From Methanohalophilus sp. RSK (GTDB lineage: Archaea; Halobacteriota; Methanosarcinia; Methanosarcinales; Methanosarcinaceae), in NCBI RefSeq assembly GCF_003722075.1, contig NZ_RDSK01000015.1, positions 1 through 64,000 on the forward strand: DNA of 64,000 bases, in the 5' to 3' direction. A program made the translations under genes and the position numbers. The notes below the pieces were generated by a model, which saw only the letters and a list, made by a program, of their open reading frames with translations, did not search any database and had not been told where the DNA came from. Within the stretch, counting starts at the first letter, position 1, and every line of letters begins with the position of its first letter. This document shows, in pieces, positions 1 through 64,000 of this stretch.

Positions 1-1
1 A

Positions 2-181
2 GGCGTTACTACAAAAAGAGCATTTCAAAAATTCCCCGAACTGCGAAATAAAGAATTTTGGGGAAAGCATTTGTGGTCTCCAAGTTACTACATAGGAACA
101 CAAGGTCAAGTATCTGCTGAAACGATCAAGAAATACATAGATGGTAACAACAATAGAGGGTGTAATTCATCCACCGTTTGA
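2..181 (+). CDS. tnpA: IS200/IS605-type Y1 transposase TnpA, C-terminal part
   Basis: The window opens inside this gene, so only about 59 C-terminal residues are seen. They read KFPELRNKEFWGKHLWS, then YYIGTQGQVSAETIKKYI, the characteristic tail of the HUH/Y1 single-strand transposases of IS200/IS605 elements (family knowledge). The catalytic HUH motif and tyrosine lie outside the window. The reading frame runs into a perfect hairpin at its stop codon, which is how the right end of such elements is built. No tnpB follows on this side. Whether the upstream part is intact cannot be seen. Confidence 0.85.
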   Translation, partial: GVTTKRAFQKFPELRNKEFWGKHLWSPSYYIGTQGQVSAETIKKYIDGNNNRGCNSSTV

Positions 182-190
182 AAACGGTGG
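171..190 (+). repeat. Right-end hairpin of the IS200-type element
   Basis: CCACCGTTT and AAACGGTGG form a perfect 9-bp inverted repeat around a 2-nt loop (GA) and overlap the transposase stop codon. Subterminal hairpins of this kind are the recognition structures of Y1 transposases. The exact cleavage site at the right end was not determined. Confidence 0.6.
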
Positions 191-437
191 TATTCTTACT
201 CTATCATGATAAATGTATAAATTCAAAGAAACTAAAAGTAAATAATATTTGGATTGAATAGAATACAAAACTAAAAGAACTTAAGAAACAATAAAATACA
301 ATTTCCGAAATGAATATATTATAGGTTGGCCAGTTGTACTAAAGTTTACTTGCTTAATCATAAAAAATAATTTTTGATAAGTGTTATATATGATGCAGTT
401 GCAACTTTTAGATACACAATAAAAAGGTGGTTAATAC
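191..437. other. AT-rich intergenic region with a promoter
   Basis: No gene is visible here. A TATA-like stretch (GTTATATATGAT, about 381-392) lies roughly 45 nt before the start of the small gene at 438 and is its likely promoter. Confidence 0.45.
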
Positions 438-617
438 ATGCCTTGCTGGGAATATGATATAAAACCAATAAGAACTGATGACTGGAGTAAAACAAAAGAC
501 GAATTAAATGAAATGGGCAATGAAGGTTGGGAATTAATCAAGTTCTGTGGACCTCTGGACGGACAGGGAGCTTCTGATGCTTTCTTCAAAAGGCTTGTTG
601 ATGAAGCAAATATCTGA
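438..617 (+). CDS. Small DUF4177-like protein (59 aa)
   Basis: ATG is preceded by a good ribosome binding site (AAAGGTGG, 7 nt spacing) and followed by 59 codons ending in TGA. The protein begins MPCWEYDIKPI and contains LNEMGNEGWELIKFCGP. The pattern 'W.Y.....LN..G..GWEL' is the hallmark of the short DUF4177 family, a single beta-hairpin/helix unit of unknown function. The last third (residues 43-59, SDAFFKRLVDE) fits the usual ending, where such proteins write 'FKRP' or similar. The gene stands alone behind the IS200-type element. No function can be assigned. Confidence 0.75.
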   Translation: MPCWEYDIKPIRTDDWSKTKDELNEMGNEGWELIKFCGPLDGQGASDAFFKRLVDEANI

Positions 618-624
618 GTGATCT

Positions 625-1140
625 TCACTCTCCCATTTCATCCATATCTTTGCATATGCAAAATTTGCATAATGCAATTTCCACATCTTTTTGTTTGTTT
701 TTCGCGGGACAATAATATTCATTATCATTTTTTGCAATTTTGCGACCTCCGGGGAATTCCATGTTTAAAGGATGGAGGGATTTACCCGCAACAAATATGA
801 GATATATCGAAGTTAATTTGGCCAGATCTGCGAACAACCTGTTTTTTTCATTATCTTCTTCCTGCATTAAATCTATACGCTGAATTAGTTCCAGGCAATC
901 TTCCCTGTCAAAAGTTGAGAGTTGAGGGGTTGCATTGTATCTTTTTATCTCCTCTATGGTTTCATAAAGATGCCTGAATAAATCCTCACCATATATCTGC
1001 CTGTATTTTGGAGGGAGGTTTTCAGTACTTTGCAACATCAGGGATCTTATTTTCATAAAATCTGAAGGAGTAAACCGGTTTGCCTTCTTCTTTAGATTGG
1101 TGATTAATTCTTGTTCATTGTCTAAATGGTCGCAGATCAT
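625..1140 (-). CDS. DUF2115 (UPF0305) family protein
   Basis: A 171-residue protein typical in length for DUF2115, a family largely confined to methanogens and without known function. Visible features are the helical N-terminal half (LITNLKKKANRFTPSDFMKIRS), the central segment LPPKYRQIYGEDLFRHLYET, and a Cys-rich end (YYCPAKNK and CKFCICKDMDEMGE) that may bind metal. I chose the ATG at 1140 over one six codons upstream because it starts 2 nt after the msrA stop codon (TAAgtATG), indicating translational coupling in an msrA-DUF2115 operon. The upstream start would overlap msrA by 16 nt. Confidence 0.8.
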   Translation of the reverse strand: MICDHLDNEQELITNLKKKANRFTPSDFMKIRSLMLQSTENLPPKYRQIYGEDLFRHLYETIEEIKRYNATPQLSTFDREDCLELIQRIDLMQEEDNEKNRLFADLAKLTSIYLIFVAGKSLHPLNMEFPGGRKIAKNDNEYYCPAKNKQKDVEIALCKFCICKDMDEMGE

Positions 1141-1142
1141 AC

Positions 1143-1637
1143 TTATTTCCAGCCACATTTTCCGGAACTACATATCCCCATTTTTTCGAAATATTGCTGA
1201 TGATAATCTTCTGCAGGATAAAATTCAGAAACAGGCTCGATTTCTGTAACTATAGTCTTGAATTTGCCTGATTCCTGTAACTTATGAAAGCAACTCAGAG
1301 CAGTTTCCTTTTGTTTTTTGTCATGATAGAATATAGCAGAGCGATATTGTGTTCCAATATCCGACCCCTGCCGATTAGATGTTGTAGGATCATGAATATT
1401 CCAGAAAATCTTCAGCATTTCTTCATAACTTATAATTTGTGGATCATAAGTAATCTCAACAGCTTCAGCGTGGCCTGTACGCCCGGTACAAACTTCCTTA
1501 TAAGAGGGATTGGGTGTACTCCCACCTGTGTACCCGACCCGTGTGCTAATAACGCCTTCAACTTCCCTAAATGCTGCCTCAACTCCCCAGAAGCATCCGG
1601 CAGCAAATGTCGCTTTTTCCATAGATTTCAAACTCAT
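1143..1637 (-). CDS. msrA: Peptide methionine-S-sulfoxide reductase MsrA
   Basis: Reduces the S-epimer of methionine sulfoxide in proteins in the cytoplasm, using a cysteine relay. The catalytic motif GCFWGVE (Cys15) is intact, followed by the family blocks VGYTGGSTPNPSY, TGHAEAVEITYDP and GSDIGTQYRSAIFY. A C-terminal CSSGKCG provides likely resolving cysteines. Length (164 aa) is normal. The first ATG has a Shine-Dalgarno-like GGGGA about 8 nt upstream. A second ATG five codons in (MEKATF) is possible. The gene is divergent from the Hsp20-like gene and co-directional with the DUF2115 gene, which begins 2 nt behind it. Confidence 0.95.
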   Translation of the reverse strand: MSLKSMEKATFAAGCFWGVEAAFREVEGVISTRVGYTGGSTPNPSYKEVCTGRTGHAEAVEITYDPQIISYEEMLKIFWNIHDPTTSNRQGSDIGTQYRSAIFYHDKKQKETALSCFHKLQESGKFKTIVTEIEPVSEFYPAEDYHQQYFEKMGICSSGKCGWK

Positions 1638-1701
1638 TTATAGTCCCCATAATCTCATTGGTTTTCTGCCAGATATAATTATTCAATCGTTCTAGGGAAT
1701 G

Positions 1702-1733
1702 GTTTATATACTATGTTCGCATATGTTCGAACA
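1702..1733 (+). promoter_or_regulatory. TATA box and palindromic operator of the Hsp20-like gene
   Basis: A TATA box (GTTTATATACTA, from about 1702) is followed directly by TGTTCG-cata-TGTTCGAACA. The last 10 bases (1724-1733) are a perfect palindrome and the preceding half site (1714-1719) repeats it. An operator just downstream of TATA would sit over the transcription start, the usual position for archaeal repressors, including those of heat-shock genes. The regulator is not identifiable here. Confidence 0.5.
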
Positions 1734-1766
1734 ATCTTTTTTTACTACAACGGGGAGGTAGAGAAC

Positions 1767-2249
1767 ATGAATGATCGCAAAAATGATGACAACAATAGAG
1801 ATGAAAATAATTCTTTCGAAGACATCGAAGACCTTCTTCAGTATGTTTTTGAAAAGATGAGGGAAGCTAATGACAATAAGCCTTTCGTATATGGTTTTTC
1901 CATTGCTCATAACCCCATGAATAATGATCAATTCAATGAACAATCACCGCCAGCAGAGGAAACACCAGAGGATGTTTTTGTAAAAGACCAAAGTCCTATG
2001 GTTGAGACTTTTAAGACTGACGATGAAGTGTACGTAACAGTAGACGTTAAAGTTGACGAAGACCTTGTTTCAATTGCTTCACGCCACAATGAAGTGGACA
2101 TTGCCATCCATTTCCCGGAGGCCGGCCGCACTGAGACACAACACGTAACTCTGCCTGCAAGTGTTGATCCAGATAGTGAGTCGATCAGTTGCAGCCATGG
2201 AGTAATGGATATCAGGTATAAACGAAAAGTGGCTTCCACTTTGAATTGA
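1767..2249 (+). CDS. Hsp20/alpha-crystallin-like small heat-shock protein
   Basis: 160 residues from the ATG with a strong upstream GGGGAGGTAG. An in-frame ATG 18 codons earlier lacks a ribosome binding site and lies upstream of the operator-proximal leader. The N-terminal third is acidic and helical (EDIEDLLQYVFEKMREAND), then comes KPFVYGFSI, a signature of an archaeal Hsp20 subgroup. The C-terminal half (about 90-155) looks like an alpha-crystallin beta sandwich (DDEVYVTVDVKVDEDLVSIA, then VDIAIHFPEAG). The conserved IxI/V tail is absent. A GvpH-like gas-vesicle accessory protein is an alternative name for the same fold, but no gvp genes are nearby. The strong acidity fits a salt-adapted cytoplasm. 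Confidence 0.7.
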   Translation: MNDRKNDDNNRDENNSFEDIEDLLQYVFEKMREANDNKPFVYGFSIAHNPMNNDQFNEQSPPAEETPEDVFVKDQSPMVETFKTDDEVYVTVDVKVDEDLVSIASRHNEVDIAIHFPEAGRTETQHVTLPASVDPDSESISCSHGVMDIRYKRKVASTLN

Positions 2250-2282
2250 TTTCTATTTTAACTTTATTTCTTCTGCTTTCAT

Positions 2283-2864
2283 TGCCAATTTAAAAGACCT
2301 GCCTCGGGAGAAGTATGGATCGACGGGGAGTTAATTACTGCCCCCTCAACTGATATAAATAGCATTCGTGAGGAAGTAGGAATGGTATTCCAGCACTTTA
2401 ATTTATTTCCTCATATGACAGTGCTGAAAAATGTCTCACTTTCTCCTATTATTGTGAGAGGGATGAATGAAGAGAAAGCAAATATCCGTGCGATGGAACT
2501 CCTCACGAAAGTTGGATTAAAGGACAAAGCAGATGCCTATCCAGCCTCCCTTTCAGGCGGCCAGAAACAGAGAGTTGCAATTGCAAGAGCTCTTGCCATG
2601 CATCCGAAAGTGATGCTATTTGATGAACCCACTTCTGCACTGGATCCTGAAATGGTAGGGGAAGTACTGGCTGTCATCCGGGAACTTGCAAGGGAAGGGA
2701 TGACCATGGTTGTCGTCACACACGAAATGGGATTTGCAAGAGAGGTAGCTGACCGGGTCTTCTTCATGGACGACGGCCTGATAGTGGAAGAAGGCAGCCC
2801 TGAAGATCTTTTCACAAATACCCGCCATGAAAGGACAAAATCTTTCCTCAGTAAGGTTTTGTAA
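2283..2864 (+). pseudogene. Amino-acid ABC transporter ATPase (GlnQ-like), 5' end lost
   Basis: The frame is readable from about 2283 ([17 protein letters not shown]), continuous with [16 protein letters not shown] (Q-loop), [16 protein letters not shown] (signature), [14 protein letters not shown] (Walker B/D-loop) and VVVTHEMGF (H-loop). This is a close match to polar-amino-acid ATPases of the GlnQ/ArtP type. The first 50 or so residues with Walker A are missing and a stop codon sits just upstream in frame. Without the P-loop it cannot hydrolyse ATP. An internal ATG at 2382 opens a 160-codon frame but still lacks Walker A. No permease or binding protein is nearby, so this is a relic of a lost operon. 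Confidence 0.85.
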
Positions 2865-4083
2865 CTTTTTTTTATTGGTTATTTAGTAAGATGCTTTGGG
2901 ACAAAGTATCTTATAAGTAATCCATCCCATTAAGTACATTTTTTAAAATATATTTTTAGAAACAAACTTAGTTTATTATACTAAATAAAGTAGATAATAA
3001 GATATCTATATATTAAAATATAACAACAATTCACCATATAATAGATAAAATTACATATATACAAAAATATATACAATTATTATATTAGATGGAAATACTG
3101 TAAATACTAGAACCTGCAATTCTCACTTTGAAAACAGTATTTGCGATGCATTCTGAAAAGTGAGAGAATATACGGTTAGATAAATATTATAGTAGTATAT
3201 TTATATATGCTTTATTGAGTCACCACTCCTATAAGTAGAGAATCGAAAAATACATAAAAAACATAGCGCATCCTCCACTTCCAATCCCACCTTGGAATAA
3301 AGAAGTGCAGAATGCAGACAAAAAATAGTAAATAATTAAATTATAAGGCTGTTTGAATATATAGTTTTATCACTCGCCACCTATATACACCCAACATGCA
3401 GAAAATGCACTATAAAGCATAGTCGCTTTTCCACAATACCCGACTAAGTGCACAAATCCCAAAATAGAACTATTCAAGTGTTCGATTCAAGAAAGATCCA
3501 TCAGGCGTAAGCACACAAATTTAACAAATTCATATATGCTATGTGAATGGAGTTGGCTGCCTAATATTATACAGTGATTCAGTAAGCTCAGGTATTACAT
3601 ATACTATGTGAATATTGCAAGTACACTCTACTACCGCCCCATGTAGTGCGCAAAAAAATAGAAGAAACGCATATTTATCAAAAAACAATGTTCCATTCAT
3701 ATATTGTATGTAATATATCCGGAACTATCTATACAGCATTTAATATGCCAAACTCACTAAATCACAACTCACTTTACAAGACATACATAATGATAAAATT
3801 GATATTCACTCAAAAGAAAACATATTAAACATAGTAACTGAATTTGTAATAAATATATTGAGTGTACATAGTTCAAAATTCATGTATGTAACTGACAATT
3901 ATTACTCGCGGAAGTGATATTTTGGTCATTTGAATATGTTACATAGTATAAAATTAAGTACATTTTAGTTACCAGACAGTCTTAGAATAATTTTAATGTA
4001 GATCAACCCAACATTCGCATAAATTTATCAACTAACTAAAAAGAAAAATGTTTTGTCAAGAACGAGTCAACAAAAAGTGAGAT
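2865..4083. other. AT-rich region without recognisable genes
   Basis: About 1.2 kb of very AT-rich DNA with no frame resembling a protein. I see a loose direct repeat, CATATATGCTATGTGAAT (3531-3548) and ACATATACTATGTGAAT (3597-3613), and several short 'TATGTGAAT/ACATAGTA' echoes. A possible 60-codon frame from GTG 3646 has low-complexity content and no ribosome binding site. The stretch could be decayed mobile DNA or hold an RNA gene. Nothing specific can be claimed. Confidence 0.4.
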
Positions 4084-4578
4084 TTAAATCTCCAGAGAAT
4101 AACCAAACAATTCATTGAATAGTGAATATTTTTTCCTTGCATTATAGAGATACTGGCGAACATATTTTTCACCTTTTGATTTTTGAATCATAGCTTCAAT
4201 TTCCCTGGGCGAAAACACAGTTTCCAGTTTTACTGCTGCAATGTTCCCTATATCTGACATAGATTTCTTTTCAGTTAAATTGACACTGTTTTGTAAGGCA
4301 TCATCGATAATTGACACCGGGTACTCTCCAACCCATTCCCATGCAGGATCAAAAAGAATTATCCTTAAAAGAGAACAATCCCCACAGCGACATACTACTG
4401 CCGTATAATCCTGAAAATTGTGATAAGTGAAGGAAAACAACGGACCTTCACATTCACTGCATACACCCATTTCATTTTCCTCTTCTTCAAAAGGAGGAAT
4501 TAATCTATTATCATCTATGCACAATAGCTTATTTGGTAGTGAATAGCGCAAGGTTGATTTATCAAAAGATACTTTCAT
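4084..4578 (-). CDS. Uncharacterised zinc-ribbon protein (164 aa)
   Basis: I do not recognise a named family. Residues 39-42 (CSEC) and the later CRCGDC (about 68-73) suggest a zinc-binding ribbon. The segment after it (LLRIILFDPAWEWVGEYPVS) is hydrophobic/aromatic and may form a beta strand core. The C-terminal part (FSPREIEAMIQKSKGEKYVRQYLYNARKKYSLF) is a basic helix that could bind nucleic acid. The gene is divergent from the winged-helix gene at 4682, sharing a promoter region of about 100 bp with TATA-like ATATAAATAG near 4627. Probably a cytoplasmic protein. The function is unknown. Confidence 0.6.
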   Translation of the reverse strand: MKVSFDKSTLRYSLPNKLLCIDDNRLIPPFEEEENEMGVCSECEGPLFSFTYHNFQDYTAVVCRCGDCSLLRIILFDPAWEWVGEYPVSIIDDALQNSVNLTEKKSMSDIGNIAAVKLETVFSPREIEAMIQKSKGEKYVRQYLYNARKKYSLFNELFGYSLEI

Positions 4579-4681
4579 TATATTAGGCCTCTATTAAGGT
4601 TGCAGAAACAACATTACTTTACAAACATATAAATAGTTTGATTGTATATATATGAATTAATACATAGATAGGGGTAATTCT

Positions 4682-5002
4682 ATGAAAGCTATTAGATCTA
4701 AAATAAAAAACCGTCTCAAAAAGTTCGTCGAACTTGACGTGAGCGGACTGCGTACCCATATACTATCTATTCTTCTCAACGTAAAACAGTTTACAGTTGA
4801 TGATCTTCACGAAAAGATCAACAAGCAGTTCGACGCATCCAGAAGTGTAGTGGCCTCCATGGTTGGTTATATACATTCAAAGTTGGGTATTCTGAGATCC
4901 CATAAGGAGTCATATAAGACACCCACAACATACTCACTAAAAGAAGAGTATGTAGACTTGATACAGAATGCCATTACCGCGCGAGAAAAACCATCTACAT
5001 GA
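4682..5002 (+). CDS. DUF2551 winged-helix protein
   Basis: 106 residues matching in size and layout the methanogen DUF2551 family: a short basic start, then a winged-helix region (HILSILLNVKQFTVDDLHEKIN, recognition helix near ASRSVVASMVGYIHSKLGIL) and a wing ending PTTYSLKEEY. The ribosome binding site TAGGGG lies 8-10 nt before the ATG. It is followed after 10 nt by a second small winged-helix gene, so the pair is probably one transcript. A DNA-binding regulatory role is inferred from the fold only. Confidence 0.7.
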   Translation: MKAIRSKIKNRLKKFVELDVSGLRTHILSILLNVKQFTVDDLHEKINKQFDASRSVVASMVGYIHSKLGILRSHKESYKTPTTYSLKEEYVDLIQNAITAREKPST

Positions 5003-5012
5003 ATGAGTATTC

Positions 5013-5414
5013 ATGGTAGCAATAAAGGATGCTCCACGTACATCCACCACCCTAATAATACGTTCTGATTCCGGATCCAGAATCACACATTCCAGAGATC
5101 CTTACTATAGCCTCATGCGCAGGCTTTTTCAGGAAGATGCTACCGCACGGCGTGGACAGCAGTTTCTGACTATAATTGAAGAGCGCCAAAAGAGTGGCAA
5201 TGCGGTTAAAACAAGTGAATGGGAATCAATAATGAAAGAGCTGGACGTTGGCCGCGCATCTTTCTATGCCATGCGCAACAAATTACTTGGTGCGGGACTC
5301 ATATCCAACAAGAATAAGGAATACCGTTTATCGAGCCAGTTCAGCAAAGATCTTATAGATATGGCCAACTGGTGGTCTACTGCTATATTAAATAAAGACC
5401 CGGATGAGATATAA
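5013..5414 (+). CDS. Winged-helix DNA-binding protein (133 aa)
   Basis: Residues 60-117 form a helix-turn-helix with wing: EWESIMKELDVGRASFYAMRNKLLGAGLI followed by NKNKEYRLSSQFSKDL. The N-terminal 35 residues (TSTTLIIRSDSGSRITHSRDP) look flexible. No catalytic motif is visible. The gene lies 10 nt behind the DUF2551 gene and 52 nt before tRNA-Gln. I know of similar orphan regulators in Methanosarcinaceae but cannot name a family. The ATG has no clear ribosome binding site, so translation may depend on the upstream gene. Confidence 0.6.
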   Translation: MVAIKDAPRTSTTLIIRSDSGSRITHSRDPYYSLMRRLFQEDATARRGQQFLTIIEERQKSGNAVKTSEWESIMKELDVGRASFYAMRNKLLGAGLISNKNKEYRLSSQFSKDLIDMANWWSTAILNKDPDEI

Positions 5415-5466
5415 ATCCCGATAATTTTATATACTAAATATCCAATGTAGGATACGTTTTCGTAGC

Positions 5467-5539
5467 AGCCCGGTAGTGTAGTGGTCAATCATGTGGGACT
5501 CTGGATCCTGCAACCTCGGTTCGAATCCGTGCCGGGCTA
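5467..5539 (+). tRNA. tRNA-Gln (anticodon CTG)
   Basis: Acceptor stem AGCCCGG pairs with CCGGGCT (5532-5538), followed by discriminator A. The anticodon arm TGGGA/TCCTG encloses the 7-nt loop CTCTGGA with anticodon CTG. The T arm contains GGTTCGAATCC. No CCA is encoded. A T run (5546-5551) follows as terminator. In methanogens Gln-tRNA is formed by the GatDE transamidation route (general knowledge). Confidence 0.92.
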
Positions 5540-5551
5540 CTAAAATTTTTT

Positions 5552-5858
5552 ACGCATTCCTAATATTCCAATTATACAATTCTCTTTATTTCTCAATTTT
5601 CAGATTTACGGGCAACCCACATAATTGGAAGAAGTGGTGGATATTCTTGGAAATACATTTGGACCGATGATATCGTCTGCATTCAGTAAAAAGAACATTA
5701 TCATCTGTAATATGAATGGTTAAGAGAAAAGATCAGAGATATTCTGCTGAACATTTCGATTAACGTTAATCTTCTAAAATATCTGTAAATTTTGCCCTTC
5801 TGTTTCTCCAGTCAACGCATACAAAATCTCACATGGCATTCTCTGTAAACTAACCCTG
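5552..5858. other. Intergenic region with faint coding remnants
   Basis: No intact gene is seen. A short open stretch on the plus strand (about 5626-5721) reads EEVVDILGNTFGP, then MISSAFSKKNIIIC, before a stop. It may be the last 30 codons of a lost gene, but I cannot assign it. Confidence 0.25.
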
Positions 5859-6115
5859 TCATTGTACAGTTATTTGCCTGATATCCAGCGGCTTTCCTCT
5901 TACTGCTCTTTGAATCGTTGTTGCAAATCCTTTTGCAGCTACTTTAAAATACTCCCTTATCCCGATACACCACTCCTCCCCCTCTTCTTACAGATCAATC
6001 CTTGAATCATTTCCCATAATACGGTAGGTCAATTCCACGATGGTACGAAATGGTTACAGTCAATCAGTTTGTCACCTACAGTTATAAAGAGAGCCATATT
6101 CCTGTTTCAGAGTGA
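5859..6115 (-). pseudogene. Degenerate gene remnant of unknown family
   Basis: The minus strand carries protein-like sequence broken by a frame change and a stop. Upstream, one frame reads ITVGDKLIDCNHFVPSW and ends in TGA. The next frame continues VELTYRIMGNDSRIDL, TAA, then EEWCIGIREYFKVAAKGF and TIQRAVRGKPLDIRQITVQ before the final TGA at 5859-5861. The amphipathic, well-formed composition and continuity across the breaks suggest a decayed gene rather than chance. I cannot name the family. Regulatory proteins of methanogens with small sensor domains are one possibility. Confidence 0.4.
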
Positions 6116-6272
6116 AATTACTGAAAGTACTCATATAAATAAATCTATCTTACTTCAATACAAATCTTAATGTTTAGTTTGAGTGAGAAAAAGAGTTAAT
6201 TAGAAATTTCTTTCAGATACAAACTTATTAAAATGAATAATTAGCAAAATAAATATAAAAAACAGTAATAAG

Positions 6273-6285
6273 TTATTTATATTTT
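6273..6285 (+). promoter_or_regulatory. TATA box for a leaderless transcript
   Basis: TTATTTATATTTT is centred about 27 nt before the ATG at 6304, and no ribosome binding site precedes that ATG. The spacing predicts transcription starting at or next to the start codon, so the P-type ATPase mRNA is probably leaderless. Confidence 0.5.
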
Positions 6286-6303
6286 CAGCAATCAGTTTCT
6301 TTC

Positions 6304-8946
6304 ATGGTGGAGGAAAATTGGTGCAGCATCTCTTCAGAAGATGTGTTTAATTTATTCAATAGTCATCCTGATGGTTTGAGTGAAGAAGAAGCAGAAGTAA
6401 GACTTGCAAGAGACGGTTACAATGAAGTAGCTACCAAGAAAGAGCACGGGAATATATACCGTTTCCTCAAACAATTTTCAAGCCCTTTGATATATTTGCT
6501 AATCGCTGCGGCAATTACCGTTTTTTTTCTGGATAAATACATAGATACCATTGTTATCCTGTTAGTAATTCTTGCAAATGCCATAATAGGGTTTATACAG
6601 GAAGGAAAAGCAAGGGATGCTCTTGCATCCTTAGCAAAGCTGCTTGTGCCTGAAGCAAGAGTCATGAGAAACAGAGTTAGTAAAATGATTCAGAGCAGGG
6701 AACTGGTTGTAGGTGATGTGGTACTGCTGGAATCAGGAGACAAAGTCCCAGCTGACATGAGAATGTTCTACACAAAGAACCTCCGAGCCGATGAATCTAT
6801 ACTTACGGGCGAGTCAATACCTGTGGAAAAAAAATCGGATGCAATCGATACAAAATGCGATTCTTTAAGTGACCAGAATAACGTATGCTTTGCAGGAACT
6901 TTGATAAATCAGGGACAAGGTAGGGGAATCGTAGTCGCCACTGGGAATAAGAGCCAAATTGGCCGCATATCTGAATTCATCAGGGAAAGTAAGGAAATTT
7001 CCACACCCCTTCTGCGTAAGCTGGAACATATGAGTGTCATACTGTCTGTGGCCATACTTATCATAGCCGCCCTGACATTCGTTTTTGGCCTGTTCAGAGG
7101 ATTTGAAACTGTTGAAATTTTCATGGCTTCAGTAAGCCTTGCTGTAGCTGCAATACCTGAAGGGTTGCCGGCTGTTATTACCATATCCATGGCCATAGGA
7201 ATTAACAGGATGGCATCAATGAATACCATCATCCGAACGATGCCTTCTGTCGAGACGCTTGGTAGTGCAACTGTGATCTGTACAGACAAAACTGGTACAC
7301 TTACTAAAAATCAAATGACTGTAACCCAAATTTATTCTTCGGGTAAATTATATGAACTTACGGGTACGGGTTATGTTCCAGAAGGAGATTTCCTGCTGGA
7401 TGGAACAAAAATTGATCCTTTGAAAAATAAAGCCCTTGTGGAAACACTAAGATCAGGGGTGCTGTGTAATGATGCTTCCTTCAAGGAAGTTGATAATATC
7501 GATGGTGACCCTACAGAAGGAGCACTGTTAATCTCGGGTATGAAGGCTGGAAATTTTTATCTATCCAGAAAGGACGTAATACCATTCGAGCCGGGAAAAA
7601 ATATCATGGCAACCCTGCATGAGAAGGAGGATGGCTCAAAGATCGTTTACGTAAAAGGTTCTCCAGAAAAGATATTGAGTCTGTGTGAGTTGCAATTTAA
7701 TGGTGAAGATGTAGAGCCATTAGATAAAAAAAGCATCAATCATGTTTCTGAACAAATGGCTTCAGGCGCTTTAAGGGTGCTTGGAATGGCATACAAGGAA
7801 ATGCCTGAAGATATGGAAAATATAGAAACAGAAGATATAAAAGATCTTGTATTCACCGGTCTTCAGGGTATGATGGATCCCCCCAGAGAGGGAGTCGCCG
7901 AAGCAATCGAAAAGTGCAAAACTGCAGGCATCCGAGTAACGATGATCACAGGAGACCACCTAAAGACTGCTTATGCTATAGCCAGAAAAATAGGTATTGA
8001 AACAGAAGGACCCCTTTCTGGAAAAGATATCGAATCCATGTCAGATGAGCATCTAAAAGAAAAGCTCAAATCAGTTTCTGTTTTTGCACGGACATCCCCA
8101 GAGGATAAACTGAGAATTGTCAAAGTTCTTAAAAAGATGGGGGAGATTGTCGCAGTAACCGGGGACGGTATAAATGATGCTCCGGCCCTGAAGACTGCTG
8201 ATATAGGTATCTCAATGGGTATTACTGGCACCGAAGCCGCTAAAGAGGCTTCCAATATGGTGTTGGCAGATGACAATTTCTCCTCCATTGTAGCTGCTAT
8301 TGAAGAAGGCAGGGATGTCTATAGCAAGATACAGAAGATTCTTATTTGGACACTACCCACAAACGGAGGACAGGCCCTGTCCATAGTGTTTGCTGTGATT
8401 CTGGGAATTACACTGCCTTTGGTGCCTCTACAGATTCTGTGGCTTAACACTGTCACAGCTATCGGTCTGGGTGTTCCCATAACAATTGAGCCAAAAGAAA
8501 AAGGTCTCCTAAAAAAACCACCAAGACCACCAAAAGAACCAATACTAACTCAGCTAATTAAAAATAGAGTACTATTTGTCTCACTACTCATCGTTGCAGG
8601 AGCTTATTTCAACTTCTTTATGAAACTGGAAAACGGTGGAAACCTTGATGCTGCACGCACTGTTGCTTTGAACACCATAGTGTTCTTCCAGATATTCTAC
8701 CTTTTCAACTCAAAGTCCATGTACCATTATGTTTTCAGGGACATATTTTCAAACAAGATAATGCTTTTGGGCATAGCTATTGTCATAGTACTACAGACAA
8801 TGATCACTTACATATCCTCTATAAACCAAATATTCTCTACCGCCCCTATCCAGACAATGGATTGGCTTATGGTAATAGTTGTTTCCAGCTCGGTGTTCTT
8901 CCTAATAGAGATTGAGAAGTATCTTCGCAAAAGAGGATCTTTTTAA
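6304..8946 (+). CDS. P2-type cation-transporting ATPase
   Basis: An 880-residue membrane pump with all P-type signatures: actuator loop LTGESIPV, phosphorylation site DKTGTLT (Asp328), M4 motif PEGLP (285-289) and hinge TGDGINDAP (619-627). Two N-terminal membrane pairs and a C-terminal bundle are evident, as in the eukaryote-like Ca2+/Na+/H+ ATPases. The substrate is uncertain. Compared with SERCA (known ligands Glu309, Asn768, Glu771, Asn796, Thr799, Asp800), Glu in M4 and Asn in M5 are kept, but the Glu771 position is Gln690 and the Asp800 position is Ala719 (WLNTVTAIGLG). A classical two-Ca2+ site is therefore unlikely. The gene stands alone, with a probable leaderless mRNA. Confidence 0.9.
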   Translation: MVEENWCSISSEDVFNLFNSHPDGLSEEEAEVRLARDGYNEVATKKEHGNIYRFLKQFSSPLIYLLIAAAITVFFLDKYIDTIVILLVILANAIIGFIQEGKARDALASLAKLLVPEARVMRNRVSKMIQSRELVVGDVVLLESGDKVPADMRMFYTKNLRADESILTGESIPVEKKSDAIDTKCDSLSDQNNVCFAGTLINQGQGRGIVVATGNKSQIGRISEFIRESKEISTPLLRKLEHMSVILSVAILIIAALTFVFGLFRGFETVEIFMASVSLAVAAIPEGLPAVITISMAIGINRMASMNTIIRTMPSVETLGSATVICTDKTGTLTKNQMTVTQIYSSGKLYELTGTGYVPEGDFLLDGTKIDPLKNKALVETLRSGVLCNDASFKEVDNIDGDPTEGALLISGMKAGNFYLSRKDVIPFEPGKNIMATLHEKEDGSKIVYVKGSPEKILSLCELQFNGEDVEPLDKKSINHVSEQMASGALRVLGMAYKEMPEDMENIETEDIKDLVFTGLQGMMDPPREGVAEAIEKCKTAGIRVTMITGDHLKTAYAIARKIGIETEGPLSGKDIESMSDEHLKEKLKSVSVFARTSPEDKLRIVKVLKKMGEIVAVTGDGINDAPALKTADIGISMGITGTEAAKEASNMVLADDNFSSIVAAIEEGRDVYSKIQKILIWTLPTNGGQALSIVFAVILGITLPLVPLQILWLNTVTAIGLGVPITIEPKEKGLLKKPPRPPKEPILTQLIKNRVLFVSLLIVAGAYFNFFMKLENGGNLDAARTVALNTIVFFQIFYLFNSKSMYHYVFRDIFSNKIMLLGIAIVIVLQTMITYISSINQIFSTAPIQTMDWLMVIVVSSSVFFLIEIEKYLRKRGSF

Positions 8947-9059
8947 TAATTACTTTTTGTAAAAAGTTAATAAAATGGTATATGACTGGATAATCTGTAT
9001 TTACAAAAGTATTCAAAATGATGAAGTCAGTTGACAAAAGATAAGATTAGCCAAGTTAA

Positions 9060-9183
9060 GATAAAATATGACAAGAATACAGAATCTCTTGGACTGCAAC
9101 TTGTAACCAATCTTGTTTCCCAGATAGACGGTACAATAGACCTGAACACGGATGAAGGTACGACTTTCACGATACACTTCTGA
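9060..9183 (+). pseudogene. C-terminal scrap of a sensory histidine kinase
   Basis: The plus strand reads [20 protein letters not shown] followed by [14 protein letters not shown] and a TGA. This is the G2-box end of the HATPase domain as found in the soluble PAS-type histidine kinases of Methanosarcinaceae. Nothing of the kinase remains upstream. The fragment lies between the P-type ATPase and the convergent ppsA. Confidence 0.75.
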
Positions 9184-9252
9184 CTACAGGAAAAATCATA
9201 TCTGACCTGAAAAGTAATGATAGCAACCCCGGAAAAGGTTGCTGAAATGTTT

Positions 9253-11660
9253 TCACTTCCCAATACTTTTCTCGGTTTCCATCACCTTGAGATATATTTT
9301 GAGTATCGAATCCGGGTTCAGAGAAATGGAATCAATACCTTCTTGCACCAGAAACTCAGCAAAATCCGGGAAATCACTTGGCGCCTGACCACAGATCCCA
9401 CTATGCTTATTGTTTCGTTTTGCACCTTTTATTGCCATAGATACAATCTTTTTTACGGCTTCATCCCTCTCATCAAAGGTTGAAGCCAGGATCTCTGAAT
9501 CCCGATCAACACCCAGTGTGAGTTGTGTCAGATCATTGGACCCGATAGAAAAACCATCGAAGTATTTGCTGAATTCATCGATCAGGAGTGCATTACTGGG
9601 AATTTCACACATCACATATACCTGCAGGTCATTTTCACCCCTTTTCAGGCCGTGTTTGTCCATTTCTTCGATAACTTTGCGGGCTTCCTCTACACGTCTG
9701 CAGAAAGGAATCATCAGAATAAGGTTCGTAAGCCCCATTTCATCCCTAACCTTTTTCATAGCCCTGCATTCAAGGGCAAATCCTTCCCTGTACCTTTCGT
9801 CATAATAACGCGAAGCTCCCCGGAAACCAAGCATAGGATTACTTTCCTTTATCTCAAAATCTTCCCCACCCAACAGGGTTGCATATTCATTGGATTTGAA
9901 ATCACTCATGCGCACAACTACAGGTTTTGGGTAAAATGCAGCTGTGATTGTCGCGACACCTTCAGCCAGCCTGTCCACAAAGTATTCACTTTTATCCGAA
10001 TACCCCTGTGTCAATTTTTCAATCCGATCGACTGCATCTTGGTCTTTGACCTTTTCTGTATGAACCAGGGCCATCGGATGAATCCCAATATAGCTGTTTA
10101 TGATAAACTCAAGCCGGGCCAGCCCGATTCCATCATTGGGTACCCGGGACAGTGCAAAAGCCTCTTCAGGATTTCCCAGATTCATCATTATTTCTGTTTG
10201 GGTCTTGCTAACATCTTCCAGCTCTGTGGTTTCCTTATGGAATGTAAGTTGGCCTTCATAGACCCTGCCTGTATCCCCTTCAGCGCAGCTTACAGTGATT
10301 TGCCTACCGGTTTCAAGGATTTCTGTACTGCCATCCGCCCCCACAACCGCGGGTATGTCAAGCTCACGACTGACAATAGCTGCATGACATGTCCTGCCTC
10401 CTTTGTTGGTAATAATAGCTGCCGCATTTTTCATCACAGGTTCCCAATCCGGAGTGGTCGTATCTGCCACCAGAATTTCCCCGCGTTTGAAGGAAGATAA
10501 ACCAGAGACATCTTTGATAACATGCGCCTTTCCAGAAGATATCCTGTCTCCAACACTTCTGCCTGTGACAAGCACTTGCCTTTTTCATCCATGTAATAGG
10601 TTTCAAGCACATCCTTCCGTTTCTGGGATTGTACGGTCTCCGGCCTTGCCTGAACGATGAATATTTCCCCTGTCTCACCGTCCTTTGCCCACTCTATATC
10701 CATAGGCATTGTCTTATTCGATTTGCCAGAATAGTGTTTCTCAATCGTGACAGCATACCTGGCAAGCTGTAGTATCTCCTCATTGCTGATGCAGAAGTTT
10801 TTTCTGTCAATTTCGGGCACTTCCACATTACGCGTCAGTACCCTGGAATCACCGCGGCCGTAGATCATCTTAATCTCTTTGCTGCCAACCTTTTTGCGGA
10901 TAATGGGCCTATAACCTTCCTTGAGGGTTGGTTTGAATACGTAGAACTCATCCGGATTTACCAGTCCCTGTACGATATTCTCACCTAAACCATATGAGCC
11001 GGTGATAAAGACAACATCCTCAAAGCCAGTTTCTGTATCGATGGTGAACATCACTCCGCTGGATGCAAGATCGGAACGCACCATTTTCATTATGCCAATC
11101 GACAGGCCCACATCGAAATGATCGAATTTGTTATTTATCCTGTAGGAAATGGCCCGGTCGGTGAACAACGAGGCAAAACAGCGGCTGCATGCATCATTCA
11201 GGGCGTGGTAGCCATGGATATTGAGATAAGTTTCCTGCTGGCCTGCAAAAGATGCATTCGGGAGGTCTTCAGCAGTGGCTGAACTGCGTACTGCAACATC
11301 GGTGTCGACACCATACTGTTCACACAGTTTGTCGTATGCAGTTTTAATTTCATTCCAGAGGTCATCAGGGATCGGTGCATCCAGGATTATGTGTCGTGCC
11401 TTTTTGCCGATGACAGCAAGGTTGCTGAGATTCTTCGTGTCCAATTCATCCAGAATCTTTCGTAAATCTCCCAGCACACCTGCTGAGTCCAGAACATGCC
11501 AGTAGGCCTCAGCAGTAATTGCAAAACCGTTTGGAATCCGAATATCCTTATCCGTAAGTTCCCTGTACATTTCACCCAGCGATGCATTTTTCCCTCCCAC
11601 CAGGGACACATCATCAATCGTAATCTCTTCAAACCATCGTATGTATTTGTTATCGCTCAT
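9253..11660 (-). pseudogene. ppsA: Phosphoenolpyruvate synthase, frameshifted
   Basis: Makes PEP from pyruvate and ATP in gluconeogenesis. The N-terminal part (from ATG 11660, ribosome binding site GTGGGGTT) has the pyruvate-phosphate dikinase ATP-binding domain (LVGGKNASLGEM, VAVRSSATAEDLPNASFAGQ, IFIVQARPETV). The remainder, in another frame from about 10577 down to 9253, has the phosphohistidine domain (NKGGRTCHAAIVSREL) and the PEP-binding barrel (SIGSNDLTQLTLGVDRDS, HSGICGQAPSDF). The frames join at GGCAAGTG, where one lost A would restore GGC-AAA-GTG-CTT. The joined protein would be about 802 aa, normal for the family, and both halves are otherwise undamaged. A sequencing error, a recent mutation or slippage are all possible. 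Confidence 0.85.
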
Positions 11661-11822
11661 TGTAACCCCACTACTATTTTCAATTTGTTGGTTATATGAT
11701 TCCGGAAAGTATTATGTGTTCCTGTGGGTTATAAAAATCCATAATTGAACAAACTGCGATACTTTTAATAACGATTAAGAACAAATGGATAAGGAAGTTA
11801 TGAGGGTAAATTATCTGGGGCC

Positions 11823-11952
11823 GAGATTGTCGGAAAAGCCCATATTCAAGAAAATTATAACATATCCATTAAATACAGTGCACCACAGCATAACGTTTTA
11901 CTTTCAGCCATTGCTTGAAATGTTTCGATTTCACCACTTTTCCGACAGTCTC
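11823..11952. repeat. MITE-like 130-bp element with terminal inverted repeats
   Basis: GAGATTGTCGGAAAAG (11823-11838) and CTTTTCCGACAGTCTC (11937-11952) are inverted repeats with one mismatch. Between them the minus strand encodes VVKSKHFKQWLKVKRYAVVH, then CI and a stop, which looks like a transposase tail. The piece therefore seems to be an internally deleted derivative of a DDE-type insertion sequence with both ends kept. No clear target duplication was found. It lies between ppsA and sufC. Confidence 0.6.
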
Positions 11953-12085
11953 TTAAACAATTCATTCTGTTTAAGCTTCCTATCCAGCCATAACAAATAA
12001 TTTTTTAAACATCAGGATAGATGTAAGTGGTTAATAGCATCATCTAGCTGAAAATAGTCATTATGAATAATAAGCGGAGGATTAC

Positions 12086-12826
12086 ATGTTAGAAGTAAAG
12101 GACCTTACTGTTGAGGTTGGTGGAAAAGAGCTGCTAAAAAATGTCAACCTCAAAGTGGAAAAGGGTTATACAAATGTTATTCTGGGCCCTAACGGTGCAG
12201 GTAAATCTGCTCTTTTGATGACATTGATGGGTTTTAGTGGTTACAAGATAGTAAGTGGCCAGATACTATTCAAAGGTGAGGATATTACTCATATGTCTAT
12301 TGATGAAAGGGCAACAAGAGGAATTGGGATTATGACCCAGCGCCCTCCGAATATGACAGGAGTAAAACTGAAAAATCTCGTGAAACTTATAGCAGGGGAC
12401 AGAGATATGGAACACACAGCTGAGTCCCTTGATATGATGCGTTTTATGGAAAGAGATATTAATGTGGGATTTTCAGGTGGAGAAATCAAAAGGTCCGAAT
12501 TATTACAACTTGCTGCCCAGAGACCATGTATCTATTTGTTTGATGAGCCGGAATCTGGTGTAGACCTTATGAGCATTGACATCATTGGAAACACAATAAA
12601 TAATCTGGTTCATGGTGATACCTGTCCGGGTGACCGTAAAGGCCATGGCAAGTCCGCTTTAATAATTACACATACCGGCCAAATTCTGGATTACATAGAA
12701 GCAGATCGTGCTTATGTCCTTTGCAACGGAACAATAATGTGCGAGGGTAATCCAAGGGAGATGCTTCAGGAAATCAAAGAAAACGGTTATGAGGAGTGTA
12801 TTACATGCAAACTGAAGAAAGCCTGA
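12086..12826 (+). CDS. sufC: SufC, Fe-S cluster assembly ATPase
   Basis: An ABC-type ATPase of 246 residues that drives the SufB-type scaffold. Walker A is GPNGAGKSALLMTLMG (about residues 35-50), followed by the Q-loop MTQRPPNMTGV, signature GFSGGEIKRSELLQLA, Walker B IYLFDEPESGVD and H-loop LIITHTG. The FDEPESGVD form and the insert with GDRKGHGKSALI are typical of archaeal SufC. A strong GCGGAGG precedes the ATG. It overlaps sufB by 22 nt, so the two are translationally coupled. Archaea commonly use this minimal SufBC pair for Fe-S cluster building. Confidence 0.95.
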   Translation: MLEVKDLTVEVGGKELLKNVNLKVEKGYTNVILGPNGAGKSALLMTLMGFSGYKIVSGQILFKGEDITHMSIDERATRGIGIMTQRPPNMTGVKLKNLVKLIAGDRDMEHTAESLDMMRFMERDINVGFSGGEIKRSELLQLAAQRPCIYLFDEPESGVDLMSIDIIGNTINNLVHGDTCPGDRKGHGKSALIITHTGQILDYIEADRAYVLCNGTIMCEGNPREMLQEIKENGYEECITCKLKKA

Positions 12827-14028
12827 AAAAAAGGGCAGAAGCAGCACTACAAAAGGAAGCTGCATACGGAGAGAAATTCGATCTGGATGAGTATGCAATT
12901 GCTCCAAAGGAAACTAAATACACTGATAACCTGAAAGAACTCGATGAAAAATCACAGAGAACTCTGCTCAATGTAGGGGTTATTCCCAGCGGGGAAGGGA
13001 GAGGCGGCAGTCTGGTAATGGTTGATAATGCCATATCCCATTCCTCAGTTTCCGATAAAGAAATTGAATTGATGCCTCTTCACTTCGCAATGCAAAAACA
13101 TGATTGGCTGAAAGATTATTCCTGGAATTTGGTGCCTGTGGATGCAGATAAATACACTGCGACCAGTTATCTGGAAAACGCCAATGGTTATTTTATAAGA
13201 GCTCCTAAAGGAGTGAAAACAAAATTACCCATCCAAACCTGTCTGCTAATGGGTTCAAAAGACGTCTCTCAGACAGTTCACAATATTGTAATAGTAGAAG
13301 AAAATGCCAGATTGGATGTGATTACCGGCTGCTCCACAGGTAGCGATGTGGACAAAGCTATGCATCTGGGCATTTCGGAAATGTATGTTAAGAAGGGTGG
13401 TACTCTAAACTTTACCATGATCCATAATTGGGCAGAGCAAATTGGTGTACGTCCCAGAACAGTAATTCATCTGGAAGAAGGTGCCACCTTCATTAACAAT
13501 TATGTTACGCTCAAAGCAGTCAAATCCATTCAGAGTTATCCGACAGCGCACCTTACAGGCAAGGGAGCATTTGCCAGGTTTAATACCATTGCTGTGGGAC
13601 ATCCCGGTTCTGAATTGGATCTTGGTAGCCGTGTTATATTTGATGCACCCAACACAAAAGCAGAGCTTGTCTCCAGAACGATCACAACTGGTGGGACTGT
13701 TATTGCAAGAGGAGAAATGATAGGGAATGAAGTCCAGTCAAAGGGTCATTTAGAATGTCACGGACTTGTCCTGAACAATAAGGGAACACAGAGGGCAATC
13801 CCCATCCTTGAAGCAAACGTGGATGATATTGAACTGACACACGAAGCAGCAGTTGGCAGGATTGCAAGGGAACAGGTAGAATACCTTATGGCGCGTGGTC
13901 TTTCTGAAGAAGAGGCTGTAGGAATGATAGTGCGTGGTTTCCTTGATGTAGGTATATCCGGAATCCCGGATGAACTGCAGAAAGATATTGATGAAACAAT
14001 CGCACAGATTGGCAAAAGTGCAATGTGA
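12805..14028 (+). CDS. sufB: SufB/SufD-family Fe-S cluster scaffold
   Basis: 407 residues with a right-handed beta-helix core. Diagnostic blocks are LPIQTCLLMGSKDVSQTVHN, LDVITGCSTGSDVDKAMHLG, LNFTMIHNWAEQIGVRPRT and the C-terminal region IPILEANVDDIELTHEAAVG, which matches SufB/SufD. It presumably forms a complex with SufC and assembles [Fe-S] clusters in the cytoplasm. I chose the ATG at 12805 rather than a GTG three codons earlier, because GAGGAG lies about 8 nt before the ATG and overlaps the GTG. Only one B/D-type protein is present, so it probably works as a homodimer. Confidence 0.93.
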   Translation: MQTEESLKKRAEAALQKEAAYGEKFDLDEYAIAPKETKYTDNLKELDEKSQRTLLNVGVIPSGEGRGGSLVMVDNAISHSSVSDKEIELMPLHFAMQKHDWLKDYSWNLVPVDADKYTATSYLENANGYFIRAPKGVKTKLPIQTCLLMGSKDVSQTVHNIVIVEENARLDVITGCSTGSDVDKAMHLGISEMYVKKGGTLNFTMIHNWAEQIGVRPRTVIHLEEGATFINNYVTLKAVKSIQSYPTAHLTGKGAFARFNTIAVGHPGSELDLGSRVIFDAPNTKAELVSRTITTGGTVIARGEMIGNEVQSKGHLECHGLVLNNKGTQRAIPILEANVDDIELTHEAAVGRIAREQVEYLMARGLSEEEAVGMIVRGFLDVGISGIPDELQKDIDETIAQIGKSAM

Positions 14029-14061
14029 TGCAATAAGCATCACATATTCACTCTTTTTAGA

Positions 14062-14739
14062 TCAGTCACTTACCTTTTTTGCAGCTTCATCCAGTTCTTT
14101 TAGTTTTGTAGGAATAGGATTATCCTTCAGAAGTTTTGCCATATAAGCAAGATTGTTTACCATATACCTGACAGTCCTGTTTGTGTAGAGGTGTTTGTCT
14201 CCTCCTGCATCAATATAGCTTGGACCCGGACCTGCATCACCCACCCAGTAACAATCAGCATTCGGGGGAATTGTACAACCAAGGTGGGTCAAATTGAAAA
14301 GTGTATTTGCAGAAACATTGTGTGCTCCATCCTCATTGCCCGTCACAATAACTCCGGCTACCTTACCATAAAGTGGATATTGCCCGGTCTCGGGGTCAGC
14401 ATCTGCATAAGATCCGTCCAATCTTTCAAGTACCATCTGTGCCACTGCAGATCTTACTCCAAACCATATGGGAGATCCAATGATGAGTATATCACAGGCT
14501 TTTATTTTTTCAAGAATCTCTGGCCACTCATCATCGCCTCCTTCATCCGAGGAAACCCCAAAAGCTATATTGTGGTCTACAATGCGTATTACCTCACTAT
14601 CTACACCAATATCCTGAAACAGTTCAACTGCTTTATCTATAAGGGCTCTTGTATGCGATATTTCAGGTGATTTCTTCAGTGTACAGTTTAAAAAGAGCGC
14701 TTTCAATGACATAATAAATATGTTGGTCAGTTGTGACAT
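14062..14739 (-). CDS. Flavodoxin-fold NAD(P)H-dependent oxidoreductase
   Basis: 225 residues with the FMN-binding flavodoxin fold: start KALFLNCTLKKSPEISHTRAL (phosphate loop), ILIIGSPIWFGVRSAVAQMV (FMN loop), and VAGVIVTGNEDGAHNVSA. It resembles WrbA/NADPH-dependent FMN reductase proteins. The substrate is unknown. The first ATG has GGAAAAGG 4 nt upstream and was chosen over ATG 14712. The gene converges with sufB. The C-terminal stretch after DAGPGPSYIDAGG is helical and rich in lysine. Confidence 0.85.
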   Translation of the reverse strand: MSQLTNIFIMSLKALFLNCTLKKSPEISHTRALIDKAVELFQDIGVDSEVIRIVDHNIAFGVSSDEGGDDEWPEILEKIKACDILIIGSPIWFGVRSAVAQMVLERLDGSYADADPETGQYPLYGKVAGVIVTGNEDGAHNVSANTLFNLTHLGCTIPPNADCYWVGDAGPGPSYIDAGGDKHLYTNRTVRYMVNNLAYMAKLLKDNPIPTKLKELDEAAKKVSD

Positions 14740-14807
14740 ATAACCTTTTCCTAAAATGAAATGAGTTACAAATGTAGCAAATTATAAATAATTCCTTCAG
14801 TAACTGA

Positions 14808-14960
14808 TACAGCCCTTGTGGGCTTGGAGAGTTGATATTTGAAGGGCTGATCAGTTTCAACAATGAAAAAATATTTGCAGGAGCAATCCCGGCAATTTTG
14901 ATTCCCCTCATTATAGATGTGGGATTCACAGCCCTTGAAAAACGCCTGATGCCATTTTAA
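14808..14960 (+). pseudogene. C-terminal scrap of a glycine-betaine/choline ABC permease
   Basis: The plus strand reads GLGELIFEGLISFNNEKIFA, then GAIPAILIPLIIDVGFTALE and KRLMPF before TAA. The blocks GLGELIF, GAIPA and LE(K/R)RL are the conserved end of OpuAB/ProW-type permeases for compatible solutes. A TGA precedes it in frame and no transporter genes flank it. It marks a lost osmoprotectant uptake operon, which fits a salt-adapted host. Confidence 0.8.
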
Positions 14961-14974
14961 TATAAGAATACAGA

Positions 14975-15883
14975 TTAAACTTCAAGCATCCGGTCAAGGG
15001 CTTCTTTTGCCTTTTCTCTTATACTTTCTTCTACAGTCACTTCATATTGCATTTTTTCCATTGAATCCAGCAAAATGGAAGGTGTAATCATTTTCATGTT
15101 GGCACATGAGGCAAAGGGAGACCCAAAATAGAACGTTTTATCGGGATGTTGCTCCTTGAGCCTGCAGAGAATACCATTTTCCGTCCCGATAATAAACTCG
15201 TTTACATCTGGTTTGCCCGCCCTTTCAATAATTCCCGAGGTACTGAGTACGGCATCTGCCATTTCAACAACTTCAGGCCTGCATTCCGGATGAGCCAGGA
15301 ATTCAGCATCCGGATGCTCCTGTTTTGCCAGTATAATTTCTTCTGGCATTATCTGGTGATGAACCGGACAATAACCTTCCCAGGGGATTATTTGTTTTTC
15401 TGTGTGAAGGGAGACATAATGTGCCAGGTTCTTATCCGGCACAAATATCACTTTATCTTCTTCAAGGGAATTTACCACATTGACAGCATTTGAGGAAGTA
15501 CAACATATATCGCTTTCTGCCTTTACAGCCGCTGAGGAATTAACATAACATACAACTGCAGCATCGGGGTTGTTTGTTTTTGCTTGTCTGAGGGATGGCA
15601 CATCAACCATTGCTGCCATAGGACAATGAGCATCCTTTGCAGGCAGTAGTACCTGCTTATCCGGGGAAAGGATGGCTGCACTTTCCGCCATGAAATCCAC
15701 TCCGCAAAAGACAATGACATCACAGTCATGTTCCACTGCCTGACGGCTCAGTCCAAGTGAATCACCCGTATAATCTGCCAGTTGCTGTATTTCACATCGC
15801 TGGTAATTATGGGCCAGAATAACAGCATTCATTTTTGTCTTCAGTTCTTCAATTTTAGCAATTATTTGATCCATATAAATCAT
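14975..15883 (-). CDS. nadA: Quinolinate synthase NadA
   Basis: Condenses iminoaspartate with dihydroxyacetone phosphate to quinolinate in NAD synthesis. The protein carries one [4Fe-4S] cluster. The three ligand regions are present: [26 protein letters not shown] and the late [11 protein letters not shown]. The N-terminal motif [20 protein letters not shown] and the block [20 protein letters not shown] are typical. Length is 302 aa, normal for archaeal NadA. An alternative ATG lies three codons downstream (MDQIIAK). No nadB or nadC accompanies it here. The gene shares its promoter region with the divergent copper chaperone. Confidence 0.95.
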
Positions 15884-15909
15884 CTTAATCTCTACTTCAC
15901 GGCGTTAAC

Positions 15910-15930
15910 TATATTTGTGAGGCAAATATA
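15910..15930. promoter_or_regulatory. Inverted repeat in the nadA/copper-chaperone promoter region
   Basis: TATATTTG-tgagg-CAAATATA is a perfect 8-bp inverted repeat in the 83-bp gap between divergent genes. Both arms contain TATA-like sequence, so it may be paired TATA boxes, an operator over them, or both. Which gene it controls is not clear. Confidence 0.45.
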
Positions 15931-15966
15931 TTAAATTGTTGGACGAAACCAAACAGGTGATATTTT

Positions 15967-16167
15967 ATGGAAAAGATAGATATTAAAGTGAAAGGAATGG
16001 CATGTGGCCATTGCAAGATGGCAGTTGAGAAGGCTTTACAAAATATTTCCTCTGTATCCAGAGCTGAAGTCGACCTTGAAAAAGGTGAAGTTCACGTGGA
16101 ATATGAACCTGATATAAATGTAGAAGAGCTGAAAAAAGCTGTAAGGGATGCGGGTTACGAGGCATAA
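15967..16167 (+). CDS. Copper chaperone, heavy-metal-associated domain (CopZ-like)
   Basis: A single HMA domain of 66 residues. The metal site is GMACGHC (Cys at about 13 and 16) and the fold ends with the usual [12 protein letters not shown]. Soluble proteins of this type carry Cu(I) in the cytoplasm and hand it to CopA. AGGTGA lies 7 nt before the ATG. The CopA gene begins 7 nt behind its stop, so the pair forms an operon. Family knowledge and context agree on copper handling. Confidence 0.93.
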
Positions 16168-16174
16168 TACAACC

Positions 16175-18904
16175 ATGACCGGGATTCTTTTACATGTAAG
16201 CGGTATGAGTTGCGGACACTGCACAAAAAGTGTCCGCGATGCCCTTGATAGCCTTGAAGGAGTGAAATCTGTAGAGGTGGACCTTGGAAGTGGTATTGCT
16301 AAGGTGGATTATGATCCTTCATCCACCAGTATTGAAACCATGAAGGAGACTATTAGTCAGGCCGGATATTCTGTCGAAGACCAGGAAGAGAATGCATGTG
16401 AAGGAACCTGTCCTGTAAACATTGAAGAAATATCAACCCGGGATACTGAAAGGAGCCTGACATTGAATATTTCAGGTATGTCCTGCACTGCCTGTGCCAA
16501 ACGTATCGAAACAGGCCTTGCAAAAGTAGATGGAGTTAGGGAAGTCTCTGTTAATTTTGCATCGGAAAAAGCTTCTATAACATATGATGTTAATAAGCTG
16601 GAATTAAATGACATACGTGAGCGGATCGAGTCCCTGGGGTACGGAATTCGCAGTGATCGTCTGACTCTGGATATTACCGGGATGAGCTGCACCTCCTGTG
16701 TATCCAATGTAGAAAAAGCGCTTAAAAACCAACCCGGCGTATTTGAAGCAAATGTAAACCTGTCCCTGGAAAAAGCGGATGTAGTTTTCGATAGTTCCAT
16801 AATCAATCTGGAAGGTCTTATCAAAGTCATAGAAAACGCAGGTTACGGCGCTTCAATACCGGATGATACACAAAATAATCTGAAAGATAAACGAGAACAG
16901 GAAAGAATTGAGCAACAAAAAAATGTTTTGATAGCTTTTGCTCTGACATTGCCCCTGACGCTTGGTGCCATGCAGGATTTGCTGAGGATTGACCCTTATG
17001 TGCCTGATATTCTTGCCAACAATATTGTTCAATTCACCCTGGCAACCCTCACTTTGGCTTTTCCCGGCAGACAGTTTTTCACCGGAGCCTTTCGGGGATT
17101 GCAGCACGGATCTGCCGATATGAACTTGCTGGTAGCCTCGGGTACCGGCGCCGCTTATATTGCAAGTACTGCAGCAGCCTTCCTGAATCTGGGTGCAGGA
17201 TATGAACATACGTACTTCGATTCGGCTGCCATGCTTATTACATTCATCCTTTTCGGACGTTACCTGGAAGCCAAAAGCCGGGGTAAGACATCAGAAGCGA
17301 TACGTAAACTCATGGGACTTAGAGCAAAAACTGCCCGGATAATCGTGGATGGGGAAGAAAAAGACATTCCTGTCGAAGAAGTAAAACCCGGAGACGTCAT
17401 CGTTATAAAACCCGGGGAAAAGATACCGGTTGACGGTGAAGTCATAGAAGGGGATTCTGCTGTTGATGAATCTATGATCACGGGAGAAAGCATCCCTGTT
17501 GAAAAAAGCACAGGAGACACAGTAATCGGTGCAACGATAAATAAGACCGGCTCATTCAGGTTCAAAGCGACAAAGGTCGGTGCTGATACCGCCCTGTCAC
17601 AGATCATAAAAATGGTAGAAAGAGCCCAGACGTCAAAGGCACCCATTCAGCGCCTTGCAGATATTGTAGCAGGATACTTTATTGCCATTGTGATGTCCAT
17701 TGCATTGATAGCATTTTTCTTCTGGTTCTTCATAGGCTACGGAACATTTAATGTTGCTGAACTTACCGGTGTTGCCAGTCCTTTCCTCTTTGCCCTGCTG
17801 GCTGCCATCACTGTGCTTGTAATTTCATGTCCCTGTGCATTGGGGCTTGCCACACCGGTTGCCATAATTGTAGGTACCGGAATGGGCGCTGAAAATGGAA
17901 TTCTCATACGTGACGGGGAAAGTCTGGAGACTACTCCAAAAATAGACACAATCGTGTTTGATAAAACCGGTACTCTGACAATCGGTAAACCCTTCCTTAC
18001 AGATGTTGCAACAACAGGCAATTACGAAGAAAACTATCTGCTCCAGGCAGCAGCTTCGGTTGAAAAACTTTCCGAGCATCCACTGGCTGAAGCGGTTGTG
18101 GAAGGAGCTAGTTCCAGAAAACTCCAGCTAAAAAATATATCCGGTTTTGAATCATTATCCGGCAAAGGGGTTGCAGGAGAATGGGAGGACCATTCTGTAA
18201 TTATCGGCACCAAACGTCTCATGGAAGAAAAAGCAATCGATGTGGGAGATGTGTCCCGCTATTCGAATAAGTTTGAAGATGAAGGAAAAACAGCAATAAT
18301 GGTTGCCCTCGATGGTACAATTGCCGGTGTCCTGGCCGTTGCCGATGTATTGAAAGAGGAGGCACCATCAGTAATATCCCGACTGCAGAAAGAGGGGCTT
18401 GAAGTTGCCATGATAACAGGTGATAACAGCAAAACTGCACACGCAATTGCAAGGCAGGCAGGAATTGACACGGTCCTTGCAGAAGTGCTACCTGCAGATA
18501 AGGCTGCAGAAGTTGAAAAACTGCAAAGCCAGGGTAAAAGAGTAGGAATGGTTGGAGATGGCATCAATGATGCACCGGCCCTTACTCAGGCTGATGTTGG
18601 AATTGCTATGGGTGCCGGAGTGGATGTCGCCATTGAGTCTGCAGATATCGTCCTTATCAAGAATGATGTGAAGGATATTTTAAAGGCCCTGAATTTGAGT
18701 AAACTGACAATGAAAAAGATCAAACAAAACCTTTTCTGGGCATTTGGTTACAATACACTTGGTATACCAATTGCTGCAGGTGTGCTATTCCCTGTATTTG
18801 GACAAACACTAATAACACCGGCGATGGCGGCAGCATTCATGGCCCTGAGTTCGGTCTCTGTGATGACAAATTCCCTGTTAATGAAAAGGAAGAGAGTTGA
18901 GTAA
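16175..18904 (+). CDS. copA: CopA, Cu(+)-exporting P1B-type ATPase
   Basis: About 909 residues. The N-terminus has three HMA domains with GMSCGHC, GMSCTAC and GMSCTSC, one more than many homologues. The pump core has the ion site CPC (Cys552-Pro-Cys554), the phosphorylation motif DKTGTLT (Asp596), the nucleotide-binding HP motif ([14 protein letters not shown]) and [10 protein letters not shown]. The M7/M8 region keeps [12 protein letters not shown] and [13 protein letters not shown], the Cu(I)-site residues of the P1B-1 class. I chose ATG 16175. An ATG 9 codons upstream would overlap the chaperone gene by 20 nt. Expected in the cytoplasmic membrane, exporting Cu(I). Confidence 0.95.
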
Positions 18905-18906
18905 TT

Positions 18907-19116
18907 ATGGATAAGAAAAAGCAGAATAAAAACAGAATCCTGGCTCTTGCAAGCTCCATAATTACAACAACATTTTTTGCGGGAGTTGCCATTTCAATCA
19001 ATAATGGAAATCCGGACACATTTGCAGATGTTGATATTGTTGCAGGGTCGATTTTTGTATTTCTATTAAGTTTTATTCTCTTCCTGCTCATCTGGCCGAT
19101 GCTGGTTGATGAATAA
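18907..19116 (+). CDS. Small two-helix membrane protein behind copA
   Basis: 69 residues: a lysine-rich start (MDKKKQNKNR), a hydrophobic helix (ILALASSIITTTFFAGVAIS), a short polar loop and a second helix (GSIFVFLLSFILFLLIWPML). It starts 2 nt after the copA stop, with GAGTTGAG serving as ribosome binding site, and so belongs to the copper operon. I know no named family. A helper of CopA or an unrelated membrane protein are equally open. Confidence 0.65.
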   Translation: MDKKKQNKNRILALASSIITTTFFAGVAISINNGNPDTFADVDIVAGSIFVFLLSFILFLLIWPMLVDE

Positions 19117-19252
19117 TCCAGATTTAGTTTTTAGTTTGTTACATTTTGGATATGCAATAAGTGCTATTACTGTTACCTGTTAGCATGAATCACGCTTCCA
19201 CAATTCACAAATATATTTAAATATTGTTGTTAAAAGGATTAAAACTCAAATC

Positions 19253-19840
19253 ATGGATAAACATGACAGTTTAAAAGGTAGGCTCAAAATGCAGGAAAAA
19301 ATAAAAGAAATTTCATCACGTGTCAAAGAATTGCGTGGGTTATCCGGTATAAGTGCAGAGGAAATAGCCTCCTCCCTTGATATCGCATTAGAAGAATATA
19401 ATAAATACGAATCAGGGGAGCTTGACATCCCTGCTAGTATCCTCTTTGAAATTGCACGATTGCTCGAAGTTGATATGACGGTGCTACTTACCGGTGAAGA
19501 TCCAAGGATGCATATTTTCACCATTACCCGTAAAGATGAAGGAGTAAGTGTAGAAAGAAGAAAACAGTACCAATACGAAGGACTGGCTCCAAATTTCATT
19601 CACAAAAAGGCAGAACCATTTGTAGTTACCGTTGAACCCCAATCCAACCAGGATTCCACCCCCAATTCCCATCCCGGACAGGAATTTGATTATGTACTTG
19701 AAGGGTCCCTGAAAGTTATCATCCATGATAATGAAATAATTCTCAACGAAGGTGACTCAATATACTTCGATTCAAATTACAATCATTCAATGCAGGCAGT
19801 CGGAGACAAAGCTGCAAAATTCCTTGCAATAATCTTCTAA
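19253..19840 (+). CDS. XRE-cupin transcriptional regulator
   Basis: An N-terminal XRE-type helix-turn-helix (about 20-80: [20 protein letters not shown] and [20 protein letters not shown]) is joined to a C-terminal cupin (about 125-195: [37 protein letters not shown]). Regulators of this design often sense small carboxylates and sit beside the genes they govern. Here an acyl-CoA synthetase and an oxidoreductase follow on the same strand, with a 29-nt gap to the first. A TATA box (ATATATTTAA, about 19211) precedes. Translation may start at 19253 (short leader) or at ATG 19289, which has a GGTAGG-like site. Confidence 0.88.
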
Positions 19841-19869
19841 ATTCCAAAATAAACAAAACGGGTGCAAGA

Positions 19870-21549
19870 ATGACCTCACTTATAAATAATTTCCTGGCAA
19901 AAACAGATTTTGAATCATACGATGACTTTTACACTAATTTCAAGATCAATATCCCTGAAAGCTTTAATTTCGTATATGATGTTGTTGATGTGTATGCTAA
20001 GGAACAGCCTGAAAAAAAGGCTCTTGTCTGGTGTAACGATGATGGTGAAGAAAAGATATTCACTTTTGCTGATCTGAAATATTACAGTGAAAAAGCTGCC
20101 AACCTTTTCGTTAAATATGGAATAAAAAAGGGTGATGTGGTAAAGCTTACCTTAAAGGGAAGATATGAATTCTGGATATGTATATTGGGATTGCACAGAA
20201 TTGGTGCCATCGCTCTTCCCGGAACCCATATGTTAACAACCAGGGATCTCAAATACCGCATTGAAAGAGCAGACATACAAATGGTCGTCAGTGATGCTGA
20301 TGAGGGACTTTTGGATTACATAGATGAGGCACACAAGGATTTCAAAGATGTGCTCAAGCACAAATTTGTAATTAACCACAATCGTCCCGGCTGGAGTAAC
20401 TTTACAGAAGAACTGGAAAAATCACCCGCTGAATTTGTACGTCCAAAAGAAGAGGAAGCAACACAGAACAATGACATATCCCTGATGTATTTCTCATCCG
20501 GCACGACCGGTTTCCCGAAAATGGTACAACATGATTTTACATATCCCCTGGCCCACATACTCACAGCCGGCTACTGGCAGAATGTAATGGACAATGGTCT
20601 GCATCTTACAGTAGCAGATTCCGGCTGGGCAAAATGTGCCTGGGGCAAGCTCTACGGTCAATGGATTTGCGGCTCAGCTGTCTTTGCTTATGATTATGAA
20701 CGATTCGATGCCAGGAATATGCTGGAAAAAGCCAGCTATTATGGTGTTACAACATTCTGTGCACCACCTACAGTATATCGCTTCCTGATAAAGGAAGATC
20801 TGAGCCAGTATGATTTTAGCAGTCTCAATTACTGTGTGGTTGCAGGAGAGCCGCTGAATCCCGAGGTGTATGAAAAATTCCTGGAATATACCGATCTCAA
20901 ACTAATGGAAGGATTCGGCCAGACAGAAACTGTTGTAGCCATTGCAACCTATCCATGGCTGGAACCAAAACCCGGCTCTATGGGGAAGCCCTCACCCATC
21001 TATAATATCCAGTTGATGCGTCCTGACGGAAAACTTGCCGATGTTGGAGAAGAAGGAGAAATTGTAATCGATACATCAAAGGAAAGGCCCGCAGGTTTGT
21101 TTGCAGGTTATCGTGCAGATCCTGAAAAGACAGAGGCTGCATGGCATGACGGGTATTACCACACCGGTGACATGGCATGGAAAGATGAAGACGGATATAT
21201 GTGGTTTGTAGGACGAGCAGATGACATCATCAAGAGCTCCGGCTACAAGATCGGACCATTTGAAGTTGAAAGTGCACTTATGCAGCATCCTGCAGTCCTG
21301 GAATGTGCAATCACTGCATCCCCCCATCCTGTACGTGGGCAGGTTGTAAAAGCCACCATTGTACTTACTAAAGACTATGAAGCAAGTGAGCAGCTCAAGA
21401 AAGAGTTGCAGGACCATGTAAAGAAGGTTACCGCACCCTACAAGTATCCGAGAATCGTGGAATTTGTACCCGAACTTCCCAAGACAATAAGTGGCAAGAT
21501 TCGCCGGGTGGAAATCAGACAACACGATGACGAAAAGGGAGACAATTGA
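19870..21549 (+). CDS. AMP-forming acyl-CoA synthetase (MacsMA-like)
   Basis: 559 residues of the ANL superfamily. Visible motifs are the P-loop [14 protein letters not shown], the A5 region [11 protein letters not shown], the A7 region [20 protein letters not shown] and the catalytic-lysine end [14 protein letters not shown]. The best known archaeal relative is the medium-chain/2-methylbutyryl-CoA synthetase of Methanosarcina acetivorans, and the sequence style fits that group. The genes that follow encode a 2-oxoacid:ferredoxin oxidoreductase, so together they probably interconvert branched or aryl acids, acyl-CoA and 2-oxo acids for amino-acid synthesis or breakdown. The exact substrate is unknown. 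Confidence 0.9.
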
Positions 21550-21610
21550 TTTATATTTCTTTTTCCTTTTCTACTCTTCAGATCATAAGAAGGCATCAAG
21601 AGTTGATTTT

Positions 21611-21850
21611 ATGAAGGAAGAAAAAGCAGAACCATATCCTCTAATCAATATTATTGAATGCAAAGGCTGTGCCAGATGCATTACTGCCTGTCCAAAAAAC
21701 GTGCTGGAAATGAGTGATGAACTCAACAGAAGAGGTTACCATTATGCCCAGTACAAAGGAGAAGGTTGCACCGGCTGTGCTAATTGTTATTACACATGTC
21801 CGGAGCCTCTTGCAATAGAAATACATATCCCTGCTAAAAAGAGGTGTTAA
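21611..21850 (+). CDS. korD: 2-oxoacid:ferredoxin oxidoreductase, delta (ferredoxin) subunit
   Basis: 79 residues with two [4Fe-4S] motifs, [12 protein letters not shown] and [12 protein letters not shown], separated by a short insert. This is the ferredoxin-like electron outlet of four-domain 2-oxoacid oxidoreductases. The ATG at 21611 gives the usual start just before the first cluster. In-frame codons upstream overlap the synthetase gene and are not protein-like. The alpha subunit starts 3 nt behind. Kor (2-oxoglutarate) and Vor/Ior-like enzymes cannot be told apart from this subunit. Confidence 0.9.
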
Positions 21851-21853
21851 GAT

Positions 21854-22912
21854 ATGGCTACACAACTTACAAAAGGTAATGATGCAGTGATAATAGGGGC
21901 ACTCTACGGAGGATGTGACTGCTATTTTGGTTACCCCATAACCCCTGCAAGTGAAATTCTCCATGAAGCATCCCGGACATTTCCCCAGGTAGGGCGCAAA
22001 TTCGTGCAGGCAGAATCAGAGGAAGCTGCAATAAATATGGTATTTGGAGCGGCTTCTGCTGGGCACAGGGTTATGACCGCATCCTCAGGCCCGGGAATCA
22101 GCCTTAAACAGGAGGGTGTATCCTATCTTGCAGGTGCACAGCTTCCCTGTGTAATCGTTGATATCATGAGAGCCGGACCCGGTCTGGGGAACATCGGCCC
22201 GGAACAGGGCGATTACAACCAAGTAGTAAAAGGTGGAGGACATGGAAATTATCGCAATATCGTGGTTGCACCCAATTCAGTCCAGGAAATGTGTGATTTG
22301 ACCATCATGGCTTTTGAGCTGTCTACAAAATACCGCAATCCTGTAGTGGTATTGGCCGACGGTGTACTCGGGCAGATGGTCGAACCACTGAAATTCCCTG
22401 AAAAAGCAGTCAGACCGGAGATTGATACTTCCTGGGCTGTTTGTGGCAATAAGGAGACCTACCAGAACCTTGTAACTTCGATTTTCCTTGACTTTGGCGA
22501 ATTGGAAGAATTCAATTATGAGCTGCAGGAAAAATACGAGACGATAAAGGAAAAGGAAGTTGATGTCGATGAATACATGATGGATGATGCCGAGATCGTC
22601 CTTGTATCCTATGGAATTAGCAGCCGGATCTGTCGTTCTGCTGTTGAACTTGCCCGCAAGGAAGGTATCAAGGCAGGGCTTTTCAGACCAATTACACTTT
22701 TCCCGTTCCCTGAAAAAGAACTGGCTGCACTTGCCGGAAAGGATGTCAGTTTCATTTCAGTGGAAATGAGTAATGGCCAACTTCTGGATGACATAAAACT
22801 GGCAACTGGCTGCAGGAAACCTGTGGAATTGGTGAACCGTATGGGTGGCAATCTCATTACAATGGACCAGGTACTGGGCAAAATAAAGGAAGTCGCAGGC
22901 AAGGAGGAATAA
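21854..22912 (+). CDS. korA: 2-oxoacid:ferredoxin oxidoreductase, alpha subunit
   Basis: 352 residues with the pyrimidine-binding fold of the alpha subunit: [20 protein letters not shown] at the start, [40 protein letters not shown] and a C-terminal transketolase-like domain ([32 protein letters not shown]). The order delta-alpha-beta matches kor clusters. The KorA name is by resemblance. The neighbouring acyl-CoA synthetase argues for branched-chain or aryl 2-oxo acids as alternative substrates. Confidence 0.9.
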
Positions 22913-22914
22913 AA

Positions 22915-24339
22915 ATGGAAGAAAAAGTTATAAAGAAACCGGATTCCCTCTACGATGAATTCACACGCAAGGGTGGAGCTGCTCCGAATGCCACTCATTA
23001 CTGCCCGGGTTGTGGGCATGGCATCCTCCACAAACTTATTGCTGAAGCCATAGACGATCTTGAGATACAGAAACGCTCAGTTATGATCAGCCCTGTGGGA
23101 TGTGCTGTTTTCGCCTATTACTATTTCAATTGTGGCAATCTCCAGGTAGCCCATGGCAGGGCACCTGCAGTAGGAACTGGCATATCCAGATCGGAAGGAG
23201 ATGCAGTTGTTATTTCCTATCAGGGTGACGGTGACCTGGCCTCTATAGGCATGAACGAAACAATCCAGGCTGCCAACCGCGGGGAAAAGATGGCGGTTTT
23301 CTTCGTCAACAATACCGTATACGGAATGACCGGCGGACAGATGGCACCTACCACACTCATCGGCGAAAAAACAGTAACATGTCCCACAGGAAGGAATCCC
23401 CGATTTGCAGGATATCCCCTGCATATGTGCGAATTGCTCAATAACTTGGAGGGGCCTGTCTTTATTGAAAGAGTATCGGTGTCAGACATCCCCCATATCC
23501 GCAAGGCCAAAAAAGCAGTCAAAAGGGCTCTTAAGATCCAGAAGGAAGGCAGAGGTTATGCATTTGTGGAAGTACTTGCTGCCTGTCCGACAAACCTGAA
23601 ACAAAATGCCGAGCAGAGTACTAAATTCATTAATGAAGAAATGGAGAAAGAATTCCCTCTGGGTAACCTCAGGGATCTGGCTGAAGAAAGGGAGCCCCTT
23701 CCATCTCCAGAAAGTGACTTTTCAAAGGAAAGTATCGATCATATTTACAAAATCGACGATTCCGCATCCCCTGATGCTTTGGAAGATCCTGAATTTACAC
23801 GTGTACTTGCCAAAATTGCAGGGTTTGGAGGGCAGGGTGTACTCAGTATGGGCCTGATCCTGACCCGTGCAGGATGTCGTGCCAAACGATTCACTTCCTG
23901 GTATCCATCCTACGGTCCTGAGCAGAGAGGAGGTACATCCAACTGTTCAGTGGTTATTTCAGGAGAGGAAATCGGCTCCCCTATAGTGTATGAATCGGAT
24001 ATCCTGGTGGCCATGAACCTGCCGTCGCTGGAAAAATTTGCCTCTGATGTCAAACAGGGCGGAGTCATCCTTTATGATGCCACCATAGGTAACTTTGAGG
24101 CACCTGACGGTGTGAGGGCTATCAAGGTGCCCGCCACCCAGATTGCAAAGGAGGGTGGCTCTGAAAGGGCTGCCAATACTGCCATAATAGGTGTATTGAT
24201 GCAGCTTGGGGTAACAGGTCTTGATGTTGAGGACTATATGGAAGCCATTGAGGAGACTTTTGCAGCAAAGCAGAAACTCATACCCCTCAATCAGCAGATA
24301 TTGAAAGAAGGAGCCAAATGGGCTTCTGAGAACCTCTGA
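22915..24339 (+). CDS. 2-oxoacid:ferredoxin oxidoreductase, fused beta-gamma subunit
   Basis: 474 residues in two parts. Residues 1 to about 285 are the TPP-binding beta subunit ([59 protein letters not shown]). From about 305 the gamma subunit follows ([54 protein letters not shown]). In many archaea these are separate genes, so this is a fusion joined by an acidic linker. The gene starts 2 nt after the alpha-subunit stop. Fusion fixes the 1:1 ratio of the catalytic and CoA-binding domains. A hairpin terminator follows. Confidence 0.92.
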
Positions 24340-24386
24340 TATTGCACATGGAAATTAGATCAGCCCTTCCACGACCCATTGATTTG

Positions 24387-24410
24387 GATTATCCGGACAA
24401 CCGGATAATC
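24387..24410 (+). terminator. Hairpin behind the oxidoreductase operon
   Basis: GATTATCCGG-acaa-CCGGATAATC is a perfect 10-bp stem with a 4-nt loop, 47 nt after the last stop codon, followed by a T-rich stretch. It is the probable 3' end of the 19.2-24.3 kb transcript. Confidence 0.6.
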
Positions 24411-24487
24411 ATTTATCTTTCTACTGTGATATTTATTGCATCAATCTCATACCAGATTCTTTCTATATAATACAGAAAATCAAATGA

Positions 24488-24682
24488 GGGGGAATTGGTA
24501 TCAATTATCCAATAAAAATAATCAGGAATATCCTCACATCCATTCTGGTATTTTTGGCAATAGGGGTTATGGTAACTGAATTTTTTGCAGATACGATTTA
24601 TTTTTCTCTTTTTCTGGGAATACCTGCAGGTTTGGTTGCAGCAATCATAGTTCTGGTATACCTTCAAATAAAACATACCTGA
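24488..24682 (+). other. Small two-helix membrane protein frame lacking a standard start codon
   Basis: Between an in-frame TGA (24485-24487) and TGA 24680-24682 the frame reads YPIKIIRNILTSILVFLAIG, VMVTEFFADTIYFSLFLGI and PAGLVAAIIVLVYLQIKHT, two convincing membrane helices. It has no ATG, GTG or TTG before the hydrophobic part. GAGGGGG at 24486-24492 resembles a ribosome binding site and ATT (24494) or ATC (24500) are the only early candidates. Either a non-AUG start is used or a one-base shift destroyed the start. Its stop overlaps the GAGGAG of the acetyltransferase gene, so the two look co-transcribed. Confidence 0.5.
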
Positions 24683-24693
24683 GGAGAATAGAA

Positions 24694-25122
24694 TTGGTCG
24701 AAATACGCTGGACAAAGGGGCTTGATGGTTTTGATGAAGTTTATCAGGTACGCAAAGAAGTATTCATCGGTGAACAGGATGTCCCTGAAGAACTTGAAAT
24801 CGATGAGATTGATCCGATCGCCACACACATAACACTTTTTGAAAACAATATACCAGTTGCAACCGGCAGGCTTTTTGGAAAAAATGATAAATATTACATA
24901 GGCAGGGTATGTGTACTTTCCAATTCCAGAGGCGGGGGATTTGGGAGATTGGTAATGAAAGAATTGATCAATAAAGGAAAACATGAAGGCGCAATTGAGA
25001 TTCACCTAAGTTCCCAGATCCAGGCTATGGATTTTTACAGAAAATCTGGCTTCTGCGAATATGGGGAAATCCATTATGATGCAGGAATTACCCATATGTG
25101 GATGCGCATGTGTGTGGCATAA
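24694..25122 (+). CDS. GNAT-family N-acetyltransferase
   Basis: 142 residues with the GNAT fold: N-terminal strand and helix (VRKEVFIGEQDVP), central strand NIPVATGRLFG, the acetyl-CoA motif A (VCVLSNSRGGGFGRLVMKEL) and motif B (IHLSSQIQAMDFYRKSGF). This subtype (FIGEQDVPEELE) is close to ElaA/YjcF-like acetyltransferases with unknown acceptor. Translation starts at TTG with GAGGAG 8 nt upstream. That site overlaps the stop of the preceding small membrane frame. Confidence 0.88.
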   Translation: MVEIRWTKGLDGFDEVYQVRKEVFIGEQDVPEELEIDEIDPIATHITLFENNIPVATGRLFGKNDKYYIGRVCVLSNSRGGGFGRLVMKELINKGKHEGAIEIHLSSQIQAMDFYRKSGFCEYGEIHYDAGITHMWMRMCVA

Positions 25123-25163
25123 TAATCAAAATAACAACTAATAAATAATATTGGAAATATACA

Positions 25164-28100
25164 ATGTGCCACATGAATTTTCGATTATTGTTTTTAATAG
25201 GTATTATCTTTTTATTGATTCCATTGGCGAGTGCGGGGCAAAATCCAGAGCATATGCAGAATCATAGTGACTGGATATTGCTCAGGAATTCCCATATAAA
25301 TACAGATGAAGCAAGTTCTTCTCTCCAGACTCAATCAGTCACCTCTTTTGAAAAAGGATATTATATAGTTCAATTTAAGGGAATCATACAACCAGAATGG
25401 CAAGATGAAATCCAAAATGTCAGTGAAATTTATGGTTATATCCCTGAAAATGCTTATGTTCTCTATCTTAATGATACAAAAACCAGTCGCATAAAAGCAC
25501 TTCCCTATTTCAAATGGATGGGTGAAGTAAAGCCTGAATATAAAATTGAACCCGGATTAAGGAATACAAAGGGAAATATCACGCTCAATATCAAATTTTA
25601 CAGAACATATAACTCCCTAAATACAACGGATAAGATCAAAAAAATGGGAGAAATTGTACTATCCGATAATTCCAGATTTTTGCAAATAAATATTAATTCC
25701 TCACTCATTGATTCTATTGCTGCTTTAGAAAATGTTGAATGGATAGAAAAGAACCATAAACCTGTCCTATTAAACAATGTGGCCTCCAAAATAATGAATG
25801 TAACACCCATTCACCAAAACTATAGCCTGAACGGATCAGGACAGATAATAGGAATCGCAGACACCGGATTGGACACCGGGTATAACAATGAGTCAATGCA
25901 TGATGATATAGAGGGACGTATCATCAATATCTCCTCGTGGGGAGATGAAAATGCCTCAGATACCCATGGTCATGGTACCCATGTTGCAGGTTCAGCACTG
26001 GGCAATGGTTCCCTGTCCGGAGGAAAATATAGCGGTACAGCCCCTGCAGCAAATTTGGTTTTTCAGGCATTTGGAGATGGAAACGGTGGCCTCCATCAAG
26101 ACATAAGTCTATTTGAACTACTCAGTTTTGCCTATACCAAAGACGCAAGAATTCACAGTAACAGCTGGGGAAGTCCAGACAACTCCTATACGACTGACTC
26201 AGAAGTTGCAGATGAATTCATGTGGAACCATACAGACATGTTGATATTGTTTGCCGCTGGAAATGATGGTGAAAATGGAAACTACACTATAGGTTCGCCT
26301 GCCACTGCCAAAAATATTCTCGCAATTGGTGCCACGGAAAATCTGAGGCCTGAAAAAGGTCCAGGAGGGGATGATCCAGATGAAATAGCTTATTTCAGTA
26401 GCCGGGGACCCACAGCCGATGGAAGGATCAAGCCCGACCTTGTGGCCCCTGGAACCTGGATTATTTCCACCCGTTCAAGCGAAGCCGTCTATAAATCCAT
26501 ATTGGATGAAAATTATGCCTACATGGGTGGTACCAGCATGGCAACTCCTCTTGCTGCCGGCACAGCTGCCCTTGTCAGGCAATATTACAATGATACGGAA
26601 AATCTGTCCATAAACCCCTCTGCTGCATTGATCAAGGCAACCTTGATCAATGGCGCTGATGATCTTGGTTACAATCGAACAACACAGGGATGGGGACGGA
26701 TCAATCTCACTGCGTCTCTTTTTCCACCAGCACCTGCTGAGGTGACATATTATGACAATATATCCCTGAATACCGGTGAAACATGGCAGACAGAACAATA
26801 TGTCAGATCAAACCAGACACCCCTTAAGGCAACTCTTGTGTGGACAGATTATCCAGGCGCCATTGGTGCAGCTTCGGCACTTGTGAATAATCTCGATTTT
26901 ACTATTATGACTCCCAATGGTACTGTCCTGTATGGAAATGGTGGTGAAGGAGCAGACCAAATCAACAATGTTGAACAAGTTCTGATAAAATCCCCTGAAA
27001 AAGGCACCTATAGGGTACGTGTCAATGGTACGAGTGTCAATCAAGGCCCTCAAGCATTTTCACTAGTTTTTTCCGCAATTATTGATAGTACAGCTCCGAA
27101 AAGTGTCAGCAACCTTAGTGAGACTGCAGATGGTATTACATGGATCAACTGGACCTGGACAAATCCGGATGATACTGATTTCAATCACACCATGATATAT
27201 CTTGATGGTGAATTAAAGGAAAATATATCCAATGAATTCTACAATGCTACTGGCCTGTACCCAAGCACCACCTACGAAATCGCCACCCAAACGGTTGATG
27301 TGAATGGTAACATCAACACAACCTGGCAGAATGATACTGCAACCACAAATGAAGACACCATTTTTCCTGTGATTTACTCCGCATCCCTGAACAATTATAC
27401 CCCGGCTATTGATGAAACGGTCACCTTGAATGTCAACGCCACTGATGCAGAGAGTGGCATAGAAAATGTCACCGCCTTTATGGACGGAATATCACCGTCA
27501 ATACCCCTGGATTACAACACCACCTCCGGAAACTATACTGCTACCTTCAATGCTGAGTATGGCCAGCACAGTGTAAATATTTCTGTGACAGATAATGCCT
27601 CCAACACTCGCTGGGATAACAGTACTTCCTATGAAGGAAAAGATGTCACTCCCCCTGCTATCGCTTCGGTAATTCTGGATAATTACATCCTTGACATTGA
27701 AGAAGACATTGCCTTGAAAGTCAATGTCAGCGACAACATCGGTATAATGAATGTCACCGCTTACAACGGTTCAATATCTTCTCCTGTAGAACTTACATTG
27801 GATGCCAACAGCAACTATATCGGTACACTAATCGCAAAAGCAGATCTCAATACAGTAAATGTCTCAGCTACCGATACCTCCGGTAACACTGTTTGGTATA
27901 ACGATACTTTTTATATTGCAGGAGATAATAAAACACCCGTTATCAGGAATGTAAGCATTGATGATACTACTCCTTTTGTTGGCGATCCTGTAATAATAAA
28001 GGTCAACACAAGTGATAACATTGGAATCCTGAATGTCAATGCCTACAACGGTTCGATGTCTTCTCCTATAGAACTTACATTGGATACAGACGGCAACTAT

Positions 28101-28943
28101 ACCGGCACACTAGTCGCAAATTCTGGAATCAATACCGTAAATATTTAGGCTGCTGATGCTTCTGGCAATACAGCCTGGAATAATTCTACCATCTACGTAG
28201 GTCAGGACAAGCCAGGTGATCCCAATAACGAAAAAGGAAGTAGTGGAGGAGGCGGAGGTTCTGCAACCGGTGGGGATTATGAAAACATAAAATTCAAGGA
28301 TTTTTCCATAAGATCAGTCAAAGCCGAAATGCCCATCATATATAATTTCGAAGAAAAAGGAAATCCTGTTGGCCGTATTGAACTTATATCATCTAGAAAT
28401 AACGGCCAGGTCAAATTAATCATCGAAATTCTGAAAAACACTTCCACACTAACAAACAAGCCACCAAGTGATACAGTATACATGAATCTCAATATTTGGG
28501 CAGGCAGTAGTGGATTTGAAAATCACGTCAGGAATTCTTCAGTAACTTTCAAGGTGGAAAAATATTGGATCACACAAGAGGATATCGACATAGAGAACAT
28601 TCGTCTGGAAGTCTTTGAAGATGGTCAATGGATTGCACTGCCAACAGAATATATCGATCAGGTTGGTAATTATGTACATTTCAAAACTGCTACCGATAAA
28701 TATCTCAATTCACCATTTGTAATTGCAGGAAGCAAAAAGATATTAAAATCAAATGCCAAAAATGAAAATGAGATTGCTGAATCTAATAACTTGAATACAC
28801 AAAAAACAGACATAAATGAAAGCATCAATACTGTATCAGAAGAAGCAGAGAAGAATGCATTGGGTTCAGAAAAAATAATGGACAAAATGCTTCCTGCATG
28901 GATTCTGATAATAGCGTTTATTGTAAGAAGAAAATTGGTATAA
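25164..28943 (+). CDS. Secreted subtilisin-like protease with one in-frame UAG codon (possible pyrrolysine)
   Basis: The first 994 codons encode a signal peptide (LFLIGIIFLLIPLASAG), a pro-region, an S8 peptidase domain with catalytic Asp233 (IADTGLDTG), His270 (THGHGTHVAG) and Ser458 (GGTSMATPLAAG), and about three Ig-like repeats from 27.35 kb. TAG at 28146-28148 (codon 995) interrupts the last repeat. The same frame then runs 264 further codons through a Gly-rich linker, a PGF-pre-PGF-like domain (YMNLNIWAGSSGFENHVRNS) and a C-terminal membrane anchor, ending in TAA. The sister repeat reads NTVNVSATD where this one reads NTVNI-UAG-AAD, so a Ser codon is replaced. Either UAG is read through as pyrrolysine (about 1259 aa, cell-surface anchored) or the protein ends early and is released. 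Confidence 0.8.
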
Positions 28944-28971
28944 AGGGTAGAACTCCTTCATTTATATAAGA

Positions 28972-29796
28972 TCATATGTCTTTGCGACTATTCTGGTCAT
29001 AGATCATACTCTCAACACGTTTGCGATCAGAGATATCGTAGAACAACACCAAAGTACCCAGTAGTTTACCTGCTTCATTACGAATGGGAGAACCAATTAC
29101 ATCTACAGGAATCTGGGTTTTGTTTTTAGTAACAAGCACTGTATGACTTCCAAGGCCGTAAAACATACCTTCCTTCATGACTTTCTGGATCGGGTCATCT
29201 GCCTTTTCACCAGGAACTTCATTCTCAACTACAAAAACTTCTGACAAAGGCAAACCAATTGCTTCATCCTGATCCCAACCGGTTAGAGCCTCTGCAAATG
29301 GGTTAATGAATTTGACCAGGCCTTCTTCATCTGTTGCAATTACTGCATCCCCGATACTATTGAGCACAGCAGTAAGCCATTTCTTACTTTCTTTGAGCCT
29401 GCGTTCCATTTCATATTTGTATAATGCAATTTCTATGTTGGTACGCAATTCGGACTCTTCAAATGGCTTGAGGATATAACCAAAAGGCTCCGTGAGTTTG
29501 GCCCTTCGCATTATATTGTCATCGGCATAAGCCGTAATATAGACTAAAGGAATATCATAATTGATTTTTATGAAATGGGCAGCTTCTACGCCATCCATCC
29601 CATCTTTGAGCATTATGTCCATGAGTATAAGATCCGGCAGGTCATCCTCACAGGATTTTAGTATGTCCAGTCCTTCACTACCACTGTAAGCAGGAATAAT
29701 GTCATAATCATTCAAAAGATAAGCCGTAAGTAATTCGACATTATCAGGCTCATCATCGACTACAAGAATTTTTGTCCTTATCCCCTCATCTGTCAT
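28972..29796 (-). CDS. Response-regulator receiver protein with PAS domain
   Basis: 274 residues. The receiver domain (about 8-125) has the acidic pair DDEPDNVE, phospho-acceptor LILMDIMLKDGMDG, the conserved Thr (VYITAYADD) and Lys (ILKPFEESEL). A PAS domain follows (about 140-265: VIATDEEGLVKFINPFAEAL, GTLVLFYDISDRKRVES). No kinase or DNA-binding domain is present, so it may pass signals by protein contact, as many methanogen REC-PAS proteins are thought to do. The subtilase gene converges on it. No partner kinase is adjacent. Confidence 0.9.
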   Translation of the reverse strand: MTDEGIRTKILVVDDEPDNVELLTAYLLNDYDIIPAYSGSEGLDILKSCEDDLPDLILMDIMLKDGMDGVEAAHFIKINYDIPLVYITAYADDNIMRRAKLTEPFGYILKPFEESELRTNIEIALYKYEMERRLKESKKWLTAVLNSIGDAVIATDEEGLVKFINPFAEALTGWDQDEAIGLPLSEVFVVENEVPGEKADDPIQKVMKEGMFYGLGSHTVLVTKNKTQIPVDVIGSPIRNEAGKLLGTLVLFYDISDRKRVESMIYDQNSRKDI

Positions 29797-29930
29797 ATTG
29801 ACACCTGGTTATTATAGTTCCATCTGAACAGTATTTATCAAGTAAGATTTGAAAAACCTTTGGTATTTGATTATTGTATATACATAGTTAGAGAGGGTTA
29901 TATATAATGATTACTGATTAAAATCAGCAG

Positions 29931-31247
29931 TCAGCCTATTACATTCATATCAGATACCCATATTGAAGGGGTAATAATACTACCAACCATCCGGACATCA
30001 TCTCCGGCACCTTTCACATTCCTGAGCAACTCAAAAATATTGCCGGACACCATAAGTGACTTGATCGGTTTTTCTATCTGGCCATCCTTGATCACAAAAG
30101 CATTGCGGCCTTCCACTGAAAAATCCCCGGATATCGGGTTTGCAGTATGTGCACCGATTACATTTGTAACAAATACTCCCTCTTTAATCTCAGAAATTAT
30201 GTCAGATGCTGGATGGTCAAAGACAACGTTGCGGGTGCCAACCCCTGGCGTGGAAGTATATGAGCCTCTGACAGCATTGCCGGTACTGGACCGTTCTTCC
30301 TTACCAGCAGTATAGGAGTCATAGATGTAAGACTTGAGTAAGCCATCTTTGATTATCCCGGTGGATTGTGAAGGAGTGCCCTCATCATCAGAAACCGAAG
30401 ATGCAATACCTCCATTCAGGATACCGTCATCCGTTACTGTAAGACCTCGGGCTGCAATATCCGTGTTCAATTTTCCCGTTAGGCTGGATCTGCCTTTCTG
30501 TATATTATCCGCTTCTATTGAAGATAAGAATGAAGATTCCATTATGTCCGAAAAGGCAAAGGGATGAAATACGACATCCTTCTGTCCACTTTCCACAGAA
30601 ACACCATTTTTGCAGGAATTGGCCAGGTTTGCGGCTTCTTTCCCGATCCCATAAAAATCAATATCCATATCCCGGGATATACGGAAATCGTATGCTGTAG
30701 ATGGGATATCGGACGTTGTGATCACATCAATAAAACCCGATACTGCAGTGCCCTTTTCCTCAACTTCAACACCATTAGTGTTCATGATAAGCTGGTTGGA
30801 AATCATACGAGAAAAAGAACCTGAAGGAGCTATTATATCGCTAAACGAACAAACACCATCAATCATTTCCTTTGTCAGGGAGATGCAATCTTCAAGCTCA
30901 AGTTCATTGACTTTCTTACTGAAAATGCCATTTATTTCAGGATATTTACCATTGGAAGGCAGGTTTTTCCAATCTCCATCTGAATCGCGTATCTTGGCCA
31001 TTGCAATCGCACTTTTCACAGTTTCCTCAAGCCGATTGAAAATGTTAGTACTTGCAAATCCCACTGCACCATCTTTAACAACCCTTACCCCCAATCCCTG
31101 GCTTTGTTGATTCCTGGCACTTTCAATAAGGTTGCGACGGACACTTGCAGAAGTCACTTGATTTGCTGAGAGGAAGACCTCAGCCTCATCTGCTCCATAT
31201 TTATTGGCAAATTCAAGGACTTTGTTGCTAATATCGTAATTCTGCAT
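29931..31247 (-). CDS. pmbA: PmbA/TldE, metalloprotease subunit
   Basis: 438 residues of the TldD/PmbA family, whose members form the heterodimeric TldD-TldE metalloprotease. This partner lacks the zinc-binding HExxxH of TldD. Blocks seen are NKYGADEAEVFLSANQ, GLGVRVVKDGAVGFASTN and GTRNVVFDHPASD. I chose the ATG at 31247. It overlaps the tldD stop by one base (TAATG), a sign of translational coupling, while frames extending upstream only shadow tldD. The substrate in archaea is unknown. In bacteria the pair matures peptide antibiotics such as microcin B17. Confidence 0.92.
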   Translation of the reverse strand: MQNYDISNKVLEFANKYGADEAEVFLSANQVTSASVRRNLIESARNQQSQGLGVRVVKDGAVGFASTNIFNRLEETVKSAIAMAKIRDSDGDWKNLPSNGKYPEINGIFSKKVNELELEDCISLTKEMIDGVCSFSDIIAPSGSFSRMISNQLIMNTNGVEVEEKGTAVSGFIDVITTSDIPSTAYDFRISRDMDIDFYGIGKEAANLANSCKNGVSVESGQKDVVFHPFAFSDIMESSFLSSIEADNIQKGRSSLTGKLNTDIAARGLTVTDDGILNGGIASSVSDDEGTPSQSTGIIKDGLLKSYIYDSYTAGKEERSSTGNAVRGSYTSTPGVGTRNVVFDHPASDIISEIKEGVFVTNVIGAHTANPISGDFSVEGRNAFVIKDGQIEKPIKSLMVSGNIFELLRNVKGAGDDVRMVGSIITPSIWVSDMNVIG

Positions 31248-32581
31248 TACTGGACACCTCCCACAAGGGCATCTGAAATAAGAAGATGGGGAGAGCCATC
31301 TGATACCGGAACTGCCTGACCGCTTTTTCCACATCTACCCGAATGCATTTTAAGATCATTTCCTACCAGTAAAACATTTTTCAGGATTTCCAGAGTATTA
31401 CCAGACAGGGAGACATCACGCACAAGGTCTCCGATTTCCCCGTTTTCCACAATATAACCTTTTTCTGCATTGAACTGGAAGATTCCTTCACCTGTATTAA
31501 CCTGTCCTCCACGGGTACCCGCAAGGTATATTCCGTCACCCAGTTCTTCCAGCATTTCATCAAGATTTGAATTTCCGTTGTCAACATATGTATTACTCAT
31601 TCTGACAACAGGTGCAGAGTACCCCTGACTGCGACTGTTACCTGATGTACCACCAAGTTTACCTGCGGTTTCTCTGGAATGCAGATAGGAGTTCAATACT
31701 CCATCCTTAATAATATCTGTTTTATGAGATTGCATTCCTTCTGCATCAAAGGGATAGTAACCGAATTTATGAAGGGTAGGGTCATCTATGATATTGACAA
31801 GTGGTGAAGCGATTTCTTCACCGATTCTATCTGCCAGAATTGAACTTCCTTCCAGCACCAGATCGGCTTCTGAAGCATGCCCAACGGCTTCATGGGCAAA
31901 TACCCCGGCAAGTTCCGGGTCAAGAATTACAGGACCTTTGCCTCCTTTTGCCTGACGGGCACCCAGCAAATCCACAGCTGTTTTTCCGGCAGATTGTGCC
32001 TTTTCCAGAATTCCAGGATCACGGAACATTTCATAACCACATACGTCAAAGTTGCTTTCTCTTCCTACCTGATAGGATGCACCGTCTGAAGCAATAGCTG
32101 AAATTGCAAATCCTACTCTGGTAAGTTCATATTCGCAATCCGCACCTTCAGAATTTGTATAATGAACCTTTAAGGTAGATTCAGAGTATGATGCGGATGT
32201 ACTGCTGATTCCCTTGCATGAAGCATTATTGGAAAGGTCTTTTAACAACTCAACCTTTTCTTCAACCGGAACATCCCGGGGATTTTCCTTTATAGACGGC
32301 AAATTGTCGACATTGGGTTCACAGTAAGATGCAAGAGTAACTTTTTCTCCTGGACTGTGCTTATTCACATCAGAAGCCAACTCTCTAGCTGTTTTTATTG
32401 CAGCATCAATACCATCGACCCCTTCAGATGAAGTATAACCCCACGAACCGTCACAAAGGGCACGTACCCCACAACCATTTCCATAATTTGTGTTTATGTC
32501 CTCTATTTTCCCGTTGTCGAGAAGGATAGAAGTTGATTCACCCTCTACCCACCTCACATCATGAAATTCTGATTCTCTCAT
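31247..32581 (-). CDS. tldD: TldD, zinc metalloprotease subunit
   Basis: 444 residues. The zinc motif is HEAVGHASEADLV (about 231-243). The C-terminal barrel contains RMSNTYVDNGN and GTRGGQVNTGEGIFQF, typical of TldD. Together with PmbA it forms a narrow-channel protease acting on unfolded peptides. It lies 25 nt behind lonB on the same strand, so the operon runs lonB-tldD-pmbA and brings two proteolytic systems under one promoter. Confidence 0.94.
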   Translation of the reverse strand: MRESEFHDVRWVEGESTSILLDNGKIEDINTNYGNGCGVRALCDGSWGYTSSEGVDGIDAAIKTARELASDVNKHSPGEKVTLASYCEPNVDNLPSIKENPRDVPVEEKVELLKDLSNNASCKGISSTSASYSESTLKVHYTNSEGADCEYELTRVGFAISAIASDGASYQVGRESNFDVCGYEMFRDPGILEKAQSAGKTAVDLLGARQAKGGKGPVILDPELAGVFAHEAVGHASEADLVLEGSSILADRIGEEIASPLVNIIDDPTLHKFGYYPFDAEGMQSHKTDIIKDGVLNSYLHSRETAGKLGGTSGNSRSQGYSAPVVRMSNTYVDNGNSNLDEMLEELGDGIYLAGTRGGQVNTGEGIFQFNAEKGYIVENGEIGDLVRDVSLSGNTLEILKNVLLVGNDLKMHSGRCGKSGQAVPVSDGSPHLLISDALVGGVQ

Positions 32582-32606
32582 TTACTGGATTCCCTTTAAA
32601 TATTGT

Positions 32607-34499
32607 TTAACCTGGCACGGATTCGGGAATTTCCAGATCAACTTTCATATCTGTCAACTCCTTGAGTTTTTCCCGGATTCCTTCCTTTTTGGTGCCCACA
32701 AGACTGTGCTCTATAACTTCGGATATTGTTTTGACAGGAATTATTTCAACCTGATCCTTGTAAGATTCTTCAATCAATACATCATCCTTATTGGTCCAGG
32801 GTATAATAATTTTTTTAATTCCACTCTGGGCTGCGGCTTCAATCTTGTAGGTTACACCACCCACCGGTAATACATCGCCCCTTACAGAAAGGGAACCTGT
32901 CATCGCAACACTCTGATCAATAGGTATACCTTCAAGTGCCGAAATTACGGCCGTTGCAATGGACACAGAAGCACTGTCTCCCTCAACTCCTTCATAGGTA
33001 CCGACAAACTGGATGTGAATATCCCGATTCATTATATTCTTGCCTGTAACCTTTTTGATCACAGCTGACACATTGAGGACCGCTTCCTTGGCAATATCCT
33101 TGAGCATACCGGTGGCAATTACTTTACCTTCAGCATGTGATTGCGGAGGGGTTACTTCTGCCATTATAGGCAAGACTATTCCAGAATCTCCACCCATCAC
33201 AGCAAGGCCATTGACCTTACCTACAGCAGAACCCTTCTTGGAAAACAACTGGTAATCTTTTCTCCTTTCCAGATAACTGTCAGCAAGCTGTTGTTCTATG
33301 GAGCGTGCCATTTTCTTGGCTGCAAGTACATGTTTTGCAGAGGTGATCTTTGTACCCTCAGCATGTGCAATATCCCCTGCTACTCTCACAAGACCTCCAA
33401 GATCACGCAATTTCAAAGTTAGATGGCCTTTTCTTCCGGCCCGCCTGCGAGCTTCCTGAATGACTTCATCAACTGCGGACTGATCAAAGTCGGGTATATG
33501 GCCGTCCCGCTTAACTTCCTGTGCCACGAACCGAACAAGATGCTTGCGGTTATTAGCATTGTCTTCCATGGAGTCACGCATGTAGAGCTCATATCCATAA
33601 CCCTTTATACGTGACCTGAGTGCAGGATGCATTTTTTCCACAGCATCCAGGTTACCTGCAGCTACCATTATAAAGTCACATGGAACCGGTTCTGTTTTCA
33701 CAAGGGCACCTGAACTGCGCTCTGACTGACCTGTAATCGGATATTCTTTCTCCTGGATTGCCGTAAGCAGGCTCTGCTGGGATTCGATCCTGAGAGTGTT
33801 GATCTCATCAATGAAGAGTACGCCTTTGTGGGACTTGTGAATATCCCCACTCTCTACCCTGTCATGAGACGGGGTTTCCAGTCCTCCTGACTGGAATGGG
33901 TCATGCCTGACATCCCCAAGGAGAGCGCCTGCATGGGTACCGGTGGCATCAATATAGGGAGCATTGTCCCGTTCATAGTTTGAAACCAGCATCTTTGGGA
34001 TCATCATTTCTTCTTTTGGCATAAATTGCCTGCTAAGAATTAGCATCATTATAGCTGCAATGATACCCCAGAGAAGTTGACCCACATAAAAAGAATACAT
34101 CACAATACCAAAAATAAGGAACATCATCAACATGTTCCTTGATTGGGATTTCTTTCTGGCCTCCATTTTATGAGCCATAACAATCTCCCTGCCCTTTCCG
34201 GCAGGAACGGTACGGATACGTGGATTGTTGTTGTCTTCAACATTGGGATATGCAAGGATATCCTGCAGTTCCTCCTTTGGAAGCAATTCAGCCATTGCCT
34301 TTGCAAGCATGGATTTACCGGTACCAGGAGTACCGATCATCATAACATGTCTCCTCTGACTTGCAGCTTTTCTGACAACCTCCACCGCATGATCCTGACC
34401 AATGATCTGGTCGATCAATAGTTTAGGCACTTCGATGGAACTGGTGGTGTCAAATGATTCTCCCAATTCCTCATCTTTAGAAGCCATTTCTTCCGTCAT
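32607..34499 (-). CDS. lonB: Archaeal membrane-bound Lon protease LonB
   Basis: 630 residues. An AAA+ domain (Walker A MIGTPGTGKSM, Walker B GVLFIDEINTL) is split by two membrane helices (about 125-160: LMMFLIFGIVMYSFYVGQLL) that tether it to the cytoplasmic face. The C-terminal Ser-Lys protease has Ser509 in EGDSASVS and Lys552 in VTYKIEAAA, 43 residues apart as in other Lon proteases. It degrades unfolded and regulatory proteins and is essential in several archaea. First gene of the lonB-tldD-pmbA operon. Confidence 0.96.
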   Translation of the reverse strand: MTEEMASKDEELGESFDTTSSIEVPKLLIDQIIGQDHAVEVVRKAASQRRHVMMIGTPGTGKSMLAKAMAELLPKEELQDILAYPNVEDNNNPRIRTVPAGKGREIVMAHKMEARKKSQSRNMLMMFLIFGIVMYSFYVGQLLWGIIAAIMMLILSRQFMPKEEMMIPKMLVSNYERDNAPYIDATGTHAGALLGDVRHDPFQSGGLETPSHDRVESGDIHKSHKGVLFIDEINTLRIESQQSLLTAIQEKEYPITGQSERSSGALVKTEPVPCDFIMVAAGNLDAVEKMHPALRSRIKGYGYELYMRDSMEDNANNRKHLVRFVAQEVKRDGHIPDFDQSAVDEVIQEARRRAGRKGHLTLKLRDLGGLVRVAGDIAHAEGTKITSAKHVLAAKKMARSIEQQLADSYLERRKDYQLFSKKGSAVGKVNGLAVMGGDSGIVLPIMAEVTPPQSHAEGKVIATGMLKDIAKEAVLNVSAVIKKVTGKNIMNRDIHIQFVGTYEGVEGDSASVSIATAVISALEGIPIDQSVAMTGSLSVRGDVLPVGGVTYKIEAAAQSGIKKIIIPWTNKDDVLIEESYKDQVEIIPVKTISEVIEHSLVGTKKEGIREKLKELTDMKVDLEIPESVPG

Positions 34500-34531
34500 A
34501 GTTTACTCACGTTTAAATCAATATTGAACTA

Positions 34532-34910
34532 CTCCACACTTACGCATGGAGATTCCTACGAGTTGTTATGTCATTCATTGGATGTATTTGGGATACATCA
34601 AATGTCGATAACCCTGTTTGTCGTAGATTATGAGCAAAATGCTCATAGCCTGTCCAAGTGGCATTTTGTGATAGGTAACGTATCATGATATTGATAGCAC
34701 TGTTTCTATCTCTATCAATAACGTTACCACAATCACATGTCATATCACGTCTATATAATGGCATATTATGTTTACCTATACGTTCTGCTTTATAGGTGAG
34801 AAATTCGATGAAACGTGATAAATAACCGTTGTTTTGTGTAGAACGCTATAAATAATTTATCCTATTATATTATTACAGCACGGCTTTCATCCCCCACCTT
34901 ACGGAGGGGG
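34532..34910 (-). mobile_element. Deleted IS200/IS605-type element
   Basis: One end is the hairpin CCCCC-a-CC-ttac-GG-a-GGGGG (34891-34910). The other has CTCCA/TGGAG (34532-34551) overlapping the stop of a TnpB remnant. Only the last third of tnpB lies between. The layout fits an IS605-like unit that lost tnpA and most of tnpB but kept both subterminal hairpins. The 3' end of such tnpB genes usually overlaps a guide (omega) RNA. Confidence 0.65.
34540..34845 (-). pseudogene. tnpB: TnpB (RNA-guided nuclease) C-terminal remnant
   Basis: The frame reads SRFIEFLTYKAERIGK, MPLYRRDMTCDCGNVIDRDR, then NSAINIMIRYL and about 40 more residues. The second CxC of the zinc ribbon (CDCG) and the last RuvC motif (DRDRNSAINI, catalytic Asp) are recognisable, but the first CxxC, the other RuvC motifs and the N-terminus are missing. 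Not functional. A TAG stops the frame upstream at 34846-34848. Confidence 0.8.
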
Positions 34911-35090
34911 GACTTCTCGCCTGTTTAGTGAAATAAACTCATTCCTGATAAATATATTTAACCGTCCAACCTGTCCTTTTCGGGAAAAAATGCCTGACAT
35001 ATGTGACAATTATATTTATTCATTTCCAGACACATAACATAATTACAATAAACATAAAGTGCAGGGCTTTAGTTAAAGGGAAGAAACACT

Positions 35091-35100
35091 CTATATATAA
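35091..35100 (+). promoter_or_regulatory. TATA box of the KaiC-like gene
   Basis: CTATATATAA lies about 30-39 nt before the ATG at 35130. Transcription would start around 35120, giving a leader of about 10 nt. Confidence 0.5.
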
Positions 35101-35129
35101 AGACTTGTATATTAACCAGCGGTGTACCA

Positions 35130-35843
35130 ATGGAAAGGCTATCTACAGGAATTCAGGGTCTTGACAAAAAGATTGGTGAGGGATATCCGGGGAAAAAAGG
35201 AATTCTTATCACCGGTGCTCCCGGATCAGGTAAAACTATTTTCGCAATGCACGCAATAAACCAGGCATGTGAAGATGGAAAAAAATCTGTGATAATGGCA
35301 ACAGAAGAGACTGAAGAAGACATTATCGAACAGGCAAAGATGTTTGGTTTTGCTTTCAAGGAATATATAAAAAGTGGTTTACTTGAAGTTGTAAAAATAC
35401 TGGAAATGAGAAGTCGGAGCGTAACTAAGGCTGCTGAAATGATAGATGGATTGAGTTTTAAACAGATTGACCTCATAAACATGTCTGAACTGATACCTTA
35501 TGATGCCGAAGTAATAGTAATGGACAATATCGGAGTTTTCGCAGTTGGTTTAACACCACGTGAATTTCGTGACCAGTTTGACACATTGAATCTTTTACTT
35601 TCACAAAAGGATGTTACAACGCTTTTTGTGATGGATGAAGCTGCGCACCAAATGACCCATGAGGTTGCAGATTACTCGACTTTTGGAAACATCAAGTTAT
35701 TGGTTAAGGAAAATCCCTACACAGGGAAAATGGAACGTTTTATTTTCATACCAAAGATGAGAAATACAGCCATTTCCCTTGACCCCGTTCCGTTTGATAT
35801 TACATCAAAAGGCATAGACATAAAAGGCAAGAAAGACAATTGA
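35130..35843 (+). CDS. KaiC/RecA-superfamily ATPase, single domain
   Basis: 237 residues, one RecA-like domain. The start STGIQGLDKKIGEGYPGKKG is typical of KaiC-like proteins, followed by Walker A ITGAPGSGKTIFAMHA (about residues 28-43), the glutamate pair MATEETEEDIIEQA and Walker B AEVIVMDNIGVFAVG. The C-terminus (GIDIKGKKDN) is short. Archaeal single-domain KaiC proteins act in signalling rather than circadian timing, often with receiver-domain partners. The next gene encodes such a partner 58 nt downstream on the same strand. Confidence 0.9.
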   Translation: MERLSTGIQGLDKKIGEGYPGKKGILITGAPGSGKTIFAMHAINQACEDGKKSVIMATEETEEDIIEQAKMFGFAFKEYIKSGLLEVVKILEMRSRSVTKAAEMIDGLSFKQIDLINMSELIPYDAEVIVMDNIGVFAVGLTPREFRDQFDTLNLLLSQKDVTTLFVMDEAAHQMTHEVADYSTFGNIKLLVKENPYTGKMERFIFIPKMRNTAISLDPVPFDITSKGIDIKGKKDN

Positions 35844-35901
35844 TAGCGCTTTTTGCTAAAAAGACTTATTAATCAAGTATCCCAACCAGGACACAGGAAA
35901 T

Positions 35902-36759
35902 ATGGAAAGCGAAATCACACCTAATATACTCATAGTGGATGACGAAACACAGAATCTGGATTTAATGGAAGCATACCTCTCCCACTTATACGAACTTACC
36001 CTGGCTGAAAGTGGAGAAGAATGCCTTCAAAAAGTGAAAGAAAAAGACATAGACCTTATTCTTCTGGACATTATGATGCCGGGAATGAGTGGCTATGATG
36101 TTGCTGAAACTTTAAAAGAATCGGAAACTACACGCCATATACCGATTATTATGGTAACTGCACTCTCTGAGAAAGAGGACCACATTAAAGGTATTGAAGT
36201 TGGTGCAGATGATTTTCTTACAAAACCTGTAAACCGGGTGGAACTTCTAACCCGTATTAAATCATTGTTGCGCATCAAAAGTCTCCATGATGAGCTGGTG
36301 GCTGAAAAAGAACATCTTAAAATGCAAAACCGCATTCGAAAAGTTTTGACCTCAATTATTCCCTCCCTACTTAGTAGTGTGCCACCTGAACAGAAGAAAA
36401 TAATTATTCGTCAAATGGTTGATATGGTAGAAAATATTGTGCGTAATTCATGCACTGGTTCTGAGAGGGAAACTACAGATTCACAAGATGTGGCCCAAAT
36501 TTGCTGTGGGGCCATGAATCAACTGGGGGCCAGTTATTTTGTGGACGGTGGCAGTGACAAAAATGGATGTTCAATCATAAAAGCACACAAGTGCCCCTGG
36601 GGAGAAGAAAGTAAAATAAACCCCATAATGTGCAACCTCACTGCCGGAGTTTTCTCAAAGATGGTTAACGGAGTCACCGACGGCGAAGTTATCGTAGATA
36701 AAACAATGGGAAATGGGGACGACTACTGTTGTTTTCATATTTGTATAGAAGAAGAATGA
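35902..36759 (+). CDS. Response regulator with methanogen-type C-terminal output domain
   Basis: 285 residues. The receiver domain (about 5-122) has VDDETQNLDLM, phospho-acceptor LILLDIMMPGMSGYD, Thr in IIMVTALSEKED and Lys in DFLTKPVNRVELL. A helical linker leads to a Cys-rich domain (about 165-283) with QICCGAMNQLGASYF, AHKCPWGEESKINPIMCNL and MGNGDDYCCFHI, which resembles the 'methanogen output domain 1' type. The cysteines may bind a metal or sense redox state. Its position behind the KaiC-like ATPase suggests a two-protein signalling unit. Confidence 0.85.
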   Translation: MESEITPNILIVDDETQNLDLMEAYLSHLYELTLAESGEECLQKVKEKDIDLILLDIMMPGMSGYDVAETLKESETTRHIPIIMVTALSEKEDHIKGIEVGADDFLTKPVNRVELLTRIKSLLRIKSLHDELVAEKEHLKMQNRIRKVLTSIIPSLLSSVPPEQKKIIIRQMVDMVENIVRNSCTGSERETTDSQDVAQICCGAMNQLGASYFVDGGSDKNGCSIIKAHKCPWGEESKINPIMCNLTAGVFSKMVNGVTDGEVIVDKTMGNGDDYCCFHICIEEE

Positions 36760-36763
36760 GAAT

Positions 36764-37156
36764 TCATTCTCCTTTGAGTTTCAGGATACGGATTGCCATA
36801 TGAGCAGCATTTGCACCGTTATCAATACCGACAGTTGCAACCGGTACACCCGGTGGCATCTGTGCTGTAGACAATAATGCATCCAGTCCCCCAAGCTTGG
36901 CACCCACAGGCACTCCGATAACAGGTTTGCCAGTCTTTGATGCTATCACGCCGGGAAGTGCGGCTGAAAGGCCGGCTATAGCAATGTAAACGAAAGCCTC
37001 ATCATTACCTACATATTCATCCAGTTCATCGGGATTGCGATGGGCAGAAATTACCTGTACATCATAATTGTAATCTGTGTTGTCCAATACATTGGTTACA
37101 CGATTCGAAATTGCCCTATCAGATTCAGATCCCATAACTATTGCAATATCTACCAT
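36764..37156 (-). CDS. purE: PurE, N5-carboxyaminoimidazole/AIR carboxylase
   Basis: 130 residues. Purine synthesis, the carboxylation step to CAIR. The phosphate loop MGSESDRAI and the catalytic [14 protein letters not shown] are present. The third block reads [21 protein letters not shown]. The usual form is AGGAAHLPG, so the His of that block is replaced by Ala. This variation is notable because it touches the active-site loop. The gene is last in the 38.9-36.8 kb operon. Confidence 0.92.
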
Positions 37157-37170
37157 TTTTATACCTCATT

Positions 37171-37455
37171 TTAGGGAAGATTACCTTCGCCGCTTAATTC
37201 ATGTTGCCTTTCTATATTCATCTGTATAAGGAGATTGAAAATCTGTTTTACCAAAGTGGAATCTAAACCTTTTTCAGTAGCAATAGAAACAGCTCTATCT
37301 ATTACCACATCATTTTGCGTGTCGTCATTGATAGGAAGATTGGCCTGGTGTTTGTACTTTAAGATATTATCTGCAAATTCAATTCTTTTTGCAATGAGTT
37401 CCACCAGTTCCCTATCAATATTCTCTATCTCCTGTCTTACATTTTCGATTGTCAT
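37171..37455 (-). CDS. aroQ: Chorismate mutase, AroQ class
   Basis: 94 residues from ATG 37455 (an ATG four codons upstream is possible). An all-helical AroQ domain: ENVRQEIENIDRELVELIAK with active-site Arg, then RIEFADNILKYKHQ and DRAVSIATEKGLD. Converts chorismate to prephenate for Phe and Tyr synthesis. It follows the shikimate kinase gene by 21 nt, so both aromatic-pathway steps share a transcript. Confidence 0.9.
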   Translation of the reverse strand: MTIENVRQEIENIDRELVELIAKRIEFADNILKYKHQANLPINDDTQNDVVIDRAVSIATEKGLDSTLVKQIFNLLIQMNIERQHELSGEGNLP

Positions 37456-37476
37456 AAAAACCAACAATTGCCCGGT

Positions 37477-38334
37477 TTAAATTGCTCCTTCATTATTGAT
37501 CTTCGTCCTTATCACATTTCCGCCCGTAATACGCTTCCCCCAGGCCTTTGCAAGTTTGTCCAGATCGGAGCTATCCCCCATTGCCACATATGCAGGTCCG
37601 GTACCAGAAAGAGTGACACCTTCGATACCACTTTCAAGGGCTACCATCATTGGTTTGGTATCAAAACCCAAAGCACCACAATAAAGAAAACCATTTAATG
37701 TCATTGCTTTCTCAAATTCCCGGTGGATAACAAGGTCATAAGCCATGTCTATCCAGGGTCCAATTAATTTTGATCCTGTTACGTCAGTCTCCGAACTATA
37801 TGCCTTTTGAGGAGGAACAAAAACAAGTACATCACTGTTTTTCTTGATGCGGTTGAAAAGAATGTTCTCTTTGTTATCAGTTACTACCACACCACCAAAG
37901 AAAGACGCACAGGCATCATCGAAAGCCCCTGTGATTGTCACTCCGGATTTTTTAGCTGCTTGGACACCTAATTTTACCATCTCCAGAGGCTCCATTGATT
38001 CTTTTATGGCATCCAGAGTAGCAATAATAACAGCATTAGCCGCAGCACTACTACTTTTTAGTCCGCTAGCATGAGGTATTTCACTTCTTGTTTGTACCGT
38101 GCCCTGCATTTTCAAATTAAACAGGTCAAGAGTTATACCAACTGCATTCTCGATCAGAGTGGTATCCATATCCCCATTTTCTTCAATGATGCCTTCTATA
38201 GGACCATCGCCCTGTGATAAGTCAACCCTGGCAAATGTCTTGATGTCCAATCCAAAAGCCGCACCTTTACAGGTAGAAATTGCATTGAGGATGGTACCTG
38301 CACCCAAAGCTTGCCCATATCCTGTTACAGTCAT
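37477..38334 (-). CDS. aroK: Shikimate kinase, archaeal GHMP type
   Basis: 285 residues of the GHMP kinase superfamily, the non-orthologous archaeal shikimate kinase. The ATP loop is EIPHASGLKSSSAAANA (about 88-104). The C-terminal motif is GVTLSGTGPAYVAMG. The start TGYGQALGAGTILNAISTCKG is characteristic. Phosphorylates shikimate on the way to chorismate. Next to aroQ. Confidence 0.94.
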   Translation of the reverse strand: MTVTGYGQALGAGTILNAISTCKGAAFGLDIKTFARVDLSQGDGPIEGIIEENGDMDTTLIENAVGITLDLFNLKMQGTVQTRSEIPHASGLKSSSAAANAVIIATLDAIKESMEPLEMVKLGVQAAKKSGVTITGAFDDACASFFGGVVVTDNKENILFNRIKKNSDVLVFVPPQKAYSSETDVTGSKLIGPWIDMAYDLVIHREFEKAMTLNGFLYCGALGFDTKPMMVALESGIEGVTLSGTGPAYVAMGDSSDLDKLAKAWGKRITGGNVIRTKINNEGAI

Positions 38335-38352
38335 GAAAAATATCTCCTTCTA

Positions 38353-38898
38353 TCAGAGTTGCTGTTCAAACATTTCTTTAAGTTTACTAATATCAGCAAT
38401 AATTGTATCCCGCTCTAATTCAACGGGATTTTGTTCCCTGCTGTATTTATCCGCCAACTTGTCAATAAAATCGAGTTCAACATGAGCAGAAGTAAATTCC
38501 GGGCTGTATGAAGACAAATCTTCAAGGGGGATTACTGCAACACTTCCCTTTGTAGTCTTTGCCTCCAGTCCTTTAACTACAAGTGAATAATTGAATTCCA
38601 GGAAACCATATGTACGAGCAAGGTTTCTGGATGTATCCTGAACCTGTTGTGCCCTTTTTGCATTCATACGCCGATAGGCAGCAGTTGAATCTTTATATTC
38701 CAGAAAACAGACCCTGTTTTCCCTCCACCAGACTGCATCATATTCTGCAAGAGTGGATGAATTACGGGAAGCCAGAACATTGAACAATACACCATTTACA
38801 TCCGAAATGTCCAGATTTTGTCGAAAATCATATTCAGATTCTACAATATCGGGCCGGGTACGCAGACTGTAAGGCTCTTGTTTTCTAAATTCCAGCAT
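38353..38898 (-). CDS. Uncharacterised protein with possible PD-(D/E)xK nuclease core
   Basis: 181 residues, no family recognised. The segment LAEYDAVWWRENRVCFLEYK (about 50-69) has an Asp followed after 14 residues by E-Y-K, the spacing and strand pattern of a PD-(D/E)xK core. The following RRMNAKRAQQVQDTSRNLAR is a basic helix. The rest (VVKGLEAKTTKGSVAVIPLE) alternates strands and helices. It lies 18 nt upstream of aroK and appears to be the first gene of that operon. A nuclease role is inference from motif spacing only. Confidence 0.6.
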   Translation of the reverse strand: MLEFRKQEPYSLRTRPDIVESEYDFRQNLDISDVNGVLFNVLASRNSSTLAEYDAVWWRENRVCFLEYKDSTAAYRRMNAKRAQQVQDTSRNLARTYGFLEFNYSLVVKGLEAKTTKGSVAVIPLEDLSSYSPEFTSAHVELDFIDKLADKYSREQNPVELERDTIIADISKLKEMFEQQL

Positions 38899-38955
38899 AG
38901 ATGGAAATAAAGCTACCTTTTATTTAAAATTGATCAAGGGAAGAAAAAAGGAAAA

Positions 38956-40905
38956 TTATATCCTTATATCCTTCTTCCCCATTTTGATGTCCCCGACACC
39001 CAGGAAAGTAAACCTTGTTTCCATTGGAATACCGACCCCATGCACCTGAACATCCTTGCGGTCAACATCTATAGTTATTTCACCTTCGTCCAGTTCGGCT
39101 TCATGCATGTACTCCATTACCAATCTATGACCGATCTCCCGGGCAGCCTGTACCGCTTCTTCATGGGATTTGAAAGTTTCATTTCCACCGGGATAGAATA
39201 ATGATACAGAAGAAGGACGCAGATTATATTTGGATTCACCAAAATTCGGGCGAATCAGCACTTCGATACGTTTTATTCCCTTACCTGCAAGGGCTCCTAC
39301 CGCATTACCAACCTCGGCATATTCAGGCAGAATTATTTCCGCGTCTACTAACTTTTGCATATCATTTACATAGGCCTGTACAGGACCTCCAAGCAGTACC
39401 ACAGGAACATCCACATGGAATCCGCCATAATGATTGCCACGGACAACTTTATTAATCTGTGAATCCTCGAGATCATTAAAGACATAGGAAAGAAGGTTCT
39501 GTGCCATGTTCATTGCAACTTCATCTTTAACTTTACCGGCAATTTCATCAGCATTTAGATCTGCGAAGTATCCAAGTGCCTTTGCACCGACTCTGGAAGC
39601 TTCACTGTCCCATTCATCATATTCCCCAAGAACATGAAGAGCGTCAGTTGGAGTAAAACCTATGGCCTGTACCAGACGTTTCTGGATCAGGCTTGCCATG
39701 ACCATAGGCGATGGCAATGCTTTACTGTCCCAGTAGATGTCATTCACTGTCAGGGGTACATCTTTGATGCGCGAAAGAAGGTCTTCCTCGCGCTCTGTAA
39801 GTTCAATGGGTTCCTGTTTGGTTCTGATGAAGAATTTTGTGGGCTGGATGTTTTCCCCTAGCTGGCTTTTCAGTATACTCTGCCCTTTCTTGAGTTTTGT
39901 AGTGATTTCCGGATATTTACTGGCAGCCACACAGAGAGGAACGACCCGGCGTGGGCCTATGAAAACATTATGATTCTTGACCCACACATGACTGTCTCCA
40001 CCCATTGCAGAGGTTTCCATTCTGATGGCTTCCACCTTGGTTGGCCAACCCCCGACAGTTGCCCCTTCATCTGTTATTTCAGGGAGATTATCAATAACCA
40101 TCGCTACATCGGTACTTGTACCACCGACATCAATGACCAGGCAATCTTTGCTTTTGGCAAGATATGAAGCACCAACAAGGCTTGCTGCAGGACCGGTAAA
40201 TATTGATTCGATCGGGTGTTTGAGAGCTTCTTTCATACCCACTATGGAACCATCACATTTGAGCATCATAAGTTTTGCATCTATTCCCCTTCGATCTATC
40301 TCAGATGCAACTGTTTCCATAAACCGGGTCGATATGGGCAAAAGCTGGGCGTTTAGATAGGCTGTAACCCCTCTTTCATATGCTCCCAGGGACTGGGAAA
40401 GTTCATGGCCACAGATCACAGGCATACCGGTCATTTCATCTATAACTTCCCTTGCCTTCAATTCATGATCCGGGTTTCTTACACTAAAATAGGATGAAAC
40501 TGCAAATGACGAGACCTTATCCTGAACTTCTCCTACAAATTCTTTTATAAGATCCATGTCAAGGGGATACTTTTCGTTCCCTCCGGAAGAATGACCGCCC
40601 TGTACAGATATTGAATATTTTATGGATGAATCGTTTGGAACCTCTTCCCCTATCATGATAAGAGCTACCGGATAACCTGTACCTTCCAGAATAGTGTTGG
40701 TTGCAAGAGTAGTAGAGACCGATACCAGAGATACTTTTTCCAGAAATGACTGATCCAGGCCGTCAAGTACTTCCTGAATTCCATCCAGCAAATCAGGATA
40801 GGTCGTACGAGCCTTTCCATGATCAATAATCTTCCCATCCGAATCCCGCAGGATTACGGCATCTGTATATGTTCCACCGGCATCTATACCAAGACTGTGT
40901 TTCAT
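38956..40905 (-). CDS. Hydantoinase/oxoprolinase family protein (HyuA-like)
   Basis: 649 residues. The actin-like ATPase fold is marked by the start SLGIDAGGTYTDAVI, the central CLVIDVGGTSTDVAMV (phosphate 2 motif) and GNAVGALAGKGIKR near the end. Such proteins hydrolyse ATP with N-methylhydantoin, 5-oxoproline or acetone-like substrates. This methanogen branch has no proven substrate and no HyuB partner is adjacent. A single-gene unit is likely, with an AT-rich gap of 184 bp upstream that contains no other gene. Confidence 0.9.
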   Translation of the reverse strand: MKHSLGIDAGGTYTDAVILRDSDGKIIDHGKARTTYPDLLDGIQEVLDGLDQSFLEKVSLVSVSTTLATNTILEGTGYPVALIMIGEEVPNDSSIKYSISVQGGHSSGGNEKYPLDMDLIKEFVGEVQDKVSSFAVSSYFSVRNPDHELKAREVIDEMTGMPVICGHELSQSLGAYERGVTAYLNAQLLPISTRFMETVASEIDRRGIDAKLMMLKCDGSIVGMKEALKHPIESIFTGPAASLVGASYLAKSKDCLVIDVGGTSTDVAMVIDNLPEITDEGATVGGWPTKVEAIRMETSAMGGDSHVWVKNHNVFIGPRRVVPLCVAASKYPEITTKLKKGQSILKSQLGENIQPTKFFIRTKQEPIELTEREEDLLSRIKDVPLTVNDIYWDSKALPSPMVMASLIQKRLVQAIGFTPTDALHVLGEYDEWDSEASRVGAKALGYFADLNADEIAGKVKDEVAMNMAQNLLSYVFNDLEDSQINKVVRGNHYGGFHVDVPVVLLGGPVQAYVNDMQKLVDAEIILPEYAEVGNAVGALAGKGIKRIEVLIRPNFGESKYNLRPSSVSLFYPGGNETFKSHEEAVQAAREIGHRLVMEYMHEAELDEGEITIDVDRKDVQVHGVGIPMETRFTFLGVGDIKMGKKDIRI

Positions 40906-41089
40906 TTATGACCCTCTGACAATTTTGAAATGAAAAAATATTGTATTTGATTTGAGATTAAAAATTTTATATTACGTAAGCAACAATACCGTCAATCTGC
41001 ACAACGATAAACCTTTCGTTTTGCTTTCAAGTAACAAAAGGTGGTTTTTCCTTTTAAGCATAATGAAATACTGAAAATGCACCTGTATT

Positions 41090-41683
41090 TCAGCGGTTGT
41101 GTGTACATTCAATAACCATCAATTTTTCAAAAAACGCCCGGGTTTCAGCTACCACATAGCCACTGAACCCCTCTCGCTCCATGATATCAAATACTTCCCC
41201 TTTACCTGTAAGGGAAGAAATGAATAACAGAATACTCCCACCAGGTTTGAGGTAGGCAGATACTTCAGCAAAAAAGGTTGCTATAGTATCCCTTCCCTCA
41301 ACCCCTCCATCAAAAGCATAATTGAGCCAACCCTCTAATTTTTCGTCTTCAGAAGTAGGGAGGTAGGGTGGATTGAACAGTATGACATCAAAATATGCTT
41401 TTTTCCTGAGCCCTTCGAAAAGATTACTGCGGAAAACCTGTATGCCGTTCTTATAGGCGCATTCAAGAGCATCAGAGTTTATGTCACAACCTATAGGTTC
41501 TACATTCTTATTAGCGGCAACCACTGCAGAAACAAAACCACTTCCCACACCTATTTCCAGCACATTCATGCCATCACTGATACGGTCTATCGCAACATCT
41601 GCAAGCAAAAAAGAATCTTCTGCAGGTTCGTACACTTCTTTTTCAATGCTAACAAAAGCATTGCGATATGAAATGGGAGCCAT
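41090..41683 (-). CDS. HemK/PrmC-type N5-glutamine methyltransferase
   Basis: 197 residues with SAM motif VLEIGVGSGFVSAVVA, acidic CDINSDALE and catalytic NPPYLP. This compact archaeal form (Mtq2-like) methylates the GGQ glutamine of release factor aRF1 (family knowledge). Its start overlaps the ksgA stop by one base (TAATG). Last gene of the translation/transcription operon, with the end near 41.09 kb. Confidence 0.88.
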   Translation of the reverse strand: MAPISYRNAFVSIEKEVYEPAEDSFLLADVAIDRISDGMNVLEIGVGSGFVSAVVAANKNVEPIGCDINSDALECAYKNGIQVFRSNLFEGLRKKAYFDVILFNPPYLPTSEDEKLEGWLNYAFDGGVEGRDTIATFFAEVSAYLKPGGSILLFISSLTGKGEVFDIMEREGFSGYVVAETRAFFEKLMVIECTHNR

Positions 41684-42486
41684 TAGTTATCCCTTGCTTC
41701 ATAGATAATATTGGATATGGTTGCAAAATCTTCAGGAAAAAGCTGCTCAGCACGTTTTCCCAGGAAATCTTCAGGAATTAAACGAAGAATAGCTTCCTGG
41801 TCTGCCAGGTGCGGATTGAATTTAGTAAGAGCATTTTTCATTTTCTTGCGCCTCTGGCCAAATGCAGCCTCAACAACCCTGAAAAAGAGTTGCTCATCCT
41901 TCACCTCAAAAGCCGGTGGCCGGGGTACCACTTCGACTACTGCGGACCAGACTTTTGGAGCGGGAGTAAAAGCAGAGGGAGAAATTTTGCGAAGGAGTCT
42001 CACATCAGCAAAATACTGTGTGTCTACTGAAAGCCGACCATAATTCTTTGAGCCCGGAACTTCTACCATTCTTCTGGCAAACTCGTACTGATACATTAAA
42101 ATTCCTTTTTCAAAGCCATGGTTTAGAAGGCGGAAAGTTATGGGAGAAGAGATTGAATAAGGTAAATTTGCTACCACTTTATTGAAGGCAGGCAATTCAA
42201 CTTTCATTGCATCCCCTTCAATTATATCAATATTGGATACTTCGTGGAACCTATCCTGCAACACTGCCACCAGACGAGGGTCTCGTTCAATCACAATAAC
42301 CCTGCCCGCTCTGGAGACCAGACGCTCGGTCAGATTTCCGATCCCGCCACCTATCTCAAGAACGATATCATCCCCTTGCAGGTCTGCAGCTTCTGTTATT
42401 GAAGCAAGGATCGGTTCATTTACCAAAAAATGCTGGTCAAGGGAACCACCCCTGATCCCATATTTTCTAAGAATAGAGTATACCAC
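41683..42486 (-). CDS. rsmA: KsgA/Dim1, 16S rRNA dimethyladenosine transferase
   Basis: 267 residues. Dimethylates two adjacent adenosines near the 3' end of 16S rRNA. Motifs: QHFLVNEPILASI, VLEIGGGIGNLTERLV (SAM loop), VIVIERDPRL and the catalytic VVANLPYSISSPITFRLL. The C-terminal helical domain has VEAAFGQRRKKMKNAL. Typical of archaeal Dim1. It lies 11 nt behind the DUF655 gene. Confidence 0.95.
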   Translation of the reverse strand: MVYSILRKYGIRGGSLDQHFLVNEPILASITEAADLQGDDIVLEIGGGIGNLTERLVSRAGRVIVIERDPRLVAVLQDRFHEVSNIDIIEGDAMKVELPAFNKVVANLPYSISSPITFRLLNHGFEKGILMYQYEFARRMVEVPGSKNYGRLSVDTQYFADVRLLRKISPSAFTPAPKVWSAVVEVVPRPPAFEVKDEQLFFRVVEAAFGQRRKKMKNALTKFNPHLADQEAILRLIPEDFLGKRAEQLFPEDFATISNIIYEARDN

Positions 42487-42497
42487 ACCTACACCCT

Positions 42498-43094
42498 TTA
42501 TTCATTGTGGGGGCGGCGATGTGGCCTTGTGAAGAGTCTGTACTTGATGTTGTCATCTTTCAGTTCTTCCATGATACGATTGACAATAGCCTTTTGAGGC
42601 GTATGTACTCCACCCACACGTTCATGGAGTTCTTCAAGACTTTTGAATTCACCTTTTTTGCGTTCATCGATTATTGCCCACATGAGTTTTTTGCCAATAC
42701 CGGGTAAAAGCTCTAGCATGTGCTGGCGAGTGGTTATGGGATGAGCTTCATTGAAGAACTTTACAAAACGTTCTTCATGATGTATTACCGATTGCTCCAG
42801 TACAAATGGAAGTTCAAGTTGTGCACCACTTGTAAGATCATTGTAATGAATCCGATGCTTGACATGATCAATTACTTCCCTGTCACCCTCTCCAATATAA
42901 ACTCTGGACTGTATCTGAGGAGTAACTTTATCCTTGGGGACAAGTTCCATGAGTACGAATTTCGAATCACCCACTGCCTGGACTAAAGGTATTTTCTGGT
43001 ATGTGGGACGCGGGTCATTAGGATTTCCATAAGGAAGATAATCCAGAACCCATGCGTACTCTTCTCTTTCAGTTTTTTTCCCCTTTGTATTCAT
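42498..43094 (-). CDS. DUF655 helix-hairpin-helix protein
   Basis: 198 residues of the archaeal DUF655 family, always found near rpoF and ksgA. The N-terminal part is a small beta barrel (YAWVLDYLPYGNPNDPRP, VGDSKFVLMELVPK). A helix-hairpin-helix (LLPGIGKKLMWAIIDERKKG) follows near residue 135, suggesting RNA or DNA binding. I chose ATG 43094, which has GGAGG 5 nt upstream. A GTG four codons earlier overlaps that site. A role in ribosome or rRNA maturation is inferred from its neighbours. Confidence 0.88.
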   Translation of the reverse strand: MNTKGKKTEREEYAWVLDYLPYGNPNDPRPTYQKIPLVQAVGDSKFVLMELVPKDKVTPQIQSRVYIGEGDREVIDHVKHRIHYNDLTSGAQLELPFVLEQSVIHHEERFVKFFNEAHPITTRQHMLELLPGIGKKLMWAIIDERKKGEFKSLEELHERVGGVHTPQKAIVNRIMEELKDDNIKYRLFTRPHRRPHNE

Positions 43095-43164
43095 TATATC
43101 CTCCACGGTGCACGTAAGACTATTGATATTATCTAAAAGAAAAAGTCGTATATGGAATATAAAT

Positions 43165-43518
43165 TTATTCCATATAATCCATTACGAGTTCAAGGATGGT
43201 GTCAAGCTCTTCATCTGTGAGAGTATATCTCTCTTTGGCATAAAGCGTACGGAGTTCATCCCTAGAAAGTGGCATTGTGTCCACTATCCGAATTGCAATC
43301 TCCGGTTTCATTTTCTCCACTTCAAGCAATTTGTTGACAAACTCGCGTGCTTGTTCAGCACTTGTCCTTGAGAACATGTCTGCATGGTTTATGGCTTTGC
43401 GCAGCTCATATCCAAGCTCTTCTTCATTATTGACACGTTCTTCCAGAATCTGGTGGAGAATTGCCCTGACCTCGGGTAACGTAAGTAATTCTTCATCAAG
43501 AACTTTTTTAACTATCAT
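43165..43518 (-). CDS. rpoF: RNA polymerase subunit Rpo4 (RpoF)
   Basis: 117 residues of the Rpb4 family, which pairs with Rpo7 to form the stalk of archaeal RNA polymerase. Blocks: LTLPEVRAILHQILEER, GYELRKAINHADMFSRTSAE, FVNKLLEVEKMKPEIAIRIV and MPLSRDELRTLYAKE. Length and position between L21e and DUF655 are as in other archaea. Confidence 0.93.
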   Translation of the reverse strand: MIVKKVLDEELLTLPEVRAILHQILEERVNNEEELGYELRKAINHADMFSRTSAEQAREFVNKLLEVEKMKPEIAIRIVDTMPLSRDELRTLYAKERYTLTDEELDTILELVMDYME

Positions 43519-43551
43519 TGGAAAGCACTCATCCTTTCTGCCTTAAGTAGA

Positions 43552-43628
43552 CCTGCCTTTAAGGCAGGAATATTGCAACAGACTAAACTATCAGAGGCAA
43601 GGCAGATATAGCTATTTCTGCAAGCCTC
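43552..43628 (-). other. Two hairpins between rpl21e and rpoF
   Basis: CCTGCC-tttaa-GGCAGG (43552-43568) is a perfect 6-bp hairpin. A second structure (43594-43628) has nested arms GAGGC/GCCTC and GCAGA/TCTGC around an ATAGCTAT palindrome. Both lie within the 135-nt leader before rpoF in a highly expressed operon. They could end or slow transcription, stabilise the rpl21e message or be bound by a protein. Confidence 0.5.
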
Positions 43629-43653
43629 CGAAATTTATATTTCTAACCAGAAA

Positions 43654-43947
43654 TCAGTATTTCTGGGGTTTAAGGTGCTGTGGCAGGACGATGACCTGCT
43701 TGTTAGCATTTCCTTCACGTACCTCAAGGATATAGGCACGCCCGCGCTGAGAGAGTACCTTACCGGTTTTACCCTGATATCTGGGATTTGGCATTCCTTT
43801 CTGGACACTGGGATCAATATCGATATGAACTCTCTGTCCTTCACTGAAACTCTGGATGGCCCTGCTCACAGGAGAGAGGCCTCTTTCCCTGATTGACTTT
43901 TTAAGCTTGTATCTTGTACAGTATCTTTCACCATTTGATTTTGGCAT
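43654..43947 (-). CDS. rpl21e: Ribosomal protein L21e
   Basis: 97 residues, basic, normal length. Starts [18 protein letters not shown] and contains [39 protein letters not shown] and an ending with [10 protein letters not shown]. Archaeal/eukaryotic large-subunit protein. A strong GGAGG lies before the ATG. Confidence 0.96.
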
Positions 43948-43989
43948 AATGTTCCTCCGTTGATGATATATAAATTATAATCCGGTTAA

Positions 43990-45282
43990 TTAGATCTTCA
44001 CATCGACCACATCAAGTTCTTCAACCACTGCATCAATTCCAAGCAGACCGGCGAGGCTCGGGGTCGTGCGTCCCTCGTCACTGGATATAAGCTCTTTCAC
44101 ATAAAGCCCGCCTTCACAGTCAACCCTGATTATTGCATGATCCTGATGATATTCGAGGAGTTCTATCGAATGCACCTGACGTTTCCTTACAAGATCAGCC
44201 CTTCGATGCGACACCCTTTGCGGTGTGCGCTGTTCGATAAGATTACCCTTGAGGTCCTCAAGAGCAGACCTGATGGCGTCTTCCGTAACAGGGGCACTGA
44301 ATGTAACTTTAAGCTTATAAACTTTATCCGCCGTAGAGTTCTTCAGAGTCTGAACTCTGGCCTTGTCCGCAAATTTGAGCCCTTCAACTTCAATTTTCCC
44401 GTCAGCTTTACTGTTTATCTGTTCTTCCAGATCTGAAAGATTGTAGTCACGCCTGCCCGGATTTAGAGCTTCAACTACAAAGGGGCGACCTGCACCAAGC
44501 ATTAAGGCATCTATGTCTTCCCTTCCGGCACCATGGAATTTAGTATCATCACTGCCAAATGCTTCAATTACAGGTTCACTAACCAATTCATCCACGGATT
44601 CTGGATATTGTTTTCCTGTATTATCACAGCTCTGACATCCCCTGCCCTTGCATTTGCGGCAGGGCCATCGGGTCTGGGGTATCCCGCGCACAAGTTTGCG
44701 ATAGCGACCTTCAACATAAACCGAGCGGATTTCCAGTATGATATTTTCTTCTGCTATGTCAAGCATAACAACAACATCGGGCATTTTGAGGTTTACTTCC
44801 TTACCGCTGCGGGCTGCCAGGCGCTTTCCGATCTCCCTGTTAAGTTCGGTTTTCAACTGCTCGGCATAATCTGCTCCGCATTCAGCCCAGAGGATCTCTT
44901 CATTCTCAGCCAGCAGTCCACTAACCTTTGTACCCACAACAAAAGTGGAATACTCGATTCCTTCAAGAGCCTTTATAGCTCTGTCCACCCATTCATCCAG
45001 ATTGTCAAAAAGCCCAATGCATACCCAGCATTCCTCTTCTTCGCAGGAAGCATTCAGTGACTTACATGCGTAGGAGTTGGAAGGGGCGAGTTTTTCAAGT
45101 AAATCCTTATAGCCTTCTTCTTTCATCAGGCGTGCAGCTTCTAAAGAGAGGGATAATTTGATAGCCTGTCCTCTTTCAGCATTTGTCAGGCCAGTAAGCA
45201 AGCGGGCAAATTGCCTGCCCATACAATTGTCGCATATTGGGCCTTCCTCAATGATTCGTGCTGCTGTTTGCATTATGGTCAT
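43990..45282 (-). CDS. pus10: Pus10, tRNA pseudouridine(54/55) synthase
   Basis: 430 residues. Forms pseudouridine 54 and 55 in the T loop of tRNA. The N-terminal zinc and THUMP-like region shows CDNCMGRQFARLLTGLTN and CEEEECWVCIGLFDNL. A middle CRKCKGRGCQSCDNTG adds further zinc ligands. The catalytic domain has GAGREDIDALMLGAGRPFVV with the active Asp. Start at ATG 45282 has GGAAGTG upstream and lies 26 nt behind trmY. Frames further upstream would overlap it. Confidence 0.92.
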   Translation of the reverse strand: MTIMQTAARIIEEGPICDNCMGRQFARLLTGLTNAERGQAIKLSLSLEAARLMKEEGYKDLLEKLAPSNSYACKSLNASCEEEECWVCIGLFDNLDEWVDRAIKALEGIEYSTFVVGTKVSGLLAENEEILWAECGADYAEQLKTELNREIGKRLAARSGKEVNLKMPDVVVMLDIAEENIILEIRSVYVEGRYRKLVRGIPQTRWPCRKCKGRGCQSCDNTGKQYPESVDELVSEPVIEAFGSDDTKFHGAGREDIDALMLGAGRPFVVEALNPGRRDYNLSDLEEQINSKADGKIEVEGLKFADKARVQTLKNSTADKVYKLKVTFSAPVTEDAIRSALEDLKGNLIEQRTPQRVSHRRADLVRKRQVHSIELLEYHQDHAIIRVDCEGGLYVKELISSDEGRTTPSLAGLLGIDAVVEELDVVDVKI

Positions 45283-45307
45283 GTATTCACTTCCAATAGC
45301 AAAAAGG

Positions 45308-45910
45308 TTAATATTCTTTTTCCCTGCGGTCAAGTTCGTTGTGCAAAATTGTAATGCAATGATCTGAATGGAGGGATATCGGGCCTATATTAAGTTTTAT
45401 TGCACCGGCTTTTTCTATCTCTGCCTCTTCTTCTTCAGTAACACCGTTGTGATCACCCAGAATAAAGACCATATCCCCCCCAGGCAGTTTTTCTTCCCGG
45501 ATTTCCTTGCCGTCTTCAAGCAGATAATACAGGGAGCAACCCTGCTGCTTGAATTCGGAAAGGAGAGTGGACAGGTTTGCATCACGCACAGTGACACCGG
45601 GAGTAGAGCGGATCTCAAAGTCAGAGGAATCCTTATCGAGGGCTTTTTTGATAAGGGAACCGCTGCTTCGTTCATCCGGATTCAGGTAACGTACGGTCTC
45701 ACCGTCGAATTTGATAACCCTGCCGGGGTCGGGTTCTCCGAGAAGCAAGAGGTGGATCTGTACGTCCCGGCGCAGGTCATGGGAGAGAAAAAGGGCTGAA
45801 TTTACGCACCTGCACAGTATATCCATCCTGCCGGCAGAACCAGGCAGGTCATTCAGGGAAAAATCATCGGCTGTATGGGCCTTATGGGCAATAATGAGAA
45901 AGTGTTTCAT
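45308..45910 (-). CDS. trmY: TrmY, tRNA pseudouridine-54 N1-methyltransferase
   Basis: 200 residues of the SPOUT class (DUF358). Start HFLIIAHKAHTADDFSLNDL, then GSAGRMDILCRCVNSALFLS, and the SAM-binding knot FILGDHNGVTEEEE plus LNIGPISLHSDHCITILHN. It methylates the pseudouridine that Pus10 makes at tRNA position 54, giving m1-psi, the archaeal counterpart of ribothymidine. The direct link of the two genes makes the functional pairing clear. Confidence 0.93.
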   Translation of the reverse strand: MKHFLIIAHKAHTADDFSLNDLPGSAGRMDILCRCVNSALFLSHDLRRDVQIHLLLLGEPDPGRVIKFDGETVRYLNPDERSSGSLIKKALDKDSSDFEIRSTPGVTVRDANLSTLLSEFKQQGCSLYYLLEDGKEIREEKLPGGDMVFILGDHNGVTEEEEAEIEKAGAIKLNIGPISLHSDHCITILHNELDRREKEY

Positions 45911-46048
45911 GATATGTTATCCTTTCAATTTCTGATGCCGATAAAATGTTCAGTACTATTTAAAGTTGATTATGCGTACTGTTAATTCAGCAAGTTTATA
46001 AATTTAAAGGAAGATTGAATTATTGTAAATCCTACAGGAGTCACACAG

Positions 46049-46807
46049 ATGGCAGACGAAATTGATTATGATATCATTGGGAATGACATGCAGCTTGTGG
46101 AGATCGAACTCGACCCTTCCGAAAGTGTGAGGGCAGAGGCCGGAGCCATGATGTATATGGGCCAGGACATCAAAATGCAAACATCAACAGGCGGCGGACT
46201 TTTCAAGGGACTCAAGAGAATGGTTACCGGTGAGAGTTTCTTTATCACTTCCTTTACCAATGACGGAGACGGTAAGGAAAGGGTCGCATTTGGTGCACCA
46301 TACCCGGGCAAAATTATTCCTATAGACCTTTCAGAAGTAGGTGGAAGTTTCCTGTGCCAGAAAGATGCTTTCCTGTGTGCGGCCAACGGTATAGAGGTGG
46401 GTATTGCATTTTCCAAGAGGATAGGTGCAGGCCTGTTCGGGGGAGAAGGTTTCATTCTCCAAAGACTGGAAGGGGACGGCCTGGCTTTTGTGCATGCCGG
46501 TGGAACAATAATCAAAAAAGAACTGGATGCAGGAGAGACCATGCGTGTGGATACCGGCTGTCTTGTGGCTTTTTCTGAATCTGTGAACTATGACATAAAG
46601 TTTGTAGGGGGCTTTAAGAATGCCTTGTTCGGGGGAGAAGGAGTGGTCCTTGCTACAGTATCAGGCCCCGGTACGGTGTACCTGCAGAGCCTGCCATTCT
46701 CCAGACTGGCTGACAGGATTGCGGCTGCCACAGGCCTTGGTTCCCAGAGTAACAGGGGCGAAGGCGGCGGCTTGAGCGGCATCCTCGGCGGCGATAAGAA
46801 CTTCTAA
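46049..46807 (+). CDS. AIM24/TIGR00266 family protein
   Basis: 252 residues with Gly-rich beta-helix repeats typical of the family: [79 protein letters not shown] and a second [20 protein letters not shown]. The C-terminus is flexible and Gly-rich. The molecular function is unknown. Mitochondrial AIM24 is a membrane-organising protein. CAGGAG precedes the ATG. The phosphoesterase gene follows after 10 nt. Confidence 0.85.
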
Positions 46808-46817
46808 GGAGCATAAA

Positions 46818-47468
46818 ATGATGCGTATACTTGCAATGTCCGATGCACACGGGAATTTTACACGCATCCCTGCCATACTTGAGAGGGCAGGGGATGTGGA
46901 TTTGATACTGGTTGCAGGAGATATTACCAACTTCGGGCCGGATGAGCAGGCCCTGGAGATGATGGGAATGTTTGACAAACCAACCCTGGCCATTCCGGGC
47001 AACTGCGACCTGCAAAGTATTTGCAGCATTCTGGATGAGTCAAAGGCCATAAATCTCCATGAGCGTTTGTGGACCATGGGGAATGTGGCTTTCATAGGGA
47101 TGGGCGGATCCAACCCCACACCCTTCAAAACTCCCTACGAAATTGAGGAGGAGGAAATTGCAGCAACCCTGGACAAACTGGCTGCTGAAGGAAGACAGAA
47201 GGGCGATTACCTGGTGCTGCTGTCCCATTCACCCCCTTACTGCACGCTGGATCGCATCGAAGCCGGCAATGTGGGTTGTAAGGCTGTAGCCGATATGCTG
47301 GGCAAGGTGGACCTGATAGTCTGTGGCCATATCCATGAGGATAAGGGAGTCATGGAAGTGGCAGGTACAACTGTCGTGAATACCGGTATGGCTTCGGAGG
47401 CTTCTGCTGCGCTTATCGAACTGGATGAGAAGTCGGGCAAACTGGATATCGAGATGCTGCAGGTCTGA
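46818..47468 (+). CDS. Metallophosphoesterase (YfcE/MJ0936-like)
   Basis: 216 residues with calcineurin-like motifs: SDAHGNFTRIP, VAGDITNFGP, GNCDLQSICS, LSHSPPYCTLD and GHIHEDKGVM. Binds two metals and cleaves phosphodiesters. The natural substrate is unknown. AAGGAG lies before the ATG. It probably shares a message with the AIM24 gene. The GC content here is clearly higher than in the island that starts 1 kb downstream. Confidence 0.92.
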   Translation: MMRILAMSDAHGNFTRIPAILERAGDVDLILVAGDITNFGPDEQALEMMGMFDKPTLAIPGNCDLQSICSILDESKAINLHERLWTMGNVAFIGMGGSNPTPFKTPYEIEEEEIAATLDKLAAEGRQKGDYLVLLSHSPPYCTLDRIEAGNVGCKAVADMLGKVDLIVCGHIHEDKGVMEVAGTTVVNTGMASEASAALIELDEKSGKLDIEMLQV

Positions 47469-47470
47469 TC

Positions 47471-48232
47471 TCAGGGATCGATTTCCAGCAGGTCCGAGGC
47501 GATATACACCTCACCTTTGAATCGGCTGCGCAGGTATTCCAGTGATTCCTGTTCATGGCCCTGCATTTGCGGGTAGAGATGGGTCAGGTAGAGTTTGCCT
47601 GCATCAAGTTTTTCTATATAGGGGCCCAGCATGTCCGGTGTGGTGTGGCAGTCGACGTCAAAACCCGGAGGAAACGAACATTCGTGAATGAGAACATCGG
47701 CCCCCTGTGCCAGTTCCATGAGGGAGTCACAGGGTTCGGTGTCCCCGGCATATACCATTATTTTCCCTCCATCTTCGAGCCTGTAACCCAGGGAGGGTAC
47801 ACTGTGCACTCCTGCAGCACAGCTGAGCCGGCAGTCACTACCTTCAAGTGCGATTTGCCGGCCGGGTTTGAGTTCGGTGACGGAGAGGTCAAACCTGCCC
47901 TGTAGATAGGGATACAGCCCGATCAGGCCGTCCAGCCAGTCCCGGGTGCCCGGGGGCCCGTAGATGACACAATCGCTTTTCTCGCACAACCAGCGGCTCT
48001 TGAGCAGGGGCAGGACATCGGCCACATGATCCAGGTGCAGGTGGGTCAGGATGATTGCATCAACATCCCGGGGATCACGCCCGCTCTCAAAGAGGCGCTG
48101 CAGCACCCCGGCCCCGCAGTCAAAAAGTAATAAACCGCCGTTCTCAGTCTCAACTGCAATCCCGGACTGCACCCTGCCGGGCCGAGGGATTGCCACACCG
48201 CTACCAAGGAATTGTATTTTCATGCTTACCAT
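47471..48232 (-). CDS. Metallo-beta-lactamase-fold hydrolase (RNase Z-like)
   Basis: 253 residues. The fold start IQFLGSGVAIPRPGRVQSG, zinc motif LTHLHLDHVADVLPLL, VYAGDTEPCDSLMELAQGAD, LIHECSFPPG and the final LTHLYPQM follow the RNase Z/arylsulfatase branch. No RNase Z exosite arm is evident, so tRNA processing is unproven. ATG 48223 (MKIQFLG) is an equally possible start. The 3' end nearly touches the phosphoesterase gene (convergent, 2 nt gap). Confidence 0.85.
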   Translation of the reverse strand: MVSMKIQFLGSGVAIPRPGRVQSGIAVETENGGLLLFDCGAGVLQRLFESGRDPRDVDAIILTHLHLDHVADVLPLLKSRWLCEKSDCVIYGPPGTRDWLDGLIGLYPYLQGRFDLSVTELKPGRQIALEGSDCRLSCAAGVHSVPSLGYRLEDGGKIMVYAGDTEPCDSLMELAQGADVLIHECSFPPGFDVDCHTTPDMLGPYIEKLDAGKLYLTHLYPQMQGHEQESLEYLRSRFKGEVYIASDLLEIDP

Positions 48233-48333
48233 AATAAGGTTTAAGTAACTTAACTCTAATTATGGATTCCGAATGGCTTTATAAAGCCCATTCATCCAAC
48301 CAACCGGCAAAGGCTAATTCTACACATCTTCCT

Positions 48334-48418
48334 GCGAGGGTTGCCCAGCCCGGTCAAAGGCGCCGGACTTAAGATCCGGTTTCGAAGGAATTCGAGGGTT
48401 CGAATCCCTCCCCTCGCA
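48334..48418 (+). tRNA. tRNA-Leu (anticodon TAA)
   Basis: Acceptor GCGAGGG pairs with CCCTCGC (48411-48417), discriminator A. The anticodon stem CCGGA/TCCGG holds the loop CTTAAGA, anticodon TAA. A long variable arm (TTCGAAGGAATTCGAGG) and GGTTCGAATCC confirm a class II leucine tRNA. A run of six T (48423-48428) follows. The sequence directly behind is foreign in composition, so this tRNA is the probable insertion point of the 48.7-55.7 kb island. No second copy of its 3' end was found in the window. Confidence 0.95.
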
Positions 48419-48707
48419 TCGCTTTTTTGGGTTATAGGTAGGTTGGAAAAATGCAACCTTCTAATAAAAGGGAGGTTCGATTTTTAAAATAATTATATGT
48501 TTCTAATTTTTAAAGATATTTTTGGAAGTGTTTTTGGGTTTAATGAAAAATGAGTGTTTACAAAAATATTCAATACTCAGATTTAATCCCTTTTATAAAA
48601 TGTTAATATACGTTGGTATTATTCCTATATTCTATTATTTACCTTTTAAACATATAACAATATTTTTATAACATTATTTCTGATTCAACAAGGGGTGGTT
48701 TCTCAAA
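48419..48707. other. Left border of the AT-rich island
   Basis: No gene. After the tRNA terminator a short hairpin GGTTG-gaaaaatg-CAACC (about 48443-48460) is seen, then very AT-rich sequence with TATA-like stretches and the strong AAGGGGTGG that serves the small gene at 48708. Confidence 0.4.
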
Positions 48708-48872
48708 ATGTCATTCATAATAGATTACATAAATAATAAAAAAACCCTAAATGATTCGGAAAAAGAAATTATTAAAAATATGTTAAATAATACTTCAATA
48801 AATGCTAGTGATAATGAATTAATTGAGTTGTTTGATAAATTAATAGAAAGGTCTCTTAGAGGGAAATTATGA
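48708..48872 (+). CDS. Small protein, first gene of the DndD-like operon (54 aa)
   Basis: 54 residues, MSFIIDYINNKKTLNDSEKE to LIELFDKLIERSLRGKL. Predicted all-helical and charged. It has a clear ribosome binding site (AAGGGGTGG, 7 nt spacing) and its stop overlaps the next start (ATGA, 48869-48872), so it is translated together with the ATPase. That arrangement is the reason to call it real despite the size. No family recognised. It may be an adaptor or regulator of the ATPase. Confidence 0.65.
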   Translation: MSFIIDYINNKKTLNDSEKEIIKNMLNNTSINASDNELIELFDKLIERSLRGKL

Positions 48873-50764
48873 GTCGCAGAATATCTACAATAGAAGTTAA
48901 TAATTTCAGGCCTTACAGAAATGTAAATATCGATTTTTCATTATCAGATAATAATCCAGACTTAAACATAATATTAGGAAATAATCGATTTGGTAAATCG
49001 AATATCTTAAAAAGTCTGCTTTGGTGCTTATATGGTGAATTGCCTAATTACGATATACTTAATGATAATATCAAAAATATTCGCCATCGTGATGAAAATG
49101 TGTTTGTCAATATTAGTCTCGAAAATTCTGCCAAAGGTTACTTGAAAAGGGATTTAACGGGCCTTACATATATTAAGAAAGACAACATATCTAAGAAATT
49201 TGTTCCTTGTGAGTATCCTAAAATAGAAGTTGAAAAGATATTGCCTAATTCTATAAAAGAATTGTTTTTATTTAAAGGAGAAGATCTAGATGATTTTTTT
49301 GGTGAACAAAATAAATATTATCTAAAAGATACAATAGAATCTTCTTCTAAAATAAGTGATTTGGTTAAAATTAAAAAATTACTTGCTGATATAGAAACTA
49401 AATATCGGAAGCAAATTGCGAAAAACAACAAAACTGACGATAAATTAAGTAAGATTGGTAAGGACATAGAAGAATTTAATAAATTAGATAAGCAGCTCGA
49501 TCAAGATATAGAGAAAAATACAAAGCTTATTGAAGCATATAAATCGAAAGTTGAAGATATCAACTCTAAATTGTTACATACTGATGAAAAACACATAAAT
49601 AGCTTGCTTCAACAGGAAAAGAGTATTCAAAATCAGCAAAAAATAATTGAAAGTGGGATTGAAGAACAAAAAAAGGAAATTGTGAAGTATTTTTTGACTG
49701 AATTATCCAATGGATTTATTAAGTCGGCTATTAATGATTTGAAGAATGAATTGTCTTCGATGGAAGATAAAGGAATGTTCCCTCCACCAGTAAATCCACA
49801 AACAATAGAGAAAATAAAAGAGAAGAAGAGATGTATTTGTGGCTGTGAATTAAACTATCAAATGGAAGAAATATTAGATGAATTATACAAAGATGTGAAT
49901 ACAAATAAAGTAGATGATTTGTATAAATTAAATCTTCAACTGTATTTTAATGAAGACAAATACATAAATAAATATAAACAATTTAAAAATTTGTTTGACC
50001 AAAAAGTTGCATTGGAAAATGAATTAACAGACACCATGAATAACTATGAGAATATTTCTCAAGAACTTATGGACATAAAAGCTAATGATGTCCCTAAATT
50101 ACAAGCTGAAAAAAGGGCATATAGGGATGAAATTGGTAAACTTGAAGCTTCTAACAAGCAGAAAGAGATGGATTTACATTCCTGTAGACAGAGAATTCTT
50201 GTTTTAGAAAACGAATTCAAAAAGCTCTCTTCAAAAACAGGATATTCAAATGTTCTTAATAGTAAACTAAAATATGCAGGTGAGTTGAAAGAGACGTGTG
50301 GTGAACTATATGATGAAATGTTAGATGATGTTCGCCAAGATCTAGTGACAAAGACGAAAGCAAATTTCAAAAATTTGTTTTGGGAAAATTACAAATATAT
50401 AGATTATGACATACAAATTGATTCACACTTCAGAATAAAGGCAATAACTCCTGAAGGTGTGGATATGATTAAATTTTTGTCAACTGGAGAAACAAAGGTC
50501 TTAGCACTTTCTTTTATTACTTCACTTTCTGATTATTATGGATTTGATTTTCCGTTAATCATTGATGCACCATTTTCAGATTTACAAAAAGAGGTTGTTA
50601 ATGATGTATTTGATGTTATTCTAGAAATATCTCATGAAAGGCAAGTAATAATATTTACAATTCCAGAAGAGAATATAATGGATAAAATAGTAAAACAATC
50701 TAATGTAGTTTATAAATTGCAGAAAGATAACGTGGACAATACGATCATGGAGAGAGTGAAATGA
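48869..50764 (+). CDS. DndD/SMC-like ATPase with CxCxC hook
   Basis: 631 residues built like SMC/Rad50 proteins and closest in style to DndD. The Walker A is GNNRFGKS (37-44, an Arg where most have Gly), followed by KSLLWCLYGELP. Two long coiled coils flank the centre with Cys322, Cys324 and Cys326 (RCICGCEL), a likely zinc hook. The C-terminal lobe has the signature FLSTGETKVLALSFI and Walker B LIIDAPFSD (Asp566). DndD works in phosphorothioate DNA systems. Here dndC/B/E are absent. It overlaps the genes on both sides by 4 nt (ATGA). Very AT-rich, foreign to the chromosome around it. Confidence 0.85.
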   Translation: MSRRISTIEVNNFRPYRNVNIDFSLSDNNPDLNIILGNNRFGKSNILKSLLWCLYGELPNYDILNDNIKNIRHRDENVFVNISLENSAKGYLKRDLTGLTYIKKDNISKKFVPCEYPKIEVEKILPNSIKELFLFKGEDLDDFFGEQNKYYLKDTIESSSKISDLVKIKKLLADIETKYRKQIAKNNKTDDKLSKIGKDIEEFNKLDKQLDQDIEKNTKLIEAYKSKVEDINSKLLHTDEKHINSLLQQEKSIQNQQKIIESGIEEQKKEIVKYFLTELSNGFIKSAINDLKNELSSMEDKGMFPPPVNPQTIEKIKEKKRCICGCELNYQMEEILDELYKDVNTNKVDDLYKLNLQLYFNEDKYINKYKQFKNLFDQKVALENELTDTMNNYENISQELMDIKANDVPKLQAEKRAYRDEIGKLEASNKQKEMDLHSCRQRILVLENEFKKLSSKTGYSNVLNSKLKYAGELKETCGELYDEMLDDVRQDLVTKTKANFKNLFWENYKYIDYDIQIDSHFRIKAITPEGVDMIKFLSTGETKVLALSFITSLSDYYGFDFPLIIDAPFSDLQKEVVNDVFDVILEISHERQVIIFTIPEENIMDKIVKQSNVVYKLQKDNVDNTIMERVK

Positions 50765-51171
50765 TACAATTAGAAGATCCTCCTCGTGACATTAAAATCG
50801 AACAATCTACAAAAGATAAATATAAATTTTTATCTGGTATATTTAATAATGTAGATATGAAAACATTATTTGTTTTTAATATGAAAATTGGTTTTTATTT
50901 TGGAATACAAAAAAAAATACAAAAAGCAAATCATATAGGTCAATTGAGTACACTAAATGAAAGTGATATCGTAGACATGATTACAATTGCGTATTCTGTG
51001 AATAAAAATATGAGTGAAATATTTGATGGACAAACAGTTGTCCATACTTGTCAAGAGTTAGCCAATGGTGGTACAGAATATTTGTATAATTTATTTACAG
51101 AAAATAATAAAGATAATTTATACATAATTGAAGATATAGCTGATGAACTCGTGGAGACTTTATCTAAATAA
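50761..51171 (+). CDS. Small protein resembling a dnd-associated family (136 aa)
   Basis: 136 residues. Starts KIEQSTKDKYKFLSGIFNNV, then VFNMKIGFYFGIQKKI, followed by DIVDMITIAYSVNKNMSEIF and TCQELANGGTEYLYNLF. The order (short N-terminal helix pair, 'F...A/K.GF..G', then a helical 'I..A......', ending 'A..YANGGI..L') resembles the small 'dnd system-associated protein 4' type, though no search was run. Its start overlaps the ATPase stop (ATGA). The 3' end overlaps the convergent helicase gene by 12 nt. Confidence 0.6.
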   Translation: MIQLEDPPRDIKIEQSTKDKYKFLSGIFNNVDMKTLFVFNMKIGFYFGIQKKIQKANHIGQLSTLNESDIVDMITIAYSVNKNMSEIFDGQTVVHTCQELANGGTEYLYNLFTENNKDNLYIIEDIADELVETLSK

Positions 51172-53271
51172 ATCTGTATATAGATACTCTAAATCGTAAT
51201 ATTTGATTATTGTTTTTAATTTTGAATCGTTAAAAACTGATAGTGGATTATTTGAATATTTTACAAATTCAAAACACCGATTTATTTCTTTTAGAGCAAT
51301 TTTTTTCTCCATATCATATAATGTAGGATTAATTTGATTGCCAAATGGTGGAATCACGATGAAGTCATAAATATTTGCCTTTTTATCTTTCTCTTGTGAT
51401 TTTCTCAAAACTCGCCCTCTTCTTTGTACATATTCTCTTGGATTCATTGAACTTGAAAGAATTATAGCATTTTTTGCTTTGGGAATATCAATTCCTTCAT
51501 CTAAAACTTTCATGGAAATAATAATATTTATATCACCTCGTTCAAAGCTATCAATAATAGAGGATCTTTCGGAAGATGGTTCATTTCCTGTTATCTGTGA
51601 GTATGTTGTTGAAATTTCATCTAATTTTTTCTTTATTTCACCAAGTTGGTATTTATCTAAGCAAAAAATAAAAGTATATTCCAAATTTTCTTCGCGGAGA
51701 AGCCTATCAATAAGTGATTTAAAATTCATCAACTTATTTTTTGATTTTTTAATAATTTTTGCACGTTTATTAAGCAATGATTGCATAATATCTTCTTTAT
51801 TGTCAGTATCCACAAAAGATGTAGTACTTATTTTTTTTGTAAGATTTGTATATTCATTAAATTCTTGGTGGTTCATTTCTACTACTTGCAGGTAATAATT
51901 ATAGGGACAAAGCACTTCATCTTTTATAGCACATCCTATATCATAAGTATATTGTTCTTTTCCAAAAAAAGAAAAAAGTAATTCATTTGTTTCTTCATCA
52001 TACATCCTTTCAGGGGTAGCACTAAGTCCCAATCTATAATTTGCCATGCTCATAAATTTTTTATCTTCAACTGTAACAATGCGACTTTTTGAACCTAATG
52101 AATGCATCTCATCCGCAATAAAAAATAAATTATCAACATTATAGCCACTGAATCTTTCTATTATTTTTTCAAGTTTATTATATGTAGATATTATAATCAA
52201 TTTGTTTAAACGATTTTTACTATAATCGTGTAATGAACTACTAAGTAAAAAATCCCAATTATATTTATCCATTAGAAGTATTTTATCAAAATATACGAAA
52301 TTATTTATTTTTTCATACCATTGATTGCATATTTCATTTGTAGGAGCTACTATAAAAGTAATCATTTTTTTCTCGATATTAATTAGCTTAATAATTGCTG
52401 CAATTCCAAGTATTGTTTTGCCTGTACCTGTTGCCATCTCGGCAATAAGTTGGAAATTATTTATCTCCCATTGATCAATTGCTTTTTTTTGGTAAGGCCT
52501 CAAAGAAATAGTTTTTTTAGCTAATTTCGAGATACAAGGACTGTAATTCTTATTAAGTGTTTCTAAGTTTATTTCAGAAACATCATTTGGCGCTTTTTCA
52601 ATTATTTTATTCTTAATAGCTAACGGTAAGGGCATAACTTCAATACTTTCTGAAAAACCATTCCATATTCGCTCAAAATGAATCAAATCTTGCTTAAAAT
52701 ATACTCTTTCATAATTATTCCAGTTTCTAAAAACTTTAAATTCTTCTATGTTGCCAATCCATCCTTTTCCGGTTTCATTAATAGAGCCACTAAACGAGAT
52801 TTTGTTGGAATCCTTATCTGACATTATACCGATTTTTTGATGAAATAAGCTTTTGAATTCAGATATAGTATTTTGTTTTGGTATTGCAATCTTTATTTCA
52901 ATCAAATTTTTGTATAGTAGCCATCCGAATATTTTATATATTTCTTTTGAAAATAAATTTTCTATTGACTCTTCATGCAAAAGAGAATTTATTTCATCAA
53001 CAACTACACTTGGATCTCTATAGATATCTTCAGCTACTATTACATCTTGTTGGTTGGACAACAACCCAGTTATCAATTTCATTTTTCCTTGGTTGCGTAT
53101 AAATTCAGCCATACCTTTAGCAGATACCGCAAGGGCCATTGAAGAAAAATATCCTGTTATTCTACTATATTCAATAGAATTGCTTAAACAAGGTATGTAA
53201 AAGTCATTTAAAACATCATCATCTTCAGATGAATAAGCTGGTTTTAGATATAGGTCTTTTAGGGAAGACAT
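51160..53271 (-). CDS. PLD-nuclease/SF2-helicase fusion (restriction-type)
   Basis: 703 residues. An N-terminal phospholipase D-type nuclease domain holds the HxK motif (FHQKIGIM, His144/Lys146) with SFSGSINETG behind it. Then follows a superfamily 2 helicase: GTGKT (282-286), DEMH (387-390), LGLSATPERM and the motif VI block QRRGRVLRKS near 617. The layout matches SauUSI-like type IV restriction enzymes and other PLD-helicase defence proteins. It is divergent from the DNA methyltransferase across a 118-bp promoter region and convergent with the DndD-like operon. Confidence 0.85.
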   Translation of the reverse strand: MSSLKDLYLKPAYSSEDDDVLNDFYIPCLSNSIEYSRITGYFSSMALAVSAKGMAEFIRNQGKMKLITGLLSNQQDVIVAEDIYRDPSVVVDEINSLLHEESIENLFSKEIYKIFGWLLYKNLIEIKIAIPKQNTISEFKSLFHQKIGIMSDKDSNKISFSGSINETGKGWIGNIEEFKVFRNWNNYERVYFKQDLIHFERIWNGFSESIEVMPLPLAIKNKIIEKAPNDVSEINLETLNKNYSPCISKLAKKTISLRPYQKKAIDQWEINNFQLIAEMATGTGKTILGIAAIIKLINIEKKMITFIVAPTNEICNQWYEKINNFVYFDKILLMDKYNWDFLLSSSLHDYSKNRLNKLIIISTYNKLEKIIERFSGYNVDNLFFIADEMHSLGSKSRIVTVEDKKFMSMANYRLGLSATPERMYDEETNELLFSFFGKEQYTYDIGCAIKDEVLCPYNYYLQVVEMNHQEFNEYTNLTKKISTTSFVDTDNKEDIMQSLLNKRAKIIKKSKNKLMNFKSLIDRLLREENLEYTFIFCLDKYQLGEIKKKLDEISTTYSQITGNEPSSERSSIIDSFERGDINIIISMKVLDEGIDIPKAKNAIILSSSMNPREYVQRRGRVLRKSQEKDKKANIYDFIVIPPFGNQINPTLYDMEKKIALKEINRCFEFVKYSNNPLSVFNDSKLKTIIKYYDLEYLYTDLFR

Positions 53272-53389
53272 ACTATATGTTATGAAGAGGATTCATTTAT
53301 AAATTTCTCTATGAAGCAAAAAATATAATATCTGTTTCTTATGAGATACTCAAAAAGATTAATATAGAGAAATTAATTAGTAATGCACA

Positions 53390-54697
53390 ATGAAAGTTAT
53401 GGAAAGCAACCTTATTAATAAAGTATATAATATAGATGCACGGTACCTTTTTAAGGTTGTGCAGGAAAAAATTATTGATGTAACAATAACTTCCCCTCCC
53501 TATTTTGATTTGAAAGATTATGGAGTAGATGAGCAAATTGGAAAAGGACAATCATATACAGATTATCTCAATGATTTAAATCGCATATTTACTCATGTAT
53601 ATAATATTACAAAAGATACAGGAAGTTTATGGGTTGTATTAGATACATTCAAAAAGAATGGAGAAGTATGCCCTTTACCATTCCATTTCGCTGAAGAGAT
53701 GAGAAAGATAGGTTGGTTGTTTCAGGATATAATAATTTGGGACAAAGTCAAAACAGTACCATGGAGCCAAAAGGGGCAGACTAAAAAAAGATATGAATAC
53801 ATTTTGTTATTCTCTAAATCAAAAGAATATAAATATCATTTGAATCGGGGGCGTGAACATCGACCTGAAAATTTGAAAGAATGGTGGATAAAATATCCTG
53901 AAAGATACAACCCTAGAGGTAAAGCACCTGAAGAAATATGGGATTTTCCAATTCCTAATCAAGGATCTTGGAGCAACGGTTGTATAAACCATTTCTGTCC
54001 TTTCCCCTTAGAAATGATTGAGAGAATGTTAGAATTGACATCAGATGAAGGGGATGTTATACTTGATCCTTTTGCAGGTTCAGGGTCTGTGTTAATACAG
54101 TCAAATTTAATGAAGAGAAATTATATAGGATTTGAATTAAATAAAAGTTATGTAAATAAATTAAACCAAAATATGAATATCATAATGGATCAAATGTACA
54201 ATAATTTAAATGGTAACAATAAAGAGGTGAATAATAAATTTAATTTTTATGAGACAATCATTAAGTTGAGAATTCTAAAGTATGCTAGGATAATGGCAAA
54301 AAAAATTGATATAAATTTTCCTAGGATGGTGGATTGTATATATGTGACTCAATCAACAAAAAAACCTATTGAAAACAATATTTATTCTCATGCTAACTAT
54401 ACAATTTATCTCTCCAGTAATAAAAAACAAACTTCTATAGATGATCTCAAAAGTTATGTGCACGATATCACAAATAGGAAACCATTATCGAAATTTGGAA
54501 TTAGTCCATCTATAAAATTCTCATTTGAAAGACCAAGCACTCAATTAAACAAAAAAGTAAAAATATATGAATATACAAAACTTAATACACATATGTATAA
54601 AAAAATGTATGATTATCAAGATAGTGACCATCTTTTAATTTTAAGCCCTATAAAAATGTATATTAATGAAAAAAAATATATTGATTCTATCCGATAA
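53390..54697 (+). CDS. DNA methyltransferase, beta-class SPPY type
   Basis: 435 residues. The catalytic motif TSPPYFDL (34-41) comes first and the SAM motif DPFAGSGS (226-233) later, the beta-class order. SPPY is typical of N4-cytosine (less often N6-adenine) methylases. Residues 250-435 form an extra lysine-rich domain of unknown type, possibly for target choice. ATG 53390 or 53399 may be the start. The gene stands opposite the nuclease-helicase, as modification genes of restriction systems often do. Confidence 0.85.
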   Translation: MKVMESNLINKVYNIDARYLFKVVQEKIIDVTITSPPYFDLKDYGVDEQIGKGQSYTDYLNDLNRIFTHVYNITKDTGSLWVVLDTFKKNGEVCPLPFHFAEEMRKIGWLFQDIIIWDKVKTVPWSQKGQTKKRYEYILLFSKSKEYKYHLNRGREHRPENLKEWWIKYPERYNPRGKAPEEIWDFPIPNQGSWSNGCINHFCPFPLEMIERMLELTSDEGDVILDPFAGSGSVLIQSNLMKRNYIGFELNKSYVNKLNQNMNIIMDQMYNNLNGNNKEVNNKFNFYETIIKLRILKYARIMAKKIDINFPRMVDCIYVTQSTKKPIENNIYSHANYTIYLSSNKKQTSIDDLKSYVHDITNRKPLSKFGISPSIKFSFERPSTQLNKKVKIYEYTKLNTHMYKKMYDYQDSDHLLILSPIKMYINEKKYIDSIR

Positions 54698-54771
54698 AAT
54701 AATACTATGAATGTTAATTATAGTTAGTAATTAGGTTTATCGAATTGCTTAGTAATTGAATTTCCTTCGTT

Positions 54772-55194
54772 TCATTCATCAGTGTCCACCTTTCTAACAA
54801 GTTGCTCCCATTGATTGAGCCTCTCCTGTACATGTTTATTCAAACTAAACGGTTTATCAACTCTGGCTCTACGCTTCAAATCATGTAGAGTACCCTTTGA
54901 GAACCCCAATTTTTTCCACTCAACATAGGAAATATCAAGAATCAACTGCCTGATTTCCATGTTGTCCTGTCTTTCAATTTCATAGACAGGAGACATGAAA
55001 TCAACGGTTTTGCGTTTACCAACAAGGTATTGAGCCAGTTCTCTTGTCTTCAGGAGCTATATAGCACTCCATGTATGCTGTTTATTCCTGTATTGAGCAC
55101 GTTTATTCAACCATCGATTAACTTCCTCAGTAACCTTTCTGGCCCCTGTAAGTTTAAGCCTTAGCGCATAGGTTTCTGTCCGTATCAACAGAAC
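54772..55194 (-). pseudogene. cas1: Cas1 C-terminal remnant with an in-frame TAG
   Basis: The frame reads RTETYALRLKLTGARKVTEE, VNRWLNKRAQYRNKQHTWSA, I, TAG (55057-55059), then KTRELAQYLVGKRKTVDF and YVEWKKLGFSKGTLHDLKR, with PFSLNKHVQERLNQWE near the end. The last blocks resemble the C-terminal tail of archaeal type I Cas1. The N-terminal half with most catalytic residues is missing and no other cas gene or CRISPR array is in the window. At its upstream edge the frame runs into a viral head-gene scrap. Confidence 0.65.
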
Positions 55195-55354
55195 GACTGA
55201 CAGGCACAGGCAACAGGTCACTGCGACAGTTGTGATGCAGTGGTGGTCTCATTCTGCTTGCTTCAACCGAATCTGCATCAAAAACCGTGCCATGCAGGGC
55301 CCTGCACTGTGGTGAGGTACGGTCATCGATCTCTGCAAAGAATTCGACCTGTAC
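55154..55354 (-). pseudogene. Scrap of a viral head-morphogenesis protein (SPP1 gp7/Mu F-like)
   Basis: The frame reads VQVEFFAEIDDRTSPQCRAL, HGTVFDADSVEA and RPPLHHNCRSDLLPVP before drifting to a stop. 'DDRTSP.CRALHG.VF' with 'PPLH.NCRS' is the metal-binding end of SPP1 gp7-type minor head proteins (family knowledge). It is cut at both sides and overlaps the Cas1 remnant in another frame. A trace of a lost provirus. Confidence 0.7.
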
Positions 55355-55372
55355 TCACGCATGAAAACCACC

Positions 55373-55672
55373 TCATGCATGCGCATAAACCACTTCTGAA
55401 AAAATCCTGCTTTTCAATTCATCCCTTACAGCACGTTTCGAGATGATATCTACCTTTGACCCGAACTCGTCTTCAAGAAAAATTCCAAGAGCTGCGAGAT
55501 CAAAAATATCCGCCCCTTTCTCAAACTCAACAAGGAAGTCAATATCGCTGCCGGTTTTGTATTCATTCCTCACCACCGACCCAAAAAGGCCTATTTCCTT
55601 AACCTTATAGTTCTTTTTCAATTCCGCAAGCATCTCATCCAGTCTTCCCAGAATAATATCCTTTTTGATCAT
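55373..55672 (-). CDS. MntA-like minimal nucleotidyltransferase
   Basis: 99 residues from ATG 55672. The active-site block is GLFGSVVRNEYKTGSDIDFL (GSxxR...SDID) with a third acidic strand at SKVDIIS. MntA proteins AMPylate and silence HepT RNase toxins. No HepT-like gene is next to it on either side, so it is either an orphan antitoxin or the toxin was lost. It sits between the scrap region and ordinary chromosomal genes. Confidence 0.85.
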   Translation of the reverse strand: MIKKDIILGRLDEMLAELKKNYKVKEIGLFGSVVRNEYKTGSDIDFLVEFEKGADIFDLAALGIFLEDEFGSKVDIISKRAVRDELKSRIFSEVVYAHA

Positions 55673-55932
55673 ATTAATTCCCTTATGAGATCTCTGATAC
55701 ACATTTTGGAGGGTCTTTTTATATTATTGCTTTGGTTGGCGTTGTCTGGCCACTCCCATGAATTCATTGATTTCAGAATGAACCTAGAGATCCTCATATG
55801 AATCATCAATGAAACAGAAATTGAATTTTTAGTGCAAGCCAACACATGGAATACACCCCCTTTTATAAGATTATGCTTCAATAAAAAAATAGAGGATAGT
55901 TACTCTACAAAATCCAAAATAGGAGAATTAAT

Positions 55933-56640
55933 ATGAAAATAACTGTTTTCAATGGTAGTCCCAGAGAAAGAAAAAGCAATACCCATCGAATTATTGATCC
56001 TTTGTTGGAGGGGGCCAGGCAAGCGGGTGCTCAGACAGAAGAGATATTCCTGGCAGAGCATAATATCAATCATTGTTGTGGTTGTTTTAGTTGCTGGACT
56101 AAAACTCCCGGAAAATGCGTAATCAATGACGACATGTCCGAGCTCATAGATCTTTTTTTTGAATCGGATCATGTAGGAATGGCCACTCCTGTCTATGGAT
56201 TGTTTATGACCTCAATACTAAAGAAATTCAACGAAAGACTGCTGCCTACCGCAACTCCACATATTCACAAAAATGAAGATGGAAGCTGTTATCATGAAGA
56301 AAGAATGCACTATCCCCGTTTTTTTATGATTGCCAATTCAGGATTTCCCGGAGAACACAATTTTGACTTATTCAAGGCATATATGGCGTCTCAGAATCCC
56401 GTACTGGAAGTCTACCGAAATAGTGGAGGAATATTAGAAGACTGTCCAGACGAAAGTGTCAAAAAAAGAATCAACGAATTTTATGATGCACTGCGAGAGG
56501 CCGGAAAAGAAATGGTCAACGAAGGTCAGGATTCAGAAGATATAATTAAAAGTATTCATGCCGAACTAATCAGTGATGACGAGTTTATGGCAGGTGCTAA
56601 TCAGTACTGGGATGAAGAAATAGCAAAAGGTGAATCATAA
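55933..56640 (+). CDS. Iron-sulfur flavoprotein-like NAD(P)H-dependent FMN reductase
   Basis: 235 residues. Flavodoxin-like: start ITVFNGSPRERKSNTHRIID, FMN/cluster region INHCCGCFSCWTKTPGKCVI and MATPVYGLFMTSILKKFNER. The cysteine pattern CCxCxxC...C resembles that of iron-sulfur flavoproteins of methanogens, which bind [4Fe-4S] and FMN. The later part (GGILEDCPDESVKKRINEFY) is helical. AGGAG precedes the ATG. A role in electron transfer or oxygen detoxification is inferred. Confidence 0.85.
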   Translation: MKITVFNGSPRERKSNTHRIIDPLLEGARQAGAQTEEIFLAEHNINHCCGCFSCWTKTPGKCVINDDMSELIDLFFESDHVGMATPVYGLFMTSILKKFNERLLPTATPHIHKNEDGSCYHEERMHYPRFFMIANSGFPGEHNFDLFKAYMASQNPVLEVYRNSGGILEDCPDESVKKRINEFYDALREAGKEMVNEGQDSEDIIKSIHAELISDDEFMAGANQYWDEEIAKGES

Positions 56641-56740
56641 ACAAATAGGAAGTAATATTTGCCTCAAAACGCAACACATGAAGAGTGCATTCAATTGAGG
56701 CATTCAATTTCGCTAAAACAACTCACATCAGATATCGCAA

Positions 56741-57883
56741 TCAATCCAGACCGGCATCTGCTTTGAAAGCCTTTAGTTTGAGACTCATAACAGGGTAGCC
56801 TGAGTACTGATTCTCACCAATCTCTTTGTCTTGATCCATTATCCGGACCTGGAATCCAGCATCTTTTATTATTCCCAGGTAGTCATCTTTGAGCAATGCA
56901 CCCCCTATACAGGCACATATAAGATCTTCATCATTCCTTTGCTCGGGGGTCAGGTCATTCAGAAGAACAATATCTGAAACATACATCCTCCCATCATTTT
57001 TGAGAACACGGTATGCTTCCCTGAATACTTTGGATTTGTTAGGTGCAAGATTGATTACACAGTTGCTTATAATGACATCAATAGAACCCGTATCAACAGG
57101 TAAAAACTCGATATCCCCCTGCCTGAACTCGACATTATCGAATTCATACTTTTCAGCATTCTTTCTTGCTTTTGCAACCATATCTTCTGTCATATCCACA
57201 CCAATGACTTTCCCGGTCTTGCCCACCTTCCTTGCAGCGATAAAAGTATCAAATCCTCCTCCGGAGCCAAGGTCAAGAACGATATCGCCTTCTTTTACCT
57301 CACCGAATGCCGTGGGATTTCCACATCCAAGCCCCAGATTCGCTGCAGAGAATGATTGTGTGTCTTCAGATGAATAGCCAATGGATGTTGATATCTCTTC
57401 CTTTGTGAGGTCCCCGCAACATTCACAACCCTGTACAACATCCAATGCAATTTTTCCGTATGTATCCTTTACAACTTTTTTCGTGGAATCTGCATCTGCT
57501 GTATTGTCAGAGCAACATCCACAACCCTGTACAACATCCAATGCAATTTTTCCGTATGTATCCTTTACAACTTTTTTCGTGGAATCCGCATCTGCTGTAT
57601 TGTCAGAGCAACATGAATCAAATTTTTCAATTCCGCAATTTTCAAGTTTATCTTTCATATTATCATCCATTATGCTGTAAATTACGTATCTACCCTCTTT
57701 TTCATACTTCAGGAGACCCGCTTCACAAAGTATCCTGAGATGCCGGGATACAGTGGTTTGATCCTTGCCCGTAATTGCCGCAAAATCACATGCACAGTGA
57801 TCATGTTTTAACAGGCATCCTATTATTGCAAGACGCGTTTGGTCCCCCAATGCTTTGAAGAATTTAGCTTTTTCGTGAAGCAT
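56741..57883 (-). CDS. arsM: ArsR-ArsM fusion: arsenite-responsive repressor joined to As(III) methyltransferase
   Basis: About 380 residues from ATG 57883. The N-terminal winged helix ([38 protein letters not shown]) is ArsR. A Cys-rich linker with [16 protein letters not shown] and GCECCGD follows, then the ArsM methyltransferase ([47 protein letters not shown]). ArsM methylates arsenite to volatile or less toxic forms. The linker includes a 32-codon unit present twice (57424-57615). An ATG 22 codons upstream lies beyond the operator and was not used. Similar fusions are known in methanogens. Confidence 0.88.
57424..57615 (-). repeat. 96-bp tandem duplication inside arsM
   Basis: Two adjacent 96-bp copies (57424-57519 and 57520-57615) differ by one silent change inside the repeat (T/C at the Asp-Ser region near 57500/57596). 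The unit is exactly 32 codons, so the frame is kept and one extra CC/GC(E/G)CC arsenic-binding block is added. Confidence 0.9.
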
Positions 57884-57890
57884 TCGTTGT

Positions 57891-57914
57891 ATATATGTGC
57901 ATTTATGCATATAT
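57891..57914. promoter_or_regulatory. Probable ArsR operator/TATA region of arsM
   Basis: ATATATGTGCATttATGCATATAT is an inverted repeat with one mismatch, 8-30 nt upstream of the start codon, overlapping TATA-like sequence. An autoregulating ArsR domain would bind here and block transcription in the absence of arsenite. Confidence 0.5.
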
Positions 57915-58019
57915 TTCTTTTGCAAGCAGTTTTTGGAAAAACGAGGCACAAAGAGGAAAGCAAATACAATAAATACTTTATGATTTTTTTATGGCTTGGT
58001 AGTTATTATTTAATTTATT

Positions 58020-58124
58020 GTGATGGGTAAGTCCAAAAGACAATTTTGGCATGGTAAACCGATTTGGGTGGTAAGTGGGCGACACATGTCTTTTCTATCT
58101 GCGTACAGATACCTTACCCATCAC
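58020..58124. repeat. 105-bp element with nested inverted repeats
   Basis: The outer arms GTGATGGGTAAG (58020-58031) and CTTACCCATCAC (58113-58124) are perfect 12-bp inverted repeats. Inside lie AAAAGACA (58035-58042) and TGTCTTTT (58087-58094), and ATCTG/CAGAT near the right end. The architecture fits a MITE or a folded RNA. There is no protein frame across it. No clear target duplication was identified. Confidence 0.55.
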
Positions 58125-58186
58125 TATACTATAATAGATGTTTTTATATGGGATATAATGAAAAGAACGAATGGTTCTGAATTTTG

Positions 58187-58291
58187 TTATCCCTCTTCAG
58201 TCTTAACAATCAGCAGAGTATTATTATCTTCGAGTTCACTTGTCCTGCTTGCAAGTGAATCGAGTTCATGTCTGACCGCTGCCAGCTTCAT
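58187..58291 (-). CDS. Possible 34-aa coiled-coil peptide
   Basis: ATG to TAA encodes MKLAAVRHELDSLASRTSEL, EDNNTLLIVKTEEG. The heptad-like spacing (L..VR.EL..LA....EL) suggests a coiled coil, and the frame is clean. No ribosome binding site is evident, so it may equally be a fragment of a larger lost gene. Confidence 0.35.
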   Translation of the reverse strand: MKLAAVRHELDSLASRTSELEDNNTLLIVKTEEG

Positions 58292-58361
58292 AATTAAAGG
58301 TGCGTTTTTACAATCTACCTATAACTTCCACACTGAACTTCAGGATCATACTTCTCAAAAT

Positions 58362-58808
58362 TCAGCTTTTATCTTCCTTAAGACAAATGTACCAGTCAGA
58401 ACATTTCAATTCCTTATCTTCCATGCGCTTTTTTGCATCGTCATAGGAAAGAGGAGTCGGTATTATGACGTCATCACCGGGATTCCAGTTAACAGGAGTA
58501 TCTACTTTTTCCGAATCTGTTTTCTGGATTGCCTGCAGGATACGTTTTATTTCATCAAGGTTTCTGCCATTGGAAAGTGGATAAAAGGCCATATAACGGA
58601 TGCGTGACTCGGGGTCTATTATGAATATTTCCCTCACCGGTTGGGAGTTCATGATTTCATTATCAGCAGTTGCCTTATTTGGCTGAATGTCCTGGATATA
58701 GCGCATATATCTTTTGTTCTCAGAAGGCTGGAGCATCCCATATTTTTTTACTATTGTCAACCCCAGATCTTCTATTATGGGAAATTCTACATCTATGCCC
58801 GAGATGCC
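58362..58808 (-). pseudogene. 1-Cys peroxiredoxin (Prx6-like), N-terminus lost
   Basis: The C-terminal two thirds read GIDVEFPIIEDLGLTIVKKY, GMLQPSENK, PVREIFIIDPESRIRYMAF, LDEIKRILQAIQ, WNPGDDVIIP and CSDWYICLK. This is the Prx6 end, but the part with the peroxidatic Cys (PVCTTE) is absent and a TGA closes the frame just upstream. The enzyme cannot work. A TTG at 58760 could start a shorter frame but without catalytic centre. Confidence 0.85.
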
Positions 58809-58965
58809 TGGTAGTCATACATTCATTTTGTTCCACAATAACAAATCAACGTATATTATCCAGATATTACCTTAACCCAAAGCATGAAATTTTAAAGCTG
58901 GTTTAACATTTCAAAACAAAGAGTATATATGTAATACGCAACTACATTCGTATTAATCAAGCCTG

Positions 58966-59040
58966 CTTAATAATGGGGTGGTATGAGCGGGCTGGGGAGT
59001 GGGGGTACTAAAAAAGGTAATTACCCGCTCATCTATTAAG
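58966..59040 (+). ncRNA. Candidate structured RNA
   Basis: An outer stem CTTAATA/TATTAAG (58966-58972, 59034-59040) and an inner perfect 9-bp stem ATGAGCGGG/CCCGCTCAT (58983-58991, 59024-59032) enclose a G-rich loop with a GGTAATTACC palindrome. A T run (59045-59050) follows. It is a G/C-rich patch in AT-rich intergenic DNA. No class of known riboswitch was recognised. Both strands can fold this way, so the strand is uncertain. Confidence 0.4.
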
Positions 59041-59275
59041 AATGGTTTTTTGCTGTATATACATGTTTTGCTCAGATTTCTAACCTTAATGATGATTAAA
59101 AGCATCTAGCTAAAGCATTGTACATAAATACATACAAAAATATCATAAAAACAGTAATAATATCGCATACAAATCAGAACGAATTTATAATTAAATGGCA
59201 TTAAACTATTATTTTAGACAAATGTAATATTGTTATTAATGACTGCACCTATAAATTCTTAAAAGGAACATCGAA
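59041..59275. other. AT-rich intergenic region
   Basis: No gene. TATA-like sequences and homopolymers only. The 58809-58965 stretch on the other side of the RNA candidate is likewise empty. Confidence 0.35.
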
Positions 59276-59467
59276 ATGTCTGAAGAAAATAAACGCAGGA
59301 CAGCATTCATAATAGCTATAATAGTAGGGATACTTGATATCTTTGTACTTTATCTCGGGACAATCAGGCCGGCCCATATCGGCTGGGCGGTAGCCAGTTG
59401 TACACCTACCATCAGCCACCTTCAGGGAGAAGGTACTATGTGTAAAAAAGGGCCCGGGTTTTTGTAA
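59276..59467 (+). CDS. Small membrane protein (63 aa), tentative
   Basis: A lysine/arginine-rich start (MSEENKRRT) and a hydrophobic helix (AFIIAIIVGILDIFVLYLG) suggest a one-helix membrane protein. After residue 38 the sequence (VASCTPTISHLQGEG) looks less protein-like and overlaps a convergent frame, so the natural end may have been lost. AAAAGGAACATCGAA precedes the ATG. Confidence 0.4.
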   Translation: MSEENKRRTAFIIAIIVGILDIFVLYLGTIRPAHIGWAVASCTPTISHLQGEGTMCKKGPGFL

Positions 59468-59658
59468 AGCAGATAGACAAGTGGCAAAATCGTAATAACT
59501 GCAATGAGGCTATATGCCGGCATATACAGCATTTCTGCCGGGAACCCAGAACTCTCACTAGTCGGCGTTTGAATGGCAGGCTGGCCAAAAAACTGTGAAT
59601 GGCTGCAAATGCCACAAGACAAAAAAAGGATAATAGTAGATGAAACCAATTCCAGCAC
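59422..59658 (-). CDS. Small membrane protein with signal-like N-terminus (78 aa), tentative
   Basis: MLELVSSTIILFLSCGICSH resembles a signal peptide or first helix. A second helix is YSLIAVITILPLVYLLYKN. No motif is recognised. Overlaps the preceding plus-strand frame at the 3' end by 46 nt, so only one of them may be real along its full length. Confidence 0.4.
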   Translation of the reverse strand: MLELVSSTIILFLSCGICSHSQFFGQPAIQTPTSESSGFPAEMLYMPAYSLIAVITILPLVYLLYKNPGPFLHIVPSP

Positions 59659-59978
59659 TCTCCTTTTTTGTTTGAATGAACCTTATTTATTATTTTTATC
59701 TAACAGTAACCTGTAGTATCTTTGTATAAACCAACCATCTAAATGTCACGAGAAATATTGTGGTTGTTTTCTGAATGCAATGATTTCATGAAACCGCTAC
59801 TATTTATTTCCGCATGTACTAATACATGGCAAAAATATATTGATTTAGCCTTAGTTCATAACAAAATTTCAATCCCTGATTCAAATGCTAGGTTGTAAGT
59901 AAAAATGATTGCAGAATGAAATATTTAAAATATATAACGCAAGAAAAACAGTCACATTAAAAGAGAAAGAAATGATTT
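59659..59978. other. Intergenic region without features
   Basis: AT-rich, about 320 bp. I see no frame or structure besides the hairpin at its right edge. Confidence 0.35.
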
Positions 59979-60000
59979 ATTCACCAGTAAAATGGTGAAT
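59979..60000 (-). terminator. Hairpin behind the phasin-like gene
   Basis: ATTCACCA-gtaaaa-TGGTGAAT is a perfect 8-bp stem, 24 nt after the minus-strand stop at 60024. In that direction it is followed by a T-rich tract (AAATCATTTCTTTC on the minus strand), as in archaeal terminators. Confidence 0.55.
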
Positions 60001-60023
60001 AATCAAATCATTCAATACAGCAA

Positions 60024-60365
60024 TTATTTATCGCCTTTTCTAAGGCTTTTCATTTTTTCAAGTTCTCCCTCAAGTTCCCGAATTTTCATTTCATCGATGG
60101 AATCCGCATAATCCGCCAGTTCCTTATCGGCTGTCTGAAGCGTGTTGTGCAGCCTTTCCACTACATTCTTCTCCAGATTCAACCTCTGTTTCCTGGTCTC
60201 GCTAACAAGGTCCTCGACAAGTACCTTCCCTTCTTCCTTGCTGATGGCACCTTCCTTAACCCTTGTATTTACAAATTCCCTTATTCGCTCTTCGGACATA
60301 GCTGCCAATCCTGCACCAATCAATGCAGTTGCGCCTAAAAGACCCATCTTCTTTATCTTTTCCAT
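60024..60365 (-). CDS. Phasin-like coiled-coil protein
   Basis: 113 residues from ATG 60365 (ribosome binding site TGGGGT). A short hydrophobic patch (MGLLGATALIGAGLAAM) precedes long charged helices (ERIREFVNTRVKEGAISKEE, LVEDLVSETRKQRLNLEKN, LQTADKELADYADSIDEMK). This resembles small phasin/PhaF-type regulators of granule surfaces. No polyhydroxyalkanoate genes are visible, so a structural or membrane-tethering role is equally possible. An ATG 23 codons upstream has no support. Confidence 0.65.
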   Translation of the reverse strand: MEKIKKMGLLGATALIGAGLAAMSEERIREFVNTRVKEGAISKEEGKVLVEDLVSETRKQRLNLEKNVVERLHNTLQTADKELADYADSIDEMKIRELEGELEKMKSLRKGDK

Positions 60366-60632
60366 GTATAATACCCCACTACTGATCAGATAGGATTCAC
60401 AATCGGCATGAATTAAAGTCAACCAGTAAGTCAATCAACTATATTTGAAGCCAGGGAAAACCTTCCATCTGTTTTTATAATAACAATGGGTGACCGAATG
60501 CCGATTCAGAAATTCACAACTCCCCGATTTGTGTTTCCCATCCAGATAATAATAGGTACAACTAAACATATATTTGTTGGGCCTCAAAGAAGAGGCTACA
60601 GATTAATTTTATAAGTATTTATTATGTTTGTC

Positions 60633-60773
60633 TCAGGAAGAAGATTCTTCCTGATTATTGAATACCTGATTACCCAGTTCAGTTACATCGTAGGTATCCG
60701 TTTCAGGATTGTATTTTAACAAACCATCCTTTGCCATTTTATCTAACATAGATTTCATTATATCGTCTGTCAT
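60633..60773 (-). CDS. Small protein (46 aa), winged-helix-like end
   Basis: ATG to TGA gives MTDDIMKSMLDKMAKDGLLK, YNPETDTYDVTELGNQVF, NNQEESSS. 'MAKDGLLKYNPETDTYDVTELG' looks like the last helix and wing of a winged-helix domain, here standing alone. Clean frame and acidic composition support a real gene. It may act as an adaptor or antirepressor. Confidence 0.6.
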   Translation of the reverse strand: MTDDIMKSMLDKMAKDGLLKYNPETDTYDVTELGNQVFNNQEESSS

Positions 60774-60897
60774 TATTTTGACCTTTTACTCATTTCTAAA
60801 TAATATTCATAAACCCCGCCTAGGGACCATAGACATTAAGGCAAAATTAATACATGTTGTCAGAGTATATTTAATATAGTATCTCAGGGGTGGCTAA

Positions 60898-61038
60898 ATG
60901 AACGGAATAGGGTACTATGGTTATGGATACCATTATGTAGTAGGTTTCTTTGTATTTGTCCTGATTATAATAAGTATCGGTTTATTGATTAAATGGTACC
61001 TCGGGAAAAATAATAAAAATACAGAAATAAGTTTGTAA
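60898..61038 (+). CDS. Small membrane protein (46 aa)
   Basis: CAGGGGTGG precedes ATG by about 6 nt. The product begins MNGIGYYGYGYHYVVGFFVF and continues VLIIISIGLLIKWYLGK with a short lysine-rich tail. One membrane helix with a Tyr/Gly-rich external end. Possibly co-transcribed with the cupin gene 39 nt downstream. Confidence 0.6.
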   Translation: MNGIGYYGYGYHYVVGFFVFVLIIISIGLLIKWYLGKNNKNTEISL

Positions 61039-61077
61039 TTGCCTAAAATATAAATTGTGATAATAAGTGGTGAAACA

Positions 61078-61389
61078 ATGGACAAAGGTTTTTCAAAAGA
61101 TTTGAACGAATTGATGCAATTTCCCACAGAGGGAATCTTCAGTACAGTACTGGCAAAATCAGACAACTACAATTACACACTGATGTGTCTTGCAGGTGGG
61201 ACGGATATTGATGAACATACATCTACAAAAACAGGTGTGGTTCAGGTCCTGAAAGGAAAGGGTGTCTTCCGTTTATTTGGAAATGAAATCGAAATGAAAG
61301 AGGGTACATTCATTTTCATGCCTGCAAACGCGCCTCATTCCCTTCAAGCCCGGGAAGATCTCGCAGTACTTCTGTGTCTGACCAAGTAA
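61078..61389 (+). CDS. Single-domain cupin protein
   Basis: 103 residues from ATG 61078 (AGTGGTG upstream). Cupin motif 1 is LAGGTDIDEHTSTKTGVVQV (His and Glu/Asp metal ligands) and motif 2 is FIFMPANAPHSLQAREDL. A small beta-barrel metal-binding protein, often a sensor or minor enzyme. Its substrate is unknown. An ATG 7 codons upstream lacks a ribosome binding site. Confidence 0.85.
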   Translation: MDKGFSKDLNELMQFPTEGIFSTVLAKSDNYNYTLMCLAGGTDIDEHTSTKTGVVQVLKGKGVFRLFGNEIEMKEGTFIFMPANAPHSLQAREDLAVLLCLTK

Positions 61390-61457
61390 ACCAATTACAT
61401 GATAAAAAATTATGATTTGACCTGCCATTCATAAGAATAAAAGGGAGTCGGGGATGT

Positions 61458-62078
61458 ATGAAGATAATAATCATAAATGGTTTTCCGGGAAGCGGGAAAA
61501 CTACCACAATAAAGGAAATTGCAAAAAGTCTTGCAGAGGAGGGTAAAAAAGTTGTTATAATATTTACCGAGGAAGGAGAAGTCAGTTATAGTGATATCAA
61601 AAACACAAATATAATCACAAAAGAAGTGATAAATGCCTGCGTTCCCTGCAGCCTCAGGTTCAATCTGGAAAGTACCTTGAAAACTGCAACCAGTGGATCA
61701 AATCCTGATTTTGTGATTATCGAACTTCTATCAAGTGCATCCTCCTCCCAGATAAAGGCAAGCCTTGAACCGATGAATATTCCGGATATGTCTTTTGCTC
61801 CTGTTGTAAACATTGTAGATCCTAAAACTTTCATCACTGATATTGGTAAATTGCCCAAATTTGTTATCGACAGGATTAAAGAGGCCAATATTATCTGTTT
61901 GAACAAAACAGAATCTGCAAAAGATGAAAAAATCAGAGATGTAAAAGAGTTTCTCCATAATGCCAATCCTGATTCAACCATACTGGGAATTTCTGCACAT
62001 AAGCCGAATGAAAAATTTAAATCGTTACTGGATCAATTACTAAATAACGATGGAAGAATGCGGGATATGAAATCGTGA
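61458..62078 (+). CDS. CobW/COG0523-like P-loop GTPase
   Basis: 206 residues. Walker A is INGFPGSGKTTTIKE, the metal motif region ACVPCSL is a shortened CxxC in place of the usual CxCC, Walker B-like VIIELLSSASSS and base-recognition LNKTES. COG0523-type proteins deliver metals (Zn, Co, Ni). The C-terminal CobW domain is absent, so this is a minimal form. GTP binding and metal transfer are inferred from the family. Confidence 0.8.
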   Translation: MKIIIINGFPGSGKTTTIKEIAKSLAEEGKKVVIIFTEEGEVSYSDIKNTNIITKEVINACVPCSLRFNLESTLKTATSGSNPDFVIIELLSSASSSQIKASLEPMNIPDMSFAPVVNIVDPKTFITDIGKLPKFVIDRIKEANIICLNKTESAKDEKIRDVKEFLHNANPDSTILGISAHKPNEKFKSLLDQLLNNDGRMRDMKS

Positions 62079-62162
62079 AATGAATTTATTATGATTACAG
62101 GGAAGGGGGATAGCACCGGTATCTGAAAACGGTTAAATAATTGAATTGGTTAACAGGTAACA

Positions 62163-62546
62163 ATGAAGTTCACAAAATCAATTGTTGCTACTTTCTTCCT
62201 TTCTGCAATACTACTTACCAGTGGATGTGCAGATGACACAAATCGTTCAATAGTCCAATCAGGTGTTGTAGAAATAGAAGGGGAAAATATCAAGGAAACC
62301 GTCCAGTATGACGAGGAAAACATCGATCTGTACATAAATGGTGACTCCATCAACGTTGTGGTGGAATGGGGTACCCGGGTTGATAATGTCACTATTACCG
62401 GCAACAATATAGAAGTTCTATTCAAAGATGGATCGAGTATTGAGGAAATTTACCTGAGTGGGTCAGGTATAACCGTTATGGTTCCAAAAGCCCAGTATCC
62501 GGTTGTACACAAGGAGGGAAATGATGTGGGAGTGATATATTATTGA
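62163..62546 (+). CDS. DUF3060-like secreted lipoprotein
   Basis: 127 residues. The signal peptide ends in LTSGC, a lipobox-like site, so the protein is probably anchored outside by a lipid on Cys21. The mature part is a repeating beta structure (IDLYINGDSINVVVEWGTRV, VTITGNNIEVLFKDGSSIEE, IYLSGSGITVMVPK), the DUF3060 pattern. AGGTAA lies before the ATG. Its function is unknown. Confidence 0.75.
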   Translation: MKFTKSIVATFFLSAILLTSGCADDTNRSIVQSGVVEIEGENIKETVQYDEENIDLYINGDSINVVVEWGTRVDNVTITGNNIEVLFKDGSSIEEIYLSGSGITVMVPKAQYPVVHKEGNDVGVIYY

Positions 62547-62586
62547 TTCAATTTCCCAATTCAAGACAGAAGTGCAAATAATCTTT

Positions 62587-64000
62587 TTATAAGCACTTTT
62601 GTCTCTTTACATTAGGCCCCTCACAGGTATCCTGCACAACAAATCCCTTTTGCACAATTTTATCCCTTAAAGCATCTGCTGTTTCCCAATCCCTGTCATT
62701 TCGGGCCTGCTCACGGATCTTTACAAGCTCCATGATCTCTTCTGGCACTTCCTCTCCTTCTTGTGCAAAAAGGCCAAAGGTATCTGCAAACTTCCTGTAG
62801 AGGGAAAGAAGGTTTTCAAGTACATCCTTATTTCTGCCGGCTTCAAGGTACTGGTTGGAAATACGGGATAGTTCATGATAAACTGCAATTGCTTTCGGGA
62901 TGTTCATATCATCTTCCAGAGCATTCCTGAAGTCATCTTCAAGATTGCCAGGCAGACCTATCATTTCCTGATCAGTAGGATATTCATTATCATCTGCACT
63001 CTTTATAGCGAACTCCAGATTTTCCAGTGTTTCCCTGAGCTTGAAATAGCTATTTTGTGCATTCCGGGCAAAGGAGTCGGAAAAATCCAGTTTCTTCCTG
63101 TAATGCACGGACATAAACATAAAGCGCACAACTTCCCCACCATATTTGTCAACCAGTTCGGGGAGAGTGAAAACATTGCCCTTTGACTTACTCATTTTCT
63201 CGCCGTCAACTATCAGGTGTTCCCCGTGTATCCAGTACCTCACAAAGGGTTTTCCTGTAGCCCCTTCGGACTGGGCAATTTCATTTTCATGATGGGGAAA
63301 TATCAGGTCCACTCCACCTGTATGAATATCAAGGGAAGGTCCAAAATGATTCATTGACATTACCGAGCATTCCGTATGCCATCCGGGCCTGATCTTACCC
63401 CAGGGACTTTCATAGTAAATACCCCTTTCAATCTCTTCCTGTGTGGATGCTTTCAGCAAAACAAAATCACGGGGATTATCCTTGTCGTATTCATCGACAT
63501 CAACCGATGCTCCCATCTTAATTGAATTGAAATCCAGTTTTGAAAGCTTACCATACTCCGGGAAAGCCGAAATCCTGTAATACACCGAGCCCTCTTTTTC
63601 ATAGGCAAGCCCTTTTTCCATCAGCATTTGTGCCAGCTCTATCATTCCATCCACATTTTCAGTGGCCCGGGGATAAGCAGAGGCTATTTTTATGTTTAGC
63701 ATATCAAGTCCGCAGAAAAATTCTTCCGTATATTTTTCTGTAAATTCTTTCAGGGATATGCCCGCTTTCTTTGAATCCCGGATCGTCTTATCGTCGATAT
63801 CCGTTATGTTCATTACAAGATTCACAGAATAGCCCAAATACTCCAGGATACGTACCAGATTATCGGTCATCAAAAAGGTTCGATAATTGCCTATATGCGG
63901 AATATTGTACACCGTCGGACCACAGGCATATATTGTAACTTCATCCTCTTTTAAAGGCTTGAAAACTTCCTTTTTCCTTGTTAAAGTATTATACAATCGT
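62587..64000 (-). CDS. cysS: Cysteinyl-tRNA synthetase, N-terminus beyond the window
   Basis: Attaches Cys to tRNA-Cys. About 470 residues are seen. The N-terminal part is [20 protein letters not shown], the HIGH-type signature reads PHIGNYRTF, and KMSKSKG is intact. Zinc ligands are [17 protein letters not shown] and [14 protein letters not shown] 63996 could start translation, but homologues begin a few residues earlier (LYNTLTR preceded by two to four more), so the start most likely lies past position 64000. Confidence 0.94.

Follow-up and report, generated by a model that had tools for sequence, protein, structure and literature searches.

The five genes that lie behind a tRNA-Leu gene in the window (the whole 64,000-nucleotide stretch of DNA analysed, from a methane-producing archaeon) raise the question of whether a defence effector known from phosphorothioate (PT) systems can work with a different mark on the DNA. 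This effector was named PbeABCD in a system giving ~10^4-fold protection against virus SNJ1, dependent on the PT mark (Xiong 2019; PMC6459918), and corresponds to the CxC-ABC-ATPase/DndE system of Rakesh et al. (2024; PMC10853773), for which C5 and circularly permuted N4C methylases have been reported. Both studies record members that are linked to methyltransferases and free of PT, for which they suggest methylation as the replacement mark (PMC6459918; PMC10853773), and both left open whether PbeABCD works with methylation rather than phosphorothioation; no experimental test of the PbeABCD-methyltransferase pairing was found in the literature. Five genes packed into one small island, within a genome lacking DndC, make a clean test case for this combination and, if the pairing is true, the effector can be separated from the chemical nature of its mark. 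The features of the locus are as follows.

48333..48420, plus strand: tRNA-Leu (TAA), the left boundary of the island
48460..54785, no strand: AT-rich island, 27.4% GC, not at this site in any of seven congeners
48708..48872, plus strand: pbeB, 54-aa small protein, assigned by position and its ATGA overlap with pbeC, not by sequence similarity
48869..50764, plus strand: pbeC, 631-aa CxC-type ABC ATPase (coiled coil, CICGC hook), sister to DndD, assigned by PADLOC and motifs
50761..51171, plus strand: pbeD, 136 aa, cognate of DndE, predicted to have two ribbon-helix-helix units plus a C-terminal helix
51160..53271, minus strand: pbeA, 703 aa, HKD/PLD nuclease domain fused to an SF2 helicase, assigned by PADLOC, TIGR04095 and HKD residues
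53390..54697, plus strand: DNA amino-methyltransferase, 435 aa, circularly permuted, with a C-terminal extension of ~170 aa, assigned by PF01555

An earlier note, made from the letters of the sequence, had read these genes as one AT-rich unit behind tRNA-Leu, and the locus agrees with that description. All five ORFs are open and intact where the note had placed them, and the GC content of positions 48460-54785 is 0.274, as against 0.421 on the left and 0.386 on the right. Collinearity with the seven congeners runs to 48436-48469, 16-49 bp past the tRNA, and then ends in all seven; similarity returns at ~54785, in a decayed cas1 piece, or later. No duplicated tRNA 3' end that could serve as the right attachment site was found. 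Type I restriction-modification genes lie behind the same tRNA in four of the congeners, which makes this place a hotspot for systems of the restriction type.

The combination of genes, for which the note knew no name, already has one in PbeABCD (PMC6459918), or equally the CxC-ABC-ATPase/DndE system (PMC10853773), and most of its individual gene readings stand. The 631-aa protein, described there as a DndD-like ATPase with a CxCxC hook, matches the PADLOC model for PbeC (1.6e-59), scores far under the cut-off of the DndD equivalog model, and carries a Walker A motif GNNRFGKS (37), the hook CICGC (322), LSTGE (537) and DAPF (566). The CxC clade was reportedly first described in a 2020 paper on ABC-ATPase classification. 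The 703-aa protein, correctly taken for a fusion of PLD nuclease and SF2 helicase, matches PADLOC PbeA (9e-193) and NCBIfam TIGR04095, a phosphorothioation-system restriction domain (336 bits, under the 600-bit cut-off). Its motifs comprise HxK..D (144), GTGKT, DEMH, SAT and QRRGR, and both the HKD residues (H144, K146 and D152) and the core helicase motifs are invariant across seven aligned PbeA proteins. The proposed likeness to SauUSI is right as regards the nuclease-helicase fusion and overdrawn as regards kinship, SauUSI being only a remote relative; the best match of PbeA to the SauUSI structure (7clg) lies over the helicase part. A stand-alone SauUSI was rejected because PbeA, both here and in 83 other loci, belongs to a module of several genes, DndFGH because no such genes are among the five, and DISARM/BREX because PADLOC returned only weak shared-helicase matches, to DrmD/BrxH.

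The 136-aa protein on its own matched no family, TIGR04062 included. Its homologues are found directly after pbeC in other loci, and TIGR04062 (dnd_assoc_4) is matched by 44 of the 55 that were aligned. An AlphaFold2 model of the protein (pLDDT 93) has a strand-helix-helix unit repeated twice and a C-terminal helix, and the top 15 Foldseek matches to this model are all solved structures of DndE (probability up to 0.97 and TM-score ~0.66 by target, but E-values of 0.15-0.74). A PbeD sequence profile run against solved structures gave nothing useful, the likeness to DndE having come from the fold alone. The published account of DndE gives it two ribbon-helix-helix domains, to which the clade that accompanies CxC ATPases adds a long helix at the C-terminus (PMC10853773), and because the predicted fold agrees with this description we consider a DndE cognate to be present; the 136-aa protein is PbeD, with a predicted DndE fold. 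It follows that the earlier statement that PT genes are missing applies to dndC and not to dndE: no DndC scored over the cut-off in the 99.6%-complete genome, which also has no good match to DndD-like proteins except the window's own pbeC product. Since DndC is absent from the genome, this is not a strict DndCDEA-PbeABCD system. The 54-aa protein has no sequence match and is PbeB by position only: in 78 of 81 other loci a small ORF occupies the gap between pbeA and pbeC, directly ahead of the latter.

Start/stop overlaps (ATGA) link pbeB, pbeC and pbeD on the plus strand, in line with the coupled trio reported previously. Convergent with this trio on the minus strand is pbeA, from which the methyltransferase gene is in turn divergent, forming a transcription unit apart from the pbe genes. 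The inversion of pbeA is found only in the window (0/83 other loci); pbeA and pbeC are co-oriented in all 83 other loci with pbeC, and pbeA comes first in 82. No convincing repeat accounting for the inversion was found at the window locus. The inversion may place pbeA under separate control; with pbeA reversed and the methyltransferase gene in a transcription unit of its own, coordinated expression is not evident.

The fifth gene is, as first read, an SPPY DNA methyltransferase (PF01555, 3.6e-48), and the order of its motifs, SPPY (35) before DPFAGSG (226), is circularly permuted. SPPY is usual in N4-cytosine enzymes; the putative target base is N4C or N6A, two alternatives that sequence cannot separate. 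The C-terminal extension of ~170 aa is common to a small family only, with relatives in genome G171 (49% identity, the nearest), an Akkermansia phage (43%) and two haloarchaeal plasmids (31-33%); a search of viral contigs with a single-sequence methyltransferase query found no relative. Of 72,556 plasmids, just two encode this methyltransferase with a coverage of at least 80%; both have pbeABCD in the same gene run, within 11 kb. Both belong to the 21 plasmid records with PbeA at at least 80% of its length (p = 8e-8 if independent, a value that would be weakened if the two plasmids share their arrangement by descent, as they may). Among 393 genomes of the phylum, PbeA is found in three of the four with this methyltransferase, as against 39 overall, some of which match only part of PbeA (p = 0.003); leaving out the window gives p = 0.026. 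The two genes are 3.5 kb apart in G402 and on different contigs in G487, and in G171 a full-length PbeA is on another contig than the methyltransferase, which adjoins transposase-like frames. The Akkermansia phage and genome G587 carry the methyltransferase family without pbe. The pbe genes and the methyltransferase do, then, co-occur in other genomes and plasmids, in keeping with the earlier grouping of the five.

To place this pairing among other PbeA loci, we examined 86 of them, 80 from a genome scan with PbeA and six from a family search, using profiles seeded from the same loci to detect three kinds of partner: DndC, radical-SAM enzymes and methyltransferases of three groups. DndC was present in 33 loci, a methyltransferase in 20, a B12/radical-SAM enzyme in 14 and no recognised partner in 19, with no locus having two, in a sample that is skewed to close PbeA relatives, that includes several loci cut by contig ends and in which methyltransferases outside the three profile groups would escape the count. 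The chance probability of zero overlap between DndC and methyltransferase is 1.1e-5. In a published survey, 320 of 553 pbeAC pairs were without dndCD, 155 of these being near methyltransferases, and Pbe partners are not always exclusive because 105 of the 553 loci had both DndCD and a methyltransferase (PMC6459918). The radical-SAM enzymes adjoin pbeABCD, on the same strand in 13 of 14 loci, and have an RGCxxxCxFC cluster motif that is invariant in the ten aligned, together with weak B12-binding matches; their matches to NCBIfam are weak and spread over many B12/radical-SAM families. No mention of such enzymes as Pbe partners was found in PMC6459918, PMC10853773 or the literature searched, so that this partner class seems undescribed and is a more novel lead than the window's own system. 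PbeABCD could tentatively be viewed as a modification-agnostic effector with interchangeable markers, namely DndC, base methylation and a B12 radical-SAM class that may write a different, perhaps new, DNA mark, an idea that we rate at somewhat less than even odds. Non-overlapping partner classes, radical-SAM included, make the notion of "one effector, several marks" directly testable.

For the window itself, we estimate a probability of roughly 0.6 that the five genes together make up a single defence unit gained by horizontal transfer, in which a PbeABCD effector is accompanied by a DNA methyltransferase acting as marker in place of DndCDEA. Methylation most likely replaces phosphorothioation, as the earlier note had supposed, and the unit likely serves to keep out invading DNA under the control of methylation; activity of the methyltransferase, gating of the pbe module by its mark, the order of the steps and the effect on DNA are all points that we infer. 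The methyltransferase would mark a short motif on host DNA, for which a PbeC-PbeD complex, combining ABC ATPase and ribbon-helix-helix DNA binder, would scan. Where an invader's motifs are unmarked, PbeA, which unites a translocating helicase and an HKD nuclease domain, would be licensed to act, with PbeB as a subunit that couples or regulates, and nicking or a block would stop the invader from replicating.

A classical restriction-modification system could be assembled from the same parts, with PbeABCD always active on unmethylated sites and cutting DNA, and the methyltransferase essential for host survival. Such a system would fit the intact and invariant HKD motif of PbeA, the restriction-modification hotspot at this tRNA and the case that Rakesh et al. 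make for DNA cleavage in CxC systems (PMC10853773). We nevertheless think it unlikely, given that removing the mark from the experimentally studied PbeABCD system was non-toxic and abolished defence, and viral DNA was not degraded, which is unlike ordinary restriction-modification (PMC6459918). Rakesh et al. also put forward a suicidal course for CxC systems, whereby PbeC-PbeD would sense infection, PbeB would be released as an inhibitor and PbeA would cut host DNA so that the cell dies, methylation only setting the threshold (PMC10853773). The small variable protein found in 78 of 81 gaps is compatible with this; however, deletion of pbeB in the tested system abolished defence and released no toxic activity (PMC6459918), and we hold this course to be very improbable.

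The separate transcription unit of the methyltransferase bears on a further explanation, in which it is a passenger, that is a mobile or orphan modification gene, next to a solitary PT-dependent pbe module that is inactive here. Members of the family are indeed found in a phage, in G587, which has no PbeA, and in G171, where transposase-like frames adjoin the gene, and solitary pbe modules have been considered possibly inactive (PMC6459918). Against this, all five ORFs are intact and linkage of this methyltransferase family to pbe recurs in the two haloarchaeal plasmids and in one further genome, making a passenger distinctly unlikely in our estimation.

The preferred reading, a PbeABCD effector with a methyltransferase as its marker, can be set against known systems. 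With the DndCDEA-PbeABCD system of Haloterrigena jeotgali A29 (PMC6459918) the locus has in common PbeA, PbeC and PbeD, each by family or fold, and PbeB by position, the last two being similar in size (PbeD 136 versus 152 aa and PbeB 54 versus 66 aa); unlike that system it is without DndCDEA, has a methyltransferase beside the module and has pbeA inverted. Type I and type III restriction enzymes and SauUSI share the SF2 helicase core of PbeA, and SauUSI its nuclease-helicase fusion as well, but the five genes are not HsdRMS and instead comprise a multi-gene module with an ABC ATPase and a DndE cognate. The plasmids of Halococcus dombrowskii and Halobaculum rubrum (NZ_CP095007 and NZ_CP082285) likewise combine pbeABCD with an SPPY methyltransferase of the same family, C-terminal extension included, whereas their loci have two paralogous methyltransferases, one of them fused to a GHKL-type ATPase domain, and two further genes. 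As in the CxC-ABC-ATPase/DndE systems (PMC10853773), there is an ATPase with a CxC hook, a DndE cognate, an HKD and SF2 protein, a small protein placed by position and a circularly permuted amino-methyltransferase, here with N4C or N6A as its putative target; the differences are that no separate MTaX1-type gene was recognised and that pbeA is inverted. The locus is a CxC-ABC-ATPase/DndE (PbeABCD) system in its methyltransferase-linked form, a kind that is already known and a pairing that has already been proposed.

Among the 86 other PbeA loci, 14 were found in which pbeABCD is adjoined by a B12-binding/radical-SAM-like protein (L036, L040, L071, L074, L076, L077, L078, L079, L081, L093, L118, L119, L121 and L143), their hosts comprising both bacteria and archaea. 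An RGCxxxCxFC motif is invariant among ten aligned representatives from pbe loci, and a protein of ~230 amino acids often intervenes between pbeA and the radical-SAM-like gene. Neither the phosphorothioation enzyme DndC nor a detected methyltransferase co-occurs with this protein in any of the 14 loci. It is possible that the radical-SAM-like protein is a third marking enzyme of pbe loci.

Other arrangements were observed among the relatives. In three members of the same family (L037, L038 and L039), the methyltransferase accompanying pbeABCD is of the C5 cytosine type, and a Vsr-like nuclease is encoded there too. The SPPY methyltransferase is fused to a GHKL-type ATPase domain in two haloarchaeal relatives (L174:14859-17756 and L175:5481-8408), and a stand-alone GHKL ATPase gene adjoins pbeD in L036.

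At the right edge of the island and beyond it in the window lie:

54772-55221, decayed cas1 remnant (C-terminal part), at the island's right edge
55373-55702, MntA-like nucleotidyltransferase antitoxin (PADLOC PDC-S09, 1.5e-27)
56741-57949, fusion of an ArsR-type regulator domain and a methyltransferase domain

The cas1 remnant is 90% identical to a Cas1 reading frame of the Methanohalophilus congener G032 (L068), and the antitoxin is also present in congener G035. The methyltransferase domain of the ArsR fusion is likely ArsM-like; the fusion contains an internal tandem duplication, and a congener copy (L064) is shorter, at 362 amino acids.

An Akkermansia phage encodes a methyltransferase (L171:4001-5269) 43% identical to the island's SPPY methyltransferase, C-terminal extension included, with repressor and integrase genes close by. 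The phage enzyme possibly serves as self-protection against such systems.
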